From assembly GCF_002585305.1 (NCBI RefSeq), contig NZ_NUNF01000021.1, positions 28,133 through 92,132 of the forward strand: a DNA stretch of 64,000 nt, given 5' to 3'. A model generated the notes under the pieces. It was not told where the DNA came from. It worked only from the letters and a program-made list of their open reading frames with translations, and did not search any database. Numbering within the stretch: position 1 is the first letter of the stretch; the number at the start of each line of letters is the position of its first letter. Source of the DNA: Bacillus sp. AFS037270 (GTDB lineage Bacteria > Bacillota > Bacilli > Bacillales_B > DSM-18226). Shown piece by piece: positions 1 through 64,000 of this stretch. Made by a program: the position numbers and the translations under genes.

Positions 1-506
1 AGCAACATATGCAAGAATTAGGGTTTCCAAGTCTAACAGATTCGAGTATCGATTTTGCACAAGCCATGTATGCTACACTCACAGAGGAAGAGAAACAAAG
101 CGCAGCAGTGGCTGTTGGGAAAGACATGGCCAGAAGGTTAGCTGAAAGACCAATCGCCGATTTTATTGTTCCTTTTTCCGAACAAGTAAGTTTTATGAGT
201 GGATCGACGGATGTAGCTGATGTAAGCTGGAATGTTCCCACTGCACAATGTGTGACGTCGACTTGGGCTTTTGGTACCCCGTTCCATACGTGGCAGGTCG
301 TCGCTCAAGGGAAAGAAGAGTATGCGCACGATGCGATGTTACTTGCGGGAAAAGCAATTGCTTGTACAGCGATTTCGGCACTCGAGAATCCCGAACTGAT
401 TGAAAGCGCCAAAAAAGAATTAACAGAAACGCTCGATGGAGAAACTTATGAATCACTCATTCCTTTGGAATTGGTGCCACCGAAAATGATGCTAGCAAGC
501 AAATGA
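1..506 (+). CDS. M20 family metallopeptidase, AbgB-like, C-terminal part (5' end outside window)
   Basis: The reading frame is open to the left edge, so only the last ~168 residues are seen. The stretch GSTDVADVSWNVP followed by a conserved Thr-Trp-x-x-Gly-Thr-Pro-x-His-Thr-Trp-Gln block and a terminal Leu-x-Pro-Pro-Lys matches the C-terminal metal-binding region of the AbgB-type amidohydrolases (p-aminobenzoyl-glutamate utilisation subunit B) of the M20 family, which hydrolyse N-acyl amino acids in the cytoplasm. The His in the TPFHTW block is expected to be a metal ligand or active-site residue in this family. An in-frame ATG at 9 is internal, not a start. Substrate cannot be assigned from this fragment. 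A 13-bp stem-loop follows the stop codon. Confidence 0.8.
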   Translation, partial: QHMQELGFPSLTDSSIDFAQAMYATLTEEEKQSAAVAVGKDMARRLAERPIADFIVPFSEQVSFMSGSTDVADVSWNVPTAQCVTSTWAFGTPFHTWQVVAQGKEEYAHDAMLLAGKAIACTAISALENPELIESAKKELTETLDGETYESLIPLELVPPKMMLASK

Positions 507-538
507 TCATTTTGTATGAATTTTGAATTCCAATCACT

Positions 539-571
539 TTTGCCCTTCTACTATAAAGGTAGAAGGGCAAA
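539..571 (+). terminator. 13-bp stem-loop after the M20 gene
   Basis: A perfect 13-bp inverted repeat (TTTGCCCTTCTAC and its complement) with a 7-nt loop lies 33 nt after the stop codon at 506. The following bases are not a strong T run, so it may be a weak terminator or serve both strands. Confidence 0.5.
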
Positions 572-620
572 ATATTGATAGGTGTAAATATTAGTGACCA
601 CGAGGAAAGGAGTGCACTAT

Positions 621-2180
621 ATGTCCTTTACTTCTTTACGAGAATTAATTGAACTGGCAGAAAAAGAAAATACCACTATCGCTGAGATCATGTTAAAAAC
701 AGAAGAAGAACAAAATGGGATCCCTAAGCATCAATTATTGGGAAAAATGGCTGAGCAATTGGGCGTAATGGAGGAAGCCGTCCGAAAAGGGACGGAAAGT
801 CCTGTGATGTCTCGGACCGGTTTGACAGGTGGAGATGGCTATCGTATGAATCTTTATGCTCAAAAAGGGATCTCCTTTGTCCATCCCAAAACATTAGATA
901 CCCTTTCCTACGCGCTGAGTGTGTCTGAAGTAAATGCCGCCATGGGGAGGATTGTTGCCACACCAACGGCAGGTTCGGCAGGCATATTGCCGGGAGTTCT
1001 GATTCATGCCCTTGAAAGTGGAAGATTTAAACGAGAAGAGATTGTCCTTTCGATGTTTACGGCCTCTGCACTGGGATTAGTCATTGCTAATAAGGCATCC
1101 ATATCTGGAGCGGCAGGCGGATGTCAGGCAGAGGTTGGTTCTGCAACCGCGATGGCAGCAGGTACACTGGTTGAATTAGCAGGGGGAACACCGTCACAGG
1201 TCGGAAACGCCGTAGGGATTGCATTGAAAAATTCTTTAGGGCTGGTTTGCGATCCTGTCGCAGGACTGGTAGAAATCCCTTGCATTATCAGAAATGGACT
1301 ACATGCCATAACCGCCCAAGCGGCAGCTGATATGGCGTTAGCTGGTGTAAATAGCTTGATCCCGCCTGATGAAGTCATTTATGTGATGCATGAAGTAGGA
1401 CAACAAATGCCCGAATCATTAAGGGAAACAGGAATAGGAGGGCTTGCAGGAACTCCAACTGGCAAGAAACTCATGGGACAGGTGTTTAATAAGAAAACAG
1501 GAAGTCAGCCGGCAAAATATCAAAGTGCATATGATATCATTGGCCCAATTATGGTCGGTCCCTCAAGTTCTCATACAGCGGGTGCCGTTCGAATCGGCAG
1601 TATTGCCAATCAGGTATTAAACGAAAAACCTGTCCATGTGAAGTTTTCCTTAATGGGCTCTTTTGCGGAAACGTATGAAGGACATGGTACCGATGTAGCT
1701 TTATTAGCTGGGGTACTCGGGTTATCAACGAGTGATGAAAATGTCCCTCATGCAAAAAAGTTAGCTGAGCAGAATGGGTTGTCATACGAATTTACAAAAA
1801 GAATCCTGGGAAGTTACCATCCAAATACGGTTCTAATTGAATTGGAAGGGGAAACGAGGAGTATAAAGATATTGGCGAGTTCACTGGGCGGTGGAAAGGT
1901 GGAGGTTCAAGAATTGGATGATTATCCGTTAAAATTCTCGGGTGAGCGGCCAACACTTGTAATCCGTCACATCGACAAACAAGGATTTCTTGCGGAATTA
2001 TCTAATATCCTTGATAAACATGGGTTTAACATCGCGCGACTGGGTCTTGAACGGTCTAAAAAAGGTGGACCAGCAATTACCATTTGCGAGGTGGATGAAA
2101 GGTCCGTTACCGATATCATTCCAATTTTGAAAAATGAACTAGAAATTTTAGAAGATATTCTTTTAGTTCATTTACCTTAA
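621..2180 (+). CDS. L-serine dehydratase, single chain with alpha part followed by beta part
   Basis: Iron-sulfur L-serine ammonia-lyase, converting L-serine to pyruvate and ammonia in the cytoplasm. Start chosen at ATG 621 because AAAGGAG lies 9 nt upstream; an in-frame ATG-like extension to 594 has no such site. Residues 1 to about 290 are the SdaAA (alpha) domain, with cysteines at 168, 210 and 221 that fit the three ligands of the [4Fe-4S] cluster. Residues from about 304 begin the SdaAB (beta) domain with the hallmark VGPSSSHTAG, and residues about 444-519 form an ACT domain. Bacillus subtilis keeps the two subunits as separate genes, and the E. coli single-chain enzymes have the beta part first, so the alpha-beta order here is uncommon. 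Monocistronic, closed by a strong terminator. Confidence 0.93.
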   Translation: MSFTSLRELIELAEKENTTIAEIMLKTEEEQNGIPKHQLLGKMAEQLGVMEEAVRKGTESPVMSRTGLTGGDGYRMNLYAQKGISFVHPKTLDTLSYALSVSEVNAAMGRIVATPTAGSAGILPGVLIHALESGRFKREEIVLSMFTASALGLVIANKASISGAAGGCQAEVGSATAMAAGTLVELAGGTPSQVGNAVGIALKNSLGLVCDPVAGLVEIPCIIRNGLHAITAQAAADMALAGVNSLIPPDEVIYVMHEVGQQMPESLRETGIGGLAGTPTGKKLMGQVFNKKTGSQPAKYQSAYDIIGPIMVGPSSSHTAGAVRIGSIANQVLNEKPVHVKFSLMGSFAETYEGHGTDVALLAGVLGLSTSDENVPHAKKLAEQNGLSYEFTKRILGSYHPNTVLIELEGETRSIKILASSLGGGKVEVQELDDYPLKFSGERPTLVIRHIDKQGFLAELSNILDKHGFNIARLGLERSKKGGPAITICEVDERSVTDIIPILKNELEILEDILLVHLP

Positions 2181-2224
2181 GTCAGTGTGCCTGAAATGAC
2201 AAAAACCAAATAATGCTAGTTACT

Positions 2225-2277
2225 AGATTTACTTATGGAGGAGGGCATTACCTCCTCCGTAAGTAAATCTTTTTTTT
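2225..2277 (+). terminator. Rho-independent terminator of serine dehydratase gene
   Basis: A 20-bp stem with one G-U pair and a 6-nt loop, AGATTTACTTATGGAGGAGG paired to its complement, is followed by eight T residues. It lies 44 nt past the stop codon. Confidence 0.95.
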
Positions 2278-2341
2278 GTAAAGGCAGTTTACGAATCGTT
2301 GTAGGGCATGTAACAGTTATTGGTTGAAAAAACTTGAAACC

Positions 2342-2782
2342 CTAACCTCTGTAAACACTATCACATGTTCCAGGTTTTGGTTCATAATAACAATGATTTT
2401 TAAATTGACCAGATTGTGGTTGACCGTACCATGTAGGAGGGCATGGAGCATGTGGATTAAAATACCAAAGGGCATATTTTCCAGGGTGTTGTCTCCAATA
2501 ATCCAAATTCTGTTTTGCTAATCTTCTTTCAGCAGTTCTCGCTCTTTGATAAAATACATTTCCTTTTTGAACAGCTTCAAAGGAAAAATTTCCTCCTTGT
2601 ACTTGATAAATAACTTGGTTAATTGTTCTTAACCCTTTAAAGTCTAAACAATTTGCTACAAGACGATTAACAATTACGTTTCCAACATATAACATTCCCA
2701 GTTTTCCTTCACCTTCGGCTTCTGCCCTCATCATCCTTGCCATTAAGTTAACGTCCGAAGTTCGATAATTTGCTCTTGGCAT
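2342..2782 (-). CDS. cwlJ: Spore cortex-lytic / cell wall hydrolase CwlJ
   Basis: 146-residue protein of the SleB/CwlJ hydrolase family, which degrades cortex peptidoglycan during germination; CwlJ is made in the mother cell and sits in the coat. The N-terminal region has the family pattern ARMMRAEAEGEG with a catalytic-type Glu, followed by NVIVNR, and the C-terminal part has YALWYFNPHAPCPP and KNHCYYEP, all typical of CwlJ. Length is close to the usual ~142 residues. The start has GGAGGTG 6 nt upstream. There is no signal peptide, as expected for CwlJ and unlike SleB. It stands alone; its usual partner gerQ is not next to it. Confidence 0.92.
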   Translation of the reverse strand: MPRANYRTSDVNLMARMMRAEAEGEGKLGMLYVGNVIVNRLVANCLDFKGLRTINQVIYQVQGGNFSFEAVQKGNVFYQRARTAERRLAKQNLDYWRQHPGKYALWYFNPHAPCPPTWYGQPQSGQFKNHCYYEPKPGTCDSVYRG

Positions 2783-3199
2783 TTTTTCACCTCCAAAAAT
2801 ATAGTATAAAAAAAAGCCTACATGTAGACTTTTTCAAATAAAATCACCTTTCATGCTAGTCCAAAAGACCAGAAGCCTGCGGAACAAATGTCCTTCATAA
2901 ACGAGATGAAGACCCCAAGAAGAAAGTGTCCTTCATAAGTAGATGATGACCAAATGAACCGATATTACGGCCACTCTTATCGGTCAGAACCAAGGCGAAT
3001 AAACTCCTTCAGGGGATCAGACTATCGTTTTTTTTCATTACCCTTAAGCCCAACCTTTTAGAAATCACTCGCCAGAAAGGAAAAAGCCAATAAAAATATG
3101 TTTAACGATATAATAAATTCTAATTATCCCTTATAATAGTATTAGAGAAATTTGTAAAAAGGAGAATACATAGTCAACTTTGAAAGGGGATACATAATT
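2783..3199. other. Intergenic region between cwlJ and fbp with imperfect direct repeat
   Basis: No convincing gene. It holds a short hairpin with a T run on the minus strand at about 2811-2837, a direct repeat of about 25 bp (TGTCCTTCATAA...GACC at 2889-2914 and 2927-2951), and a TATAAT box at 3132-3137 upstream of fbp with no good -35 partner. The divergent promoters of cwlJ and fbp must lie here. Confidence 0.5.
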
Positions 3200-5131
3200 T
3201 TGAATGCAAAATATCTAGATTTACTCGCCCAAAAATATGATAGTGCTGAAAAAGTAGCAACAGAAATTATTAATCTCGAATCCATCTTAAATCTACCAAA
3301 GGGGACTGAACATTTTGTTAGCGATTTACATGGTGAATATCAAGCCTTTCAACATGTGTTAAGAAATGGTTCAGGGAAGGTTAAAGAGAAAATTAATGAC
3401 TTGTTTCAATATATCTTAACGGAAAACCAAAGGAATGAATTTGCAACATTAATTTATTATCCAGAAGAAAAACTTCAGTTAATAAAAAATCATTTTTATA
3501 ATGAACTAGAATTAAATCAATGGTATGCAGAAATGATTGAGCGGATGATTATGCTCATCTCTTTTGCCTCCTCTAAATATACACGCTCTAAGTTACGGAA
3601 AGCTTTGCCGAATCAGTTTGTCTATATCATTGAAGAGCTGCTTTACAAAAAAAATGATTCCACTAATAAGGATGATTACTATTCAAAAATTGTCCAACAG
3701 ATTATCTCTTTAGGACAGGCCGATAAGCTAATCATAGGTCTTGCCTATACGACACAGAGGTTAGTTGTCGACCATCTTCATGTAGTGGGGGATATTTACG
3801 ACCGTGGACCCGAGCCAGATAAAATTATGGAAACATTGATCGGTTACCATTCAGTAGATATTCAGTGGGGAAACCACGATGTCCTATGGCTGGGTGCCTT
3901 TGCTGGATCAAAGGTATGTCTGGCAAATATTATTCGTATTTGTGCGAGATACGACAATTTGGATATTATTGAAGACGTATATGGAATCAATCTTAGACCA
4001 TTACTTAATCTAGCAGAAAAGTACTATGGGGACAATCCAGTATTTAGACCTAAGGTCCATTCCGATAAAAGTCCATCTGATCATGAACAACTGCAAATTA
4101 CAAAAATTCATCAAGCAATCGCCATGATTCAATTTAAACTGGAAATCCCGATCATCAAGAGGCGCCCGTATTTTAATATGTCAGAAAGACTTTTACTTGA
4201 GAAAATTGATTATGAAAAGAACGAAATAACGATACACGGGAAAACCTACCCTCTAGTAAATAGTTGCTTTGCAACTGTTAATCCAGAGCAGCCTGATCAA
4301 TTACTAGATGAGGAAGAACAAGTGATAGAAAAATTGTTATTTTCCGTGCAGCATTCCGAAAAGCTAGCTAGGCATATGAAATTTCTAATGAAAAAAGGCA
4401 GCCTTTATTTGAAATATAACGGTAACTTGTTAATTCATGGCTGCATTCCTTTAGATGAAGAAGGAAATATGGAAAAAATGACGATTGAGAATAAAACGTA
4501 TGCAGGCCGTGAATTACTTGATACGTTTGAATATAATTTACGTTATTCCTTTGATCACCCGGAAATGACTGATGACCTTGCAACAGATATGGTTTGGTAT
4601 TTATGGACCGGAGAATATTCATCCCTCTTTGGAAAAAGAGAGATGACCACTTTTGAAAGGTACTTTATTAAGGAGAAGGAAACGCATAAGGAGAAAAAGA
4701 ACCCTTATTATTACTTACGTGAAAATGAAGAAATTTGTAAAAAATTACTTGCTGAATTTGATCTCGACCCTGAGCAGGGGCATATTATCAACGGCCATAC
4801 GCCAGTAAAAGAAATTGAGGGAGAAAATCCCATCAAAGCGAGTGGAAGAATGATAGTCATCGATGGTGGTTTCTCAAAACCCTATCAATCTGTAACAGGT
4901 ATAGCAGGGTATACACTACTTTATAATTCCTACGGTATGCAATTGGTTGCTCATAAACAGTTCCATTCCAAAGAAGATGTCTTATGTGACGGTACGGATG
5001 TATTATCTGTAAAAAGAGTAGTAGATAAAGAGTTGGTGAGAAAAAAGGTAAGAGAAACGAATATTGGTAAAGAACTATTACAGGAAATTGAAATTTTAAA
5101 TAGCTTGAGGGAATATCGTTATATGAATTAA
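3200..5131 (+). CDS. fbp: Fructose-1,6-bisphosphatase, class 3
   Basis: Gluconeogenic enzyme that hydrolyses fructose 1,6-bisphosphate to fructose 6-phosphate, of the firmicute-specific class 3 family with a calcineurin-like metallophosphoesterase core. Visible metal and active-site motifs: SDLHGE near residue 42, GDIYDRG near 197, GNHD near 225, HGC near 413 and NGHTPV near 535. 643 residues, similar to the ~670 of B. subtilis Fbp. The start is TTG 3200, supported by AAAGGGGA 9 nt upstream; the nearby ATG at 3204 is out of frame. It is a single-gene unit followed by a stem-loop. Confidence 0.96.
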
Positions 5132-5161
5132 CAAAAAGGTAATAAAAATAAAGCACATAAA

Positions 5162-5194
5162 AAATCCATCCTTGTGAGTTAGAAGGATGGATTT
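5162..5194. terminator. 12-bp stem-loop downstream of fbp
   Basis: Perfect 12-bp inverted repeat (AAATCCATCCTT and complement) with a 9-nt loop, 30 nt past the fbp stop. The plus side lacks a T run; the minus side reads into six Ts, so it resembles a terminator on the minus strand more, or acts on both. Confidence 0.5.
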
Positions 5195-5218
5195 AACCAT
5201 ATTTAAAATGAGGCAATG

Positions 5219-5310
5219 GACTTCAAGAAAAAGCAGGTAGTGGGCGGGTAAAAGCTCAAGTACCTGTTTTTTTTTATTGGGAAAAAGCATGAACCTACGA
5301 GACCATGACA
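5219..5310. repeat. Dispersed intergenic repeat, copy 1
   Basis: About 90 bp that can be aligned with 26781-26870: both begin GACTTCA, contain an inverted pair around GCAGGTA and TACCTG followed by a T-rich run, then GAAAAA, then GAACCTAC(A/G)AGAC. The hairpin plus T tract could act as a terminator. Identity is moderate, with the ends of the hairpin best kept. Confidence 0.6.
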
Positions 5311-5407
5311 AGGAGGCATCAAGGATGTCTCTCGTTTTTACTTTTTACATATTTTGTTACATACACTTGAAGAACATCTGTTAAAAAATAGTAACGTTTT
5401 CAAAGTA

Positions 5408-5451
5408 AATAACGAATGAATTGAGAAAAATATTAAATAATGTTCGCCTTT
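5408..5451. promoter_or_regulatory. Candidate PurR operator (two inverted PurBox-like sites)
   Basis: Upstream of purT, CGAAT at 5413 and the inverted GTTCG at 5442 form two 13-bp windows (5408-5420 and 5439-5451) in opposite orientation with 18 bp between them. Known PurR targets have two inverted CCGAAC-centred boxes spaced by 16-17 bp. The box matches are imperfect (the right-hand box is better), so this is a suggestion only. Confidence 0.35.
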
Positions 5452-5529
5452 TGTGTGAAAATATCACTTGAACGATTTGTAGATATGGGTTAATATAAGC
5501 AAAAAACAAACAATAAGGGGTTGTGTGAA

Positions 5530-6696
5530 ATGTTTGGTATCCAGACAAAGAAAGTGTTGTTACTCGGTTCTGGTGAGCTTGGTAAAGAGACGATCATCGA
5601 GGCACAGCGGTTAGGACTTGAGACCATAGCTGTAGATAGATATGAAAACGCTCCGGCAATGCAGGTGGCCCATCGTTCCTATGTGGTGGGCATGCTCGAT
5701 GGAGAAGAACTTCGCAGAGTGATAGAACAAGAGAAGCCGGATTTGGTAGTTCCTGAAATTGAGGCAATCGCAACAGAAACCTTAATCGACCTTGAAAACG
5801 AAGGATTCCGTATTGTACCGACTGCTAAAGCAGTGAACTTGACCATGGATAGGGAAGGAATCCGACGCTTGGCAAGCGAAGAACTAGGGATTCCTACAGC
5901 AAAATATGCTTTTGCGAACACATTAGAGGAATTAAGGGATGCTGTAGAGGAAATCGGGATTCCATGCGTGATTAAACCAATCATGAGTTCATCTGGTAAA
6001 GGGCAAACCGTTTGCCGTTCGATAGAGGATGTAGAATGGTCTTGGAACGAGGCTATTTTAGGTGGAAGAGGCAAAAAAACTCGGGTGATTGTCGAGGAAT
6101 TTATCCATTTTGAATCGGAAATTACACTACTAACAGTCCGTTCCATTTCAGGAACAACCTACTGTGCTCCAATCGGACATGTCCAAAAAGATGGTGACTA
6201 TATTGAATCCTGGCAGCCGCATGACATGTCAACTGAACAAATCGCAAAAGCACAGGATATCGCCAAAAAAATCACCGATGCTCTTGGCGGGTACGGAATT
6301 TTTGGAGTTGAATTATTTCTTTCTCCACAAGGTGTTTATTTTAGTGAAGTATCACCACGGCCTCATGATACGGGGATGGTTACAATGGTAACACAGGACC
6401 TATCGGAATTTGCCTTACATGTAAGAGCAATTTTAGGCTACCCGATTCCATCTGTTCAGCTATTGAAACCAGGTGCAAGTCATACGATTAAAGCAACGAA
6501 GGAAAGTAATACCTACCGAATAGCTGGAATTTCTGAAAGCTTATCCATCCCAGATACACAGATAAGGGTCTTTGGAAAGCCGGTAACAAAAGTGGGACGA
6601 CGTATGGCAGTAGTGTTAAGCAGCGGAGAATCAGTCGAAGAAGCAAGGCAGCGAGCCGCAGTAGCAGCTAGCAAAATGATGGTTACTCACGACTAA
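5530..6696 (+). CDS. purT: Formate-dependent phosphoribosylglycinamide formyltransferase (GAR transformylase 2)
   Basis: ATP-grasp enzyme that uses formate and ATP to formylate GAR in purine synthesis, bypassing 10-formyl-tetrahydrofolate. Features: N-terminal [10 protein letters not shown], the ATP-grasp region with [13 protein letters not shown] near residue 150, FGVELF and [16 protein letters not shown] around residues 260-285, and a C-terminal [11 protein letters not shown]. Start chosen at ATG 5530, 9 nt after AAGGGG; TTG 5521 abuts that site and is unlikely. 388 residues, the usual length. A purine-repressor-like site lies upstream. The next gene is a probable formate/oxalate-type transporter, which fits the need for formate. 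Confidence 0.95.
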
Positions 6697-6754
6697 GTAC
6701 GATTTGAAATCAACTCACAGCTTGGAAATACAACATGAAAAAGGGGACGGAAGG

Positions 6755-8026
6755 ATGCAAACAAAAAATCGGTGGTTGATCGCTCTTTCAGCCGTTGGAA
6801 TTCATATTTCAATTGGTTCAGTTTATGCCTGGAGTGTTTTTACAAAACCGCTACAAGAACAGATGGGATGGGGATTGAAGCAAATTTCGTTTACGTTTAG
6901 CTTGGCGATTCTATTTTTAGGGTTATCAGCCGCTTTTTTAGGGCACTTTGTCGAGAAGTTTGGACCGAGAGCGGCTGGTATACTTAGCGCTCTATTTTTT
7001 GGAGTTGGAATTGCTGGGGCAGGTTTAGCCATTCATTTAGAATCATTGCTATTACTCTATTTATTTTATGGTATGATTGCAGGAATTGGCTTGGGGGTTG
7101 GTTACATCACACCTGTTTCCACGCTGGTAAAGTGGTTCCCTGACAGGAGAGGTCTCGCAACTGGACTAGCCATCATGGGATTTGGTTTTGCTTCATTGGT
7201 AAGTAGTCCGATTATGAATCATTTAATCGAAACATATGGCATTTCAAACACTTTCTATATTCTTGGTTCTGCCTACTTCATTATCATCTTTTGTTCTGCA
7301 CAGTATCTTGCGCCGCCAAAAGAGGGATGGCTCCCTAAGGGCCTAGAAGCTGCAGCCCAAAAGTCCGGTACGATGAAAATGAAAGAAGACCTCCGTCAGT
7401 TGACCGCCAATGAGGCAGTCAGAACAAGACAGTTTTGGGCCTTGTGGTTGATGCTTTTTATCAATATTACCTGTGGAATCGCGATTCTTTCGGTTGCCTC
7501 TCCAATGGCTCAAGAGTTAGCAGGGATGTCGGCTGCCGGAGCAGCGGCAATGGTTGGAATCATGGGGTTATTTAACGGTTCAGGAAGGATTGCTTGGGCG
7601 ACCATTTCCGATTACATCGGAAGGCCAAATGTTTACACGCTATTTTTTGCTTTTCAAATCGTTGCCTTTTTTAGTCTGCCAAATATAACAGTTGGAATTC
7701 TGTTTTCTATTATTGTTTATATGATAATGACTTGTTATGGAGGAGGATTTGCCTCTATACCTGCCTTTATCGGCGATTTATTCGGAACAAAGCAGCTTGG
7801 GGCCATTCATGGCTACATTTTGACTGCCTGGGCTGCAGCTGGTCTAGTGGGTCCAATCTTTGTATCCTGGGTCAGGGAGACCACTGGAAGCTATCAGGGG
7901 ACTTTAGTCATTTTTTCAGGGATATTTGTAATAGCGCTAGCCGTTTCACTCCTCATTCGTCTAGATATTAGAAAATTAAGGACGAAGAGCGAAAATCAAA
8001 TCATTAAAAAAGCGGGTAATTTTTAA
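6755..8026 (+). CDS. MFS transporter, OFA (oxalate/formate antiporter) family
   Basis: 423-residue, 12-segment major facilitator of the oxalate/formate antiporter-like group. Typical features are the first segment with ISIGSVYAWSVFTKPL, the loop GHFVEKFGPR, the segment GIGLGVGYITPVSTLVKWFPDRRGLATG, and GNGSGRIAW-like NGSGRIAWATISDYIGR in the second half. Start taken as ATG 6755, with AAGGGG 8 nt upstream, rather than 51 nt further out. It begins 58 nt after purT and probably shares its message, so formate or a related small carboxylate is an attractive substrate, but OFA-family members also carry oxalate or other carboxylates and the substrate cannot be read from the sequence. A strong terminator follows. 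Confidence 0.85.
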   Translation: MQTKNRWLIALSAVGIHISIGSVYAWSVFTKPLQEQMGWGLKQISFTFSLAILFLGLSAAFLGHFVEKFGPRAAGILSALFFGVGIAGAGLAIHLESLLLLYLFYGMIAGIGLGVGYITPVSTLVKWFPDRRGLATGLAIMGFGFASLVSSPIMNHLIETYGISNTFYILGSAYFIIIFCSAQYLAPPKEGWLPKGLEAAAQKSGTMKMKEDLRQLTANEAVRTRQFWALWLMLFINITCGIAILSVASPMAQELAGMSAAGAAAMVGIMGLFNGSGRIAWATISDYIGRPNVYTLFFAFQIVAFFSLPNITVGILFSIIVYMIMTCYGGGFASIPAFIGDLFGTKQLGAIHGYILTAWAAAGLVGPIFVSWVRETTGSYQGTLVIFSGIFVIALAVSLLIRLDIRKLRTKSENQIIKKAGNF

Positions 8027-8077
8027 CGTTCAAATCGGTTTTCCATGTTAATCACATAAAAAAATGCACATTAAACC

Positions 8078-8113
8078 AGGGATCACACCAAAATGGTGTG
8101 GTCCCTTCTTTTT
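8078..8113 (+). terminator. Terminator after the purT-OFA unit
   Basis: 13-bp stem (AGGGATCACACCA with one T-G pair) and a 3-nt loop, followed by CTTTTT. It also lies at the end of the convergent minus-strand gene and may work in both directions. Confidence 0.9.
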
Positions 8114-8132
8114 CATTTGCAACACATCTATT

Positions 8133-8597
8133 TCATCCAAGTTTCACAATCGATAATGATGCAGCATTTATACTTCTGTTCTGTAAAATAGGTAATAAGG
8201 TGTCTGTAGCAGCTCCTATATTTTTAAGCTCAATGGTGGCCTTTTTGGGTATATGGATAATTGCTTGTCCTACAAGCATTAGCGTAGCATTATTCACTTG
8301 CCTTGTTATCCCAAAGTTGGTTAGATGATCAGGAACCAAAGAATGATTTAAGAAAATACCATATATCGAAGTTGAAGCAGGACCATCGATTAGCAAAGTA
8401 TATTCAATCTTATAGTCTCCCGATTTTAAAACAGTTAAAGTACCATCATGCCGGGAAAATCTTATATTTTTTAAAGAGCCATGTTCGTTAAAGTGGATAT
8501 TCTCATTTGGTTTTACGAGTATAGGCTCCGTTCCTACCAGAGTAACATAACCATAGGCCGCTGAGGATTTCTCCCAATTTTGATCCGACACTTTCAA
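8133..8597 (-). CDS. Exosporium/BclA C-terminal-domain-like protein
   Basis: 154 residues without signal peptide or membrane segment. The pattern SAAYGYVTLVGTEPILVKPNENIHF, GDYKIEYTLLI, NNATLMLVGQAIIHIPKKATIELKNIG and the terminal INAASLSIVKLG resembles the TNF/C1q-like jelly-roll found at the C terminus of BclA-type collagen-like exosporium proteins, here without the Gly-X-X repeat stalk. Start is TTG 8597 with AGGTGGTGA just upstream. A CATATATTA box about 25 nt further upstream looks like a sigma-K -10 element, but no matching -35 was found. A surface role on the spore is plausible and inferred from the domain only. Confidence 0.6.
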   Translation of the reverse strand: MKVSDQNWEKSSAAYGYVTLVGTEPILVKPNENIHFNEHGSLKNIRFSRHDGTLTVLKSGDYKIEYTLLIDGPASTSIYGIFLNHSLVPDHLTNFGITRQVNNATLMLVGQAIIHIPKKATIELKNIGAATDTLLPILQNRSINAASLSIVKLG

Positions 8598-8865
8598 ATC
8601 ACCACCTTTTCCAAATACTAATATATGATATTGGAGAATGTAAGAAATGATTGTACGTTAATGAAACTTGAGATTTCTTTATTACATTTGTGTGTTGGCC
8701 TCTATGTCCTTTATGAACGTATTAAGTGAAAGTGAATAGGATGTTTCAATCTTTCAGCCTTTTTAAATTCCCCACTGCTTATGTCACTATTTAATCTTCT
8801 ATGATTAATCTCTTTCTCAATAGAAATAATGATAATAATGAAGAAAAATTGTTGGGCGGTACAAA
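8598..8865. other. Intergenic region, no gene recognised
   Basis: AT-rich spacer between divergent genes. Apart from the sigma-K-like -10 box for the minus-strand gene, no clear element was found. Confidence 0.4.
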
Positions 8866-9012
8866 ATGCATTTATTTCATGCCTTGTTATTTTTACTTGC
8901 AGCTATTAGATGGGGAGATTGGAAAAATTGGAGGAGGTATTACCCTACCATCTTATTTTTTATTAGTGGCGACCTTTTAAAGAACACTTTATCCCATAAC
9001 TTGCTGAAATAA
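8866..9012 (+). pseudogene. Truncated CBO0543-family membrane protein (48 residues)
   Basis: A 48-codon frame encodes an N-terminal hydrophobic stretch followed by RWGDWKNWRRYYPTILFF and ISGDLLKN, a run of Trp, Asp and Tyr that I associate with the N-terminal part of the CBO0543 family of small membrane proteins, usually ~160-200 residues. The frame stops at TAA 9010, just before the next gene, where the rest of the family protein would be expected. Ribosome binding signal is weak (GGGCGG). Either a decayed gene or a very short member. Confidence 0.5.
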
Positions 9013-9021
9013 GGGGAGTTT

Positions 9022-9477
9022 ATGAATATAACCATCATCTCATCCATCACTTTATTAATTCTCATTTCTTTTTGTGTTACACCAAAAAAACTGCATATTT
9101 TTGAAATAATATTTATTTGGCTTGTCGTGTGGCTGCTCATGCACCCGTTATCTTGGATCATATACGTGAATTTAACTTGGATAAAAGTATCGACGAAAAT
9201 AGGGGATTTTTGGACTTATGCCTTTGATAGATTAATTCTTTTTCCGCTTTTGATTGTTCTTTTTTTTGAGGCTTCGTTGAGATTCAATCGAAAAGCAGCA
9301 AAATGTATCATTCTTTTCGTGGCAATATTAATTTTAATGCTTAATGAATATGTTTTGCTCAAAATGGAAGTTCTTCATGAGGTAAAGTGGAATATTGTCT
9401 CTTCTTTTATTGAAAAGTCCTTTATTCTACTCGTTTCTTATTTTTTATGGATGAAATTTAGGGAAAAATTTAGTTAA
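9022..9477 (+). CDS. Small integral membrane protein, CBO0543-family-like
   Basis: 151 residues with four or five hydrophobic segments and the conserved-looking GDFWTYAFDRLILFPLL block in the middle. AAGGGGA lies 5 nt before the ATG. Family recognition rests on the general pattern of CBO0543 members and on its neighbour at 8866. Function of the family is unknown. It is 17 nt upstream of another membrane protein gene and is probably co-transcribed with it. Confidence 0.65.
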   Translation: MNITIISSITLLILISFCVTPKKLHIFEIIFIWLVVWLLMHPLSWIIYVNLTWIKVSTKIGDFWTYAFDRLILFPLLIVLFFEASLRFNRKAAKCIILFVAILILMLNEYVLLKMEVLHEVKWNIVSSFIEKSFILLVSYFLWMKFREKFS

Positions 9478-9494
9478 GAGGAGTTTTGGTACCC

Positions 9495-10010
9495 ATGTTT
9501 TTATACTTACCGAAACACTTTGATCAAAATGAATGGTTCATTAGCATTGTTCTGGTTGTGAGTATTTTTTTGGTGAGGCTGCCTAAAAAAATGCCTACCG
9601 AAGTTTCATACTTAATTGTCCTATTAAGTATGGCCATTCCGAACATCATCGACCATAGCATTGCTGCCATATCTCCTTATGATGTATATCGAATCAATGA
9701 TTCGGAGAAGTATGAAGTGTTTGATATTGTATTAAGCGGCATCTATGCTCCGTTTGGGTATCTTTGTGTGTATTTTTATGAATGGTTTAGACCGAAGAGA
9801 ATGAAGATTGTCTTGTATATTTTAAGTTGGTCCCTCTTTGCGATTTGTTTTGAATTTGTCATAGTAAGATTACATATCTTTACTTATCACGGTTGGAAAT
9901 TGGTGTATTCTTTCCCCACCTATTTGATAGTTATTTCTTTAGTCTTATCCTATTATGAGTTCCTTCTTTTCCACCACAAGAAAAAGGTTGGAAATCGAAC
10001 TTCATTATAA
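9495..10010 (+). CDS. Multi-pass membrane protein of unknown function
   Basis: 171 residues, five or so membrane segments, starting MFLYLPKHFDQNEWF and containing a charged mid-section (PYDVYRINDSEKYEVFD) and the EWFRPKR loop. Start placed at ATG 9495 because GAGGAG lies 11 nt upstream; a TTG at 9486 is only 2 nt from that site. Similar small proteins occur next to CBO0543 members in Bacillaceae, in my recollection, but I do not recognise a function. C terminus is basic and cytoplasmic by the positive-inside rule. Confidence 0.65.
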   Translation: MFLYLPKHFDQNEWFISIVLVVSIFLVRLPKKMPTEVSYLIVLLSMAIPNIIDHSIAAISPYDVYRINDSEKYEVFDIVLSGIYAPFGYLCVYFYEWFRPKRMKIVLYILSWSLFAICFEFVIVRLHIFTYHGWKLVYSFPTYLIVISLVLSYYEFLLFHHKKKVGNRTSL

Positions 10011-10466
10011 AACACTTAAGTTCTATTTGTAGGGTTTTCTTTAGAAAATTCTTTTTCTCTTTAAGAAAACCGTCAGTATTAAGAGAATTTTTATATACCA
10101 TTTTTGTGGGCAAAATGGCTAGAATGAAGTTGCAGAGGAGATAAACGTTGTTTACTTTTCACGTGATGTATTAATCATAGAAAGAGCTGCCAATGGGCCT
10201 GCTCTTTCCCAATGACTCTTTTATAAATGGTACTTTGTTTTCTTTTGAATCTATTGAGATTTTTTTATCAACGTTTTTTTGCATTTTTTGTTATTGAGAA
10301 ATAAAAAGGAATTTCAATACGTTGATTGAATAGAAAAGACAGGAGGTGATTACTAATACAAGGCAATCACCTTTTCTTATTGAACTAAACCAGCTAATTG
10401 TTTATTAACATTTTTCATTAAAAAATCAAAATAACTCATAAGATAGTGCAATTTTCTTAAGAGCTT
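10011..10466. other. Convergent intergenic region with two hairpins
   Basis: No gene. Hairpin one: GAAAGAGC at 10180-10187 pairs with 10201-10208, with an inner GCC/GGC pairing. Hairpin two: AGGTGATT at 10344-10351 pairs with 10365-10372 and is followed by TTTTC, a weak terminator on the plus strand. These probably end the two converging units. Confidence 0.5.
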
Positions 10467-10961
10467 TCATTGCCATTTCTTTTGAAGTAATTTATGAATA
10501 ATCGCACTTGTAAAAGAGCCTAATACAGCACTTCCTGCAATGTCAGAAGGATAATGATGTCCTACCCAAATTCGTGACAATCCCGTTAAAAAAGAAAACC
10601 CCAACATAATAGATCCAAGGATGCGTTGATTAAAGAGGACTATTGTTGAAACGGCGAAAGTTAGTAGAGTGTGTTTACTTGGAAAGGACGAATCGAATTT
10701 AGAAGGGGTAAGTATACCTACTCTCCCTTCTATAAATGGACGGGGCTTAAAATAAAATAACTTAATTATAAAATGCAAGAATAACGAAATCATGATAGAC
10801 ACGACTGCTTCAATAGTTACATTCTTTTTTTTAAAAAACAAAATCACTAAAATAATAAAGAAAACAAATTTCATCTTTTTGGAAATAAGTATCATTAATT
10901 TATCTATTATTAAATGACGTCCGGAAAGCAAATTTATTAAATGAAATAGTTTAACATCCAA
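10467..10961 (-). CDS. PAP2-family phosphatase, undecaprenyl-diphosphatase-like
   Basis: 164-residue integral membrane phosphatase. The three-part PAP2 signature is present: KLFYFKPRP (K-x6-RP), PSKHTLL (PSGH with Gly replaced by Lys) and SRIWVGHHYPSD (SR-x5-H-x3-D). Small proteins of this type in Bacillus (BcrC/YwoA-like) recycle undecaprenyl diphosphate and affect bacitracin resistance, but PAP2 proteins also dephosphorylate other lipids, so the substrate is open. The start lies 2 nt past the stop of the hydrolase upstream, with the ribosome site GAGGTGA inside that gene, so the two are co-transcribed. Confidence 0.85.
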   Translation of the reverse strand: MDVKLFHLINLLSGRHLIIDKLMILISKKMKFVFFIILVILFFKKKNVTIEAVVSIMISLFLHFIIKLFYFKPRPFIEGRVGILTPSKFDSSFPSKHTLLTFAVSTIVLFNQRILGSIMLGFSFLTGLSRIWVGHHYPSDIAGSAVLGSFTSAIIHKLLQKKWQ

Positions 10962-10963
10962 GC

Positions 10964-11752
10964 TTATTCACCTCTGTTTACTGGATGGTTTTGGATAAAT
11001 TGATAAATAACTTGATTCAATTTACTTGCTGCTTTTGTTGGGACCTGATGTTTAATGCCTTCAACAAAGGTTATTTCATTTTGAGGTAGTTTCGTATGTA
11101 GTTGTTGTGCATAACGATAAAATGTTTTATCTTTTCCACCATAAATGAGGGAAATTGGCATAGTAATGTTCTCTAGTTGATCGGAAATGTTATAGTTCAA
11201 ACTGTAATCATAGTATTGCAAGATGTTTCTAGCATCACCTTTTTTTGCTTCTAGTAACATCTTGTCGAATAACTCTTTTGTATTTGAATTGCTATTGGAT
11301 ACTGACCGAGCTAAAGCAGGCAATGCCCCAATCTTTACAAGGTTTTTAGCAAGGCGTATTCTGTTTTTTAGACGCCAGTCACTTACCTCAGACATTCCAC
11401 TAATAATGATTCCACCTAAAGCACGCTCTTTTGATGTTGATAACAAAAATTCCAATAGGATAGATGCTCCTGTTGAATATCCGCATAAAAAGGCTTGCTT
11501 AATATCCAAATGGTCCATTAGTTTTTTTATATCCTCAACGATTAGTGGATAGGTAACAGGTTTTCTTGAAAAAGGACTCCTTCCATGTCCTCGTATATCA
11601 AAGGTGATAACCTGAAAATAACGAGATAGTCCTTCTAACTGGTATATGAAATTTATAGAAGTTAGAACGGGTGGATGTATACATATGATTGGAATCCCTT
11701 TACCTTTAACCGTGTAGTAAAGGGTACTCTCATCAACTTCGAGGATAGGCAT
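10964..11752 (-). CDS. Alpha/beta fold hydrolase
   Basis: 262-residue soluble hydrolase. Visible: N-terminal IICIHPPVLTS (oxyanion-loop strand), DIRGHGRS, nucleophile elbow GYSTGAS (Ser in G-x-S-x-G), Asp in IYGGKDKTF and His in GIKHQVP, giving a complete Ser-Asp-His triad. No signal peptide. GAGGTGA lies 6 nt before the ATG. First gene of a two-gene minus-strand unit with the PAP2 phosphatase. The family ranges over esterases, lactonases and peptidases; nothing here selects among them. Confidence 0.85.
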   Translation of the reverse strand: MPILEVDESTLYYTVKGKGIPIICIHPPVLTSINFIYQLEGLSRYFQVITFDIRGHGRSPFSRKPVTYPLIVEDIKKLMDHLDIKQAFLCGYSTGASILLEFLLSTSKERALGGIIISGMSEVSDWRLKNRIRLAKNLVKIGALPALARSVSNSNSNTKELFDKMLLEAKKGDARNILQYYDYSLNYNISDQLENITMPISLIYGGKDKTFYRYAQQLHTKLPQNEITFVEGIKHQVPTKAASKLNQVIYQFIQNHPVNRGE

Positions 11753-11949
11753 TTTATCACCTCAATAAATAAAACCGTGCTTTCATTTATTATTTGGCAT
11801 TTTTGTTGAATCATACAAAAAAAGCTTGGTATCCCAAACTTTTACAACTGATTAAAAAACAAAATCAGAAAGTTTTATAAGGACTTTGAAGAAGAAAGTT
11901 CGGTTTTTCCCAACTGATTTTGTAGAGTATTTTGAATTTCATCTTCGAC

Positions 11950-12626
11950 TTAGACACCCAACATTTCGCTTAGCGTAAATCCAGTATCCAATATAATTTG
12001 ACCATTATAGCCGCTTAAGTAAAACTCTGTTGCACTTGTATTAAACCCTTGGTAACTGCTGCTCGTTTGAACGACAGGAATAGACACATATCTAGCATTG
12101 GTGATCGGACCATTTACTACTGAAGCACTGAAAACAAGTATAGAACCCTCATTTATTCCTATGGCTGCAGCTTGTGGATTTCCGTTTATTGACGGAACGG
12201 TTTGCTGCGATCCATCCCGCTCGTTATGACTAGAGGTGCACCAGATATAGTCCATACATTAGACTGATTACCAGGTACTTCACACACTGTTATGGTATCA
12301 CCTGTCCATGTGATGACAAGCCCGAAAGGCGAAACGTACTTATTCCCTGGCAGTAAATTCGACGTACCTGAGGGTGCTCCGTTTAATCCAGACGTAAATG
12401 GAATTGCACCTGTAGGATCGCAAGATGATGGCAATGTAGGTGGTACTTCGTTAATGCAATGTAAAGCTTCTGCAAGGTAATGTAATGTGTCAGCTAGATT
12501 TTCCTTTGCTTTGTCTAAGTTTCCGTTTCGTGTGTCGTGGCGTGCATTTTTCAACTTGTCGATTGCACGACCTATCTTGCGGATACAATTTTCTGTATTG
12601 GGACTTTCCGAGCAATTACAACCCAT
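11950..12626 (-). pseudogene. Cys-rich-start protein of unknown function, interrupted by a frameshift
   Basis: Two overlapping minus-strand frames look like one gene. The first (from ATG 12626, with AAAGGA upstream) starts MGCNCSESPNTENCIRKIG, continues with a charged helix (DKLKNARHDTRNGNLDKAKE) and a beta-rich part ending ...GAPLVITSG, then stops at 12186. The second frame continues ...DGSQQTVPSINGNPQ, is rich in beta-type sequence and ends TLSEMLGV at 11950. A -1 shift between about 12255 and 12188 would join them into a protein of about 220 residues. I see no slippery heptamer, so mutation or an assembly error is more likely than recoding. The family is not one I know; the Cys-rich start and beta-rich end would suit a spore surface protein, which is speculation. 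Confidence 0.6.
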
Positions 12627-12863
12627 ATTATCAAATCCTTTCGTAGATACGTATATGATAGAATATGCGTTTTACGAACGATTTTAGAGGGACAAGTTTC
12701 TTATTTGCTAACCTCTGTAGAGAGTTAGGCTTTTTTTAAAACAAATCGATTGAACGGAAATTAATATGACGAAATGACCAACTAATTTAAAATAATAAGC
12801 AGCTATTTTCTAAAGAACAAATTTTTTTTGTATTAGGTACATATCAGTACCACGTGCGATACG

Positions 12864-12893
12864 ATTAATTCTATCTTATGTAATAGAATTAAT
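12864..12893. repeat. Perfect 11-bp inverted repeat upstream of the Mo-oxidoreductase
   Basis: ATTAATTCTAT at 12864-12874 and its exact complement at 12883-12893, with 8 nt between, 50 nt before the gene. No T run follows, so it looks more like a regulator binding site or mRNA structure than a terminator. Confidence 0.55.
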
Positions 12894-12909
12894 GTAAAAT
12901 CTAACAAAA

Positions 12910-12924
12910 TGGTGCCTGACACCA
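12910..12924. repeat. 15-bp element TGGTGCCTGACACCA, left copy
   Basis: Identical to 14979-14993. The arms TGGTG/CACCA are inverted around CCTGA. It lies 19 nt before the ATG of the molybdopterin oxidoreductase gene. Confidence 0.75.
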
Positions 12925-12942
12925 ATGGAAAGGAGACCGACA

Positions 12943-14988
12943 ATGACCTCTTTTGTTAATAGCCCAAATGGTATTTTCCCTTCGGTTTGTTCACTAGACT
13001 GCCCGGATCAATGCGGGTTGCTCCTTCATAAAAAGAACGGAAAAATTATCAAGGTAGAGGGTGACCCCAATCATCCAGTCACTAAGGGTTTTATTTGCAA
13101 CAAGGTTCGTAATATGACGGAACGAATCTATGATGAAAAACGGCTAAAATATCCAATGAAGCGCATTGGTGCGAAAGGAGAAGGGAAGTTTGTTCGAATA
13201 AGCTGGGAGGAGGCTATTGAAACGATTACCACCCGCTGGAAGGAACTGCTACAAAGCGAGGGTGCCGAAAGTATTCTGCCCTACAGCTTTTATGGAAATA
13301 TGGGAAACCTTAGTGCTGAAGGGATGGACCGCCGCTTCTTCAATCGTTTGGGATCCTCTCAGCTGGACAGGAGTATATGTAACTCAGCCGGTGCAGTTGG
13401 TTATAAATATACAATGGGCGCAAGTTTCGGAACCGATCCAGAGGATACAAACCACACCAAGCTGTTTATTTTTTGGGGGATTAATGCTGTAAGTACCAAC
13501 ATGCACCAAGTAGCTCTTGCCCAACAAGCCCGGAAACAAAATGGCGCTAAAATCATTGTTATTGATGTCCATAAAAATCAAACTGCTAGATTAGCAGACT
13601 GGTTTATTCCTATTTTACCAGGGACTGATACCGCTCTAGCTTTAGGACTGATGCATATTTTATTTTCCGAGAACATGGTGGATTCCGCATTTCTGGAGCA
13701 ATATACAGTCGGTCATGAGCAGCTGCGTGAACATGTTGTGCAGTATGACCCTGCTACCGTATCAGGCATTACCGGCATACCGGAAGAGGATATTGTTCAA
13801 CTGGCAAGGATGTATGGAAAAACATCGCCTGCCTTTATTCGGATTGGAAATGGCCCGCAGCACCACGACAATGGCGGTATGTTTGTAAGAACGATTTCTT
13901 GCCTACCTGCTTTAACAGGACAGTGGTTAGTAAAAGGAGGAGGGGCTATCAAAGGAAATTCCGCTTACCTGGCCCACCATACTGCTAATTTGCAGCGACC
14001 TGATTTGTTAAAAAATAAAAAAACACGGGTGATTAATATGAACCTGCTGGGAGAAGCCCTGCTCACTTTAGATCCCCCAGTAAAATCGCTCTATGTATAT
14101 GGGAGTAATCCAGCCATTGTTGCTCCGGCTGGAAATAAGGTTCGAAGAGGATTGAAACGTGAAGACTTATTTACTGTTGTCCATGATTTATTTTTAACAG
14201 AAACGGCAAGCTACGCAGACATTGTTCTACCAGCCACATCTTCCTTTGAAAACACCGATTTTTATACATCGTATTGGCATCATTATATTCAGCTTCAACA
14301 GCCTGTAATCGAACCATTCGAGGACGCAAAGTCAAACGTGGAGGTGTTCCGATTACTGGCTAAAGGAATGGGCTTCACTGAATCGGCTTTTGATGAGACA
14401 GAAGCAGAATTGATTGGGCAATCACTAGCGAATCCCATGAATCCTTATATGAAAGAAATAACTTACGAATCTTTAAGGGAACATCATTATCTTAAGGCAA
14501 AAGCGAAATTTCCTGACAGGCTCCCAACACCCAGCGGAAAAATCGAACTATATTCAGAAAAGATGAAACAGGACGGCTATCCTCCATTACCAACCTATGT
14601 ACCTCTAAAAAATGACTCTGATCACCCCTTTCAATTTATAGCGGGGCCGAACCATAATTTTTTAAATTCAACATTTGCGAACCAGTCAACGCATGTTGGG
14701 CTCGAAAAAGAGCCTCAAGTGGTTTTAAACCGTTACGATGCTGAAAAATTGGGAGTGCAAAATGGAGAACAGGTCCGAGTTTGGAACGAACAAGGAGAAT
14801 GTATCCTTATAGCGAGGGTTGGTGACAGCGTCCTTCCAGGCGTGGCAGTGACTCAAGGCCTTTGGGGGGCAGAAAAAGGAACAAAACAACTGGTCAACTC
14901 GCTTACCCCCGATCGGATTGCAGACATGGGCGGGGGTGCAACCTTTTTTTCAGGGAGAGTTACCGTTGAAAAATTAACTGGTGCCTGA
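12943..14988 (+). CDS. Molybdopterin oxidoreductase, YyaE-like
   Basis: 681-residue member of the DMSO-reductase family of bis-MGD molybdoenzymes. The N terminus has CSLDCPDQCGLLLH and, ~26 residues on, GFICNK, giving the Cys-x3-Cys-x3-Cys-x~26-Cys motif for a [4Fe-4S] cluster. Middle: GRDRS-type cofactor region SICNSAGAVGYKY, WGINAVSTN, and later YGSNPAIVAP and ETASYADIVLPATSSFE, all family hallmarks; the C-terminal part holds the dinucleotide-binding beta-barrel (NGEQVRVWNEQG). No Tat signal, so cytoplasmic, similar to B. subtilis YyaE of unknown substrate. Start at ATG 12943, 8 nt after AAGGAG. The stop codon lies inside the right-hand 15-bp element, so the last two residues (Gly-Ala) come from that element. 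Confidence 0.88.
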   Translation: MTSFVNSPNGIFPSVCSLDCPDQCGLLLHKKNGKIIKVEGDPNHPVTKGFICNKVRNMTERIYDEKRLKYPMKRIGAKGEGKFVRISWEEAIETITTRWKELLQSEGAESILPYSFYGNMGNLSAEGMDRRFFNRLGSSQLDRSICNSAGAVGYKYTMGASFGTDPEDTNHTKLFIFWGINAVSTNMHQVALAQQARKQNGAKIIVIDVHKNQTARLADWFIPILPGTDTALALGLMHILFSENMVDSAFLEQYTVGHEQLREHVVQYDPATVSGITGIPEEDIVQLARMYGKTSPAFIRIGNGPQHHDNGGMFVRTISCLPALTGQWLVKGGGAIKGNSAYLAHHTANLQRPDLLKNKKTRVINMNLLGEALLTLDPPVKSLYVYGSNPAIVAPAGNKVRRGLKREDLFTVVHDLFLTETASYADIVLPATSSFENTDFYTSYWHHYIQLQQPVIEPFEDAKSNVEVFRLLAKGMGFTESAFDETEAELIGQSLANPMNPYMKEITYESLREHHYLKAKAKFPDRLPTPSGKIELYSEKMKQDGYPPLPTYVPLKNDSDHPFQFIAGPNHNFLNSTFANQSTHVGLEKEPQVVLNRYDAEKLGVQNGEQVRVWNEQGECILIARVGDSVLPGVAVTQGLWGAEKGTKQLVNSLTPDRIADMGGGATFFSGRVTVEKLTGA

Positions 14989-14993
14989 CACCA
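14979..14993. repeat. 15-bp element TGGTGCCTGACACCA, right copy
   Basis: Exact direct copy of 12910-12924. It supplies the final codons GGT GCC TGA of the oxidoreductase gene. Confidence 0.75.
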
Positions 14994-15031
14994 AAAATCA
15001 CCCATAGATGTTACTAATTATATTTCCTGTA

Positions 15032-15559
15032 TTATTCATCGGGTTTATTTTGCTCTTCCATTTTTATGAATTGAATATCGTCACTTATTTTCTTTTCATG
15101 TTGGTTCTTCAATGTGAGTACTGCCGCCTTCCCGTCACTGGGCGATCCATCTGAAAAATACATTGGAAATAGTGAGAAAAACAGCATATAAAAGGAGAAA
15201 TAGATAAACTGATACCAAAAAACTGATTTTTCTAGAATTCCTTGAGAAATGAGGGCGTGTACCAGAAAAATACCTGCCAGGTTGAATAAAGCACCGCCAA
15301 GGTAAATGAAGGTGTTCGTGACACGGTTATCATGCCTTAATGATTTAAACTCGCAGGCCCCATTCCAGAAATAGTATCTTCTTATCTCAATATTCCAAAA
15401 GGAATATACCTTTGTCCCCGATCCGATTACGATTTTCTTCTCTGAAGCTCCAAAAAGCGTAACGAAAAAAATATGCCCGCTTAGATGGATAATTGTAACG
15501 ATAGGCAGGATTACGAAAAAAGAGATTAGAAATTTTATAATGTCAGCGAATCCAAACAT
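15032..15559 (-). CDS. Site-2-protease-like membrane protein with altered zinc motif
   Basis: 175 residues, four or so membrane segments. The segment TIIHLSGHIFFVTLFG matches the position and spacing of the HExGH zinc site of M50 (site-2 protease-like) proteins, but the catalytic Glu is replaced by Leu. Later, SDGSPSDGKAA resembles the DG-type third ligand region of that family. This suggests a non-catalytic relative. Start set at ATG 15559 with AGGGGGA 6 nt upstream; a longer frame to 15595 lacks a site. No partner gene adjoins it. The assignment is by pattern only. Confidence 0.55.
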   Translation of the reverse strand: MFGFADIIKFLISFFVILPIVTIIHLSGHIFFVTLFGASEKKIVIGSGTKVYSFWNIEIRRYYFWNGACEFKSLRHDNRVTNTFIYLGGALFNLAGIFLVHALISQGILEKSVFWYQFIYFSFYMLFFSLFPMYFSDGSPSDGKAAVLTLKNQHEKKISDDIQFIKMEEQNKPDE

Positions 15560-15805
15560 GATTATCCCCCTAAAATATTCAATTAAGAATGTCAATTCGT
15601 TTGAGTTCGTTGAGAACGTTATTTATGTACCCTGCGAAAAAAAACGTTAACTAGAAAATATTTGCAGTAAAAGTAGAATGATGGATACATTATTATTTTT
15701 TAGATTTAATTTAAAAGAACTTTCCAAATAAGGATAAGCCTTTGTCTGGATTTTATGGTAATTGGATATGTGTAACGACAAATCCGATGGGCATTAAGAA
15801 TAAAT

Positions 15806-15831
15806 GTTTCATTCCTCCCCAGGGCGGGTAG
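15806..15831 (+). promoter_or_regulatory. Sigma-B type promoter of the general stress gene
   Basis: GTTTCA at 15806-15811 and GGGTAG at 15826-15831, separated by 14 nt, fit the sigma-B consensus GTTTAA-N12-15-GGGTAT with one or two differences. It lies 37 nt upstream of the start codon of a YflT-type stress protein gene, a class known to be sigma-B dependent. Confidence 0.75.
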
Positions 15832-15867
15832 CTATAATAAGGACTACCAATCAAAGGAGGAATTTCA

Positions 15868-16452
15868 ATGTATGAACATGAAAAACATTTGGTGGGAGTT
15901 TACGATACTGAGCAAGAGGTAATTCAGGCGGTGGAAGATTTAAAACGACAGGGTTATGCTTCCGAAGATATTTCAGTTATCGGGAAAAACAAAGACGCTG
16001 TAAAAGACATTAATGATACTACTGGTACGACAACTGAAAAAAGCGCTCTTACTGGAGCTGCAACAGGCGGTGCACTTGGTGGGATATTAGGACTCCTTGC
16101 TGGCGTAGGTGCTCTCGCTATACCAGGTATCGGACCTATTGTAGCGGCTGGACCAATAGCTGCTACCTTGACTGGGGCTGCTGCCGGAGCTGGAGTAGGT
16201 GGTTTGGCAGGAGTTTTAATTGGATTAGGAATTCCTGAAGAAGAGGCTGACCGTTACGAAGGCTATGTAAAAGAGGGTAAATTCCTTGTTGTGGCGGAAC
16301 GCCGACAAAACCGTTTAGAAGAAGGACAACGAGTTGAAACCAGTGTAAACCAAAACGATACAGACGTAACCATTAGATCAAATGAGCCATACAATACTCC
16401 GGTCACTTCTTTGAATCAAACTGCGAACTTACACAACAACAGAGGATTTTAA
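15868..16452 (+). CDS. General stress protein 17M-like (YflT domain) with glycine-rich hydrophobic core
   Basis: 194 residues. Residues 1-50 form the YflT/GsiB-associated domain (HLVGVYDTEQEVIQAVEDL, GYASEDISVIGK), followed by a Gly/Ala-rich low-complexity hydrophobic region (about 65-120) resembling a glycine-zipper pair of membrane-inserting helices, then GIPEEEADRYEGYVKEGKFLVV, which is common to these proteins. AAGGAGG lies 7 nt before the ATG, and a sigma-B promoter is visible upstream. Molecular function unknown; expected to be induced by stress. A degraded copy of this gene and its terminator occurs at 25457-25883. Confidence 0.85.
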   Translation: MYEHEKHLVGVYDTEQEVIQAVEDLKRQGYASEDISVIGKNKDAVKDINDTTGTTTEKSALTGAATGGALGGILGLLAGVGALAIPGIGPIVAAGPIAATLTGAAAGAGVGGLAGVLIGLGIPEEEADRYEGYVKEGKFLVVAERRQNRLEEGQRVETSVNQNDTDVTIRSNEPYNTPVTSLNQTANLHNNRGF

Positions 16453-16464
16453 TAATTGAAAGTG

Positions 16465-16503
16465 AAAAGGGTACTGTCTTCAAGTGGAGACGGTACCCTT
16501 TTT
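16465..16503 (+). terminator. Terminator of the general stress gene
   Basis: Near-perfect 17-bp stem from AAAAGGGTACTGTCTTC with its complement, loop AAGT, followed by a T run. Duplicated at 25844-25883. Confidence 0.92.
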
Positions 16504-16569
16504 CGTCTTTTATTTTTTTCTATAAAGACGCTAAAATGATAATAGTTTACATGAAAAGGAGCTTTTAAA

Positions 16570-17331
16570 ATGGATTTGCAATTGAATGGGAAAAATGTAC
16601 TGATAACTGGCGGCTCAAAGGGAATTGGCAAAGCCATCGTCAAAGCGTTTGTGGCGGAGGGAGCGAATATTTCGATAACAGCCCGAAAGCTGGAAGCTTT
16701 AGAAATGGTAAAACAAGAGCTAGGGGGAAGCGTTTCTATTTTCCAAGCGGATATCACCAATGCGGACGAACGTGGAAGAATGTTTCAATCGGTTATAGAA
16801 CAATACGGTACGATTGACATCCTAATTAATAATGCCGGCGGGAGCAATGGCGGGAAAGCATCCGAAACGGAAATGGATTTGTTTTATCAGGCAATGGAGC
16901 TAAATTATTTTTCAGCAGTCCATTTAAGCAAGTTGGCTGTGGAGCATATGAAAAAGCAGCGATCGGGTTCAATTATCAATATTACGTCTATTTATGGAAG
17001 GGAAAGCGGAGGGAAAGTTACTTATAATAATGCCAAGTCTGCACTAATCAGTTTTACGAAGTCGTTGGCAGATGAGGTAATCCCATATGGAATTAGGGTA
17101 AACAGTATCGCGCCCGGAAGCATCTTGCATGAAACTGCCAACTGGCAAAAACGCATCGAAGCAGATCCGGAAGGCATTAAAGAATTCGTGAAAAAGGAAA
17201 TTCCAGCTGGCCGATTCGGCACACCGGAGGAAATCGCCAATGTGGCGCTGTTTCTAGCCTCCGTAAAAGCATCATGGATTGTAGGTGCGAGTATCAATGT
17301 GGATGGTGGACAGTCGAAAATGAATTTTTAA
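16570..17331 (+). CDS. SDR family oxidoreductase
   Basis: 253-residue classical short-chain dehydrogenase. Cofactor motif TGGSKGIG at residues 14-21, NNAG near 90, catalytic Ser in INITSIYG, Tyr-x3-Lys in YNNAK near 157, and PG motif in SIAPGSI. The Arg (TARKLEAL) after the second strand suggests NADPH preference. AAGGAG lies 8 nt upstream of the ATG. Single-gene unit between two terminators. Similar SDRs are often labelled 3-oxoacyl-ACP reductase, but the substrate cannot be assigned from sequence or context. Confidence 0.85.
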   Translation: MDLQLNGKNVLITGGSKGIGKAIVKAFVAEGANISITARKLEALEMVKQELGGSVSIFQADITNADERGRMFQSVIEQYGTIDILINNAGGSNGGKASETEMDLFYQAMELNYFSAVHLSKLAVEHMKKQRSGSIINITSIYGRESGGKVTYNNAKSALISFTKSLADEVIPYGIRVNSIAPGSILHETANWQKRIEADPEGIKEFVKKEIPAGRFGTPEEIANVALFLASVKASWIVGASINVDGGQSKMNF

Positions 17332-17345
17332 GATGAATGGATGAG

Positions 17346-17391
17346 ACTGACTCAAAAGGTCGATAAATGACGACGCTTTTGAGTCAGTTCT
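17346..17391 (+). terminator. Terminator after the SDR gene
   Basis: CTGACTCAAAA at 17347-17357 pairs perfectly with 17377-17387 across a 19-nt loop, followed by TTCTTTC. Confidence 0.75.
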
Positions 17392-17630
17392 TTCGAGAAG
17401 CTGCCCTAAAAAAATACCAGCCACGGAATAGATAAGATAGGCCTACCTCAAGTTACCGGTAATTTCATTATTTGACTAAAAACTTACCAGCCAATTGAAT
17501 CACTCATTAAAGAAATTATTTTGTCTACTATTATATTAGAACGTTTAGGTAAAGAATGGTTGCATACTAACGTTGTATATTAATAGGAGTAAATGTATAA
17601 TTATGTAAAAATAATATGGAGTGGTGTTAA

Positions 17631-18242
17631 TTGGAACTGATAGTGGAATCAGCAGACTTAAAAGATTATTTAAAAGAATTAGATGAAGTCGATTTTTCAC
17701 ATCCTTTAATTCAAGAAGTAGTTGCTGAAATTTTTAATGATGAACAGACAGAAATTGAAAAAGTGAAGACTGCCTTCGAATTTGTAAGGGATAAAATATC
17801 TCATTCATGGGACATTCAAAGTACAATAGTTACCTGTAAAGCTTCAGAGGTACTTAAATATAAAGAAGGTATATGTTATGCAAAATCAAATTTATTGGCT
17901 GCTTTATTAAGGTCGCAGGGTATACCGACGGGTTTTTGTTATCAACGACTTATGATATTCGATACACCAGATAAAGGTTATTCACTACATACGCTAAATG
18001 GAGTTTTCCTTAGTTCACTTAACCGCTGGATTCGCTTAGATGCCCGTGGAAACAAACCTGGAGTTCAAGCCGAATTTTCATTAGATGAAGAAATCTTAGC
18101 ATTTTCAATTCAAGAAAAGTTCGATGAAATAGATTATCCGACTATTTTTTTTGAACCAAATCCTAAAACAATCGCTACTTTACAAAGAAATATAAATGCA
18201 TTAGAAATGTACAAGCATCATCTACCCGATATTTTGTCATGA
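17631..18242 (+). CDS. Transglutaminase-like domain protein
   Basis: 203 residues. The catalytic triad of the transglutaminase/papain-like fold can be seen: Cys in EGICYAKSNLLAALLRSQGIP (near residue 84), His in YSLHTLNGVF (near 121) and Asp in WIRLDARGN (near 136). No signal peptide, so cytoplasmic. Such proteins are usually peptidases or amidases rather than protein cross-linkers. TTG 17631 is the start, with GGAGTGG 7 nt upstream. No obvious functional link to its neighbours. Confidence 0.8.
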   Translation: MELIVESADLKDYLKELDEVDFSHPLIQEVVAEIFNDEQTEIEKVKTAFEFVRDKISHSWDIQSTIVTCKASEVLKYKEGICYAKSNLLAALLRSQGIPTGFCYQRLMIFDTPDKGYSLHTLNGVFLSSLNRWIRLDARGNKPGVQAEFSLDEEILAFSIQEKFDEIDYPTIFFEPNPKTIATLQRNINALEMYKHHLPDILS

Positions 18243-18327
18243 GTGAGGTCTTTCGCGACCATAGAAACCTGCAAAGAATTTTACGTCCAATAAAAATGCT
18301 GGAATTGAACAATAGGAGGGAAGTCGG

Positions 18328-18717
18328 ATGAACAACATTTATGTCTTTGTGTATGGAACATTAAGAAAAAATGAAAGTAATCACTATTTATTGAAGGAGG
18401 CTACACTAATCGCCCGGAAGGCGTGGACGAGTGGACGTCTTTTTGATACAGGCCTCGGTTACCCAGCATTGAAGGAATCAATGAACGATAGAGTCTATGG
18501 TGAATTATACCTTGTATCTGATGAACAGCTTCATAGGCTAGATGAATTGGAAGATTACCGTCCAAATGATAGAAATAACTTATACAACCGCAAGAAGCAA
18601 GTTGTTTTTTATGATACTGGTAAAATAGAAGCCTATCTTTATTTTATTGCCGAACATCAGGAATCACTGTTGAAAAATCATATCGAATCAGGTGATTGGA
18701 AGCTTTACAGGTCCTAA
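18328..18717 (+). CDS. Gamma-glutamylcyclotransferase-family protein
   Basis: 129 residues with the family hallmark VFVYGTLR near the N terminus, GYPALKES, and the acidic residue in LDELEDY that acts as the general acid/base in this fold. Members release 5-oxoproline from gamma-glutamyl compounds or act on related amines. AGGAGGG lies 8 nt upstream of the ATG. The gene converges with an MFS transporter gene, separated by a shared hairpin. Confidence 0.82.
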   Translation: MNNIYVFVYGTLRKNESNHYLLKEATLIARKAWTSGRLFDTGLGYPALKESMNDRVYGELYLVSDEQLHRLDELEDYRPNDRNNLYNRKKQVVFYDTGKIEAYLYFIAEHQESLLKNHIESGDWKLYRS

Positions 18718-18732
18718 GTAAGAGTATGAAGA

Positions 18733-18753
18733 AAGCCGCCAAATTGGCGGCTT
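18733..18753. terminator. Bidirectional hairpin between convergent genes
   Basis: AAGCCGCC and its complement around AAATT. The T-rich tail (TTTCTT) is on the minus strand, for the MFS gene. Confidence 0.75.
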
Positions 18754-18758
18754 AACGA

Positions 18759-20270
18759 TTAATGCTGGACTTGTTTTTGATGCTCCATTACCTTCTTGTG
18801 TGAAGGAAGGAAGAGAGTTGCGATGAGGTTTGCGACCCCAATAAAAAACACAAGAATAAACACAAGGTGCATCCCATGGGCGAGCCCCTCATGGATCATA
18901 GTAAGGACACTTGCAGGCAGCTTATTAATGGTTTCTGAACTTAAAACGTCACTAATATTGCTTCCACCGCTCCATCCTCCGGCTGCATGTTCTTTTCCAA
19001 AAGTAATTAGTGAGTTGTTGAAAATCGTTCCAAAGACAGCAACTCCAACCGTTTGGCCAATAGACCTAGTAAAGGTGTTGGAAGCCGTTGCCGCTCCACG
19101 CATTTGCCAGCCAACCGCCGATTGAACAAGGACGGTTGTTGGGGTTGTCGCGTAACCCATCCCAAGACCAATGACAATCATAATCCCTACAAAATACCAA
19201 TACGGTGAGTCAAGTTCTACAGCCAGCAGCCATGTTCCTCCGAGGGCAATCAAAACAGCTCCAAGAATGGCCGTTAACTTAGAGCCAATTTTATACATAT
19301 ACCGACCGGCAAAAGTAGCACCCAAAGGCCATGCAATCGACATTGGCATGAGCGTAAGTCCTGAGCTCGTCGCACTGTGTCCAAGAATCGTTTGAATCCA
19401 CATAGGCAAATAAACATTCACCCCAATGAGGACAGAACTTGCTAGAAAACCGATGAAATTAGAAACAAGGATTACTGGAATCTTGAATAACGATGGAGGT
19501 AGCATCGGTTCCTTCACTTTGTTTTCAATATAACCAAAGAGCACAATAAAGATCACCGAAACAGCAAACAGTATATAAATGGCTGTCGAATTCCATGCAT
19601 ATTTCTGTCCCGGACCAGCATTTAGAAGAGCGTATAATAGCGTTGAAATTCCAATGGTAAAAGTAATCGCCCCAAGATAATCAATTTTACGGTCCTTTTT
19701 CAATTCAACTGTTTCGTGGAAGAAGACAGTGATTAATACTAGCGACACTAAACCGACCGGCAAATTAATATAGAAAATCCAACGCCAGCTGATTTGGTCC
19801 ACAAAGAATCCGCCTACTAATGGACCAAGAAGACCGGCAATTCCCCAGACTGCACTAAATACTCCCTGCATTTTGGCACGCTGTTCTCCAGGGTAGAGGT
19901 CACCAATAATCGTAAAGGTTAACGGCATGACCGCACCAGCCCCAATTCCTTGAAAGGCTCGGAACCAAATTAATTGAGTCATCGTATGAGCAGCACCTGA
20001 CAACATCGAGCCTGCCACAAATAAAATAACCCCAGTGATAAAAATTTTTTTTCGGCCGAATAAATCAGCCAATTTACCGTAAATCGGTGTCGTGACAGAA
20101 GTGGTAAGCGTATAGATGGCAAAAACCCAGCTGATTAACTTTAACCCGCTGAGGTCACTGACAATCCTCGGCATGGCGGTACTGACAACCGTGACATCAA
20201 TGGCGACTAATAGAATAGCAACCAGCATCGCAACTGTTACCATTTTACGATTTGTTGTTGTTTTTGGCAT
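18759..20270 (-). CDS. Drug:H+ antiporter, MFS DHA2 family (EmrB/QacA type)
   Basis: 503 residues, 14 predicted membrane segments. Motif D1 ([12 protein letters not shown]) lies in segment 1, motif A ([11 protein letters not shown]) in the first loop, and the segment-5 motif C region [12 protein letters not shown] is intact. Typical of proton-driven efflux of hydrophobic compounds. It is divergent from a MarR gene, with an inverted set of 18-bp palindromes in between, so control by that regulator is very likely. Start ATG 20270 has GGAGA just upstream. Ends with a short His/Gln-rich tail. Confidence 0.9.
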
Positions 20271-20322
20271 GTTTTGTCTCCTTCATTTATAAAATAGTAG
20301 AATAAAAATATGGAAGAATCCT

Positions 20323-20384
20323 TAGTCAAGTTGTTGACTAAATTAGTTTAAGTTATCATGATAATTTAGTCAATAACTTGACTA
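20323..20384. promoter_or_regulatory. MarR operator pair between MFS and marR genes
   Basis: TAGTCAAGTTGTTGACTA (20323-20340) and TAGTCAATAACTTGACTA (20367-20384) are each imperfect palindromes and are near-exact reverse complements of each other (one difference). A 12-bp palindrome TTATCATGATAA (20353-20364) sits at the centre. A further half site TAGTCAA is at 20406. This layout covers both divergent promoters. Confidence 0.75.
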
Positions 20385-20436
20385 AATTTATCTATTTCAT
20401 TAAGATAGTCAATAATCTATGGATGCGGAGGTTTGT

Positions 20437-20868
20437 ATGGAAGAAGTAAAAACAAACATTACGTTAGATATCTTTAGGAGCTCCAATCTCTTAAGCAGAT
20501 ATGGAGCAAAGATGGTTGCAGATGTTGGACTTAATAGCATTCAGCAATGGGTGATTCTTAGAACCATTATAAATAGAGGAGAAATATCCATTGGTGAATT
20601 AAAAGAAGAAATGCTTGTAACGAAACAAAATATGACCGGGATGATCAATCGACTGCAGCAATCAAATTTAGTTACCCTATTTCAAGACCCAGAGGATAAA
20701 AGACGAACTCGAGTGAAGATAACAGAGGAAGGAATTCGTGTTTATGAGCAATTAAAATCGTTACGAAATGATTTTAATGCCCAGACTTATCATATTTATA
20801 CTGATCAAGAAATAGTGGTTTTAAGCGATTTCCTTAGCCGTCTCGTTGAGCATTTGAAAGAGGAGTAA
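20437..20868 (+). CDS. MarR-family transcriptional regulator
   Basis: 143 residues, winged helix-turn-helix. LNSIQQWVILRTI, the recognition region LKEEMLVTKQNMTGMINRLQQSNLV and the wing DPEDKRRTRVKITEEG are typical of MarR. Start at ATG 20437, 5 nt after GGAGG; an upstream in-frame ATG at 20419 has no site. Probably represses the divergent DHA2 efflux gene and itself, released by a small hydrophobic ligand. A terminator follows at 21021. Confidence 0.88.
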   Translation: MEEVKTNITLDIFRSSNLLSRYGAKMVADVGLNSIQQWVILRTIINRGEISIGELKEEMLVTKQNMTGMINRLQQSNLVTLFQDPEDKRRTRVKITEEGIRVYEQLKSLRNDFNAQTYHIYTDQEIVVLSDFLSRLVEHLKEE

Positions 20869-21196
20869 TGTTATCAAGGTAAACCCATTTTTATTTTTTC
20901 TCTTTATTTAGTTAGTTATTCGTTTCTTTTCATCAAACATGCAGTGCAATGAAAAAACAGTGTTCTAACTGGGAAGCCACGCAGTAACATATACGATATC
21001 CGCTTATTCTTATTCATTCCAAGCCCCTTTCCATGGGGCTTTTATTTTTTTACATGCCACCCCAAATATTTAAGAGAACGGTCCGCAAGCTATGTTTAAT
21101 CAAAAAACTCTTTGTCTAAAATAGTTTATTGAATGTTCTATTATATTTCCTTCTTAGAATCATTTCTTATCAAAACTCGAGGGTGGCAATAAAAGA
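20869..21196. other. Intergenic region before the germination gene
   Basis: Holds the marR terminator (21021-21047). Otherwise AT-rich; a forespore promoter for the next gene is expected, but I could not identify one with confidence. Confidence 0.4.
21021..21047 (+). terminator. Rho-independent terminator
   Basis: AAGCCCC at 21021-21027 pairs with GGGGCTT at 21035-21041, followed by a T-rich run. Confidence 0.85.
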
Positions 21197-22330
21197 ATGA
21201 TTCAAATCACCAAAATTCAATTATTTATGCTCATTATGTTATTTGAAGTAGGAAGCACAACCCTTTTTGCGCTTGGAATCGATGCTAAACAGGATGCTTG
21301 GCTGGTTGTTTTACTAGCTTTCTTTATCGGAACAGGTCTGATATGGGTATTTACACAAATCCCAAGAATTTGTCCTGATCAAAATTTTTCCGAAATTCTA
21401 AATGCGGCAGTAGGAAGAAAATTAGCCATTCCTTTGTTGATTATTTACGGAGCCTATTTTTTAGACGGTGCCAGTTACAATTTTTATGAATTTGGAGCAC
21501 TGATTAAAATGACAGCGCTGCCGCAGACACCTCTTCTCGTTATCCTTTATTTTTTTATGCTGGTATCGATCTACATCCTATCGTTAGGCTTTGAAGTATT
21601 AGCAAGAACCGGTGAAATTTTATTGCCAGTCTTTATTATTTTTCTAATTACCATCTATATTTTCACCATGTTTTCGGGTCAATTTGATATAACTGGATTA
21701 CTTCCTATTTTAGGAAATGGAATTAAACCGCTTTTAGGGAAAACCTTATTCGACGTTGTGTTTTTCCCTTTTGGTGAGCTCGTCGTTTTTATCATGTTTT
21801 GGCATTTTGTCAATAAGCAGGAAGGCATACGGAAAATTACCTTTCTAGCTGTGACGTTTTCAACATTCTTAATCATCTTTTCACTCATTATCGTGCTTGC
21901 TACTTTGGGGCCAGATCTTACAGGGAATACTGAAATTCCATTATTGCAAACAATCCTATCTATTAACATCGCTGACTTCTTCACTAATTTAGACTTATTA
22001 GCCGTTTTAATCATGTTTATCGGCGGCTTTTACAAAATGAGTTTGCATTTTTACGGCGGTGTCCTTGCTATTATCTGGATATTTAAAATCAAAAATATAA
22101 GATGGGTGATTCTTGTTTTAGGACTAATCTTCCCAATTTACAGTAATATGCGATTTGAAAATATGGCCTATCACCGGTGGCTCGGTTTTACGGTCCACAC
22201 GAAAGTAATGGCCATGATCAACCTTATGAGCTTATTATTATTAATTGTTATTTATCTAAAGAAAAAAGTGATGATCTCAAAAAAGAGGAGAAAGAGTGAT
22301 GGTAATCCTTCAATTAATCAGGAAAGCTGA
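21197..22330 (+). CDS. GerAB-family spore germination transporter-like subunit
   Basis: 377-residue integral membrane protein with about ten membrane segments, of the GerAB/amino acid permease-like family (B subunit of germinant receptors, located in the spore inner membrane and involved in nutrient sensing). Start motif ITKIQLFMLIMLFEVGSTTLF and later VLARTGEILLPVF and PIYSNMRFENMAYHRW are typical. The gene is on the opposite strand to, and converges with, the A and C subunit genes, which is unusual because B normally lies in the same operon. The ribosome site is GAGGGTGG about 11 nt upstream. A 43-codon gene overlaps its 3' end. Confidence 0.88.
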   Translation: MIQITKIQLFMLIMLFEVGSTTLFALGIDAKQDAWLVVLLAFFIGTGLIWVFTQIPRICPDQNFSEILNAAVGRKLAIPLLIIYGAYFLDGASYNFYEFGALIKMTALPQTPLLVILYFFMLVSIYILSLGFEVLARTGEILLPVFIIFLITIYIFTMFSGQFDITGLLPILGNGIKPLLGKTLFDVVFFPFGELVVFIMFWHFVNKQEGIRKITFLAVTFSTFLIIFSLIIVLATLGPDLTGNTEIPLLQTILSINIADFFTNLDLLAVLIMFIGGFYKMSLHFYGGVLAIIWIFKIKNIRWVILVLGLIFPIYSNMRFENMAYHRWLGFTVHTKVMAMINLMSLLLLIVIYLKKKVMISKKRRKSDGNPSINQES

Positions 22331-22430
22331 TCTATTAAGTAACTTCATATTAATCGGAAGTTCCATGTTTATTATGATCTTTCTCCTGTTGATTGCTTTC
22401 CATCTGTTTACGTTAATGTTCAGGCGTTAA
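22299..22430 (+). CDS. Single-span small membrane protein at the ger locus (43 residues)
   Basis: Short frame starting at ATG 22299, 8 nt after AAGAGGAG and overlapping the end of the GerAB-like gene by 32 nt in another frame. Encodes a basic N-terminal part (IRKADLLSN) and one ~25-residue hydrophobic segment (FILIGSSMFIMIFLLLIAFH), ending Met-Phe-Arg-Arg. Small membrane proteins (D subunits, usually with two segments) are known to be encoded with germinant receptors and to modulate their activity; this could be a shorter example. Its stop overlaps the stop of the convergent GerC gene by 4 nt. Support is position, ribosome site and composition only. Confidence 0.6.
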   Translation: MVILQLIRKADLLSNFILIGSSMFIMIFLLLIAFHLFTLMFRR

Positions 22431-23593
22431 TTTTTGGCTTGGAATGGTCCCCGCATTAACCCGGAAGAATTGATTTTAAAATGAACATTTACTGTATAGG
22501 GGACTTCAGCAAACCGCTCATTCCAATCATTTTTTACTTGATTCCATACCTTTGGTTCTTCTTTGTTTAAAGCTCTTCCAAAACCAAAAATATCAGAATG
22601 GAATTCTTTTTGCGACTTTTCTATTGCTAATTTGATATATTTTTCAATTTGCTTGTTCATTTTTTCTTCTGTCTTCTTCATATGTTCAAGTTTTCTTGTA
22701 TTGTCTTCAAGTGGTGTCATAACTTCCTGTTCGGCGATAATCCCTTCACCTTCAACGTTAATGGTAAAAGTGATGTCATTTCCTTTTACTGTTGGTTTTA
22801 TGGTTGTATCGGCCTTTTTCACTTCAACCGATTCATAGCGGTCTTCATTTACAGGGGAGGGGATGGATACCGCTCCCGATTCTACTTCACTTTTGCACCA
22901 TCGATAGCCGATTGTTTCACGTTCATTTAAATAGCCAATTAATTTATCCTTATTAAAAACAGCTCCGCCGGACAATTTTACATGTTTTTTTGAAAATTTG
23001 TCTTTTTCAAATTCTAACACCCCAACTACGGGTTCAATTCCGCTTCCGATCGACTCTTTATAAAAATTAAGCAGATTGATTTTAGTTGCTTTTAACTGAA
23101 ATTTCGTATCTTCAATCATATCTTTTAATCGTAATGCAGGGATGGGTTCGATTCCCCCTGTATCTGATTCCAAAATTTCTCTTGCTTGTGCATTCTTTGC
23201 TATACATACGAACACATAGCCCCGGATTTCTTTCCCTCGCTGAAAAAAGTCAAGAACTGGCAACAGACCTTCTTTTGCCAAGTCTTCACCGATTAGAATG
23301 ACTTTATTGTGAGCATAAAATCCTTTACGGTCGAATTCCAAATTGGATTTCCTTATGGCTTCAAAGATGGTCTTTCCCGTTGTAACTACTTTTTCAACGG
23401 GCTTTTCGGTACTGGGCGATTGTGTACTTAGTGCCTCCGGTCTTAACATTTGAGTGGAAACAATAAATTCCCCGGATTCCGGATCTTTATCAACGGCAAT
23501 ACCCATTACGATTCCCAGTTTCTTTAATTCAGTCCGGTCCCAGCAACCTGTCAATAGCAATAAGCAAGTACAACAGATAACCGCCTTTTTCAC
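22427..23593 (-). CDS. Ger(x)C-family germination lipoprotein
   Basis: 388 residues. Lipoprotein signal with lipobox LLTGC (Cys 17) followed by WDRTEL, the typical start of GerC proteins, the C subunit of nutrient germinant receptors anchored to the outer face of the spore inner membrane. Conserved features VDKDPESGEFIVSTQML and FEAIRKSNLEFDRKGFYAHNK and ALRLKDMIED are visible, as is a C-terminal region of coiled charged helices. Its ATG overlaps the stop of the GerA-type gene by 4 nt, so the two form one operon. Confidence 0.92.
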   Translation of the reverse strand: MKKAVICCTCLLLLTGCWDRTELKKLGIVMGIAVDKDPESGEFIVSTQMLRPEALSTQSPSTEKPVEKVVTTGKTIFEAIRKSNLEFDRKGFYAHNKVILIGEDLAKEGLLPVLDFFQRGKEIRGYVFVCIAKNAQAREILESDTGGIEPIPALRLKDMIEDTKFQLKATKINLLNFYKESIGSGIEPVVGVLEFEKDKFSKKHVKLSGGAVFNKDKLIGYLNERETIGYRWCKSEVESGAVSIPSPVNEDRYESVEVKKADTTIKPTVKGNDITFTINVEGEGIIAEQEVMTPLEDNTRKLEHMKKTEEKMNKQIEKYIKLAIEKSQKEFHSDIFGFGRALNKEEPKVWNQVKNDWNERFAEVPYTVNVHFKINSSGLMRGPFQAKN

Positions 23594-25188
23594 GTCTGAC
23601 CCTCTCTTTCATCCTTATTGGGAATACTAGGTTTGTTGCCAAATCCTGATCTTTTAGAATTATCCCGAGTGATGGATTGCGGCCGAGAATTAAAAAGCCA
23701 AAGGGGTAGGCGAATAATCGAATCCTTCCATTCACTCCAAATAATAGGCGCCTGTGGTGTTAAATAGGGGGTGCCAAAAGACCTGAGAGAACATAAATGG
23801 CCCAGGATTATCATAAAACCCATTAATATTCCAAATAAGCCCAACGCACCCGCTAAAATCAGCAAAAGAATTCTCGATAAAATAATCGCATCATTAAATG
23901 CAGATACCACAAACCCGGCAATCCCTGTAATGGCAATACCGATCACCATGGCCGAGCTGACCAAACCTGCTTGAACGGCTCCTTCTCCAATGACTAAGGC
24001 ACCAACAATGCTGATCGCAGAACCTACTGGCCTGGGCATCCTTACTCCTGCCTCTCTCAGAAGTTGAAAGACGATTTCCATTAACAATGTTTCAATAAAG
24101 ATAGGGAAGGGGACACGTTCTTCCCCAGCAGCCATTGTTGCCAGCAAGAGTGACGGAACCATCTCTTGATGATAGGTGGTAAGGGCGATATAAAAGGGCG
24201 TGGCCGCAACAGCAATGAATAGAGCTAATAATCTTAGTAATCGAATTAAGGAGGATAAATAAGGCCGGGAGTAGTAATCCTCTCCGACTTGTAATCCCTC
24301 TACAAATAGAAAGGGAACGGTCAAGACAAATGGTGTACCATCACAGAGTATTGCCACTCTTCCTTCCAGCAATTTTGACGCAACTTTATCAGGTTTCTCG
24401 CTATTTCCAACAGTTGGAAAAATCGACAAAGGGCTGTCTTCGATAAATTGTTCCACATATCCTGATTCCAATATGGAATCCACATTGATATGCTGCAGCC
24501 GAGTACGTACCTCTTCCACAACCTTTTCATTGGCAATCCCTTCGATGTAGCCCATTCGAATATTCGTTTTGGTTTGTTTGCCAAGCTTTATATTTTCAAA
24601 CTTTAAACGGGGGTTGTTAATTTTTCTGCGAATTAACGCAGTATTGACCTTTAACACCTCATTAAAACCTTCGCGAGATCCTCGTACACTTGATTCAGTA
24701 TCAGGCTCGGTTACATTCCTTGTTTCAAAACCTTGAGTACTCATGGCGAGTGCCGAATCAAATCCATCTATAAAAAGAACGGTTTTTCCGGTTAAAACAC
24801 TGTCAACAACTTGATCTATCTTTTTTAGCTCTTGGATATCTGCCGTGTGAAGAATCCTATTTCTTGTAATGGTAAGTAAACTGCTTTGATCAAAGTGTTG
24901 AGTTGAAAAATTGGGTTCCATTAACGGCTTTAAAATATGTAAATTTATATAATCATCATTCACTAATCCATCTAAATAACAAATGAAAACCTTATACGTC
25001 TTTTGGTTCAAAAACTCAAACTCTCTATATAGGATATCATCCGTTTTTCTAAAAATATTTTTTAATAAAGAAAGGTTTTCTGCCAAGTTTTTATCAATAT
25101 ATTCGTCAGTAGTAACAACCTGCTTATTGGGTTTAGAGGATAGATTTTGAGGAAGGATTTTCTTTAACGATTGAAATAAACTTCGCAT
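23590..25188 (-). CDS. GerA/GerKA-family germinant receptor A subunit
   Basis: 532 residues. A large N-terminal hydrophilic domain (1 to about 300, with GKTVLFIDGFDSALAMSTQGF and ESSVRGSREGFNEVLKVNTALIRRKI) and a C-terminal part with about five membrane segments (ALTTYHQEMVPSLLLATMA, PFPIFIETLLMEI, GSAISIVGALVIGEGAVQAG) match the A subunit of GerA-type receptors in the spore inner membrane. A ribosome site GAGGAA precedes ATG 25188. It is first in an A-C operon; the B-type gene faces it from the other strand. The C-terminal tail is basic. Confidence 0.93.
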   Translation of the reverse strand: MRSLFQSLKKILPQNLSSKPNKQVVTTDEYIDKNLAENLSLLKNIFRKTDDILYREFEFLNQKTYKVFICYLDGLVNDDYINLHILKPLMEPNFSTQHFDQSSLLTITRNRILHTADIQELKKIDQVVDSVLTGKTVLFIDGFDSALAMSTQGFETRNVTEPDTESSVRGSREGFNEVLKVNTALIRRKINNPRLKFENIKLGKQTKTNIRMGYIEGIANEKVVEEVRTRLQHINVDSILESGYVEQFIEDSPLSIFPTVGNSEKPDKVASKLLEGRVAILCDGTPFVLTVPFLFVEGLQVGEDYYSRPYLSSLIRLLRLLALFIAVAATPFYIALTTYHQEMVPSLLLATMAAGEERVPFPIFIETLLMEIVFQLLREAGVRMPRPVGSAISIVGALVIGEGAVQAGLVSSAMVIGIAITGIAGFVVSAFNDAIILSRILLLILAGALGLFGILMGFMIILGHLCSLRSFGTPYLTPQAPIIWSEWKDSIIRLPLWLFNSRPQSITRDNSKRSGFGNKPSIPNKDEREGQT

Positions 25189-25456
25189 TTAGTTTCCTCT
25201 TTCAGTTTTTAATGAATTCGATTCTGTTATTATTTGTAAACGGATAGAAATCATTCCTTCTGCCAACACTTGAACCGTTTGAGAAATTACCTATAACGAA
25301 GCAAAATAAATTAGCGTTGCAATTTATCAATCACATTAGACAGATAGATTTGATAGTTAGAGAAAATTATAAGGAGGACGATATGAAAAAAATTAATATG
25401 AAAACATTTCATCCATCTATACGGAAACTTCTTTCCTTTGCCACCTCAGATTTAGC

Positions 25457-25810
25457 GGAGCACTTGGTGGGATAGTAGGACTCCTTGGTGCCATAGGTGC
25501 CCTCGATATACCAGGTATCGGACCGGCTGGACCAATAGCTGCTACCCTGGCTTGGGCAGCTGCCGGAGCAAGAGTAGGTGGTTTGGCAGGAGTTTTAAAT
25601 GGATTAGGAATTCCTGAAGAAAAGGCTGAACGTTACGAAGGCTATGTAAAAGAAGGTAAATTCATTGTTGTGGTGGAACGCAGACAAAAGCGTCTAGGAG
25701 AAGGGCAACGAGTGGATAACAGTGTAAACCAAAACGATACTGACGGAAGCATTAGATCAAATGTTCCATACAATACTCCGGTCACTTCTTTGAATCAAAC
25801 GACGAATTAA
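25457..25810 (+). pseudogene. Decayed copy of the YflT-type general stress gene
   Basis: The sequence from 25457 aligns with 16070-16430 of the intact stress gene, including GGALGG-, IPGIGP-, GIPEEKAERYEGYVKEGKF- and NTPVTSLNQT-coding parts, with a 9-bp deletion and many substitutions. The N-terminal YflT domain is missing. A good site (AAGGAGG) and ATG exist at 25383, but that frame encodes only 30 unrelated residues before TAG and is out of phase with the homologous part. The downstream terminator is duplicated too. Confidence 0.8.
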
Positions 25811-25843
25811 GACAACAAAAGAGAATTTTAATGATTGAAAGTG

Positions 25844-25883
25844 AAAAGGGTACTGTCTTCAAGTGGAGACGGAACCCTTTTTC
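25844..25883 (+). terminator. Duplicated terminator of the stress gene copy
   Basis: Same stem-loop as 16465-16503 with one substitution in the stem (GGTACC to GGAACC), followed by TTTTT. Confidence 0.8.
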
Positions 25884-25990
25884 ATTTGATCTAGCGCAGG
25901 ATACTAACTTGGTTTTCTTGATTTATTTTGTAGTATACTATACGAAACACTGTGATTTAATGACCGTTTATGAGGAAAAAAGGATGGTGT

Positions 25991-26584
25991 ATGATGGAAA
26001 AGCAGCTTCCACCCGGCCAATTTGAAACAGAAAAATGGCCAATACTGCACAAAGGGGATATCCCCGTGTTTAATAAAACCTATTGGAATTTCAGACTTTT
26101 TGGAGAGTTAAAAGAAGAAAAGATCTTATCGTATAAAGAAATCATGGCGCTTCCGAAGACCATCTCAACCGTTAACATGCATTGTGTAACTACCTGGTCT
26201 AAATTTGATACCACTTTTGAAGGCATTGCCCTTAGAGAGTTATTAAAATTTGTGGAAATCGATGAACAGGTTAAATACATTAAAATTTACGGTTACTATA
26301 ATGGAGATAGATTTGGTTATTCTGCCAACTTGCCGCTCGAGCCTTTACTAGGGGACGATTCTTTGTTTGTCTACCGTTGGAAGGATCAACATCATGATTG
26401 GCAGGATATCGATCCAAAACATGGTTATCCATTAAGGTTTATTCCGCCAGAAACATTTTATCTTTGGAAAGGCTCCAAATGGGTGTCAGGGATTGAGTTT
26501 ATGAAGGAAGATGAGGCAGGCTTTTGGGAAGAGTTTGGCTATTCGATGACAGCCAATCCATTTAAAGAAGAACGGTACCGTTAG
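25991..26584 (+). CDS. Sulfite-oxidase-like molybdopterin-dependent oxidoreductase (YuiH-like)
   Basis: 197 residues with the single Mo-pterin domain of the sulfite oxidase family. The Cys in NMHCVTTWSKFD (near residue 58) is the expected molybdenum ligand; FEGIALRELL, GYSANLPLEPLL, HGYPLRFIPPE and the terminal KWVSGIEFM are family features. No signal peptide, so cytoplasmic, like B. subtilis YuiH, whose substrate is not known. ATG 25991 follows AAAAAGGA at 7 nt; ATG 25994 is adjacent. Single gene, with a hairpin after it. Confidence 0.88.
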   Translation: MMEKQLPPGQFETEKWPILHKGDIPVFNKTYWNFRLFGELKEEKILSYKEIMALPKTISTVNMHCVTTWSKFDTTFEGIALRELLKFVEIDEQVKYIKIYGYYNGDRFGYSANLPLEPLLGDDSLFVYRWKDQHHDWQDIDPKHGYPLRFIPPETFYLWKGSKWVSGIEFMKEDEAGFWEEFGYSMTANPFKEERYR

Positions 26585-26706
26585 CAATAAATCACCTAAA
26601 AATATTCCTAATCCCAGTAGTAAAATTTAGGTTAGTAATAGATACGTTAATCCTTCCTGGATTAACGCACTAGTTCTTGAAAGTTAGTTAGCCGTTACTC
26701 TTCTAT

Positions 26707-26735
26707 AAAACTCTGAAATATGTAGTCAGAGTTTT
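26707..26735 (+). terminator. Stem-loop after the sulfite-oxidase-like gene
   Basis: Perfect 10-bp stem (AAAACTCTGA and complement) with a 9-nt loop, followed by TAATTC. Another perfect 9-bp hairpin without T run is at 26645-26667. Confidence 0.55.
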
Positions 26736-26780
26736 AATTCCTAGCCGTCTAAAGTAACTAGATAACATCTTCTCTATAGG

Positions 26781-26870
26781 GACTTCACGAAAAAAGCAGG
26801 TAATGGCTGATAATAGTTCATTTACCTGCTTTCTTTTATGGAAAAAATGGAACCTACAAGACGCTAAGTC
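26781..26870. repeat. Dispersed intergenic repeat, copy 2
   Basis: Aligns with 5219-5310: GACTTCA, GCAGGTAATGG, TTTACCTGC with T-rich run, and GGAACCTACAAGAC. Lies directly upstream of the gene at 26932. Confidence 0.6.
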
Positions 26871-26931
26871 ATGGAAAACGAACCTTGGAATGCTCCTGTG
26901 GATTCGTACATAAATCTATATGGAGACTAAT

Positions 26932-27882
26932 ATGACAGGTGGGTTGCAGATGGACACCAATGATTTTAATAAAGAGCTCCATCACTATTACACAAAAATA
27001 CGTGAGACTAATCATCCCTATTATTGGTACTGTTTGGCTAAAACTCAGGCAAGAGTTGGATTAACAAATGAAGCACTGCAAACAATTGATCTGGCTTTGT
27101 CTTTTCCCAATCCTTATCCTTCAAAGCACAAACTTTTTGAAATACGGGCGGGACTGCAATCATCAGATTCAAGACAGTTAAATACAAATAGTCCATCCAT
27201 CGTAACAGTAAAGAGGGGCGATATTGACGGAGACGGGATAAAGGATAATGTTTATCTCTCGGCAGTTAAAACTCCTGATAGTCCATTTTGGAAAGATATC
27301 ACTTTGGTTGTCCAAAATGGGAGAACACATCATTATGATCACATCCGTTTTAAAAATAACGCTGGATACAACCCTACACTTTTTCTTGGTGATTTTACAG
27401 GCAAAAAGGGCGAGGATATTTTAGTAGTCATTGATACCGGAGGAAGCGCCGGCACTATTTATGCGTATATCTTTTCTTATATGAACGGTCAAATAAGGCA
27501 AATATTTGATTCAGATGCATTCAATGATTCCTATAAATATGATGTGACGTATGAAAATCAATACAAAGCAAAGGTAACCAGTTATCATCTTAGAGAAAAG
27601 TATATTCTTGACCTTACTAATAAGGGGAAAGAATATTTATCGGAAATATATAACCCCCAAGGTATTTTAAAGGCTCCCATTAATGGTTGGGTGAATCCCT
27701 TGTCAGGTTTATACCCGATTGATTTTAACAGGGATAATAGATATGAACTCGAAGCGTATCAAAGGATAGCTGGCAGGTATAATGCGGACAGTCTGGGATC
27801 TGTACAAACTGTATTGAAATGGAATGGTCAGGAGTTTGGTCCTGACAGACAGTCGGTGGCCATCTTTGGTGGGGAGATGTAA
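26932..27882 (+). CDS. Protein with a calcium-loop-like repeat (VCBS-like), function unknown
   Basis: 316 residues. The N-terminal ~90 residues are helical and resemble a TPR pair (YYWYCLAKTQARVGLTNEALQTIDLAL). Then a beta-rich part begins with GDIDGDGIKDNVYL, a DxDxDG calcium-binding loop like those in FG-GAP/VCBS proteins, and a later PIDFNRDNRYELEAYQ is a second, weaker loop. Similar Bacillus proteins are secreted, but no signal peptide is seen here, and the upstream dispersed repeat may have replaced the original 5' end. Start at ATG 26932, 6 nt after TGGAG. Function unknown. Confidence 0.65.
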   Translation: MTGGLQMDTNDFNKELHHYYTKIRETNHPYYWYCLAKTQARVGLTNEALQTIDLALSFPNPYPSKHKLFEIRAGLQSSDSRQLNTNSPSIVTVKRGDIDGDGIKDNVYLSAVKTPDSPFWKDITLVVQNGRTHHYDHIRFKNNAGYNPTLFLGDFTGKKGEDILVVIDTGGSAGTIYAYIFSYMNGQIRQIFDSDAFNDSYKYDVTYENQYKAKVTSYHLREKYILDLTNKGKEYLSEIYNPQGILKAPINGWVNPLSGLYPIDFNRDNRYELEAYQRIAGRYNADSLGSVQTVLKWNGQEFGPDRQSVAIFGGEM

Positions 27883-27999
27883 CACGTAACATAAGAGGCC
27901 TAATGCATAGGGAATGGGAATAAAGAAGTTGTTGTAGGTATTCAGCAATCAAAAGCTATGCTGATCCCCCAAAATAATATAAAGGAATTAAAAAAGCAC

Positions 28000-28031
28000 T
28001 TGATATATTCTATTTGTTAGACTAGTATAAT
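28000..28031 (+). promoter_or_regulatory. Possible promoter of the cobalamin operon leader
   Basis: TATAAT at 28026-28031 and TTGATA at 28000-28005 lie just upstream of the first riboswitch; the 20-nt spacing is longer than ideal, so the -35 choice is uncertain. Confidence 0.35.
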
Positions 28032-28069
28032 TATTATCTCTTAAAATTACATATGAATTTGTTAACAAT

Positions 28070-28240
28070 TAGTTAAGATGCCTTAGGGCTTAATAGGGAA
28101 TCTGGTGCAATACCAGAACTGTCCCCGCAACTGTGAGTGTGGACGAAATAGACAAACCACTGAGACGTATTTATGGACGATACGGGAAGGGTCTAGAGTA
28201 GGAAGATACACAAGTCAGGAGACCTGTCTTAGCTTTTAAA
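28070..28240 (+). ncRNA. Cobalamin riboswitch 1
   Basis: Contains the conserved core GGTGCAATACCAGAACTG-type segment with TCCCCGCAACTGTGAG (28121-28136) and the B12 box AAGTCAGGAGACCTGTCT at 28212-28229. Expected to bind adenosyl- or other cobalamin and favour the terminator at 28325-28355. Confidence 0.92.
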
Positions 28241-28324
28241 GTTTCGATTTCTTCGGGGGTTGAGAAGATGGAACGTTTGGACAAAAAGGATTATTGATTA
28301 ATTTTCTTTTTGTGCTGACGTTTT

Positions 28325-28355
28325 ATCCGTTCAACTAATGTTGAACGGATTTTTT
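28325..28355 (+). terminator. Terminator of riboswitch 1
   Basis: ATCCGTTCAAC pairs with GTTGAACGGAT across a 4-nt loop and is followed by TTTTT. No gene lies between this and riboswitch 2. Confidence 0.9.
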
Positions 28356-28436
28356 CATTTGGATGATTCTAAACCATTTTTAATTCTCATAGGTTAGCTT
28401 TAGAAGAAACAAGCCTTTTTAACAATTGAATAGATT

Positions 28437-28600
28437 AGGATAGGTGCGCATTTAAAATATGTGCTTAATAGGGAAGTACGGTTAAAATCCGTCACGGTAC
28501 CCGCCACTGTATGGGGAGTTCGTTGCAGATGTCACTGAAGGAATTCGGGAAGACGCAATGGAATGATGAACCTAAGTCAGGAGACCTGCCTTTACCTAAG
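28437..28600 (+). ncRNA. Cobalamin riboswitch 2
   Basis: A second copy: AATAGGGAAGTACGGTTAAA, ACCCGCCACTGT (28499-28510) and B12 box AAGTCAGGAGACCTGCCT at 28574-28591. It differs from riboswitch 1 in the peripheral stems, so it is not a recent duplicate. Confidence 0.92.
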
Positions 28601-28674
28601 AGCTTCATCAACCTACGGGAACATAGGTAGAAGTGCGGAACATACATCGCTATTTTTTTATGTGTATATATTCT

Positions 28675-28705
28675 GCACCCCTATGTCCATAGGGGTGCTT
28701 TTTTT
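28675..28705 (+). terminator. Terminator of riboswitch 2
   Basis: GCACCCCTAT pairs with its complement around a short loop and is followed by seven Ts, 29 nt before the first operon gene. Confidence 0.92.
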
Positions 28706-28733
28706 GTGTAAAAAATGAAAAGGAGAGTGTGAC

Positions 28734-29117
28734 ATGACTACTTGGAATTTACAAGGGACGAAACACCATGTCCTCATTTGCAACGGCAGCAGCTGTATGA
28801 GAAAGGGTGGAGAGGAAGCGACACAAGCAATACGGAATGAAATCACCAATTTAAACTTAGATTCACTCATACATACCACAAGAACGAGATGCAATGGGAG
28901 ATGTAAGGATGCACCCGTTGCCATCGTCTATCCGTCAGGGACTTGGTATAAAAACGTAACCCCAGAAGTGGGGACTACGATTGTAAAGCGTCATCTAGCG
29001 GAAGGTCAGTGCCTTCAGGAGCATGCGATCTATCAATATTCCGAAGCAGGATTCATACAGCAAGAAGGGTCGGAATGCATCGAAGGAGTACAAAAAGCGG
29101 TTAAAGAAAAGATGTAA
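28734..29117 (+). CDS. cbiW: CbiW, [2Fe-2S] ferredoxin-like protein of the cobalamin operon
   Basis: 127 residues. Thioredoxin-fold ferredoxin with cysteines at 16, 21, 53 and 57 (LICNGSSC and RCNGRC), the pattern for a [2Fe-2S] cluster. In B. megaterium the cobI operon also starts with cbiW, followed by cbiH60 and cbiX. Its role is not settled; electron supply to a corrin-ring step, perhaps the Fe-S domain of CbiH60, is a reasonable guess. AAAGGAG lies 10 nt before the ATG. First gene after the second riboswitch. Confidence 0.85.
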   Translation: MTTWNLQGTKHHVLICNGSSCMRKGGEEATQAIRNEITNLNLDSLIHTTRTRCNGRCKDAPVAIVYPSGTWYKNVTPEVGTTIVKRHLAEGQCLQEHAIYQYSEAGFIQQEGSECIEGVQKAVKEKM

Positions 29118-29170
29118 CAGCAGATAGTAGCTGGATTTTAGTTTGAAATTTTGGAAGGTGGCGTAATAGT

Positions 29171-30796
29171 GTGAAAGGCAAATTATTGGTTATTGGTTTT
29201 GGCCCTGGTGATGAAAAACATATTACCGGACGGGCAAAAGAAGCCATCCAAGAAAGTGATATCATCATCGGCTACAAAACCTATGTTGATTTAATCAAGG
29301 GATTAATAACTGGAAAGCAAATCATCAGCACAGGAATGACAGAAGAAGTGAGCCGTGCCCAGGAGGCTGTGAAACAGGCTGAGCTCGGTTACACGGTAGC
29401 GGTCATTTCGAGCGGTGATGCCGGTGTATATGGAATGGCAGGACTGGTTTACGAAGTGCTAATCGAAAAAGGCTGGAAAAAAAACTCAGGGGTAGAAGTG
29501 GAAGTGGTCCCTGGCATTTCCGCCATCAACTCCTGTGCTGCTTTATTAGGCGCGCCGGTCATGCATGATGCCTGTACAATCAGCTTAAGTGACCATTTGA
29601 CACCTTGGAGCTTGATCGAGAAACGAATCGAAGCGGCCGCTCAAGCCGATTTTGTGATTGCCTTATACAATCCAAAAAGCGGGAGAAGGACACGGCAGAT
29701 TATGGAAGCACAAAAAATTCTACTAAAATATCGCTCGCCAGACACCCCTGTAGGATTGGTAAAGAGTGCTTTCCGTGATAGTCAAAATATCGTCTTAACT
29801 GATTTACAAGAGATGCTCGAACATGAAATTGGCATGTTAACCACCGTTTTAATTGGCAACTCTTCCACTTTTTTTTACGACGGCTTGATCATCACTCCGC
29901 GCGGTTATCAGCGGAAGTATACATTAAACCAGTCAATTCAGCCGTTGAAACCGCATCAGCGTCTGCAAAAGGAAGCCGAACCATGGGCACTGAAGCAGGC
30001 GGAAGATGTATCATCGGTGAACAAAAAACTAGTCACCCAGACCTCAGTGAAAGAGTCGCCAAGAGAGCTGGCTGAGGAAGCCTTGCAAATAATCCTTGGT
30101 GAGAACGATGGACCATCCCAAGGTTTAATGGTGAAGCAAGACTTTCAATCTATTTTTGAGGTAGCGGTCAGCCCTGGTGTCGCCAATAAAAAATTTACCG
30201 CGACTCAGATGGTCATTCTTTCCGAAATCGTCGGAGAAGAAGGTGTCATGGAATACACACAAGACCATTATATGAAGCTGCAAATTTTAACCTCTAAGCC
30301 TGATGAGATTGTAGAAAAACTAACGGCGGCCAACTTTTTGATTGCTCCTGTGGGCGACGTATTAACTGTAAAAGCCTGTGATTTTTGTGACGGAGAAAAG
30401 AAGGATTCCATCCCTTATGCCGATGAGCTGCAGGAAAGGCTTGGCGGCATGGAACTCCCCAAAGAATTGAAACTTGGTGTGAATGGCTGCGGCATGGCCT
30501 GTTATGGAGCCGTAAAAGAGGATATTGGCATTGTCTACCGCAAGGGAGCTTTTGATTTATTTTTAGGAGCCAAGACAGCCGGTAGAACCGCACATCCTGG
30601 CCAAATCGTAGCGGAAGGAATCGCACCGGAGCAAATTGTCGGAGTCATAGAGGGGATTGTTCAAGAGTACAAACAAAAGGCCTATCCAAATGAACGTTTC
30701 TATAAATTTTTTAAACGGGTCAAAGAGGTTCAAGGTTTTGTGTATCAGGATATTACACCAAACCTTAAAATCGAAGCGGCTGTTTGCGGGGAGTAA
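29171..30796 (+). CDS. cbiH60: CbiH60: cobalt-factor III C17-methyltransferase fused to an Fe-S domain
   Basis: 541 residues. Residues 1 to about 245 are an SAM-dependent corrin methyltransferase (GFGPGDEKHITGRA, SSGDAGVYGMAG, VVPGISAINSCAALLGAP), the C17 methylase and ring-contraction enzyme of the anaerobic pathway. After a linker, the C-terminal half is a nitrite/sulfite-reductase-like half domain with Cys403-x2-Cys406 and Cys440-x3-Cys444, which fits a [4Fe-4S] cluster. This extended form is known from B. megaterium and is more active than plain CbiH. GTG start with GGAAGGTGG upstream. Confidence 0.93.
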   Translation: MKGKLLVIGFGPGDEKHITGRAKEAIQESDIIIGYKTYVDLIKGLITGKQIISTGMTEEVSRAQEAVKQAELGYTVAVISSGDAGVYGMAGLVYEVLIEKGWKKNSGVEVEVVPGISAINSCAALLGAPVMHDACTISLSDHLTPWSLIEKRIEAAAQADFVIALYNPKSGRRTRQIMEAQKILLKYRSPDTPVGLVKSAFRDSQNIVLTDLQEMLEHEIGMLTTVLIGNSSTFFYDGLIITPRGYQRKYTLNQSIQPLKPHQRLQKEAEPWALKQAEDVSSVNKKLVTQTSVKESPRELAEEALQIILGENDGPSQGLMVKQDFQSIFEVAVSPGVANKKFTATQMVILSEIVGEEGVMEYTQDHYMKLQILTSKPDEIVEKLTAANFLIAPVGDVLTVKACDFCDGEKKDSIPYADELQERLGGMELPKELKLGVNGCGMACYGAVKEDIGIVYRKGAFDLFLGAKTAGRTAHPGQIVAEGIAPEQIVGVIEGIVQEYKQKAYPNERFYKFFKRVKEVQGFVYQDITPNLKIEAAVCGE

Positions 30797-30859
30797 AGGG
30801 GAAAAGTCTAGTGGTCAATTGGTAGGTTAGGTATTTACAAACAAAGGGGAGGAACTATT

Positions 30860-31783
30860 TTGAAAGCAATTTTATTTGTGGGGCATGGGAGCAGAGATCA
30901 AGAGGGAAATCAGCAGGTTCGCGAGTTCATCGGTGAGATGAGAAAGACTTGGGACGATTCTTTCCTAGTTGAGACGTGCTTTTTAGAATTTGAACGACCA
31001 ACCGTTAATCAAGGAATCGATCTGTGTGTGGAGAAAGGGGCCGACCATATTGTCGTGATTCCAATCATGCTCTTACAGGCAGGACACTCCAAAATTCATA
31101 TTCCAGCAGCTATTGATGAGGCAAAGAATAAATATCCATTTGTTCAATTTACTTATGGCCGGCCAATTGGTGTTCATGAGGAAACATTTGAAATTCTAAA
31201 AACGAGATTAATGGAAATCGGCGAGAATATAGAGGCACCTGAAGACGATACGGCTGTCCTTTTGTTAGGACGGGGCGGAAGCGATCCCGATGCGAATAGT
31301 GATTTATATAAAATTGCTAGATTACTATGGGAAAAAACAAACTATAAAATCGTAGAACCTGCTTTTATGGGGGTGACCAATCCCCTTGTGAACGAAGGGA
31401 TTGAGCGCTGTATTAAGCTTGGAGCAAAAAAAGTGGTAATCCTGCCTTACTTTCTATTCACCGGCATCCTGATTAAACGGTTAGAAGATATGATGGTTCC
31501 TATTCAAAATCAATATTCGGCGGTTGAATTTCAGTTGGCTGATTATTTTGGTTATCATCCAAAATTACAGACGATTTTAATCGATCGGGTGGAAGAAGCC
31601 CTCGGTGATGAGGTGAAGATGAACTGCGATACCTGCCAATACCGTCTCAATGTGATGGAACATATCGATCATCACCACCACCATGATCATGATCACGATC
31701 ATCATCACGGCCATGACCATCACCATCATGACCATGATCATCACCATGATCACAAACATGCAGGGCAAAAGGCAGGAGATTAG
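30860..31783 (+). CDS. cbiX: Sirohydrochlorin cobaltochelatase, long form with His-rich tail
   Basis: 307 residues; inserts cobalt into sirohydrochlorin, the entry to the anaerobic corrin pathway. Two CbiX modules: FVGHGSRDQEGN at the N terminus and LLGRGGSDPDANSD near residue 135, with HSKIHIP giving the catalytic histidines. Near the C terminus, Met-x-Cys256-x2-Cys259 matches the MxCxxC Fe-S motif of CbiX-L, and the last ~40 residues are mostly His and Asp, probably for cobalt handling. TTG start with AAAGGGGAGG upstream. Operon third gene. Confidence 0.94.
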   Translation: MKAILFVGHGSRDQEGNQQVREFIGEMRKTWDDSFLVETCFLEFERPTVNQGIDLCVEKGADHIVVIPIMLLQAGHSKIHIPAAIDEAKNKYPFVQFTYGRPIGVHEETFEILKTRLMEIGENIEAPEDDTAVLLLGRGGSDPDANSDLYKIARLLWEKTNYKIVEPAFMGVTNPLVNEGIERCIKLGAKKVVILPYFLFTGILIKRLEDMMVPIQNQYSAVEFQLADYFGYHPKLQTILIDRVEEALGDEVKMNCDTCQYRLNVMEHIDHHHHHDHDHDHHHGHDHHHHDHDHHHDHKHAGQKAGD

Positions 31784-31784
31784 G

Positions 31785-32582
31785 ATGATTTTCGTATTAG
31801 CCGGTACAAGTGATGCACGAGCCCTTGCTTTAAAAATAAAAAATGAGGGCTTCGATCTCCTATCCTCCGTTGTCACAAAAAATGCAGCGGTTGAATTAAG
31901 GGAGTCAGGGATACCTGTTCAAGTAGGAAGATTAACCGATGAAGACATGGTGGGGTTGATTGACACAAAAGGGATTCTAGCGGTTGTCGATGCCAGTCAT
32001 CCGTTTGCGGAAGAAGCTTCGAAAAACGCAATCATGGCGGCCCAAACGGCGGGAGTCCCCTATATCCGGTATGAACGGGAGTCACAAACTTTCCAATATG
32101 ACAACATGACAGTCGTCGAAAGCTACGAGGAAGCAGCGGAGCTTGCATTGGCCAAAAAAGGCGTGGTGATGCTGACGACCGGCAGCAAGACGCTTCAAAT
32201 TTTCACAGAAAAACTATTAGGAAACCCGGATATCCGCTTAATCGCCAGAATGCTGCCTCGTGTGGATAATATGGAAAAATGTGAGCAGCTTGGGCTGCCG
32301 CAGAAAAATATTGTTGCGATCCAGGGACCATTTTCAAAAGAGTTCGACAAAGCCCTATATAAGCAATATGGCGTGACCTTAATGGTGACGAAAGAAAGCG
32401 GGAAAGTCGGATCGGTTGATGAAAAGGTGGATGCGGCCAAGGAACTGGGGATTGAGGTCATCATGATTGGCCGCCCGAAACTGAATTATGGCACTGTCTA
32501 TGCTCATTTTGTTGATGTCATTGCAGAATTACATAAAAAGATTGGTTCCACACCAACCGTCACACTAGAACAATCATTTTAA
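31785..32582 (+). CDS. cbiJ: Cobalt-precorrin-6A reductase
   Basis: 265 residues, NAD(P)H-dependent reductase of the corrin macrocycle. Start at ATG 31785 (MIFVLAGTSDARALAL), one base after the cbiX stop and behind CAGGAG. Family features: VVDASHPFAEEASKNA near residue 66, TTGSKTLQIF near 127, and KESGKVGSVDEKVDAAKELGIEVIMIGRP in the C-terminal part. Upstream in-frame codons overlap the His-rich end of cbiX and are not part of this gene. Confidence 0.92.
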   Translation: MIFVLAGTSDARALALKIKNEGFDLLSSVVTKNAAVELRESGIPVQVGRLTDEDMVGLIDTKGILAVVDASHPFAEEASKNAIMAAQTAGVPYIRYERESQTFQYDNMTVVESYEEAAELALAKKGVVMLTTGSKTLQIFTEKLLGNPDIRLIARMLPRVDNMEKCEQLGLPQKNIVAIQGPFSKEFDKALYKQYGVTLMVTKESGKVGSVDEKVDAAKELGIEVIMIGRPKLNYGTVYAHFVDVIAELHKKIGSTPTVTLEQSF

Positions 32583-32598
32583 TACAGGAGTGAGAGAA

Positions 32599-33246
32599 AT
32601 GGATTTTCGTACCGAATTTAAACCTTTAACCGTCCAACCGGAACAGATTGAAGGAAGAAGTTTTGAAATGATTAATGAAGAAATTGGGGACCACCCGTTT
32701 ACCGAGGAGCAATATCCGATTGTCCAGCGCATCATCCATGCATCCGCTGATTTTGAACTCGGGAAAAGCGTCCTCTTCCATCCTGACGCTATCCAGTCCG
32801 GTATCCGCGCGATTCGGAGCGGGAAAATGGTAGTTGCCGATGTTCAAATGATTCAAAGCGGGGCTAATAAAGCGCGAATTGAAAAGTACGGCGGAGAAAT
32901 CAAGGTCTATATTTCTGACCCGGATGTGATGCAAGAAGCCAAACGGTTAAATACCACAAGGGCAATTATTTCGATGCGAAAAGCGATCAAAGAAGCGGAC
33001 GGCGGAATTTTTGCCATCGGGAACGCCCCAACGGCCTTACTCGAACTCATCCGCCTGATAAAAGAAGGAGAAGCGAAACCAGGTCTTGTCATTGGTCTGC
33101 CAGTTGGGTTTGTTTCCGCCGCTGAGTCAAAAGAAGAACTAGCCAAGCTCGATATCCCGTTCATCACCAATATTGGCAGAAAAGGCGGCAGTACCGTGAC
33201 CGTTGCTGCATTAAACGCCATTTCCATTATGGCCGATCGGGGATAA
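32599..33246 (+). CDS. cbiC: Cobalt-precorrin-8 methylmutase
   Basis: 215 residues; moves the C11 methyl to C12 to form cobyrinate. IIHASADFE holds the catalytic His, preceded by YPIVQR; GNAPTALLELIRLIKEG and GLPVGFVSAAESKEEL are typical. Start at ATG 32599, 8 nt after CAGGAG, rather than the GTG at 32590 that lies inside the ribosome site. Between cbiJ and cbiD. Confidence 0.94.
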   Translation: MDFRTEFKPLTVQPEQIEGRSFEMINEEIGDHPFTEEQYPIVQRIIHASADFELGKSVLFHPDAIQSGIRAIRSGKMVVADVQMIQSGANKARIEKYGGEIKVYISDPDVMQEAKRLNTTRAIISMRKAIKEADGGIFAIGNAPTALLELIRLIKEGEAKPGLVIGLPVGFVSAAESKEELAKLDIPFITNIGRKGGSTVTVAALNAISIMADRG

Positions 33247-33249
33247 CCC

Positions 33250-34353
33250 ATGCAGGAAGTACCAAAAGGGAAGCTCAGGGAAGGATATACGACTGGGGCC
33301 TGCGCAACGGCAACGACCAAAGCAGCGCTGACGGCATTAATAACCGGTGAGCCGCAAACAGAATCGACCATTTACTTGCCCGTCAAACGGTTTGCAACCT
33401 TTCAGATAGAAAGCTGTGAGGTAGAGGAACAAACCGCCACCGCCAGTACGATTAAAGACGCGGGGGATGACCCGGATGCCACCCACGGGGCCTTGATTGT
33501 TTCCAACGTGTCATGGCTCGATGAACCGGGCATCGTGCTTGATGGGGGAATTGGGGTTGGCCGCGTCACAAAGGACGGCTTGCCCGTTCCTGTCGGCGAG
33601 GCGGCGATTAACCCTGTTCCCCGCAGGATGATCCGCGAGACGGCCGAAGGGGTATTAAAAGAATTTGGGATTAAGAGAGGCATAAAGATCGTCATTTCCG
33701 TACCAGCCGGTGAAGAAATCGCCAAAAAAACACTCAATGGACGCTTAGGGATCATTGGCGGGATTTCTATCCTCGGAACCCGCGGGATTGTCGTTCCTTT
33801 TTCCACAGCCGCCTATAAGGCCAGTATCATCCAGGCAATCAGTGTTGCCCGGGCCAGTGCCTGCGAGCACGTTGTCATTACAACAGGCGGGCGGAGCGAG
33901 AAAAATGCGATGAAGCAATTCCCCGAACTGTCTGAGGAAGCTTTTATTGAAATGGGTGACTTTGTCGGGTTCACCCTTAAACAATGCAAGAAGCAAGGGG
34001 TAAAAAGAGTGTCGATGGTCGGCATGATGGGGAAATTCTCAAAGGTCGCAATGGGGATCATGATGGTCCACTCAAAAAGCGCCCCGGTAGATTTTGATTT
34101 TTTAGCGGAGGTGGCAAGCAGTACCGGTGCGAATGCCGCTCTGGTTGAGCAAATTCGAACGGCCAATACGGCATCACAGGTTGGCGATATGATGACAGCA
34201 CAGGGCCATCTTTCCTTTTTCGAACGGCTAAGCGACCATTGCTGCCTTGCTGCGTTAAAGGAAGTCGATGGCGGGATCGATATAGATACAACCCTTTATA
34301 CCATGAAGGGGGAATTGTTAGGAAAGGCGGTGCGAAAGAGTGGCATCAATTAA
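33250..34353 (+). CDS. cbiD: Cobalt-precorrin-5B C1-methyltransferase
   Basis: 367 residues; methylates C1 of the ring in the anaerobic pathway. [19 protein letters not shown] at the N terminus and [31 protein letters not shown] and [20 protein letters not shown] are characteristic. It starts 3 nt after the cbiC stop and overlaps the next gene by 14 nt. Confidence 0.95.
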
Positions 34354-35545
34354 AATGATCGGCATTGGGGCCGAAGGGAAAGTCAGCCTGCTCCCGTTGT
34401 ACGAAAAGTGGATTAATGAAAGTGAACTATTAGTAGGAGGAAAGAGACAGCTTTCCTTTTTTCCTGAATTCGCCGGCGAAAAAATCGCGATTGAAGGCGG
34501 GCTTTCTTCACTTGTCGAACGGCTGCAGTCGGAGACGAGAAACGTAGTAATTCTAGCATCTGGAGACCCGTTGTTCTATGGAATTGGAAGTTATTTATCT
34601 TCTAAAATCGATTTGGACATTTATCCTTATTTAAGTTCGATCCAGCTTGCTTTTGCCAGAATGAAAGAAAGATGGCAGGATGCTTATTTCACCAGCGTTC
34701 ACGGCAGGAGTATAAAAGGGCTGGCACAGCGGGTGGATGGGAAAAAAACGGTCGCAATCTTAACCGACACAGAAAATTCCCCAAATAAAATCACTCAGTA
34801 TTTGCTTTCCTTTGGCATGACTGAATATGAGGCGTTTGTGGGAGAGAACCTTGGCAGTGACAAGGAACGATGCCGCTGGTTTACCCTTGCTGAAATGAAA
34901 GATGAAGAGTTTTCAGCGCTCAATGTGGTCATTCTCAAGAAAAAAGGGGAAAGCCCACATTGGCCGATTGGCATTGACGATGCGGAGTTTATTCAGCGAA
35001 AACCGGATAAGGGCTTAATTACCAAAAAGGAAATTCGGACCCTAAGCATTAGTGCTCTAAGGTTAAAGGAAGACAGTACGGTTTGGGATATTGGCACATG
35101 CACTGGTTCTGTAGCGATTGAGGCAGCGAAAATCGCCAGGGAAGGACAAGTGTTTGCGATCGAAAAGAACGAGGGCGACCTGGAAAACTGCCGACAAAAT
35201 TTAGCGAAGTTCCGTGTGGATGCAACACTCGTTCATGGGAAAGCTCCAGAGGGATTAGATACCTTCCCAGATCCAGATGCGGTTTTTATTGGCGGGACGG
35301 CAGGCGGGATGGAAGACATTTTGAATATTTGTTGCAGCCGCTTGAAAGCGCGTGGACGCATTGTCTTAAATGCCGTCACGATTGAAAATCTTTCCGAAGC
35401 GATGCGTGCGTTTAAAGAGCGGGGATATGAGACGAACATTACTCTTGCGCAAATATCCAGAAGTAAGCCCATTTTGAATCTGACAAGATTTGATGCATTA
35501 AATCCAATTTACATAATAGAAGCATGGCGCAAGGAAGGGGAGTAA
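34340..35545 (+). CDS. cbiET: Fused CbiE-CbiT: cobalt-precorrin-7 C5-methyltransferase and C15-methyltransferase/decarboxylase
   Basis: 401 residues, two enzymes in one chain (like CobL of the aerobic pathway). Residues 1 to ~200 are CbiE ([28 protein letters not shown]). From ~205 comes CbiT, a class I methyltransferase with [17 protein letters not shown] as SAM site and [15 protein letters not shown]. Start taken as GTG 34340, after AAAGGCGG, overlapping cbiD. The same fusion is present in B. megaterium. Confidence 0.93.
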
Positions 35546-35547
35546 AC

Positions 35548-36249
35548 ATGTTAGGTACATTATACGGCCTAGGAGTTGGCCCGGGGGATCCTGAACTTAT
35601 TACCGTTAAGGCGTTTCGTAAATTAAAGGAATCACCCGTGATTGCCTATCCGAAAAAACAAAAGGGCAGCAAAAGCTATGCCCATCGAATCATTGATGTC
35701 TATTTTCAGCCGAACGAAAAAGAAATGCTCGGCCTTGTCTTTCCGATGACAAAGGATCCAGCCACATTGGAAAGAAAATGGACGGCAACAGTGGAAAATG
35801 TGTGGGCGAAGCTGCAGGAGGGAAAGGATGTCGCTTTTGTAACGGAAGGGGATCCTCTTTTATACAGCACGTTTATTCATATGATGCGTTTGATGCAGGA
35901 AAAGTATCCGCAGGTTCCGATTGAAGTCGTTCCGGGGATTTCGTCCATCAATGGTGCAGCGTCTAGGCTGGGAATTCCTTTGGCAGATGGCGATGAGCAT
36001 GTGGCGATTGTACCGGCGCGGGATGACTATGAAACCATGAAAAAAGTCATCCAAGACAATGATTGTGTCATTTTTATAAAAGTAGCAAAAGTCATTGATT
36101 TAATGCTTGAAGTATTACGTGATTTAGATTTGCTTGACAAGGCTTCAGTCGTCACAAAGGTAACGTCGGATGAGGAGATTATTTGGCGGGCAGATGAGCT
36201 CGAAGGAGCGGAGCTTGAATACTTAACATTAATGGTGGTGAGAAAATGA
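35548..36249 (+). CDS. cbiL: Cobalt-factor II / precorrin-2 C20-methyltransferase
   Basis: 233 residues, SAM-dependent tetrapyrrole methylase. LYGLGVGPGDPELITVKA, FVTEGDPLLYSTFIHM and VVPGISSINGAASRLGIPL are visible. Start at ATG 35548 with AAGGAAGGGGA 7 nt upstream; an ATG at 35524 lies inside cbiET and has no site. Overlaps cbiF by ATGA. Confidence 0.94.
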   Translation: MLGTLYGLGVGPGDPELITVKAFRKLKESPVIAYPKKQKGSKSYAHRIIDVYFQPNEKEMLGLVFPMTKDPATLERKWTATVENVWAKLQEGKDVAFVTEGDPLLYSTFIHMMRLMQEKYPQVPIEVVPGISSINGAASRLGIPLADGDEHVAIVPARDDYETMKKVIQDNDCVIFIKVAKVIDLMLEVLRDLDLLDKASVVTKVTSDEEIIWRADELEGAELEYLTLMVVRK

Positions 36250-37019
36250 AGCTTTATATCATTGGAGCCGGACCAGGCGATCCAGATTTAATCACGGTAA
36301 AAGGTCTTCAGCATCTTCAGGAGGCAGACGTCGTTCTTTATGCCGATTCTCTTGTGAATGAAGACTTAATTGCAAAAGCAAAACCTTCTGCCGAAATATT
36401 GAAAACCGCCGGGATGCATTTAGAAGAAATGGTTGACGTCATGGCTGACCGAATCCAGCAAGGGAAAAAGGTCGTTCGGGTCCACACGGGCGATCCGGCT
36501 GTCTATGGGGCGATTATGGAACAAATCGTCTTGTTAAAGGAAAAAGGAATCGAGGTAGAGATTGTTCCGGGTGTGAGCTCAGTGTTTGCAGCCGCCGCGG
36601 CCGCGCAAGCCGAGCTGACGATTCCTGATTTAACGCAAACCGTGATCCTGACAAGAGCTGAAGGCAGGACACCAGTGCCCGAATTTGAAAAGCTGGCGGA
36701 TTTAGCAAAACATCATTGCACAATTGCGCTCTTCTTAAGTGCGACGTTAACGAAAAAGCTTGTCAAGGAATTGACCGGGGCTGGCTGGAGCATGGATACC
36801 CCTGTTGCGGTCGTTTATAAAGCCTCATGGCCGGATCAAAAAATCGTCCGGACCACACTGGAACGCTTAGACGAAGATATGAGGACGAATGGGATTCGTA
36901 AACAGGCGATGATCTTAGCCGGCTGGGCGCTAGACGAAAACATCCATGAACAAGATTATCGTTCCAAGCTGTATGACAAAACATTTACACACGGATTCCG
37001 CCGGGGGGTGGAGTCGTAA
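36246..37019 (+). CDS. cbiF: Cobalt-precorrin-4 C11-methyltransferase
   Basis: 257 residues, tetrapyrrole methylase family: IIGAGPGDPDLITVKGL, RVHTGDPAVYGAIMEQ and VVPGVSSVFAAAAAAQAELT. CbiF of B. megaterium was a structural prototype of this family. ATGA overlap with cbiL, and TAATG overlap with cbiG. Confidence 0.95.
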   Translation: MKLYIIGAGPGDPDLITVKGLQHLQEADVVLYADSLVNEDLIAKAKPSAEILKTAGMHLEEMVDVMADRIQQGKKVVRVHTGDPAVYGAIMEQIVLLKEKGIEVEIVPGVSSVFAAAAAAQAELTIPDLTQTVILTRAEGRTPVPEFEKLADLAKHHCTIALFLSATLTKKLVKELTGAGWSMDTPVAVVYKASWPDQKIVRTTLERLDEDMRTNGIRKQAMILAGWALDENIHEQDYRSKLYDKTFTHGFRRGVES

Positions 37020-38140
37020 TGATCGAGCTCCAAGAAGCGCAAAGGGCGGTCATTCAGCAGAAGGGTGACTATGCCGTTGTTGCGATTACAAAGCATGGGG
37101 TTGAACTGGCCCGCAAGCTGGGACGTTCGTTTCAAAATGCCGATGTGTACTATATGGCGAAGTTTGAAAAAGGAGATGAGCGGAACAAGGACATCCAGTT
37201 ATTCACCGGAAGCGTTCGCCTTCTCCTGCCCTCTCTTTTTGAGGCCTATAAGGGGCTGATCATAATCATTTCCCTTGGAGCCGTGGTCCGAATGATTGCT
37301 CCTATTTTAAAGGATAAAAAAACAGATCCTGCCGTTGTGGTTATCGACGATAAGGGCGAACATGTGATCAGCGTGCTGTCAGGCCATATCGGCGGTGCCA
37401 ATGAACTAACCAAAGAAGTGGCGGCCGCCCTACAGGCCCGTCCCATTATTACCACCGCTTCAGATGTACAGGAAACGATTGCGGTTGATTTGTTCGGAAA
37501 ACGGTTTGGCTGGATCTGGGACTCGGCTGAAAAGCTGACGCCCGTTAGCGCTTCGGTTGTCAATGAAGAAAAAATCGCCGTGGTCCAGGAGTCAGGTGAA
37601 AAAGACTGGTGGCCATATGGCCGCCCGCTCCCGGGAAATATTCAGCCGTATTCATCGATCCAAGAAGCGCTGGCACAAAAGCCAGATGCAGCCCTAGTAG
37701 TAACCCATCGGAAATTATCCGATGACGAAACGGAGATTTTACATAATGGTGTTTTATATCGACCAAAGGTGATTGTCCTTGGAATGGGATGCAACCGCGG
37801 GACCACTGCAGTGGAAATCGAAGCAGTAATCGACGAAACGCTTGAGGAATTAGGGTTTTCGAAAAAAAGTGTCAAAGCGATTTGCACGATTGATCTAAAA
37901 AAGGATGAAGCGGGGCTGCTCGAAGTGGTGAATAAAAACCGCTGGGAGTTTATTTATTACACACCAGCTGAATTGAATGCCATTGAACTTCAGAACCCTT
38001 CTGAAACGGTTTTTAAATATACCGGTGCGTACGGTGTCAGTGAGCCGGCCGCCTTATTGTACAGCGGTGCGGAACAGTTAGTGCTAATGAAGAAGAAATC
38101 AGGTAATGTCACCATATCAGTAGCGGTGATTCCCTATTGA
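37019..38140 (+). CDS. cbiG: Cobalt-precorrin-5A hydrolase
   Basis: 373 residues; opens the delta-lactone of cobalt-precorrin-5A, releasing acetaldehyde. Three parts: N-terminal domain with VAITKHGVELARKL, a middle part with SLGAVVRMIAPILKDKKTDPAVVVID and LSGHIGGANELT, and a C-terminal CobE-like domain with VLGMGCNRGTTAVEIE and YTGAYGVSEPAALL. Position after cbiF is as in other anaerobic operons. Confidence 0.94.
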   Translation: MIELQEAQRAVIQQKGDYAVVAITKHGVELARKLGRSFQNADVYYMAKFEKGDERNKDIQLFTGSVRLLLPSLFEAYKGLIIIISLGAVVRMIAPILKDKKTDPAVVVIDDKGEHVISVLSGHIGGANELTKEVAAALQARPIITTASDVQETIAVDLFGKRFGWIWDSAEKLTPVSASVVNEEKIAVVQESGEKDWWPYGRPLPGNIQPYSSIQEALAQKPDAALVVTHRKLSDDETEILHNGVLYRPKVIVLGMGCNRGTTAVEIEAVIDETLEELGFSKKSVKAICTIDLKKDEAGLLEVVNKNRWEFIYYTPAELNAIELQNPSETVFKYTGAYGVSEPAALLYSGAEQLVLMKKKSGNVTISVAVIPY

Positions 38141-38157
38141 TAGAGGAGGGAAATAGA

Positions 38158-39528
38158 ATGTCTAGTCGCAGACTTGTGATTGCAGGAACAGGCAGTGGTG
38201 TCGGAAAAACAACTCTGACCATTGGGCTGATGTCTGCTTTAAGGAAAAAAGGTTATACCGTCCAGGGCTTTAAATGCGGCCCAGATTATATCGACCCGAC
38301 TTATCATACGGCCGTCACGGGAAGAACGTCAAGAAACATTGACAGCTGGATGCTCAACCACGAGATGGTCAAAGAGATTGTCAACCGCGCAAGTGTTGGC
38401 GCGGATATTTCCATCATCGAGGGAGTAATGGGATTCTTTGATGGGAAAAATCCACTCAACAATACCGGCTCCACTGCCGAAATCAGTGTCATCACTGAAA
38501 GTCCTGTTATTTTAGTCGTAAATTGTGCCAGCATGGCCCGTAGTGCGGCGGCCATCGTCAAGGGATTTCAAACGTTTCTGGAGGAAGCCAATATTGTCGG
38601 GGTGATTGCTAACCGGGTTGGGAGTGAAGGCCATTTTAAAATCGTCCAAACCGCGATCGAGCAAGAATGCGGGATTCCCGTCCTTGGCTACTTGAAAAGA
38701 AACGAGGAACTCTCGATTCCGGAACGGCATTTAGGGTTGATACCCTCCGTTGAACGGGGAGAATTGGATCCATTTTTTGAGCAGCTTGGTGATTTAGTAC
38801 TGGAAACTGTCGATGTAGATTCTTTATATGAGCTGGCGAAAGCTTCCCCGTTAAAGGTAAAAGAATCCCAGTTTAAGAGAGCGGAGCAGGCAACTGTAAA
38901 AATTGCAGTTGCACGAGATGCCGCTTTTAATTTTTACTATCAGGAAAACCTCGACATGTTAGCAGCCGCCGGAGCAGAGCTGATCGAGTTCTCTCCATTA
39001 AAGGGTGAATCCCTGCCGGAACAAGTCGATGGCTTGTATATCGGTGGCGGCTTCCCAGAGGAATTTGCCGAGGAGCTGACCAAACAGACAGATGTAAAGG
39101 ACTCGATTCGATCGGCCATTGAAAAAGGACTGCCAACCTTGGCGGAATGCGGCGGGTTTATGTACTTAACCGAATCGTTGGAAACGACGGATGAAACGAA
39201 TTATGAAATGGTCGGGATTATTCCCGGTAAGGTGAAAATGCAGACAAAACTAGCAGCTTTGGGATACCGGGAAATCACTGCAGAAGGAGAAAATTTCTTG
39301 TTAGCGGGAAATCTGAGTGCAAGAGGTCATGAATTTCACTACTCTACCTTTCATCCGAGAACGGATTTTGACCCGGCCTACCAAACGAAAGGAATGCGCG
39401 GTTTTAAGCAAGAGGGCTATCGGAAAGGCAATTTAATCGCAGGTTATACCCATTTTCATTTTGGCTCATGCCCCGAGCTTGTGGAAAATTGGGTGAAGAA
39501 ATGTAAGGAGTTCAAAGAAAATGGCTAA
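38158..39528 (+). CDS. cbiA: Cobyrinate a,c-diamide synthase
   Basis: 456 residues; ATP- and glutamine-dependent amidation of the a and c side chains. P-loop GTGSGVGKTTLTIGL near residue 10, DethioB-synthetase-like core with CGPDYIDPTYHT, and a class I glutaminase domain with LAECGGFMYL (Cys nucleophile near residue 330) and HEFHYSTF. Start at ATG 38158, 7 nt after GAGGAGGGA. Overlaps cbiP by 8 nt. Confidence 0.95.
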   Translation: MSSRRLVIAGTGSGVGKTTLTIGLMSALRKKGYTVQGFKCGPDYIDPTYHTAVTGRTSRNIDSWMLNHEMVKEIVNRASVGADISIIEGVMGFFDGKNPLNNTGSTAEISVITESPVILVVNCASMARSAAAIVKGFQTFLEEANIVGVIANRVGSEGHFKIVQTAIEQECGIPVLGYLKRNEELSIPERHLGLIPSVERGELDPFFEQLGDLVLETVDVDSLYELAKASPLKVKESQFKRAEQATVKIAVARDAAFNFYYQENLDMLAAAGAELIEFSPLKGESLPEQVDGLYIGGGFPEEFAEELTKQTDVKDSIRSAIEKGLPTLAECGGFMYLTESLETTDETNYEMVGIIPGKVKMQTKLAALGYREITAEGENFLLAGNLSARGHEFHYSTFHPRTDFDPAYQTKGMRGFKQEGYRKGNLIAGYTHFHFGSCPELVENWVKKCKEFKENG

Positions 39529-41038
39529 AGCTCTTCCACTTATGTTTCAAGGGACTAATTCGGATGTCGGCAAAAGTGTCGTCGTGACAGCCTTTTGTCG
39601 GATATTCGCCCAGGACGGATATAAAACGGTTCCGTTTAAATCACAAAATATGGCGTTAAATTCCTATATCACCGTGGACGGAAAAGAAATCGGCAGAGCA
39701 CAGGGAGTTCAGGCCGAAGCCGCAGGGATTCAGGCAACCACCGATATGAACCCGATTCTACTAAAACCGAACCGGGATAACCAATCCCAAATTGTCGTCC
39801 ATGGTAAACCATATAAGAATATGGAAGCAGGAAGGTACCGCCGGGAATTCTTTCAAACGGGATTGACGCTGATTCAACAATCACTCAACACCCTGTCCCA
39901 AAATTATGAACGGATTGTCATTGAAGGGGCAGGCAGTCCGGCCGAGATTAATCTCAATGACCGGGAAATGGTCAATATGCGAGTCGCCAAAATGGCGGAT
40001 GCCCCTGTAATCCTGATTGGGGATATCGAAAAAGGCGGAGTGTTTGCTAGTTTAGTAGGAACCCTTCAGTTGATGGAACCAGTGGACCGCGACCGAGTGA
40101 TTGGCGTGATTATTAATAAATTCCGCGGCGATATCCGTCTGCTGGAATCCGGATTAACGTGGTTTGAGGAGTATTCAGGTAAACCTGTTCTCGGCGTGAT
40201 TCCATACTTGCAGAATCTAAATATTGATGCCGAGGATTCCGTGATTTTAAATCAATATACCTCCACTCAAAATACCGAAAAAGAATTGGATATCGCGGTG
40301 ATCCAGTATCCGAAAATCTCCAATTTCACCGATATCGACCCGTTTTTTGCCGAGCCGGATTGTCATGTCCGTTTTATAACGAGAGCGGATCAATTACACG
40401 ACCCAGATTTAGTGATTCTCCCAGGCAGCAAAAATACAATTGAAGATTTGCTGTTTTTAAGAAAGAGCGGCATCGCTCAAAAAATAGCAGAATTACAGAA
40501 AAAGAAACACACCGTTCTTTTCGGGATCTGCGGCGGCTATCAAATGCTCGGTGATAAAATTGAGGATCCGTTGGCGATCGAGTCGCTCCATCAAGAAATC
40601 GACGGTCTTCAGTTACTGCCAATTGAAACGACCATTACGAAAGAAAAGACGACAATCCTATCAAATGGGATGTTGCATCTTTTCGGAAAAAACTTTCATG
40701 TGACAGGTTACGAGATTCATATGGGTGAAACCTTGACGACAGGAGCGTCCCAAGGGCTTATTTTTACGAATGAAAAATGGGATGGCTGTTATTCTTCAGA
40801 CGAAACCATTATTGGCACTTATTTTCATGGGATATTTCATAATGATGAATTTCGCGAGGAATTGCTTAATCAGATCCGCCGCAAAAAGGGGTTGGCGCCC
40901 ATCCACAACCGCCCATCTTTTAACCAATTGAGGGAAGAAGCGTTTGACCGTCTGGCAGAACATGTTAGGGAACATGTAAAACTCGAAGTCATTGAACAAT
41001 TAATGAAGGATTACCAAAAAAGGGGGATCACCCAATGA
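39521..41038 (+). CDS. cbiP: Cobyric acid synthase
   Basis: 505 residues; amidates the b, d, e and g side chains of adenosylcobyrinate diamide. QGTNSDVGKSVVVTAFCRI is the P-loop start; PFKSQNMALNSY and EGAGSPAEINLNDREMVNM follow; the glutaminase domain has FGICGGYQMLG (nucleophile Cys) and TYFHGIFHNDEFRE with the His. Called CobQ in other species. ATGA overlap with cobT. Confidence 0.95.
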   Translation: MAKALPLMFQGTNSDVGKSVVVTAFCRIFAQDGYKTVPFKSQNMALNSYITVDGKEIGRAQGVQAEAAGIQATTDMNPILLKPNRDNQSQIVVHGKPYKNMEAGRYRREFFQTGLTLIQQSLNTLSQNYERIVIEGAGSPAEINLNDREMVNMRVAKMADAPVILIGDIEKGGVFASLVGTLQLMEPVDRDRVIGVIINKFRGDIRLLESGLTWFEEYSGKPVLGVIPYLQNLNIDAEDSVILNQYTSTQNTEKELDIAVIQYPKISNFTDIDPFFAEPDCHVRFITRADQLHDPDLVILPGSKNTIEDLLFLRKSGIAQKIAELQKKKHTVLFGICGGYQMLGDKIEDPLAIESLHQEIDGLQLLPIETTITKEKTTILSNGMLHLFGKNFHVTGYEIHMGETLTTGASQGLIFTNEKWDGCYSSDETIIGTYFHGIFHNDEFREELLNQIRRKKGLAPIHNRPSFNQLREEAFDRLAEHVREHVKLEVIEQLMKDYQKRGITQ

Positions 41039-42075
41039 ATAGCGTAAAAACAGCGATCCAGCCTCTCAATAGAGAAATGGGGCAGCAAGTTCGTAAGTAT
41101 ATCGATACATTAACCAAGCCTCCGGGCAGTTTGGGGAGATTAGAGGAATTAGCGATTCAACTGGCGGAAATGACATCTGAAGCCTTTCCGGTTGTATCAC
41201 CGCCTGGTGTAATCGTGTTTGCCGCTGATCATGGTGTGGTCGAAGAAGGGGTGTCCGCTTTCCCGCAGGAAGTAACCGTGCAAATGGTCATGAACTTTTT
41301 AAACAGCGGTGCGGCCATCAATGTCTTTAGCCGGCAAATCGGAGCCAAATTTGAAGTCGTCGATATCGGTGTGGCAGCAGATATAGAGGCAGATGGGTTT
41401 GTGAATCGGAAAATTCGCTATGGAACGAATAATTTTTGCCAGCAGGATGCCATGACAAGAGAAGAGGCCGAACAAGCCATCGCCGTTGGCTATGAACGGG
41501 CGGAACAGATGATTCAACAGAGAATCAAATGCTTAATTGTTGGTGAAATGGGGATCGGTAATACGACGCCAAGCAGTGCGATCGCAGCGGTTTTAAGCGG
41601 GCAGGACATCGGTGCCCTTGTCGGCCGAGGAACAGGGATTGCGACAGAAAAAATCCGTCATAAGCAAGAGGTCATCACACGGGCACTAAAGGAAAGAAAC
41701 CCTGACCGGAAGGATCCAATCGATATCTTAGCTAAAATAGGCGGTTTGGAAATAGCCGGTATGACCGGTGCCATGCTCTCCGCCGCTCGGAACCGGATCC
41801 CGATATTGGTAGATGGATTTATTTGTACGATAGCAGCTCTTTTGGCAAGGGAAATCTGTGAGACAGCAGCCGATTATATGGTGGTCGGACATCGTTCCGT
41901 CGAGCCGGGACATGAAATTGCACTGCAGTTATTAGGCAAGAAACCACTACTTGATTTAGATTTGCGGCTTGGCGAAGGTAGCGGGGCAGCAGTGGCCTTT
42001 CCGATCTTACAATCCGCGACCTTAATGCTGAAAGAAATGGCCACCTTTGCATCAGCCGGAATTTCAAATGAGTAA
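41035..42075 (+). CDS. cobT: Nicotinate-nucleotide:dimethylbenzimidazole phosphoribosyltransferase
   Basis: 346 residues; makes alpha-ribazole phosphate from DMB and nicotinate mononucleotide. Family features: TKPPGSLGRLEELA, FAADHGVVEEGVSAFPQEVT, GEMGIGNTTPSSA and the terminal LGEGSGAAVAFPIL with the catalytic Glu. It belongs to the lower-ligand arm and connects with BluB encoded later in the operon. ATGA overlap with cbiP. Confidence 0.95.
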   Translation: MNSVKTAIQPLNREMGQQVRKYIDTLTKPPGSLGRLEELAIQLAEMTSEAFPVVSPPGVIVFAADHGVVEEGVSAFPQEVTVQMVMNFLNSGAAINVFSRQIGAKFEVVDIGVAADIEADGFVNRKIRYGTNNFCQQDAMTREEAEQAIAVGYERAEQMIQQRIKCLIVGEMGIGNTTPSSAIAAVLSGQDIGALVGRGTGIATEKIRHKQEVITRALKERNPDRKDPIDILAKIGGLEIAGMTGAMLSAARNRIPILVDGFICTIAALLAREICETAADYMVVGHRSVEPGHEIALQLLGKKPLLDLDLRLGEGSGAAVAFPILQSATLMLKEMATFASAGISNE

Positions 42076-42095
42076 TGTAGGAAAGGAGCGAGAAG

Positions 42096-42881
42096 ATGAC
42101 AAATGGAAAAGTATATCTGGTTGGTGCTGGTCCAGGAGATCCTAAGCTGATCACGGTTTACGGGATGGAGTGTATCCAAGAGGCAGATGTGATTTTATAT
42201 GACCGCTTAGTAAATGAGGAACTGCTGAAATATGCAAAAGCGGAGGCAGAGCTGATTTTTTGCGGCAAACAGCCAGGAAGACATCAGATCATTCAAGATC
42301 AAATTCACGAGCTGTTAATTGAAAAAGCCAGTCAGGGCAAGACGGTCACCAGATTAAAAGGAGGCGATCCCTGTATTTTCGGCCGTGTCGGTGAAGAAGC
42401 GGAAATTCTCGCTGAACATGGGATCCGCTATGAAATGGTGCCCGGGATTACAGCTGGTATTGCAGCGCCTGCTTATGCCGGAATTCCGGTGACCCACCGC
42501 GATTATGCTTCCTCCTTCGCGATCGTCACAGGCCACAGCCGAGCGGAAAAGGATGAGGATCAATTAAATTGGCCAGCCCTCGCTCAAGGAATCGATACGA
42601 TTGCCTTTTATATGGGGATAGGGAATTTACCCTATATTGTTTCAAGATTAATCGAGAACGGAAAAAGCCCTGATACGAAAGCCGCCATTATCCAATGGGG
42701 GACCACAGCCAAGCAGAAGACGGTGACCGGAAGTTTAAAAGATATCGAAGTCCGGGTCCTTGAAGCAGGGATTACTCATCCAGCGATTGTTCTCGTGGGC
42801 GATGTGGTCGGTCTGCGCGAGAAATTACGCTGGTTTCAAGAAGCAGAGGAAAAACAAATAGTTGGAATAGGGAGGGACTAA
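42096..42881 (+). CDS. cobA: Uroporphyrinogen-III C-methyltransferase
   Basis: 261 residues; makes precorrin-2 by two methylations, the committed step to sirohaem and cobalamin. VYLVGAGPGDPKLITVYG, RLKGGDPCIFGRVGEEAE and VPGITAGIAAPAYAGIPVTHRDYASS are hallmark. There is no fused dehydrogenase/chelatase domain (plain SUMT, the cysG(A) gene in B. megaterium naming). No precorrin-2 dehydrogenase gene is seen in this window. AAAGGAG upstream. Confidence 0.94.
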   Translation: MTNGKVYLVGAGPGDPKLITVYGMECIQEADVILYDRLVNEELLKYAKAEAELIFCGKQPGRHQIIQDQIHELLIEKASQGKTVTRLKGGDPCIFGRVGEEAEILAEHGIRYEMVPGITAGIAAPAYAGIPVTHRDYASSFAIVTGHSRAEKDEDQLNWPALAQGIDTIAFYMGIGNLPYIVSRLIENGKSPDTKAAIIQWGTTAKQKTVTGSLKDIEVRVLEAGITHPAIVLVGDVVGLREKLRWFQEAEEKQIVGIGRD

Positions 42882-42882
42882 G

Positions 42883-43452
42883 ATGTCGATTATAGCGGAA
42901 ATCAAAAATCGAAGAGCAATACGTGATTATGCAGCTCGAGAGGTCGAAGACGAAAAGATTCACAGCTTATTAGAAGCAGCAACATGGGCACCAAATGACC
43001 GGATGCGGGAACCATGGAGCTTTTATGTCATTAAAGGCGAAGCTAAAAAACGCTATGAGGCGTTGGCCTATGACTATTTACAGGAACGCTTTCCAACCAA
43101 ACCAAATTTAATCGAAAGCTCCTTAAAAGTGCTAAAAACCACACCGGTTCATATTGTCGTTACAGCCGACATCGTTCCAGGGGATGAAGAGGCCTCTGCC
43201 GATAATGAATATGCTGTATGCTGCGCAATCCATTCGATGTGGCTAGCCGCCAAAGAATTGGGATTAGGCCTGGTCTGGCGGACAAGGGGCGTCGGACTTG
43301 TTCGTGACCAACGAATGGTTGAGTTTATTGGATCACCGGAAAACAAGAAAATTATCGGAAATTTGTTTATCGGTTATCCCGATCCAGAAGTATTAAAAAA
43401 GGCAAAAGTGCCGGCTCGGACATCCTTTGAAGAAAAAACAGTCTGGCTGTAA
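42883..43452 (+). CDS. Nitroreductase-family flavoprotein of the cobalamin operon (cbiY position)
   Basis: 189 residues. The nitroreductase fold is shown by IKNRRAIRDYAAREV (FMN phosphate site), ATWAPNDRMREPWSFYVI and ELGLGLVWRTRGVG. In the B. megaterium operon the gene at this spot, between cysG(A) and btuR, is called cbiY, whose role is not established. It differs clearly from the BluB-like protein encoded at 49825, so it probably is not the DMB synthase; a flavin-dependent reductase for Co(II) corrins ahead of the adjacent adenosyltransferase gene would fit but is inference. GGGAGGG precedes the ATG. Confidence 0.8.
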   Translation: MSIIAEIKNRRAIRDYAAREVEDEKIHSLLEAATWAPNDRMREPWSFYVIKGEAKKRYEALAYDYLQERFPTKPNLIESSLKVLKTTPVHIVVTADIVPGDEEASADNEYAVCCAIHSMWLAAKELGLGLVWRTRGVGLVRDQRMVEFIGSPENKKIIGNLFIGYPDPEVLKKAKVPARTSFEEKTVWL

Positions 43453-43467
43453 CGAGGAGTGAAGCAG

Positions 43468-44025
43468 ATGGAAGAGGTAACAGAAAACAAAGCAAAGCGC
43501 GGTCTTACATTAGTTTATACCGGTGATGGAAAAGGGAAAACGACGGCAGCCCTTGGGCTCGCTGTCCGTGCCGCCGGCCGAGGAAAACGGGTGCTCATGA
43601 TTCAATATATCAAATCGCCTGATCGAACGTATGGAGAAAAAATTACGTTTGAGAAACTGGGGATTGAAATCGTGCAGACAGGAGTCGGCTTTACGTGGAC
43701 GAAAACACCGGAGGAACATCGGGGAGCCCTAAAAACAGCGTGGGCGCTTACGAAAGAGATGGTACTGTTTGGCGGCTATGATGTTGTCATTTTAGATGAA
43801 CTGAATAATGCACTCGCGATTGATAAATTTCCGATTGATGATGTCCTTCCGTTGACAGAAGTATTGGAGTTGATTCAGCAGCGCCCTAAGGGGATGCATC
43901 TGGTCATCACCGGACGGTCAGCCAAAGAGGAGATCATCGAATGCGCGGATTTAGTAACCGAAATGAGGCCCGTTAAGCACTATTATAATGAAGGAATTCC
44001 TGCCGTGAAGGGAATTGAGTTTTAA
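43468..44025 (+). CDS. btuR: Cob(I)alamin adenosyltransferase, BtuR/CobO type
   Basis: 185 residues; adds the 5'-deoxyadenosyl group from ATP to Co(I) corrinoids. P-loop YTGDGKGKTTAALGLAVRAAG near residue 15, VLMIQYIKSP and VILDELNNAL, RSAKEEIIECADLVTEM are typical. Start at ATG 43468, 9 nt after GAGGAG. Overlaps cobD by TAATG. Confidence 0.94.
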   Translation: MEEVTENKAKRGLTLVYTGDGKGKTTAALGLAVRAAGRGKRVLMIQYIKSPDRTYGEKITFEKLGIEIVQTGVGFTWTKTPEEHRGALKTAWALTKEMVLFGGYDVVILDELNNALAIDKFPIDDVLPLTEVLELIQQRPKGMHLVITGRSAKEEIIECADLVTEMRPVKHYYNEGIPAVKGIEF

Positions 44026-45128
44026 TGGTCTACATTGAAAAATTTGGACATGGCGGCGATTTACTGACGGCCAGGCAACTGTTTGGGAAAGATTCAACGC
44101 AGCTGTTAGATTTCAGTGCGAATATCAATCCACTTGGCCCTCCACCTAATCTAATCGAGTTGATCAAGGAGCAGCTGGAGTCAATCGTTCATTATCCAGA
44201 TCCTGCCCAGCGTGTCCTCAAACAAAAGCTGGCAGAAAAGCACTCCGTTTCACCAGAACAGATTTTGATTGGAAATGGGGCAGCAGAGTGTATCGCCCTT
44301 TCGATTTTAGGCTTGCAGCCTAAAACGGTGGGTGTCATCTATCCTTGCTTTTCGGAATATGAACAGCTTGCTAGAGCTTATGGGGCAAACATCAAACCAT
44401 TGGTTGGCAGGGAAGAAAATGATTTTAAGCCGGATCGATTGGAAATTCTTCAATTGATAGCGAAAACCGATCTTGTATTTGTTGGACATCCCAACAATCC
44501 CACTGGTGTCGCGTATTCAAAGGCAGAACTTGTCGAGATGGCAGAACAGGCAGTGAAGACGAATACATATTTGTTAATAGACGAGGCATTTATTGATTTT
44601 CTACCAATCGAAACACAGATCACGCTGCTTGAGGATTTGCAACGGTGGAAACAGGTAATCCTGGTTCGCTCGATGACAAAATTCTATGCGATCCCTGGTC
44701 TCAGGCTGGGGTATATGGTGGCCGATCCAAACCTGATTTTAAACCTGCAGGTGAAACAAGTAACTTGGAGTGTCAACCAAATGGCCCTAATGGCTGGTGA
44801 AGCGGTCCTGAACGAAAAGGAATACGAGGAAGCAACGATCGCCCTGATTCAGGAGCAAAGAAGTTATGTCAAACGCGCGATTGAAGAGAAGTTAGGGTGG
44901 CAGGTTTTTCCGGGACAAGCGAATTTTCTGTTAGTAAGGATAACAGCTGACATCACGGCGGCTGATTTACAGTGGCGCATGGGTCATAAAGGAATCTTAA
45001 TACGCTCCTGTGCCATTTACCCGGGGTTAACGGATCAGGATTTTCGGATTGCGATTCGAACCGAGAAAGAAAATCAATGTTTGATCCAAGCCTTAATCGA
45101 AGTAAGTAAAGAGGGGAATCCATCATGA
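44025..45128 (+). CDS. cobD: Threonine-phosphate decarboxylase
   Basis: 367 residues, PLP-dependent aminotransferase fold; makes (R)-1-amino-2-propanol phosphate from L-threonine phosphate for the nucleotide loop. DFSANINPLGPPPN, GNGAAECIALSIL, HPNNPTGVAYSK, LIDEAFIDFLP and the Schiff-base Lys in RSMTKFYAIPGLRLGY are visible. It resembles HisC, but DEAFIDF and operon context support CobD. PduX, encoded later, supplies its substrate. ATGA overlap with cobU. Confidence 0.93.
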   Translation: MVYIEKFGHGGDLLTARQLFGKDSTQLLDFSANINPLGPPPNLIELIKEQLESIVHYPDPAQRVLKQKLAEKHSVSPEQILIGNGAAECIALSILGLQPKTVGVIYPCFSEYEQLARAYGANIKPLVGREENDFKPDRLEILQLIAKTDLVFVGHPNNPTGVAYSKAELVEMAEQAVKTNTYLLIDEAFIDFLPIETQITLLEDLQRWKQVILVRSMTKFYAIPGLRLGYMVADPNLILNLQVKQVTWSVNQMALMAGEAVLNEKEYEEATIALIQEQRSYVKRAIEEKLGWQVFPGQANFLLVRITADITAADLQWRMGHKGILIRSCAIYPGLTDQDFRIAIRTEKENQCLIQALIEVSKEGNPS

Positions 45129-45661
45129 CCTTAACCTATGTCACAGGAGGAATTCGCTCCGGAAAGAGTGAATTTGCGGAAAGGTTGGCTTCCAGTCAAG
45201 CAGGCCGAGTCCTTTATGTCGCGTTTGGTGTTGAAACCGATCAAGAAATGGAAAAAAGAATTGATATCCATAAGAAGCGGCGCCCGAGTGAATGGGGCGT
45301 TTTAGAAGAGCCCAATAAACTCAACTCTGTTCAAACCGTCTATCAAGACTATGATGTCATTTTAGTTGATTGTATTTCTTCGTGGCTGGCCAATCAGTGC
45401 ATGTGGTTAACAGAGCAGGAACTGAAGGAAGACAACAAGAAAACCAGTTTGATAGAAGAAGTGGAACTCTGGCTTAAAGGGATACAAGAAAATCAACAGC
45501 ATGTGATTATCGTTTCGAATGAGGTCGGTCTGGGCGGGGTCGCATTATCGTCGTTGGGGCGATTTTTTCAGGATGTCCTTGGAAAAATCAATCAATTAAT
45601 TGCAGCCGAAGCAGATGAAGCTTACGCCGTCTTTTCCGGTCTGCCATTGAGGTTGAAATAA
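45125..45661 (+). CDS. cobU: Adenosylcobinamide kinase / guanylyltransferase
   Basis: 178 residues; phosphorylates adenosylcobinamide and then attaches GMP. P-loop VTGGIRSGKSEFAERLA at the N terminus, then HKKRRPSEWGVLEEP (with the guanylylated His expected in this region) and VIIVSNEVGLGGVAL. Overlaps cobD by ATGA and cobS by TAATG. Confidence 0.95.
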   Translation: MTLTYVTGGIRSGKSEFAERLASSQAGRVLYVAFGVETDQEMEKRIDIHKKRRPSEWGVLEEPNKLNSVQTVYQDYDVILVDCISSWLANQCMWLTEQELKEDNKKTSLIEEVELWLKGIQENQQHVIIVSNEVGLGGVALSSLGRFFQDVLGKINQLIAAEADEAYAVFSGLPLRLK

Positions 45662-46404
45662 TGAAGGCGTTCCTAGCAGCCCTGATGTTCCTCACGCGCA
45701 TCCCCGCGCCGAAGATTGAGGTTTCAAAAACCGATTGGAAAAAAAGCCCCGTTTATTTTCCGTTGATTGGATTGTTGATTGGCGGCTTGTTATGGCTGGC
45801 TATGTTCGGATTCGGAAAGTTGTTTCTGGCTCCTGTCAGTGCATTTTTAATTGTTCTTTTCTGGATATGGATCACAGGTGGTTTACATATCGATGGCTGG
45901 ATGGATTTAGCGGATGGATTGGGCAGCAATCGAAGCCGTGAGCAAATGCTCGAAATCATGAAGGATAGCCGCGTGGGTGCAATGGGTGTGATTGCCGCGA
46001 TCTGCCTAATCGCAGGGAAAATCGTTGCAGTGTATGAAGTAGTTGAACTTCATGAGCCGCTGATTCTTGTTTTAAGTCCATGGATGGCTCGATTTTTGCT
46101 GATTTGTGCGATCAAATTCTGGCCGTATCGAAATGAATCAGGACTAGGATCCGGTCTATCAGCCTTTTTATCTTATCCTGTGATTTTGATCCATCTGGTT
46201 TTGATTTTAGTGATTAGCTATTGGGTAATAGGACTAAACGGGATTGTACTCTTATTCATGACGAGCCTTCTGACCTTCCTGTTTATTTTCAACATTTACC
46301 GGAAATTAAACATGCTGACAGGGGATTGCTACGGTGCGATTGTGGAATGGAGCGAATGTGTCTCTCTATTTCTGGCTTTGGCGATTGGGAGGCTGATGGG
46401 ATGA
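45661..46404 (+). CDS. cobS: Adenosylcobinamide-GDP ribazoletransferase (cobalamin synthase)
   Basis: 247 residues, integral membrane protein joining alpha-ribazole (phosphate) with adenosylcobinamide-GDP. MFLTRIPAPK at the N terminus, GGLHIDGWMDLADGLGSNRSREQMLEIMKDSRVG with the acidic metal-binding cluster, and GDCYGAIVEWSE at the C terminus are hallmarks. Five to seven membrane segments. ATGA overlap with the phosphatase gene. Confidence 0.94.
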   Translation: MKAFLAALMFLTRIPAPKIEVSKTDWKKSPVYFPLIGLLIGGLLWLAMFGFGKLFLAPVSAFLIVLFWIWITGGLHIDGWMDLADGLGSNRSREQMLEIMKDSRVGAMGVIAAICLIAGKIVAVYEVVELHEPLILVLSPWMARFLLICAIKFWPYRNESGLGSGLSAFLSYPVILIHLVLILVISYWVIGLNGIVLLFMTSLLTFLFIFNIYRKLNMLTGDCYGAIVEWSECVSLFLALAIGRLMG

Positions 46405-47012
46405 GAATCATTTTAGTCAGGCACGGGGAAACCGATGAAAATGCAGCTAGACGTTATCTTGGACATTTTGATGCAGCATTAAATCAACAAGGACGGAAGC
46501 AGCTAAAGGGCTTGAGTGAGATTTTAAAAAGAACGGAAACTCAACCGATTTCTGCTATCTATTCTAGTGATCTATCAAGAGCCGTCGAAAGTGCTCAGAT
46601 GATTGGAAATGAGTTTCAGCTAAGACCAAAACCCATATTTGCCCTAAGAGAATTACATTTTGGTGATTTTGACTGCAAGACCTATGAAGAAATTAGGCAG
46701 GAAGATCCAGAAAGGCTCGAGAAGTGGATCCTCAATCCCTATATGGTCGCTCCTCCTAACGGAGAGACACTGCTGCAGTTGGGGAAAAGGGTCGATGATT
46801 GGTTGGAGGCCATATTAACCACTGAACAACCAACTGGAACGATTGTCATCGTCAGTCATGGAGGGCCAATTCGATGGTTTCTAAGTAAATGGGTAAAAGG
46901 GGATCCAAACGAATTTTGGAACGTCGAAGGACTCGGACACGGAAAAGCCATGTTGATGGATTGGAATGAACAAAAAAGAATATTTACGATAGGAAAAAAG
47001 CTAGAAGAGTGA
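46401..47012 (+). CDS. cobC: Alpha-ribazole phosphatase, histidine phosphatase family
   Basis: 203 residues. LVRHGETDENAARRYLGHFD carries the phosphorylated His near residue 8, and IVSHGGPIRW the second His near residue 155; YSSDLSRAVESAQMI is also typical. Removes the 5'-phosphate of alpha-ribazole phosphate or of cobalamin phosphate at the end of the pathway. Start is ATG 46401, overlapping the cobS stop; longer frames into cobS are spurious. Confidence 0.9.
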   Translation: MRIILVRHGETDENAARRYLGHFDAALNQQGRKQLKGLSEILKRTETQPISAIYSSDLSRAVESAQMIGNEFQLRPKPIFALRELHFGDFDCKTYEEIRQEDPERLEKWILNPYMVAPPNGETLLQLGKRVDDWLEAILTTEQPTGTIVIVSHGGPIRWFLSKWVKGDPNEFWNVEGLGHGKAMLMDWNEQKRIFTIGKKLEE

Positions 47013-47022
47013 GGAGAAAAAG

Positions 47023-47721
47023 GTGCAGCCATTTCGCATTCAGAATCAGATCACATCGAGAATATGGCCTGAATTAAGGATGGTTAAAAAAGAGGATCAT
47101 CTCTTATTTCATTTCCCACGCCGATTGGCCGCCTTCAGCAGTGCCGTTCATGGCGGGGGCTACCAACAGGTCAGCCATTTTGTCAATTGGCAGGTACCAT
47201 TGGATTATGCCTCCAATGACCCCATTTTACTAATGAAACAAAAAATTACCGAATGGGAATATCCGTTGGAACAGACCGCAGGCTTACAAACAGCGGCTAA
47301 AATTCATTGTGCTTCCATCCAAGAGGAACATGGCGATGAATTTCGGATCGTCTGCTGTGTGACAGCAGGAGTAGGAAATCGTGAAAGGGCAGGAAGAAAG
47401 AGAAAGACGTATTCCGCGTACCAATGCGGGACCATTAATACCTTTCTGTTTATTGATGGAAGACTGACAGAGGCGGCCATGATTAACGGGATTATCACAG
47501 CGACGGAAGCAAAGGCCGCAGCGATGCAAGATTTACAGATAAAAGTCGATTCCGGTGAGTTTGCCACAGGAACGACCACCGATTCGGTTGTCTTGGCAGC
47601 CAGTCAAGCCGAACATTTTCCTACCCATCTTTTTGCCGGTACCGCCACCACCATTGGAAATACAATTGGCTGCCTTGTTTATGAGGCCACATGTGAAGCC
47701 GTAAGGAATCAGGAGGGCTGA
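47023..47721 (+). CDS. cbiZ: Adenosylcobinamide amidohydrolase
   Basis: 232 residues; hydrolyses adenosylcobinamide (or pseudocobalamins in some bacteria) to cobyric acid, allowing salvage and remodelling. The pattern LAAFSSAVHGGGYQQVSHFVN, CCVTAGVGNRERAG, TINTFLFIDGRLTEAAMINGIITATEAKAAAM and TGTTTDSVVLAASQ is typical of CbiZ. GTG start 7 nt after GAGGAG. Co-occurrence with a full de novo pathway means imported incomplete corrinoids can enter at the CbiB step. Confidence 0.93.
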   Translation: MQPFRIQNQITSRIWPELRMVKKEDHLLFHFPRRLAAFSSAVHGGGYQQVSHFVNWQVPLDYASNDPILLMKQKITEWEYPLEQTAGLQTAAKIHCASIQEEHGDEFRIVCCVTAGVGNRERAGRKRKTYSAYQCGTINTFLFIDGRLTEAAMINGIITATEAKAAAMQDLQIKVDSGEFATGTTTDSVVLAASQAEHFPTHLFAGTATTIGNTIGCLVYEATCEAVRNQEG

Positions 47722-47728
47722 GAATTTG

Positions 47729-48691
47729 ATGTTAGTTCATGCCATTTATATTGTTTTTGCTTATCTTATTGATCGAATCATCGGTGACCCTCGCTCACTG
47801 CCTCATCCGGTTGTCATCATCGGGAAGTCTATTAGTCTACTGGAAAAAGCGATTCGTTCTTTCATCGTAAAGGAAAGGTATTTGAAATTGGCAGGACTCT
47901 TATTTCCAATTTTGATTGCTGGAGGCAGTTATTTAATCGTTGCGTTGCTGCTTTACGGCCTCAATCAGCTGAATCACGTTCTTGCTGTCCTTGCGGAAAT
48001 CTGGTTAATTTCAACGACCATTGCGACAAAAGGATTGGCTGATGCAGGGTTGGAAGTATACCGTCATTTGAAAAATCAGGATGTAAGGGCTGCACGAAAA
48101 AGTCTCGGAATGATTGTCGGAAGAGATACAGAAAACCTTGAGGAAAGTGAAATTTCGCGGGGGGCTGTGGAAACCGTGGCGGAAAACATTGTCGATGCCA
48201 TCATTTCACCGTTATGCTTTGCCTTGATCGGGGGTGCCCCGCTTGCAATGTTGTACCGGGCGGTTAATACGTTAGATTCGATGGTTGGATATAAGAATGA
48301 CAAATATCAAAACTTAGGCTGGGCCTCGGCCCGACTAGATGATCTATTAAACTATCTGCCTGCACGGTTAACGGTTGGAATGATGCTGCTCGCTTCTTGG
48401 ATAAAGCGACTGGATATAGAGGGGGCATGGAAAATGATGAAACGGGATGCCAGGCTTCACCCGAGTCCAAATAGCGGTTATCCTGAAGCAACCATTGCAG
48501 GAGCGCTTCAAATTCAATTGGGGGGAACGAATTATTATTTCGGTATGCCTTCTGAGCGGGCAAAGATGGGCGAACCGCTGCGGTATATTGAAGCAAATGA
48601 TATATTCCGAACCGTAACGATCATGAAAACTACCTCAACTATCTGTGTGATTTTATTTATAGTCATTTCGATATTATGGGAATGGATTTAA
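47729..48691 (+). CDS. cbiB: Adenosylcobinamide-phosphate synthase
   Basis: 320 residues, membrane protein that attaches aminopropanol (phosphate) to adenosylcobyric acid. AYLIDRIIGDPRSLPHPVVIIG at the N terminus, ISRGAVETVAENIVDAIISPLCFAL, RAVNTLDSMVGYKN and AWKMMKRDARLHPSPNSGYPEA are hallmarks. AGGAGG lies 12 nt before ATG 47729 and 9 nt before the adjoining TTG 47726; either may be used. Confidence 0.94.
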   Translation: MLVHAIYIVFAYLIDRIIGDPRSLPHPVVIIGKSISLLEKAIRSFIVKERYLKLAGLLFPILIAGGSYLIVALLLYGLNQLNHVLAVLAEIWLISTTIATKGLADAGLEVYRHLKNQDVRAARKSLGMIVGRDTENLEESEISRGAVETVAENIVDAIISPLCFALIGGAPLAMLYRAVNTLDSMVGYKNDKYQNLGWASARLDDLLNYLPARLTVGMMLLASWIKRLDIEGAWKMMKRDARLHPSPNSGYPEATIAGALQIQLGGTNYYFGMPSERAKMGEPLRYIEANDIFRTVTIMKTTSTICVILFIVISILWEWI

Positions 48692-48776
48692 AGTAGCTGG
48701 AAATAGAGCATGCATATTTATCTTTTTATATAGGAGTTAATTTGGGGGGATGTGGAAAATAATCCAATTTGGTTGA

Positions 48777-48881
48777 AAAATGAGCCAATCGTTGCCCAAA
48801 ATGAGCCAAAGTTTCCGGAATTTGAGCCAATCCCCGCCCAAAATGAGCCAATGTCCCCGGAAAATGAGCCAATCCGAATAT
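48777..48881. repeat. Five tandem 21-bp units between cbiB and pduX
   Basis: Units start at 48777, 48798, 48819, 48840 and 48861, each exactly 21 bp, with core ATGAGCCAA. Unit ends alternate: units 1 and 3 end GCCC, units 2 and 4 end CCGG, giving a 42-bp higher order. A frame from GTG 48752 to TAA 48883 reads through with the seven-residue period NEPIxAQ/NEPxxPE, but its ribosome site is badly placed. Confidence 0.85.
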
Positions 48882-48903
48882 AAAGCCTTGGGAGACTAAT
48901 TAT

Positions 48904-49779
48904 ATGAAACTAGGAAAAGGTAGCTGCAATGGCACATTTGGAGAATTGGTCCAAGGAATCATCGCAGAGCGTCCGTTTTTAATTACCCTGCCCATCCCGA
49001 GTTTACGAAGTGAGGCTACGTTTGTCCCAGAACCGGCCGTTTCTGGAATTAGAGTCGTAGATTCCAAGATGAAAGCGAAGAAAGCGGGAGAATCGTTACT
49101 CCAACTTTTTGGGATAAGGGGAGGCGGGTATCTCGAAATACACTCCAATATCCCAGCCGGTAAGGGGCTGGCCAGCAGTTCGGCAGACATGGTGGCAGCA
49201 GTAAGAGCGATTGCTGACAGCTATAGTCTTCCGCTCACAAATGAAGTGATCTCGATGATTGCCGTAAAAGTCGAGCCGACCGATGGGGTGATGTATGAGG
49301 AGGCAGTGGCCTATGACTATATCCACGGTCAGCTGATCGAAAGCTTTGGGGCCTTACCCCCATTCATCCTCGTTGGAATCGATCTCGGTGGGGCAGTTAA
49401 TACCATTGAATTCAATCAAATTCCTAAAGAATATAGCCGGGAAGATCAAGAACAATTTATCCTAGCCTATAATCTGGTTAAAAAAGGGTTTAACGAAAAA
49501 AATTTATCTTATATTGGTCAGGCAGCAACCATCAGTGCACGGGTGAATCAAAAAATATTGCCAAAACATATTTTTCCACAATTAGATAAGCTGGCACATC
49601 GTTTTCAGGGTGGAATGGTTGTCGCCCACAGTGGAACCGTCGCGGGGATTTTACTAGATGGGAATATTCCAAATCGCGCTGAGGTTATTTCACACTTATT
49701 AAGGAAAATGTCGTTTCTTTTTAAGGGCCTCCCAATAAAGTTATTTCATTATGGGAGTACAGAAAAGATTTTAGTTTAA
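48904..49779 (+). CDS. pduX: L-threonine kinase, PduX type (GHMP family)
   Basis: 291 residues. GHMP-kinase motif HSNIPAGKGLASSSADMVAA near residue 80, N-terminal GSCNGTFGELVQG and KVEPTDGVMYEEAVAYDY, and C-terminal MVVAHSGTVAGILL. Makes L-threonine O-3-phosphate, the substrate of CobD. GGGAG about 9 nt upstream. The spacer ahead of it holds the 21-bp repeats and no terminator, so it is probably still in the operon. Confidence 0.9.
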   Translation: MKLGKGSCNGTFGELVQGIIAERPFLITLPIPSLRSEATFVPEPAVSGIRVVDSKMKAKKAGESLLQLFGIRGGGYLEIHSNIPAGKGLASSSADMVAAVRAIADSYSLPLTNEVISMIAVKVEPTDGVMYEEAVAYDYIHGQLIESFGALPPFILVGIDLGGAVNTIEFNQIPKEYSREDQEQFILAYNLVKKGFNEKNLSYIGQAATISARVNQKILPKHIFPQLDKLAHRFQGGMVVAHSGTVAGILLDGNIPNRAEVISHLLRKMSFLFKGLPIKLFHYGSTEKILV

Positions 49780-49824
49780 TTGAACCGCAAATGTATAAGA
49801 AAAACGATCAAAGGAGGGTATCAC

Positions 49825-50469
49825 ATGTTTAGTCAAGAGGAACAAGAGGCGGTTTACAATGTCATTTATAAACGGAGAGATGTCCGAAGCTTTCTTCCTG
49901 ATCCGGTTAGTCCTGAGGTCATTCAGCGTGTCCTGGAAGCGGCCCATCATGCGCCATCCGTAGGATTTATGCAGCCGTGGAATTTTATTCTTATCACTTC
50001 TGCTGAAATAAAGGAGCGGCTCGCCTGGGCGGCAGAAAAGGAACGTAGGGCATTAGCGATTCACTATGAGGATGAACGAAAAACGAAATTTTTAGAATTA
50101 AAAGTCGAGGGCATTAAACAGGCACCGCTAACCATTTGTGTGACCTGTGACTCGACCCGTGGGGGATCTCATGTATTAGGAAGAAATTCGATCCCGGAAA
50201 CCGATATTTTGTCTGTCGCCTGTGCGATCCAAAACATGTGGCTTGCGACCTGTGCGGAAGGATTAGCGATGGGATGGGTTAGTTTTTATAAGAAAAATGA
50301 TGTTAGAGATATCCTGCAGATTCCGCTTCATATTGATCCAATTGCTCTAATTTCAATCGGGCACACCAATGAATATCCTTCCGCCCCCATCCTAGAGCAA
50401 GCAAATTGGGAAAAAAGGCGATCGCTTCAAAATTTAATATTTTATGAAGAATGGGGAAATCCAGAATAG
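49825..50469 (+). CDS. bluB: 5,6-Dimethylbenzimidazole synthase, BluB-like
   Basis: 214 residues of the nitroreductase fold. IYKRRDVRSFLPDPVSPEVI, EAAHHAPSVGFMQPWNFILI and AIQNMWLATCAEGLAMGWVSFY match BluB, which breaks down reduced FMN with oxygen to give DMB, the lower ligand of B12. Start at ATG 49825, 7 nt after AAGGAGG; an upstream TTG frame is not needed. Because BluB needs oxygen while the corrin pathway used here does not, the organism can likely combine the two under low oxygen. Confidence 0.88.
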   Translation: MFSQEEQEAVYNVIYKRRDVRSFLPDPVSPEVIQRVLEAAHHAPSVGFMQPWNFILITSAEIKERLAWAAEKERRALAIHYEDERKTKFLELKVEGIKQAPLTICVTCDSTRGGSHVLGRNSIPETDILSVACAIQNMWLATCAEGLAMGWVSFYKKNDVRDILQIPLHIDPIALISIGHTNEYPSAPILEQANWEKRRSLQNLIFYEEWGNPE

Positions 50470-50529
50470 CTTTCTATTTAATGAACGGAAAAATGTTAGA
50501 AGATTTTTTGGGATAGTGGGGGTGTAGCA

Positions 50530-51330
50530 ATGGAAACAATTACTTTGATTTTTCTTGTATTTATACTAGGGCTTCGTCATGGATTGGATGCCGATCATTT
50601 GGCCTGTATCGATGGTTTAACACGCTATAATGGTCGGATGAATAGTCCGATTGCCCGCTGGGTGGGCTTGCTTTTCTCATTTGGACACGGTTTGGTTGTC
50701 ACCTGTATCGCGACTATTTTAGGGATTTTTATGAAAAGCTTTACTATACCGGATCTAGTGAATGCACTGGTCACCTGGATCTCCATTGTTTCCCTTTTCG
50801 CAATTGGTACATTAAATATCTTTAATCTTTTGCGGACCAAATCCTCAGCTGAAGAAGATTTTCAGGTCAGGGGAATCAAGGGGAAGTTCCTGCCAAAGAT
50901 GTTGAAAGAAACAACGAATCCCTTTTTTGTGATTCTAATTGGCGGCTTATTTGCACTGGCAGCGGAAACGGTTAGCCAAACATCGATGTGGGCGATTGCG
51001 GCAGGGAATACAGCAAGTTATATGCCGGTTCTATTAGGTATCATTTTTATGGCTGGGATGATGATTACAGACACCTTTGATTCCATCGTAGCCTTTCGGT
51101 TGATTAAAGACAGCAATCGGTTAGGACAATCCGCTTCTCGTATCATGGGATGGGTTATTGTAGCATTAGCCTATGGGGTATCCTTTTATGAAGCGTTTAC
51201 GTTCTTCTTCCCATCGGCTGAACTGGATTTTGAGATTTTAGGAGTTATGCTGTTTGTGCTATTTGGTCTAAGTTATGTCATCGTAAGCTATCGGATCAAA
51301 AAGCAGTTGGATATAACAGTTAAAAATTAA
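50530..51330 (+). CDS. NiCoT-family nickel/cobalt transporter
   Basis: 266 residues, about seven membrane segments. The family signature LGLRHGLDADHLACIDGLTR (HX4DH) is in the second quarter of the N-terminal region, with FSFGHGLVV, and ETTNPFFVILIGGLFALAAETVSQ and GMMITDTFDS later. Location at the end of the cobalamin operon indicates cobalt uptake in place of the CbiMNQO system. It is shorter than HoxN/NixA (330-350 residues). GGGGGTG precedes the ATG. Confidence 0.9.
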   Translation: METITLIFLVFILGLRHGLDADHLACIDGLTRYNGRMNSPIARWVGLLFSFGHGLVVTCIATILGIFMKSFTIPDLVNALVTWISIVSLFAIGTLNIFNLLRTKSSAEEDFQVRGIKGKFLPKMLKETTNPFFVILIGGLFALAAETVSQTSMWAIAAGNTASYMPVLLGIIFMAGMMITDTFDSIVAFRLIKDSNRLGQSASRIMGWVIVALAYGVSFYEAFTFFFPSAELDFEILGVMLFVLFGLSYVIVSYRIKKQLDITVKN

Positions 51331-51504
51331 TCGTCCACTAATTTACTAATGACGTATCGACATGGAAAGGTATTGGAAATACTAACGCAAGTTCATTAAA
51401 CATTACTATATCTTTTATAGCAACATACTAAACGAAGTGGAATATTGAACCTTTACTTCCATCTATTTAAGAGTTATTATTAACTGAATCTAATAAATAT
51501 ACCA

Positions 51505-51604
51505 TACTACTAGGGGTGCCCCTTGACGGGCTGAGAGAAAAACAAATGTTTTTTAACCCTTTGGACCTGATCTGGATCATACCAGCGTAGGAAAGTAGCT
51601 TAAG
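51505..51604 (+). ncRNA. TPP riboswitch (THI element)
   Basis: Contains GGGGTGCCCC, CTGAGAG, ACCCTTTGGACCTGATCTGG and ATACCAGCGTAGGAAAG in the order and spacing of the thiamine pyrophosphate aptamer, with TACTA/AGTAG-type closing helix. Followed 31 nt later by a terminator. Confidence 0.97.
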
Positions 51605-51634
51605 TGGAAGACAATTTATTTCATAAGCTGCGGA

Positions 51635-51664
51635 GCCAGGTCCATTATTGGACCTGGCTTTTTC
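51635..51664 (+). terminator. Terminator of the TPP riboswitch
   Basis: AGCCAGGTCC pairs perfectly with GGACCTGGCT across 6 nt and is followed by TTTCTT. Expected to form when TPP is bound. Confidence 0.92.
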
Positions 51665-51822
51665 TTATAGAAAAAACAGCAGAAAGCCTTTTTGAAAAAT
51701 AACAAAGAATCACCTAAAACCGGAAAAACAAAGATGAGTCGCTTCAAATCCCAATCTATTAAATAGGGATGGAATGTCGATTAATCCTTTATAAATAGAT
51801 AAACAGAGAAGGAGATTACATC

Positions 51823-53151
51823 ATGGAAAAGATACAAGAAGTGAATAGTATGAGTAACAAAGAAATGAATATTGGTTTGGAGGAGAAACTCCCTGCATGG
51901 AAAACTTTTTTATATGCTTTACAGCATATTTGTGTGTCAAACGTATGGCTTGATCCTATTTTTGTCGCGGCGATGATTGGTTTACCTCTATCACAATCGG
52001 CTAATATCGTTAATGCTATATTTATTACGGCTGGAATCGTTACCTTGACACAAGCTACTAAATTAGTAAAATTGCCAATTATTCAAGGCCCATCGGCTGC
52101 CTTTGATTCCATTATGATTGCTTCAGGAAAGGCGAACGGCTTAGCTGCAGCGAGTGGCGGTATTTTTCTTAGTTCAATTATCGTTTTTCTATTGTCTATT
52201 ACCGGAGTAATTGGCCGTTTGAGAGTCATATTTACACCTGTTATTTCTGGCACAGTCATCTTTCTGGTTGGAGTATCATTATCTGGCTTTACCTTGTACG
52301 AATTTTTAGGAGGTTCACCTGGTGATGAGTCGTTTGCCAGCCCATCCACATTAATACTATCGATTTCCACTTCAATTATTGTTATTTTATTATCTCTTTT
52401 TGGGAAAGGCATTTGGAAATCATATTCCTTCTTAATTGCTCTCGTTATTGGGGATGTCCTTGCTGCCATTTTAGGGAAGACCAATTTTTCTTTGATAGAT
52501 AGTAAACCGTGGTTCGGGATTCCACAGCTGCTTCCCTATGGAAATTTAACTTTTCATTGGGACACGTTTCTTACATTTTTTGTGGCCTATTTGGTAGCGA
52601 TTATCGAAGCAATGGGTGTCTATCAAGCAGCAGGCGCGATGCTAAATACCGAAATAGATTCCAAACGAATTCGCAATGGATTTGCAGGTGAATCCGCCGG
52701 TTCATTCCTCTCCTCGCTTATTGGCGGTTTCCCTACCACAGCTTATGCACAAAATGTGGGGCTTCTTAGGTTGACGGGTGTCGGATCAAGATTTCCGGTG
52801 ATGGTGGCAGGTGCCATTTTCTTGTTATTCGGTTTTTTTCCAAAGATCGGGGCCTTGCTTGCATTAACACCTGATGCGGTTGTTGGAGGTATCTTTTTAC
52901 CTGCTGCAGCGACGCTTGTATCAACTGGGATTTCTATTTTAGGAAGAGCGGAGCATTCAGAAAAAAACTATTTGATTATGGGGCTTTCCATTCTGCTTGC
53001 GATTTCACTGCCAAACTATGCCACGAATCTGAAAGGAATCGTAGGTACATTCCTTTCTAACAGTATATTAATCGGGGCATTTTCATCGGTGCTGCTTCAA
53101 TTGTTGCTTGTAAACATACCCAATAGACTGAAAAGAGGGACTCTAAAATGA
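51823..53151 (+). CDS. NCS2-family nucleobase-type permease under TPP control
   Basis: 442 residues with about 12-14 membrane segments. Characteristic regions: ALQHICVSNVWLDPIFVAA, QGPSAAFDSIMIASG, the signature-like FVAYLVAIIEAMGVYQAAGAML and SFLSSLIGGFPTTAYAQNVGLLRLTGVGSR, typical of the xanthine/uracil permease (NCS2) superfamily. GAAGGAG lies 8 nt before the ATG. First gene after a TPP riboswitch and overlapping the next gene by ATGA, so it probably imports a thiamine-related compound, such as a pyrimidine or its acid, rather than uracil or xanthine; that substrate assignment is inference. Confidence 0.88.
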   Translation: MEKIQEVNSMSNKEMNIGLEEKLPAWKTFLYALQHICVSNVWLDPIFVAAMIGLPLSQSANIVNAIFITAGIVTLTQATKLVKLPIIQGPSAAFDSIMIASGKANGLAAASGGIFLSSIIVFLLSITGVIGRLRVIFTPVISGTVIFLVGVSLSGFTLYEFLGGSPGDESFASPSTLILSISTSIIVILLSLFGKGIWKSYSFLIALVIGDVLAAILGKTNFSLIDSKPWFGIPQLLPYGNLTFHWDTFLTFFVAYLVAIIEAMGVYQAAGAMLNTEIDSKRIRNGFAGESAGSFLSSLIGGFPTTAYAQNVGLLRLTGVGSRFPVMVAGAIFLLFGFFPKIGALLALTPDAVVGGIFLPAAATLVSTGISILGRAEHSEKNYLIMGLSILLAISLPNYATNLKGIVGTFLSNSILIGAFSSVLLQLLLVNIPNRLKRGTLK

Positions 53152-54290
53152 GAGATGATTCCAAAATGCTAACCGAACAAATTCTTGAATTTATAAACAG
53201 TTGTGAAGAGGGGAAATTTACCCATCACGATGAACAGGAACATTCCTATAATGAGCTGGCGCTAAAATTGTTTCGTTACCAGTTCCAGCATAATCTGGCC
53301 TATAAGAAATTTTGCCAGACAAAAAAAAGGACGCCGCTTACCGTCAAAAGATGGGAGGATATACCTCCCATGCCCATTCAGGGATATAAAGAATTGACTT
53401 TATCTTGTGAGCTAATAGAAGAAGTGAAACACGTTTTTATGACCAGTGGTACCACAAACCCGGAGGCAAAGGGAAAAAATTATCATCCTGATCTTGCGGT
53501 ATGGGATGCATCAATGAAGGGACCTTTTAAGCGTTTTGTGCTGCCTGACCGTGAGAAAATCACCATTTTTGTTCTCTCACCTGCAGAAGATCTGAACAAA
53601 AATTCATCTTTATCTAGATATTTAACCAATGCGGTTTCCTTTTTCGGCACTGAAAATAGCAAATTCTTCTTTACTGATAAAGGACTGAATGTAGACGAGC
53701 TGATCAGGGATTTAAGATGGTGTGAGTCACAAAAGGAGCCTGTGCTGCTAATAGGGGCCACTTTTGCATTTGTACATATCATTGATGATCTAAAAGAAAA
53801 ACAACTTCAGTTCAAACTGGCAAAAGATAGCCGCATTTTTGATACAGGGGGCTTTAAGGGACAATCCCGTGAAGTGGAAATGGAGTATTTATATTCGGAG
53901 TTTCGTGAGTTTTTTGGGATTGGCCGCAATCAATGTATAAACATGTACGGAATGACTGAGCTAAGTTCTCAAATCTATGATCAAACCATACGAAGCACTT
54001 ATCTAAATCATTCTGAAATCTATGATAAAAAAAGTCCATCATGGGTTAAGACTGTTGTACTAAATACCGACACGTTAGAGCCGGTTAAGGATGGGGAAAG
54101 AGGCGTAATTGCACACTATGATCTTGCCAATTGGAATTCCTGTCTGGCTATTCTAACAGAAGATATGGGGTATAAAACGGAGCATGGATTTGTGCTGCTT
54201 GGGAGAATAAAGGGTTCCGAGGCAAGAGGTTGTTCCATTGCGGTTGACCAGCTTATGCAAGTAAATTCAGGTGGTGTGAATCAGCAGTGA
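53148..54290 (+). CDS. LuxE-type acyl-protein synthetase (carboxylate-activating)
   Basis: 380 residues, adenylate-forming family. VFMTSGTTNPEAKGK (98-103 core) is the phosphate-binding loop, INMYGMTELSSQIYD the A5-like motif, and Cys362 in ARGCSIAV occupies the place of the C-terminal cysteine that carries the acyl group in LuxE of luminous bacteria. Such enzymes activate a carboxylic acid with ATP and pass it to the reductase LuxC, encoded next. No luxA, luxB or luxD is present. Overlaps the permease gene by ATGA and luxC-like gene by GTGA, with AAAGAGGGA as ribosome site. Confidence 0.85.
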   Translation: MRDDSKMLTEQILEFINSCEEGKFTHHDEQEHSYNELALKLFRYQFQHNLAYKKFCQTKKRTPLTVKRWEDIPPMPIQGYKELTLSCELIEEVKHVFMTSGTTNPEAKGKNYHPDLAVWDASMKGPFKRFVLPDREKITIFVLSPAEDLNKNSSLSRYLTNAVSFFGTENSKFFFTDKGLNVDELIRDLRWCESQKEPVLLIGATFAFVHIIDDLKEKQLQFKLAKDSRIFDTGGFKGQSREVEMEYLYSEFREFFGIGRNQCINMYGMTELSSQIYDQTIRSTYLNHSEIYDKKSPSWVKTVVLNTDTLEPVKDGERGVIAHYDLANWNSCLAILTEDMGYKTEHGFVLLGRIKGSEARGCSIAVDQLMQVNSGGVNQQ

Positions 54291-55747
54291 ATAATATCAA
54301 GGAACTGAACGTTTTCAGTGTACCGGATTCGATTGAATTAAACGAATTTCGTTCAAAAACAGTTATAGGAAAGGACATGACGTTTGTATTAAAATTCCCT
54401 GTGATCACAGGAGAAGAATTGAAGGGAATCATTCAACAAGTTCAATGGAATCGGGACCAATATCTATCCACTTTATCCATTACAGATATTGTGGAAAAAA
54501 TAGACTTGGCCGTGCAAAAATGGCTTCATCCTGACTATCCGCTCAGAAAATTAGCGGAAAATCTGATCCCTATGATTACTGGTTATGATGAAGAAATGGT
54601 GCGGCTTCAATTAAAAAGGTATATACGGACCTTTCGTAAAAAGGAATTGCTGCGCTTTCTAGACGAGGAGTTTGACCAGCCCGCGATGTTGGATGAGTTT
54701 CGCCCTCGAAAATCAGGAGGTATGAGCAAAGCCTTTGGACCAAGTACCATATTCCATGTTTTCTCAGGGAATGTTCCGGGAGTACAGGTATGGAGTATCA
54801 TCATGGGGCTTTTGGTCAAGTCAGGGAATATAGGGAAAACCTCCATGGCTGAACCACTGTTCCCCGTTCTCTTTACGGAGTCGTTAGCGGAGGTAGATAA
54901 AAAACTGGCTGAAACCATCGCCATTCTCCCTTGGAAGGGCGGGATGATTGAACTAGAAGAGCCGGCCATCGAACACTGCGAGGCGGTGATTGTATACGGT
55001 TCAAATGAAACTGTTGAAAAGCTAAGACGGAAGGTTCCTCCACATAAAAGGTTTTTGAGCTACGGACATAAAATCAGCTTTGCCTACATCGGAAAAGAAG
55101 CATTAACTCCTGATCTTTACTATGACACCATCAAAAAGATGGCTGAAGATGTGTCTATCTACGACCAACAAAGCTGTTTATCTCCTCAAACAATTTATGT
55201 GGAAGAGGGAGGGTCCATAAGTTCAAAGCAATTTGCTCAGATGTTGGGAGCGGAACTAGAACGTTATCATAAAAAAAGACCACGAGCAAAGCTTAAGGAT
55301 GAAGAATCGATGGCCATTCAACGGGTAAGAAGCCGCTATCAGCTGGAATCCGTCCAACATGAAAACGTGGCCGTTTTCTCTAGTCATGCAGACACATCCT
55401 GGACAGTCATTTTTCACAAAGAAACTGGATTTGAAGGTTCCCCTTTAAATCGGTTAGTTCATGTATACTCAGTCGAATCTGTGGAAAGTGTGCTATCTGC
55501 CATTAAGCCTTATCAGCCATATTTACAATCGTGCGGTCTGGCTGTTTCTCCAATCAGACTTTTTTCACTCGCCAATCAATTAGGAACATACGGTGTAAAT
55601 AGAATATGTTCGATCGGCGAAATGAATCAGGCAAAACCAGGATGGCACCATGATGGCGGGTTTAATCTTCTCGATCTTGTTAGGATGACAGATATCGAAA
55701 GGAATCTAGAGCAAATTGTTGAACGGTATGATACAGATTTTGAATAG
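54287..55747 (+). CDS. LuxC-type acyl reductase
   Basis: 486 residues, aldehyde-dehydrogenase fold. Cys297 in YDQQSCLSPQTIYVEEGG is the catalytic residue that takes the acyl group; FHVFSGNVPGVQVWSIIMGLL and KTSMAEPLFPVLF belong to the NADPH-binding part. In luminous bacteria LuxC reduces fatty acyl groups to aldehydes with LuxE. Here, the operon setting under a TPP riboswitch suggests a different acid. GTG start within the end of the luxE-like gene; the next gene begins 14 nt after the stop. Confidence 0.87.
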   Translation: MNNIKELNVFSVPDSIELNEFRSKTVIGKDMTFVLKFPVITGEELKGIIQQVQWNRDQYLSTLSITDIVEKIDLAVQKWLHPDYPLRKLAENLIPMITGYDEEMVRLQLKRYIRTFRKKELLRFLDEEFDQPAMLDEFRPRKSGGMSKAFGPSTIFHVFSGNVPGVQVWSIIMGLLVKSGNIGKTSMAEPLFPVLFTESLAEVDKKLAETIAILPWKGGMIELEEPAIEHCEAVIVYGSNETVEKLRRKVPPHKRFLSYGHKISFAYIGKEALTPDLYYDTIKKMAEDVSIYDQQSCLSPQTIYVEEGGSISSKQFAQMLGAELERYHKKRPRAKLKDEESMAIQRVRSRYQLESVQHENVAVFSSHADTSWTVIFHKETGFEGSPLNRLVHVYSVESVESVLSAIKPYQPYLQSCGLAVSPIRLFSLANQLGTYGVNRICSIGEMNQAKPGWHHDGGFNLLDLVRMTDIERNLEQIVERYDTDFE

Positions 55748-55761
55748 AAGGAGGGCTACCT

Positions 55762-56529
55762 TTGAATTTGCAGGATAAAATTGTATTAATTACGGGAGCA
55801 AGCAGGGGGATTGGCGCAGAGATGGCGAGAAGGTTTGCTGCGGAAGGTTCATTTGTGGTGGTCAATTATTTGAAGAATCAAGCCCTTGCCGAAAGTGTGG
55901 TAAGTGAAATAGAGTCATTGGGAGGGCAGGCAGCCGCTATACAGGCTGACGTAACAAATAGGAATCAGGTAAATGAAATGATGGAACAAATGATCGATTC
56001 CCTTGGAGCAATTGATGTTGTGGTAAATAATGCACTAAGTCATTATACCTTTAATCCAAAAACCAGGAAAACGGCGTGGGAAATCGACTGGGAAGATTAC
56101 AACCAACAATGGACAGGGAGTGTACAGGGGGCATTTAACATTTGCAAGGCGGCTATGCCTCACATGAAGAATCAAATGTCAGGAAGAATCATCAATATGG
56201 TTAGTAATTTAATAGATTTTCCTATTGTTCCTTATCATGACTATACAACCGCAAAGATGGCATTACTAGGTTTCACCAGAAATCTCGCCCAAGAACTAGG
56301 AACATTCGGTATTAATGTGAATGCTGTTTCTCCTGGACTAACCTATCCAACAGACTCAAGCCAGGAGACAAAGGAAGAGGTGAGAGATGCCATTATTCAG
56401 TTAACCCCTTTACGCCGATTGGCTCGGCCAGAGGATATCGCCGGAAGTGTATTATTTCTCGCTTCTGATTTATCCTCTTTTATTACTGGACAATGCCTGA
56501 ATGTAGATGGTGGCTTGGTCATGAAATGA
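55762..56529 (+). CDS. SDR family oxidoreductase of the TPP-controlled operon
   Basis: 255 residues, classical SDR: TGASRGIG at 11-18, VVNNALSHY (the usual NNAG with Ala-Leu), catalytic Ser in MVSNLIDFP, Tyr-x3-Lys in YTTAK, and a terminal LNVDGGLVMK. TTG start 5 nt after AAGGAGGG. Last gene of the permease-LuxE-LuxC operon; reduction of the aldehyde made by LuxC to an alcohol would complete an acid-to-alcohol route. Commonly mislabelled as FabG; substrate unknown. Confidence 0.87.
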   Translation: MNLQDKIVLITGASRGIGAEMARRFAAEGSFVVVNYLKNQALAESVVSEIESLGGQAAAIQADVTNRNQVNEMMEQMIDSLGAIDVVVNNALSHYTFNPKTRKTAWEIDWEDYNQQWTGSVQGAFNICKAAMPHMKNQMSGRIINMVSNLIDFPIVPYHDYTTAKMALLGFTRNLAQELGTFGINVNAVSPGLTYPTDSSQETKEEVRDAIIQLTPLRRLARPEDIAGSVLFLASDLSSFITGQCLNVDGGLVMK

Positions 56530-56729
56530 CCCTCATCAAAAAAAAGAAACACTTGTTCTATTATAATGGTAATAGGTGAATTAGAAGTCTTATCATATCA
56601 TGCTGACAAGGAAAATAGAAGAGGAATACTGCCCGAAATTGAGGATGGCAGATGGAATTATAGTGGGAAATATCAATAAAGTGTATACTTACTAAATGAA
56701 CTTCTTTTACATTTCTGGGGGGAATATAA

Positions 56730-57584
56730 GTGAACTTAAAACCAAAGGCCATATTTCTAGACATGGATGGCACTATCTTAAACCATCAAAATAAGGTAAG
56801 TATACATACGAAAGAAATCATTGATGAAGTGAGAGAACATGGAATCAAAGTTTTCATCGCTACAGGCAGGGCGTTTGAGGAAATAGAGGGACTCGTACCG
56901 CCAGGTTTTCAAGTAGATGGAGTCGTAGCCTCCAATGGGATGGTCGGATATGCAGGCCATGAAGTGATTTTTAAGCATTCCCTTTCGCGTGAGCTAGTAG
57001 AAACTGTTATTCAAATGGCAAGGGAGAACAAAGTGTATTATGAGCTGTTTCCATATGGCACTCCTCGAATGACATTAAAACAGGATCAGCCATATATAGT
57101 AAATGAAATAAGAGACCCTAAGCCGGAAAGTGTTGGCATGAATGAGTGGCTTTCCCGTAAGGAAGCGATAAAAGAAAAAATTGCATGGTCGGATGAAATT
57201 ATGGGAGATGAATTCTCCAAATTCTATTTCTTTGCCAGATCAAAAGAACAGATTAATTGCTGGAAAGAAGAGCTGGAGCAATTAAAGAAAGAAATAGACT
57301 TTACCACCTCCATCTCGACGGAGCATAACGTCGAACTGATGGTGGCGAACGTGAACAAAGCAACCGGTATCCAACAGATGTTAAAGCACTTTGATTTGTC
57401 CGAGACTGAAACAATGGCTATCGGGGATAGCGATAATGATTTGCCTATGCTACAGCTTGTGAATTATTCCGTGGCAATGAAAAATGCACCTGATAGTATT
57501 AAAGAAATCGCGGATGACGTGACAGATTTCACTTGTGATGAAGATGGGGTTTATTATTATCTAAAATCTAAATTGATGCTGTAA
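56730..57584 (+). CDS. Cof-type HAD-IIB family phosphatase
   Basis: 284 residues. Motif I FLDMDGTIL with both Asp residues, motif II in IATGR, the long C2B-type cap (about 85-190), Lys in VNKATGI and motif IV GDSDNDLPML. Such enzymes remove phosphate from sugar phosphates, PLP or, for E. coli Cof, from HMP-pyrophosphate of the thiamine pathway. GTG start 6 nt after GGGGGGAA. It lies 200 nt after the TPP-controlled operon with no clear terminator between, so part of its transcription could come from there. Confidence 0.88.
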   Translation: MNLKPKAIFLDMDGTILNHQNKVSIHTKEIIDEVREHGIKVFIATGRAFEEIEGLVPPGFQVDGVVASNGMVGYAGHEVIFKHSLSRELVETVIQMARENKVYYELFPYGTPRMTLKQDQPYIVNEIRDPKPESVGMNEWLSRKEAIKEKIAWSDEIMGDEFSKFYFFARSKEQINCWKEELEQLKKEIDFTTSISTEHNVELMVANVNKATGIQQMLKHFDLSETETMAIGDSDNDLPMLQLVNYSVAMKNAPDSIKEIADDVTDFTCDEDGVYYYLKSKLML

Positions 57585-57592
57585 AATTAGAC

Positions 57593-57633
57593 AAGCTCCA
57601 AATTCCATTGTTTATAGAGTTTGGAGCTTTTTT
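57593..57633 (+). terminator. Terminator after the HAD gene
   Basis: AAGCTCCAAA pairs with TTTGGAGCTT across 17 nt and is followed by TTTTT. Confidence 0.88.
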
Positions 57634-57841
57634 ATAGCACATACGCAAATACAGATTTAATGATTATTGCTGTATCTAAATTTCGCTACCTTTAGTTCTA
57701 AGCCTAATGGGCCGGCTCATTCTTTCCCCATGTATAGCGTTCTTCATTATTTTCTCATTAAAGCTGGAAGGCACTACAGCACAGTCATGGTTTATTGCAA
57801 GCTTTTTTCCAACATCAAAAAATAGTTCGTTGTATAAAAAT

Positions 57842-57866
57842 AGGGACACAATTCGGTGTCCCTTTT
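57842..57866 (-). terminator. Terminator of the MFS gene (possibly bidirectional)
   Basis: AGGGACAC/GTGTCCCT stem with a 6-nt loop. Minus strand continues ATTTTTAT; plus strand continues TTT. Confidence 0.78.
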
Positions 57867-57867
57867 G

Positions 57868-59217
57868 CTATTGACTCTGTTTTTGTAACTGGGGCATCCG
57901 AAGTGTCAACAGCATAATCAAGATTCCGATGATTACACAGATGATGGCCAATACATGAAAATGGCTAGTTGTAAATTGCTTCCCGAATAAAATACCCAGT
58001 AAACTAGAAGAAAATATCGTCCCTATGTATCGTGACGTCATAAAAAGCCCCGAAGCAGTGCCGGTTTCGGCAGGAGGAACATACGTGTAAAGTGCCGTCT
58101 GCAAACCAAGATTGTTGAAGCCGTTGCTTAATCCAAGGACCGATAAAGAAAAGAAAATCCATGCCGCCGACGATGAACCGTGGATGGTTAGTAGAAGCAA
58201 GGAACCTGCAATCATACAGGATGTCCCTGCGATTAAAGCAGGCTTGGAACCGCGATTGTCAATCCATCGGCCAGCCAATGGCGACACGATTATGCCAAAA
58301 CCGGCAATGGAAAGCATAATAAGCCCCGTAGTCTTGGAATCGAAATGGCGAACATTTTGCAGATAGAGCGGGACCCCAAAGAAGATTGAGTAGAAAATCA
58401 CATTGACCAGGATAAACTGTACATACACAAAACTCATATTCAGGTTTTCTTTAAGAGATAATACATTGATAAATGGCTGCGATTGTTTGCTTTCGTATTT
58501 ATAAAAAACGAAAATAAAAACAAGGCTTACCAAAAGTTCACCCCAGTTCACACCACTTTCCCATGACAGCAAAAACAATAGCAAGCTTAATATGGACAGA
58601 GTAAATAGAAGGATACCGATATAATCAATGGTGACTTTCCGGTTTTTATCTCTTCTATCCTTAGGAAGAATAAATAGTCCCAGAAAAAAGGCTGCCAAAA
58701 TGAATGGGAAGTTGACCAAAAAGATCGCTTGCCAATCCCAGTAGTGTGTGAGAAATCCACCGATGGAAGGACCGAATGCGGCTGATACGGATGAAAAAAT
58801 CGAAAGGACACCCAGTGCCTGTGCTTGGTTTTCCGTGATTGATTTGCGGATGATTCCCATTCCTGCCGGGAAAAGCGCTGAACTTCCGATTGCCTGGATA
58901 ATCCTGATCGCAATCAACCAGCCAAAGCTTGGCGAAAAGGGAGCTGCAAATGATGCTGCTGCAATCATAATCAGCCCGATTAAATACATTTTCTTAAGTC
59001 CAAACGCATCGCCGAGCTTCCCCATTACCGGCTGACCGATACCACTGGCAAGATAATAAGTGGAAATAAGCCACGATGCATCCGTAAACGAAAGAGAAAA
59101 TTGATTTTGGATGCGAGAAAGCGCAACGGCAATCATCGAAGAATTCAAGGGATTCAGCAACGTTCCCAAAGCAACGGCAGTAATAAAAAGATAGCGGGTT
59201 TTGGTTGGTTTAGACAT
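57868..59217 (-). CDS. MFS efflux transporter, DHA2-like
   Basis: 449 residues with 12-14 membrane segments. NPLNSSMIAVALSRIQNQF in segment 1, GKLGDAFGLKKMYLIG (motif A) and AAFGPSIGGFLTHYWDWQAIFLVNFP are typical of multidrug exporters. Start chosen at the ATG for MSKPTK (59217), with GGAGG 10 nt upstream; an in-frame extension rich in Tyr and Phe to 59286 has no such site. No regulator gene is adjacent. Substrate unknown. Confidence 0.88.
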   Translation of the reverse strand: MSKPTKTRYLFITAVALGTLLNPLNSSMIAVALSRIQNQFSLSFTDASWLISTYYLASGIGQPVMGKLGDAFGLKKMYLIGLIMIAAASFAAPFSPSFGWLIAIRIIQAIGSSALFPAGMGIIRKSITENQAQALGVLSIFSSVSAAFGPSIGGFLTHYWDWQAIFLVNFPFILAAFFLGLFILPKDRRDKNRKVTIDYIGILLFTLSILSLLLFLLSWESGVNWGELLVSLVFIFVFYKYESKQSQPFINVLSLKENLNMSFVYVQFILVNVIFYSIFFGVPLYLQNVRHFDSKTTGLIMLSIAGFGIIVSPLAGRWIDNRGSKPALIAGTSCMIAGSLLLLTIHGSSSAAWIFFSLSVLGLSNGFNNLGLQTALYTYVPPAETGTASGLFMTSRYIGTIFSSSLLGILFGKQFTTSHFHVLAIICVIIGILIMLLTLRMPQLQKQSQ

Positions 59218-59496
59218 CAGGTTTTTTCCTCCGGTGATTTTCTTTAAAAATGAGATAAATAATTTATTGTAATAATAATAAAACATATTGGTAGAAAAAG
59301 GTACTTAGAAGAACTGGGCTTTGGTGGGTTGCAGGTTTGTGGGACATGGAAGGGAAGTATCATGCATAGGAGGAATTATCCAAAATTAATAGAATAACTA
59401 TTATACAGGGAATGGATCATTGTTTAAATGGATGGAAGCATGATGGTTCCCTAATAGGTATAGTACATTTAAAAGTGATCATAGGAGATTAACAGA

Positions 59497-60858
59497 ATGT
59501 TTAAAGAATGGAAAAAGATATTACTGCTTGCCATACCTTCGATTGCTTCATTTGCTTCATCTACACTTACAGGAACCATAAATCTCATATTAGTAGGTCA
59601 ATTAGGTGCCCTTGCGATTGCCATCGTGGGGGTTTCGAATATTATTATGTATAATGCCTGGGCATTATTTTCGGGAATAGGGCATACCACCAATTATTTA
59701 GTGGCTCAAAATTATGGATCAAACAACATGAAAAAAGGTGTTGAACGTACCTATATCGCTTTTTATCTGTGTATAGCGGCTTCAACAATGGTTTTATTAG
59801 TTGGTTTACTATTTCCAGAAGCCATTTTTAAGTTGTTGGGAAGTTCGCCTGAGATGATTAGTGAAGGTAAAAGTTATTTACAATTACGTTTTTTTGCGAT
59901 GGTATTTTCGATCTTCACCTTTGTTATTCATGGATTTCTCCGCGGGATTGGAGATACCAAAACACCAATGATCAGTACCATATTAGGCGGAGCCTTGATG
60001 ATTTTTCTTACTTATGGATTAACCTATGGAAATATGGCTCTTCCTGAATTAGGTTTGATTGGGGCAGGTATTGCCTTTTTTATTGGTGAATTGGTTACGT
60101 TTCTCTTTTGCGCTTATATTTATTTCATAAAATTACATCCAAAATTTGAAACACGCAAAAGAATTGCATTCAACCCAGCAGAATCAAAATTAATTTTTGG
60201 AGAAAGTGCTAAATTAGGTATTCAGGAATTTTCGATGGCCATGGCGATGTTTGTCTTTACTGCATTTGTTACGAGATTAGGGACGAATGCGTTAGCAGCC
60301 AATGAAGTGGCCTTAAGTGTAATGAGTCTTGGATTCATGCCCGCTTTTGCATTTGGATCAACAGCAACCATTCTTGTAGGTCAAGAAGTCGGGAGAGGTA
60401 ACCCCATATTAGGAAGAAAAGCAGGGACGAACACGACCATTTTAGGTTGTATATTTCTATTGATTTTGGGTGTCATTGAATTTTTTCTGGCAGAACCGAT
60501 TGCAAAGATCTATACCCACGATGTTCAAGTGTATAAGATAGCCGCAGAATTAGTCATGATTTCGGCATTTTTACAGTTGTTTGATGGACTATTAAATTTT
60601 TATGCCGGTGGTCTGAGAGGAATTGGCGACACATCGTTTTTATTAAAAATTTCTTGTGTTTTAGGGTGGTCCTTTTTTGTTCCACTCAGTTATGTATTAA
60701 CTTTTATCCTTGATTTGGGCAGTATTGGCGCATGGATCTCCTTATACTCGTATCTCACGGTGTTTGGAATTAGTGTAATGGTTCGCTTTTATCGAACCAA
60801 TTGGGATTCCATTAAGTTAAAATCGGTTGAAAATGAATACCAGGACAATTTTATTTAA
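59497..60858 (+). CDS. MATE family efflux transporter
   Basis: 453 residues, twelve segments in two similar halves. NLILVGQLGALAIAIVGVSN and the later TRLGTNALAANEVALSVMSLGFMPAFAFGSTATILVGQEVGRGN are typical of MATE (NorM/DinF-like) cation-driven drug exporters; GFLRGIGDTKTPM and GGLRGIGDTSF show the internal duplication. GGAGA lies 10 nt before the ATG. A single-gene unit with hairpin terminator. Confidence 0.92.
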   Translation: MFKEWKKILLLAIPSIASFASSTLTGTINLILVGQLGALAIAIVGVSNIIMYNAWALFSGIGHTTNYLVAQNYGSNNMKKGVERTYIAFYLCIAASTMVLLVGLLFPEAIFKLLGSSPEMISEGKSYLQLRFFAMVFSIFTFVIHGFLRGIGDTKTPMISTILGGALMIFLTYGLTYGNMALPELGLIGAGIAFFIGELVTFLFCAYIYFIKLHPKFETRKRIAFNPAESKLIFGESAKLGIQEFSMAMAMFVFTAFVTRLGTNALAANEVALSVMSLGFMPAFAFGSTATILVGQEVGRGNPILGRKAGTNTTILGCIFLLILGVIEFFLAEPIAKIYTHDVQVYKIAAELVMISAFLQLFDGLLNFYAGGLRGIGDTSFLLKISCVLGWSFFVPLSYVLTFILDLGSIGAWISLYSYLTVFGISVMVRFYRTNWDSIKLKSVENEYQDNFI

Positions 60859-60882
60859 AAAATTGAGATATAGTACAAAAGC

Positions 60883-60909
60883 AAGCACAAGGAACATGTG
60901 CTTCCTTTT
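60883..60909 (+). terminator. Terminator after the MATE gene
   Basis: AAGCACA/TGTGCTT stem with a 7-nt loop followed by CCTTTT. Confidence 0.7.
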
Positions 60910-61005
60910 GTGTTTCTTATACACACCAGGCAATAACAAGCACCAACTCTTTTTTTTCTCATATACATGAAAAGATTTACTGATAAAAGAAAGGGGGAGG
61001 CTGCA

Positions 61006-61413
61006 TTGTATCCAAATAATCCTTATCAGCCTTTCTATCCATATTTCTATGACTATAGACAAGGACTATTTCAAAAAATTCTTGCTTGTTATCAACAAAA
61101 GCGTTGGATTAGATTATCTTTCCGAGATGGAACAACTGCTGAAGGTTTTATAAAGTCCTATGATCCTTTAAGGGGAGTATTAATTTACGTACCGATGCAA
61201 AGATATACGATTTCGTGTGAAGGTGTAAGGGTGGATTCTTTGCAAAAAGCACAGAATTGCATTGGCAAAAGATCCACTTTGTCACTTTCCAACAATATTA
61301 GCCTAACTTTTACAATAGAAGGTGTTGACCAATCTCAAAATATGGGTGGATGGGTGAACATAAATGAACTTATGTCGGTATCTGGACAGGTAGTTGACGC
61401 GAATTGTATTTAG
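61006..61413 (+). CDS. Small Tyr/Pro-start protein of unknown function
   Basis: 135 residues from TTG 61006, which follows AAGGGGGAGG at 5 nt; an ATG 39 nt earlier has no site and the ribosome site would then be coding. The N terminus is rich in Tyr, Pro and Phe (YPNNPYQPFYPYFYDY), then RWIRLSFRDGTTAEGFIKSYDPLRGVLIYVP looks like a small beta-barrel. No signal peptide. The Tyr-rich start resembles some spore coat proteins; I do not recognise the family. Followed by a strong hairpin. Confidence 0.65.
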   Translation: MYPNNPYQPFYPYFYDYRQGLFQKILACYQQKRWIRLSFRDGTTAEGFIKSYDPLRGVLIYVPMQRYTISCEGVRVDSLQKAQNCIGKRSTLSLSNNISLTFTIEGVDQSQNMGGWVNINELMSVSGQVVDANCI

Positions 61414-61427
61414 TTATAAGTATAAAA

Positions 61428-61464
61428 AAGGGCGATGACAGCCAGGGGGTGTCATCGCCCTTAT
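61428..61464 (+). terminator. 13-bp hairpin after the small protein gene
   Basis: AAGGGCGATGACA pairs perfectly with its complement across 9 nt; the tail is only TTATT. Confidence 0.75.
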
Positions 61465-61731
61465 TGCGGCAGTATGTCCATTAAGGAAGAGAGAGAGAAA
61501 ATATAAATCTCTAAATATGTAAAAAAATATTGAAAATGGTCAGCCAGATAAAAAAGCTTGAGGAACATTGGATCATCCTTAAGCTTTCATTAAGTAGCAT
61601 TTGTTAAATATTCAAACAAATAGCTAACGCTTTAGCAGGAGGTTTTGGATATTGTGGAGAATACTTATTACAACAGTTAATTTTCTGAAAATTATTAAAA
61701 TTATAGGTATGAAAAAAAGGAGTGTTTTTAC
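61465..61731. other. Intergenic spacer with hairpin
   Basis: AAAGCTTGAGGA at 61553-61564 pairs with 61576-61587 (one mismatch). No gene seen until the small frame at 61732. Confidence 0.4.
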
Positions 61732-61902
61732 ATGAATTATGTTAACAAAACAGGAATTTATCAAAATTCAGAAAAGAAGCGTTGGGAATACTGGTATGTT
61801 GGACCAAATGAATTAAGAATTCTAGTATCATGGTTAAGCTGGACTGCATTTAAAGAATATGAAAAATGGGAAAAAAACTGTTTAGTAGAAAAAGCCGGGT
61901 AG
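61732..61902 (+). CDS. Small Trp-rich protein (56 residues)
   Basis: Frame from ATG 61732, 9 nt after AAGGAG, to TAG 61902, with its own terminator at 61986. The product is basic, with six Trp (KKRWEYWYVG, LVSWLSWTAF, YEKWEKNC) and no hydrophobic signal. No family recognised. The good ribosome site, open frame and terminator support a real gene. Confidence 0.6.
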   Translation: MNYVNKTGIYQNSEKKRWEYWYVGPNELRILVSWLSWTAFKEYEKWEKNCLVEKAG

Positions 61903-61985
61903 ATTTAATCTGATTTTGATTTAGATAAAAGTTATTGTTTTAAGGTCATATAGAATCACTATTACATTTACATATTATTTTTAAT

Positions 61986-62018
61986 AAAAACGGAGAATCA
62001 ATAAATTCTCCGTTTTTT
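61986..62018 (+). terminator. Terminator after the Trp-rich small gene
   Basis: AAAAACGGAGAAT and ATTCTCCGTTTTT with a 6-nt loop and extra Ts. Confidence 0.9.
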
Positions 62019-62090
62019 TGCCGTATACCCTCAAATAAACTAAAACAATCGGCTTCATGTATGGTATCAAAAAGTCTTGCTAGTATCCAA

Positions 62091-62120
62091 AATAACCTCT
62101 ATTTACAAATAGAGGCTATT
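62091..62120 (-). terminator. Terminator of the YczE-like gene
   Basis: On the minus strand AATAGCCTCTATTT folds on AAATAGAGGTTATT (one mismatch), followed by TTTT. Confidence 0.75.
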
Positions 62121-62129
62121 CGCAATTAC

Positions 62130-62783
62130 TTATTTAATTTCAAATGAAACGGGTAAGGCTTTCTGTTTATTTCGTAATAATGGTTCTGCAAGATGTTTCT
62201 GGAAGTATTGCACAAGTGGTCCGATACAAATTGCAGTGATAACTGTAGCAAATCCCACAATTGCTCCAAAGGAAAAACCAATAGCTACACATGCAACATC
62301 TGCCATCATTCGAGCAAGTGCAAATGGTACTTTGTTATGCGATAATTTTTGAATAACTAGCGGCATTGCATCGTACGGCGCAATGCCCAATTCGGGTGTC
62401 ATATAAAGGGCAACTCCGAGTCCAACGATGATTATGGCAATAAAAAGGAATATACTTCTTGTAATGAACAGCGGAGAAGAGCCGAGTAGCTCATGGTAAC
62501 CGTATACAAAGAAATCGGAAAAAAAGCCGATTCCAACCATGTTAACAATCGTCCCAATCCCAATCGTATGCCGAACAAAAATAAATACAATGATAAGTAA
62601 GAAAACATTAAAAATTAATTGATAAATACCCAAAGAAACATGTAAAAATCCACTTACTCCTAAATTCATTGTACTAAAAGGGTCAGTACCAAAATTACTT
62701 AAACGTAATAGGGAAACGGCAATTCCTATACATAAATTTCCGATCACCATCATACAAAATCTTCTCATATCAAATAAATGCAT
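62130..62783 (-). CDS. YczE/YyaS/YitT-family integral membrane protein
   Basis: 217 residues, about five or six membrane segments. GIAVSLLRLSNFGTDPFSTMNLG, GTIVNMVGIGFFSDFF and VALYMTPELGIAPYDAMPLVI are typical of the YczE group; in B. subtilis YczE is linked with surfactin-related regulation, but the biochemical function of the family is unknown. The gene stands alone. Ribosome site GGATGTGAG is moderate. Confidence 0.82.
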   Translation of the reverse strand: MHLFDMRRFCMMVIGNLCIGIAVSLLRLSNFGTDPFSTMNLGVSGFLHVSLGIYQLIFNVFLLIIVFIFVRHTIGIGTIVNMVGIGFFSDFFVYGYHELLGSSPLFITRSIFLFIAIIIVGLGVALYMTPELGIAPYDAMPLVIQKLSHNKVPFALARMMADVACVAIGFSFGAIVGFATVITAICIGPLVQYFQKHLAEPLLRNKQKALPVSFEIK

Positions 62784-62880
62784 GACTATTTTCTCACATC
62801 CATGGTTGTTGTGATTTTTTGCCTACTATTGAAATAATAGTACTTTCATAGAATGAATTTCAACCTATTTATTTTCCCAA

Positions 62881-63060
62881 TTTTGCGAATAAGAAGAGAT
62901 GTTTTTCAATGATGAAGCAAGCGGCCAAGATGAACATGATACCAATTCAGACCATGAAGGTGAAGAACTGACGAGACGTTCACATACCATAATACGATAC
63001 GTGGACAAAAAGAAAAAGAAAAAGAAAAACAACAACAAGAAGCTTTTCAGCCAAATATAG
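62881..63060 (+). pseudogene. Decayed fragment of a DnaD-like gene
   Basis: Aligns with 63641-63810 of the following gene: AAGAAGAGATGTT, GAAGCAAGCGGCCAAGATGA, ATACGATACGTG and the (AAAAGAAAAAG)-rich stretch. It has indels and no start, so it is a partial duplicate that has decayed. Confidence 0.75.
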
Positions 63061-63227
63061 AGAACAATCCAGTCCTAGTGAATCATCAAAATACAAATGA
63101 TGCACGGCATAAAGAACTAATGTGTCATAAAACATTCACATTATCAGGAGAAATATACTGTCCTTTTTCTCCAATCAAATATATATGTACGATGAAAAGT
63201 AATGATGGAAGAAAGGCAGTGGCGCAG

Positions 63228-64000
63228 ATGGCAAAATATAGAATTGTACGTATTGATTTTTGGCAGAATCCGATTGTATCTGAGGAGATGACTCCAGAGG
63301 ACAAATACTTTTTTCTTTATCTTCTTACCAATCCGAATACGACTCAAATTGGCATTTATCAAATAACAAAAAAGCAAATGGCTTTTGATTTGGGCTATTC
63401 GATTGAGAGTGTGAATTCGTTAATGGAAAGATTCATCCTGCACCACAAGTTGATTCGATACAATTCAGTAACGAGGGAACTCGCGATTAAAAACTGGGGG
63501 AAATATAACCTGCATAAAGGTGGAAAACCCGTCATGGATTGTATTTATTCCGAACTAAAAGAGGTCGAGGATCCCTCACTCATTCAATACGTCGCGGAAG
63601 CCATTCGTAAACAGGATATACGCAGCCTATATGAATCGTTTTGTGAACAAGAAGAGATGTTATTCGATGATGAAGAAAGCGGCCAAGATGAGCATGATAC
63701 CTTTCAAGACTCTGAATGTGAGGAACTTGACAATACGTTCACGTGCCCTAATAAGATACGTGCACAAAAAGAAAAAGAAAAACAACAAGAAGATGTTCTT
63801 CATCCGAATCTAGAGGAAAACCCAGATATCGAAAATCCATTGCAGAATAATCAAAAAGATGTGAAAGAAATCGTAGAGTTTTGGGACTACAACGGATTTG
63901 GCTTTTCAAACATAAATGCGAAACAGCAGCTGTTAGCTTGGTTAGAGGATTCCAGCTTCCTACAGCCGAAAGAGGTCATTTTAAAAGCGATGAATATTGC
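63228..64000 (+). CDS. DnaD-like replication protein (3' end outside window)
   Basis: 257 codons seen, still open at the window edge. N-terminal ~120 residues form a winged-helix DnaD N-domain-like part (KYRIVRIDFWQNPIVSEEM, TPEDKYFFLYLLTNPNTTQIGIYQI, NWGKYNLHKGGKPV). A highly acidic then Lys/Gln-rich linker follows (about 140-205), then the start of a DnaD C-terminal domain (VEFWDYNGFGFSNINAKQQLLAWLED). Such genes occur on chromosomes, plasmids and prophages. ATG 63228 has a weak site (GAAAGG). Its linker is duplicated in the pseudogene fragment upstream. Confidence 0.82.
   Translation, partial: MAKYRIVRIDFWQNPIVSEEMTPEDKYFFLYLLTNPNTTQIGIYQITKKQMAFDLGYSIESVNSLMERFILHHKLIRYNSVTRELAIKNWGKYNLHKGGKPVMDCIYSELKEVEDPSLIQYVAEAIRKQDIRSLYESFCEQEEMLFDDEESGQDEHDTFQDSECEELDNTFTCPNKIRAQKEKEKQQEDVLHPNLEENPDIENPLQNNQKDVKEIVEFWDYNGFGFSNINAKQQLLAWLEDSSFLQPKEVILKAMNI

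Follow-up and report, generated by a model that had tools for sequence, protein, structure and literature searches.

LuxE and LuxC are known for acting on fatty acids in bioluminescence, and proteins of the NCS2 family are nucleobase carriers. The salvage of thiamine precursors under the control of TPP riboswitches has been described for CytX, ThiXYZ, YkoEDC, ThiW, TenA and ThiM/ThiD/ThiE (PMC6593275, PMC3766115, PMC5627462, PMC5874261). In the retrieved parts of these papers, the importers ThiXYZ and CytX are associated with the pyrimidine half of the vitamin (PMC5627462, PMC6593275, PMC5874261), while ThiW is given as the transporter of the thiazole HET (PMC6593275).

We analysed a window of 64,000 nucleotides from Bacillus sp. 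AFS037270, in which a TPP riboswitch precedes a four-gene operon. The aptamer (51502..51610, plus strand) scored 82.3 bits against the Rfam family RF00059 (E 9.8e-15), above the gathering score of 54.3, and is thus a member of the family; it was also matched by R1, a covariance model of ours to which this sequence itself had contributed. A terminator-like hairpin of 13 pairs followed by a T-rich tail is predicted at 51632..51661 on the same strand, and the folding of 51502-51672 gave a z of -4.9 relative to shuffled sequences. These matches bear out the canonical TPP aptamer and terminator that the original prediction had placed ahead of the genes. A GGACCTG segment inside the aptamer (51563..51569, plus strand) recurs with the same letters in the 3' arm of the terminator, and its pairing with 51637-51643 in the absence of TPP could form an antiterminator. 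A leader of this aptamer-terminator type predicts that the operon is on at low TPP.

The operon contains four plus-strand genes, for an NCS2 nucleobase-type permease (51823..53151, PF00860), a LuxE-type acyl-protein synthetase (53148..54290, PF04443), a LuxC-type acyl reductase with a GTG start (54287..55747, PF05893) and a short-chain dehydrogenase/reductase (SDR) with a TTG start (55762..56529, PF13561/PF00106). Open reading frame coordinates and Pfam matches agreed with the gene content first proposed, including the successive junctions of ATGA, GTGA and 14 nt. The permease belongs to PF00860 (261.5 bits, cut-off 27) and exceeded the cut-off of NCBIfam NF037981 (104.5 bits versus 40), but stayed below the superfamily cut-off of TIGR00801 (242.8 versus 291.8) and was not assigned to the xanthine permease PbuX (TIGR03173, 343.6 versus 414.15 bits). 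The LuxE protein matched PF04443 with 99 bits and has the C-terminal cysteine of the family, Cys362, which aligns to a cysteine of the solved LuxE 7xc6_E and is conserved in 26 of 27 aligned proteins, the exception being L017 with a serine, which counts against the proposed route. LuxC matched PF05893 with 391 bits, and its active-site Cys297, aligned to 7xc6_A, was invariant (26/26). Both proteins scored far under the bioluminescence equivalog cut-offs of NCBIfam (LuxC, NF052251, 127.9 versus 750 bits; LuxE, NF052244, 78.6 versus 550 bits). The SDR scored over the cut-off of NF006393, and its residues Y161 and K165 were invariant in 20 of 20 aligned proteins. In 2002, Rodionov reportedly listed oarX, a homologue of 3-oxoacyl-ACP reductase, among the genes with a THI element, so that the SDR may have partial prior notice under this name; no paper on oarX was among the literature matches listed.

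Two further candidates were rejected. A HAD hydrolase gene downstream (56730-57584) was not retained as an operon member, as it had no family in common with another locus when neighbour genes were clustered with BLASTP (E 1e-15, 60% of length). A phage origin was likewise dropped, with a single weak match to LuxC (22.5% identity) among 50,697 phage records.

The operon, under repression by TPP, probably serves to salvage an oxidised piece of thiamine, most likely the acid that corresponds to its pyrimidine HMP, 4-amino-2-methylpyrimidine-5-carboxylate. At low TPP, transcription through the riboswitch would escape termination and the acid would be imported by the NCS2 permease, or elsewhere by an ABC importer of the NMT1/THI5 type. 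LuxE would adenylate the carboxylate at the expense of ATP and then hold it on its cysteine, from which LuxC would take the acyl group onto its own cysteine and reduce the thioester to an aldehyde. The SDR, or a zinc alcohol dehydrogenase (ADH) elsewhere, would convert the aldehyde to HMP, to be phosphorylated by ThiD and coupled to thiazole phosphate by ThiE. We infer the chemistry and direction of this putative pathway from the protein families, and the pyrimidine identity of the substrate from the presence of genes in the carriers.

The order NCS2-LuxE-LuxC-SDR was found at 44 of the 71 genome loci that encode a LuxC relative, and a TPP aptamer was located upstream in 43 of these 44. Over all 71 loci, 52 had an upstream aptamer, always on the operon strand; among the 19 others, five (L015, L019, L044, L048 and L052) had fewer than 450 bases before the first operon gene. 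A density of 263 aptamers per roughly 210 Mb, taken from 50 genomes, predicts that about 0.5% of loci would have a same-strand aptamer no more than 8 kb upstream, so chance does not explain the linkage. Plasmid regions, with Azospirillum and Pantoea and with Alpha- and Gammaproteobacteria among their hosts, had the aptamer in 9 of 9 cases (eight by Rfam, the ninth by model R1). The arrangement under TPP control is kept over several phyla, and the linkage of gene order and riboswitch on which the original prediction hinged was clearly conserved. One locus, L058, contained LuxE-LuxC-SDR with no TPP aptamer found at E 0.05, which counts against salvage as proposed here. The LuxC clusters that were 99% and 72% identical to LuxC of Bifidobacterium catenulatum represent 2442 and 3581 sequences, respectively.

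The content of the operon varied among relatives, some of which have added thiM, thiD, thiE, thiW or thiazole-synthesis genes. In Paenibacillus nasutitermitis (L031), a TenI/ThiE-family gene, ThiO, ThiG and a ThiF-like gene precede the four genes, and ThiD and ThiE follow. These additions support the link to thiamine and, together with TPP control, are the features of a putative system for thiamine precursor salvage. The NCS2 gene was replaced by an ABC importer whose binding protein is of the NMT1/THI5 family at L014, L017, L021 and L060, and likewise in the plasmid regions L082, L084 and L088. Searches with the binding proteins of L014, L060, L082 and L084 each matched the N-formyl-aminomethylpyrimidine-binding protein 3ix1, which was never the top match, 4nmy or 3qsl scoring better. 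The solutes of NMT1 proteins include others, and this counts against inferring a pyrimidine. A second TPP-controlled NMT1 protein is encoded in P. nasutitermitis, an observation that counts against the proposed route. A zinc ADH gene was located between the aptamer and LuxE at L047, L050 and L068, and was fused to LuxE in a single open reading frame at L045; no SDR relative was found 3' of LuxC at L045, L047 and L050, while the sequence of L068 stops inside LuxC. The conserved catalytic cysteines, and these variants in which a protein of similar role stands in for the importer or for the final reductase, support a logic of import, activation and two reductions.

We also recorded the thiamine genes of 48 genomes with the operon. 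ThiD was present in all 48, ThiE in 47, ThiM in 44 and a thiamine pyrophosphokinase over cut-off in 42; among thiamine kinases the search covered the pyrophosphokinase, with none over cut-off in G014, G016, G019, G037, G042 and G045. ThiM was missing from G026, a small metagenome-assembled genome (MAG) of 1.3 Mb, and from G029, G042 and G045, which have ThiG, ThiD and ThiE and also lack ThiC; a thiazole alcohol would be a dead end in these three informative genomes, although two of them, as MAGs, may be incomplete, which counts against this argument. Because ThiM is lacking in some carriers, a pyrophosphokinase over cut-off is found in only part of them and ThiD is lacking in none, gene presence favours the pyrimidine half as substrate. 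Of the three candidate acids considered at the outset, the pyrimidine acid is therefore favoured over the thiazole acid and thiamine acetic acid.

The expected co-occurrence with loss of ThiC did not hold. ThiC was present in 25 of the 48 genomes, which counts against the pyrimidine route, and its loss was not enriched in ThiG-positive operon genomes (18/43) relative to those members of the order of G001 that have ThiG but no LuxC (74/143, p = 0.30). ThiC-negative, ThiG-positive genomes amounted to 18/48 with the operon versus 76/199 in this order generally, and ThiC-positive, ThiG-negative genomes to 0/48 and 0/199. As the pattern does not discriminate, absence of ThiC was dropped as support. 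The salvage reading first offered is supported in part.

The same chemistry could instead serve the thiazole half, supplying ThiM with hydroxyethylthiazole by reduction of an imported acid such as 4-methylthiazole-5-acetate. ThiW, which Pfam describes as a transporter of thiamine precursors, lies within the operon at L002, L003, L010 and L013, which suits this reading, as does L003 in particular, where NCS2 has decayed and ThiW and the enzymes are retained. In our clustering, the gene directly after the SDR was ThiM at L007, L008, L014 and L017 and ThiD only at L015 and L031, and most carriers have ThiM. We nevertheless consider a thiazole substrate unlikely, given the four genomes without ThiM, three of which keep ThiG, the nucleobase carriers to which NCS2 belongs and the ties of ThiXYZ and CytX to pyrimidine in the literature cited above. 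Reduction of thiamine acetic acid to the whole vitamin would also be compatible with the route, and most carriers have a pyrophosphokinase able to use free thiamine, but six have none over cut-off, the permease is from a nucleobase family, and ThiM, ThiD and ThiE in relatives' operons would be unneeded; this reading is very improbable.

The enzymes might also act on an unrelated acid, such as a fatty acid, and yield an aldehyde or alcohol, with TPP control serving another need. Such a role recalls LuxE and LuxC of bioluminescence, and is consistent with 14 deep relatives, mostly Gemmatimonadota, that have LuxC without a TPP aptamer, 11 of them with a LuxE; no thi genes were seen among the neighbours checked at L055, L056, L061, L066 and L071. 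The nucleobase-type permease or NMT1 importer, the thi genes in some operons, the TPP control across phyla and scores far below cut-off with the NCBIfam models of genuine LuxE and LuxC make it improbable. Least probable of all is a pathway that oxidises its substrate or removes an antivitamin: the SDR and ADH reactions are reversible, but the expression predicted at low TPP is consistent with supply, and the use of ATP by LuxE to activate an acid is consistent with reduction.

Recurrence of the arrangement in several phyla points to an undescribed recycling of an oxidised piece of vitamin B1. We lean slightly towards a still broader view, in which a TPP-riboswitch LuxEC carboxylate reductase that turns the pyrimidine acid into HMP is an undescribed branch of B1 metabolism, provides HMP independently of ThiC in several phyla, has spread partly on plasmids and makes oxidised fragments a real nutrient currency. 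If so, bacteria of soil, food and gut would harbour a branch of LuxE and LuxC devoted to vitamin salvage, and thiamine salvage would gain a reductive step. Predictions of auxotrophy based solely on ThiC and the HMP transporters already known would change, and the sharing of oxidised thiamine fragments as nutrients would become a directly testable question.

The gene set was not found described among the full-text literature matches listed, which included excerpts of PMC2211319, PMC3766115, PMC5627462, PMC6593275 and PMC5874261. Known precursor salvage under TPP riboswitches has the same control, likewise imports a precursor and shares operons with thiM, thiD and thiE, as in the relatives here, whereas the retrieved parts of PMC6593275, PMC3766115, PMC5627462 and PMC5874261 name neither carboxylate activation or reduction nor an NCS2 importer. 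Use of carboxythiazole likewise starts from a carboxylated thiamine precursor, but this is a thiazole with the carboxyl at ring C2, and the excerpt of PMC5899164 mentions no LuxE/LuxC route. The uptake of HMP or base-degraded thiamin by ThiXYZ with salvage by TenA is similar in its goal, HMP, and in the NMT1/THI5-like importers of the variants; the substrate of TenA is an aminopyrimidine with no carboxylate in the part of PMC5627462 retrieved, whereas the operon here includes a reductive module. The LuxCE fatty acid reductase of bioluminescence (7xc6) has homologous LuxE and LuxC with active cysteines alike, but instead of LuxD and luciferase, which are absent from the four genes, the operon described here combines them with an importer, an SDR and TPP control.

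The leader of the operon contains a TPP aptamer matched by Rfam (51502-51610, plus strand) and a terminator recognized from sequence and fold (51632-51661, plus strand). Downstream on the same strand are four genes assigned by Pfam and NCBIfam to an NCS2 permease, LuxE, LuxC and an SDR, and their ORFs display the ATGA, GTGA and 14-nt junctions of the original prediction. Because CAGGTCC in the 5' arm of the terminator (51637-51643) reads as the complement of GGACCTG within the aptamer (51563-51569), the usual antiterminator switch may operate between aptamer and terminator arm. A HAD hydrolase gene (PF08282; 56730-57584) is located 200 bases past the SDR gene and was not common to the other LuxC loci in our own clustering. 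Far upstream are tandem cobalamin riboswitches (28059-28245 and 28425-28607; 109 and 105 bits), followed by a long plus-strand run of ORFs that ends with genes for a GHMP kinase, a nitroreductase-family protein and a NicO transporter and stops just before the TPP operon. The closest named relative of the LuxC protein is from Neobacillus cucumis (97%). Another relative (P0047; 58% identity) carries the source name Mycobacterium tuberculosis, and its record is perhaps contaminated or mislabelled.

A search of the genome collection with a 26-row LuxC alignment yielded 71 loci. With a covariance model derived from the window plus 12 of the 71 (these 12 therefore match by construction), we identified the aptamer upstream of LuxE/LuxC on the same strand in 52 of the 71, with two tandem aptamers in 8 of the 52. 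Of 33 loci examined with Rfam, which is independent of our model, 27 had the aptamer above the gathering score; three below that score matched at E < 5e-6 (L014, L045, L049), two were matched by our model only (L025, L030) and one (L058) had no TPP aptamer by either. The order NCS2-LuxE-LuxC-SDR was present in 44 of the 71 loci, including two in which LuxE is split across two ORFs (L028, L037), and 43 of the 44 had the aptamer. In the exception, L015, just 323 bases precede the NCS2 ORF, too few to call the aptamer truly absent. In a 68-row LuxC tree, from which four partial loci were omitted (L019, L044, L063, L068), the TPP label required 4 changes versus 14.6 in shuffles. The operon and its link to thiamine, as originally predicted, are real and widely conserved in relatives.

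The 19 loci without an aptamer comprise five with <450 bases ahead of the first operon gene (L015, L019, L044, L048, L052), L058 and another 13 deep relatives, most of them Gemmatimonadota. Among the deep aptamer-less loci, which are from Gemmatimonadota and MAGs (L051-L057, L059, L061-L063, L066, L067, L071), 11 of 14 also contain LuxE. Pfam detected no thi genes among the neighbours checked in L055, L056, L061, L066 and L071, and in L051 one ORF about 4 kb past LuxC grouped with ThiD in our own clustering only. These loci perhaps represent another use of the LuxEC pair.

We also found LuxE relatives in 42 of 72,556 plasmid records, 15 of them distant (22-25% identity). Nine plasmid regions were analysed, eight with an upstream TPP aptamer by Rfam and the ninth (L082) by our covariance model; the aptamer is located 5' of LuxE, or 5' of NCS2 in the two lactobacilli. 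The latter, two different small plasmids from Lactiplantibacillus plantarum (L080, 10.3 kb) and Levilactobacillus brevis (L085, pLBN-5), share a TPP-NCS2-LuxE-LuxC-SDR cassette whose protein accessions are identical. The annotated order is LuxE-LuxC-ABC importer-SDR in Priestia megaterium, Azospirillum lipoferum and A. ramasamyi, with which the ORF sizes in A. brasilense are compatible, and LuxE-LuxC-SDR in Pantoea, while the LuxE match in Pseudomonas silvicola is in three pieces. Only 7 of 199 genomes of the sampled order contain a LuxC relative at E 1e-60; given this rarity, the operon route is accessory.

NCS2 gives way in four loci (L014, L017, L021, L060) to an ABC importer whose binding protein is of the NMT1/THI5 type, and the ATPase and permease of such an importer are present in L045. 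A zinc alcohol dehydrogenase gene lies between aptamer and LuxE in L047, L050 and L068, and in L045, a Chloroflexota MAG, it forms a single ORF with LuxE (5683-7845) behind a TPP aptamer. In L045, L047 and L050 an SDR relative is missing downstream of LuxC, and the L068 contig stops inside LuxC. These swaps preserve the roles of importer, acid activation, aldehyde-forming reduction and alcohol-forming reduction. ThiM, ThiD and ThiE (L007) and ThiW (L002), identified by Pfam and NCBIfam, adjoin the four genes, and thi genes of other loci were assigned by clustering with these proteins. The order TPP-thiM-thiD-thiE-NCS2-LuxE-LuxC-SDR occurs in L012, L025, L030 and L049, and thiM-thiD-thiE follows the SDR in L007 and L008. 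The four genes of L031 are preceded by genes for a TenI/ThiE-family protein, ThiO, ThiG and a ThiF-like protein and followed by ThiD and ThiE.

The original prediction named a pyrimidine, thiazole or whole-thiamine acid as substrate. Thi genes were screened in 48 of 50 genomes, two with LuxC not TPP-linked being dropped (G046, G047) and 21 of the 71 loci falling outside the sample. ThiD was present in 48, ThiE in 47, ThiM in 44, full-length ThiG in 43, thiamine pyrophosphokinase above cut-off in 42 and ThiC in 25; ThiC loss, predicted to accompany the operon, was not enriched, which, like the aptamer-less L058 and the Ser in L017 LuxE, speaks against the proposed route. A thiazole product would suit the ThiW genes in four operons and the four loci with ThiM adjacent to the SDR, as well as Niallia sp. 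NCCP-28 (L003), where an NCS2 remnant (6618-6841) lies between LuxE and an intact ThiW, at the site where the related L002 has NCS2. However, it needs ThiM, which is absent from G029 (Paenibacillus nasutitermitis), G042 and G045, all retaining ThiG, and from G026, a 1.3 Mb MAG without ThiG and the sole ThiE miss. Whole thiamine would need the pyrophosphokinase, not above cut-off in 6 of the 48 (G014, G016, G019, G037, G042, G045), or another kinase such as ThiK. If these absences are real and the substrate is the same for all operons, pyrimidine alone would be usable as product everywhere except G026. No TenA was found in G029, but this genome encodes a second NMT1 protein under TPP control. 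The N-formyl-aminomethylpyrimidine-binding protein 3ix1 was among the matches of each of the four NMT1 proteins searched (E 2e-14 to 6e-7), though never as top hit. We lean towards a pyrimidine acid as the best-supported substrate.

Full-text literature searches, which did not extend to the 2002 comparative work on THI elements, gave no description of this gene set among the papers listed. The window LuxC and LuxE score far under the NCBIfam cut-offs for true LuxC and LuxE. Family membership and the functional swaps lend good support to the conversion of acid to alcohol. Y161 and K165 of the SDR are invariant (20/20), and we take Cys297 of LuxC and Cys362 of LuxE, from family knowledge, to be the acyl-group carriers. 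Cys362 is present in 26 of 27 aligned sequences, with Ser in L017, and lines up with a C-terminal Cys of the solved LuxE (7xc6_E), and Cys297, invariant in 26 of 26, matches the YDQQACFS segment of the solved LuxC (7xc6_A).
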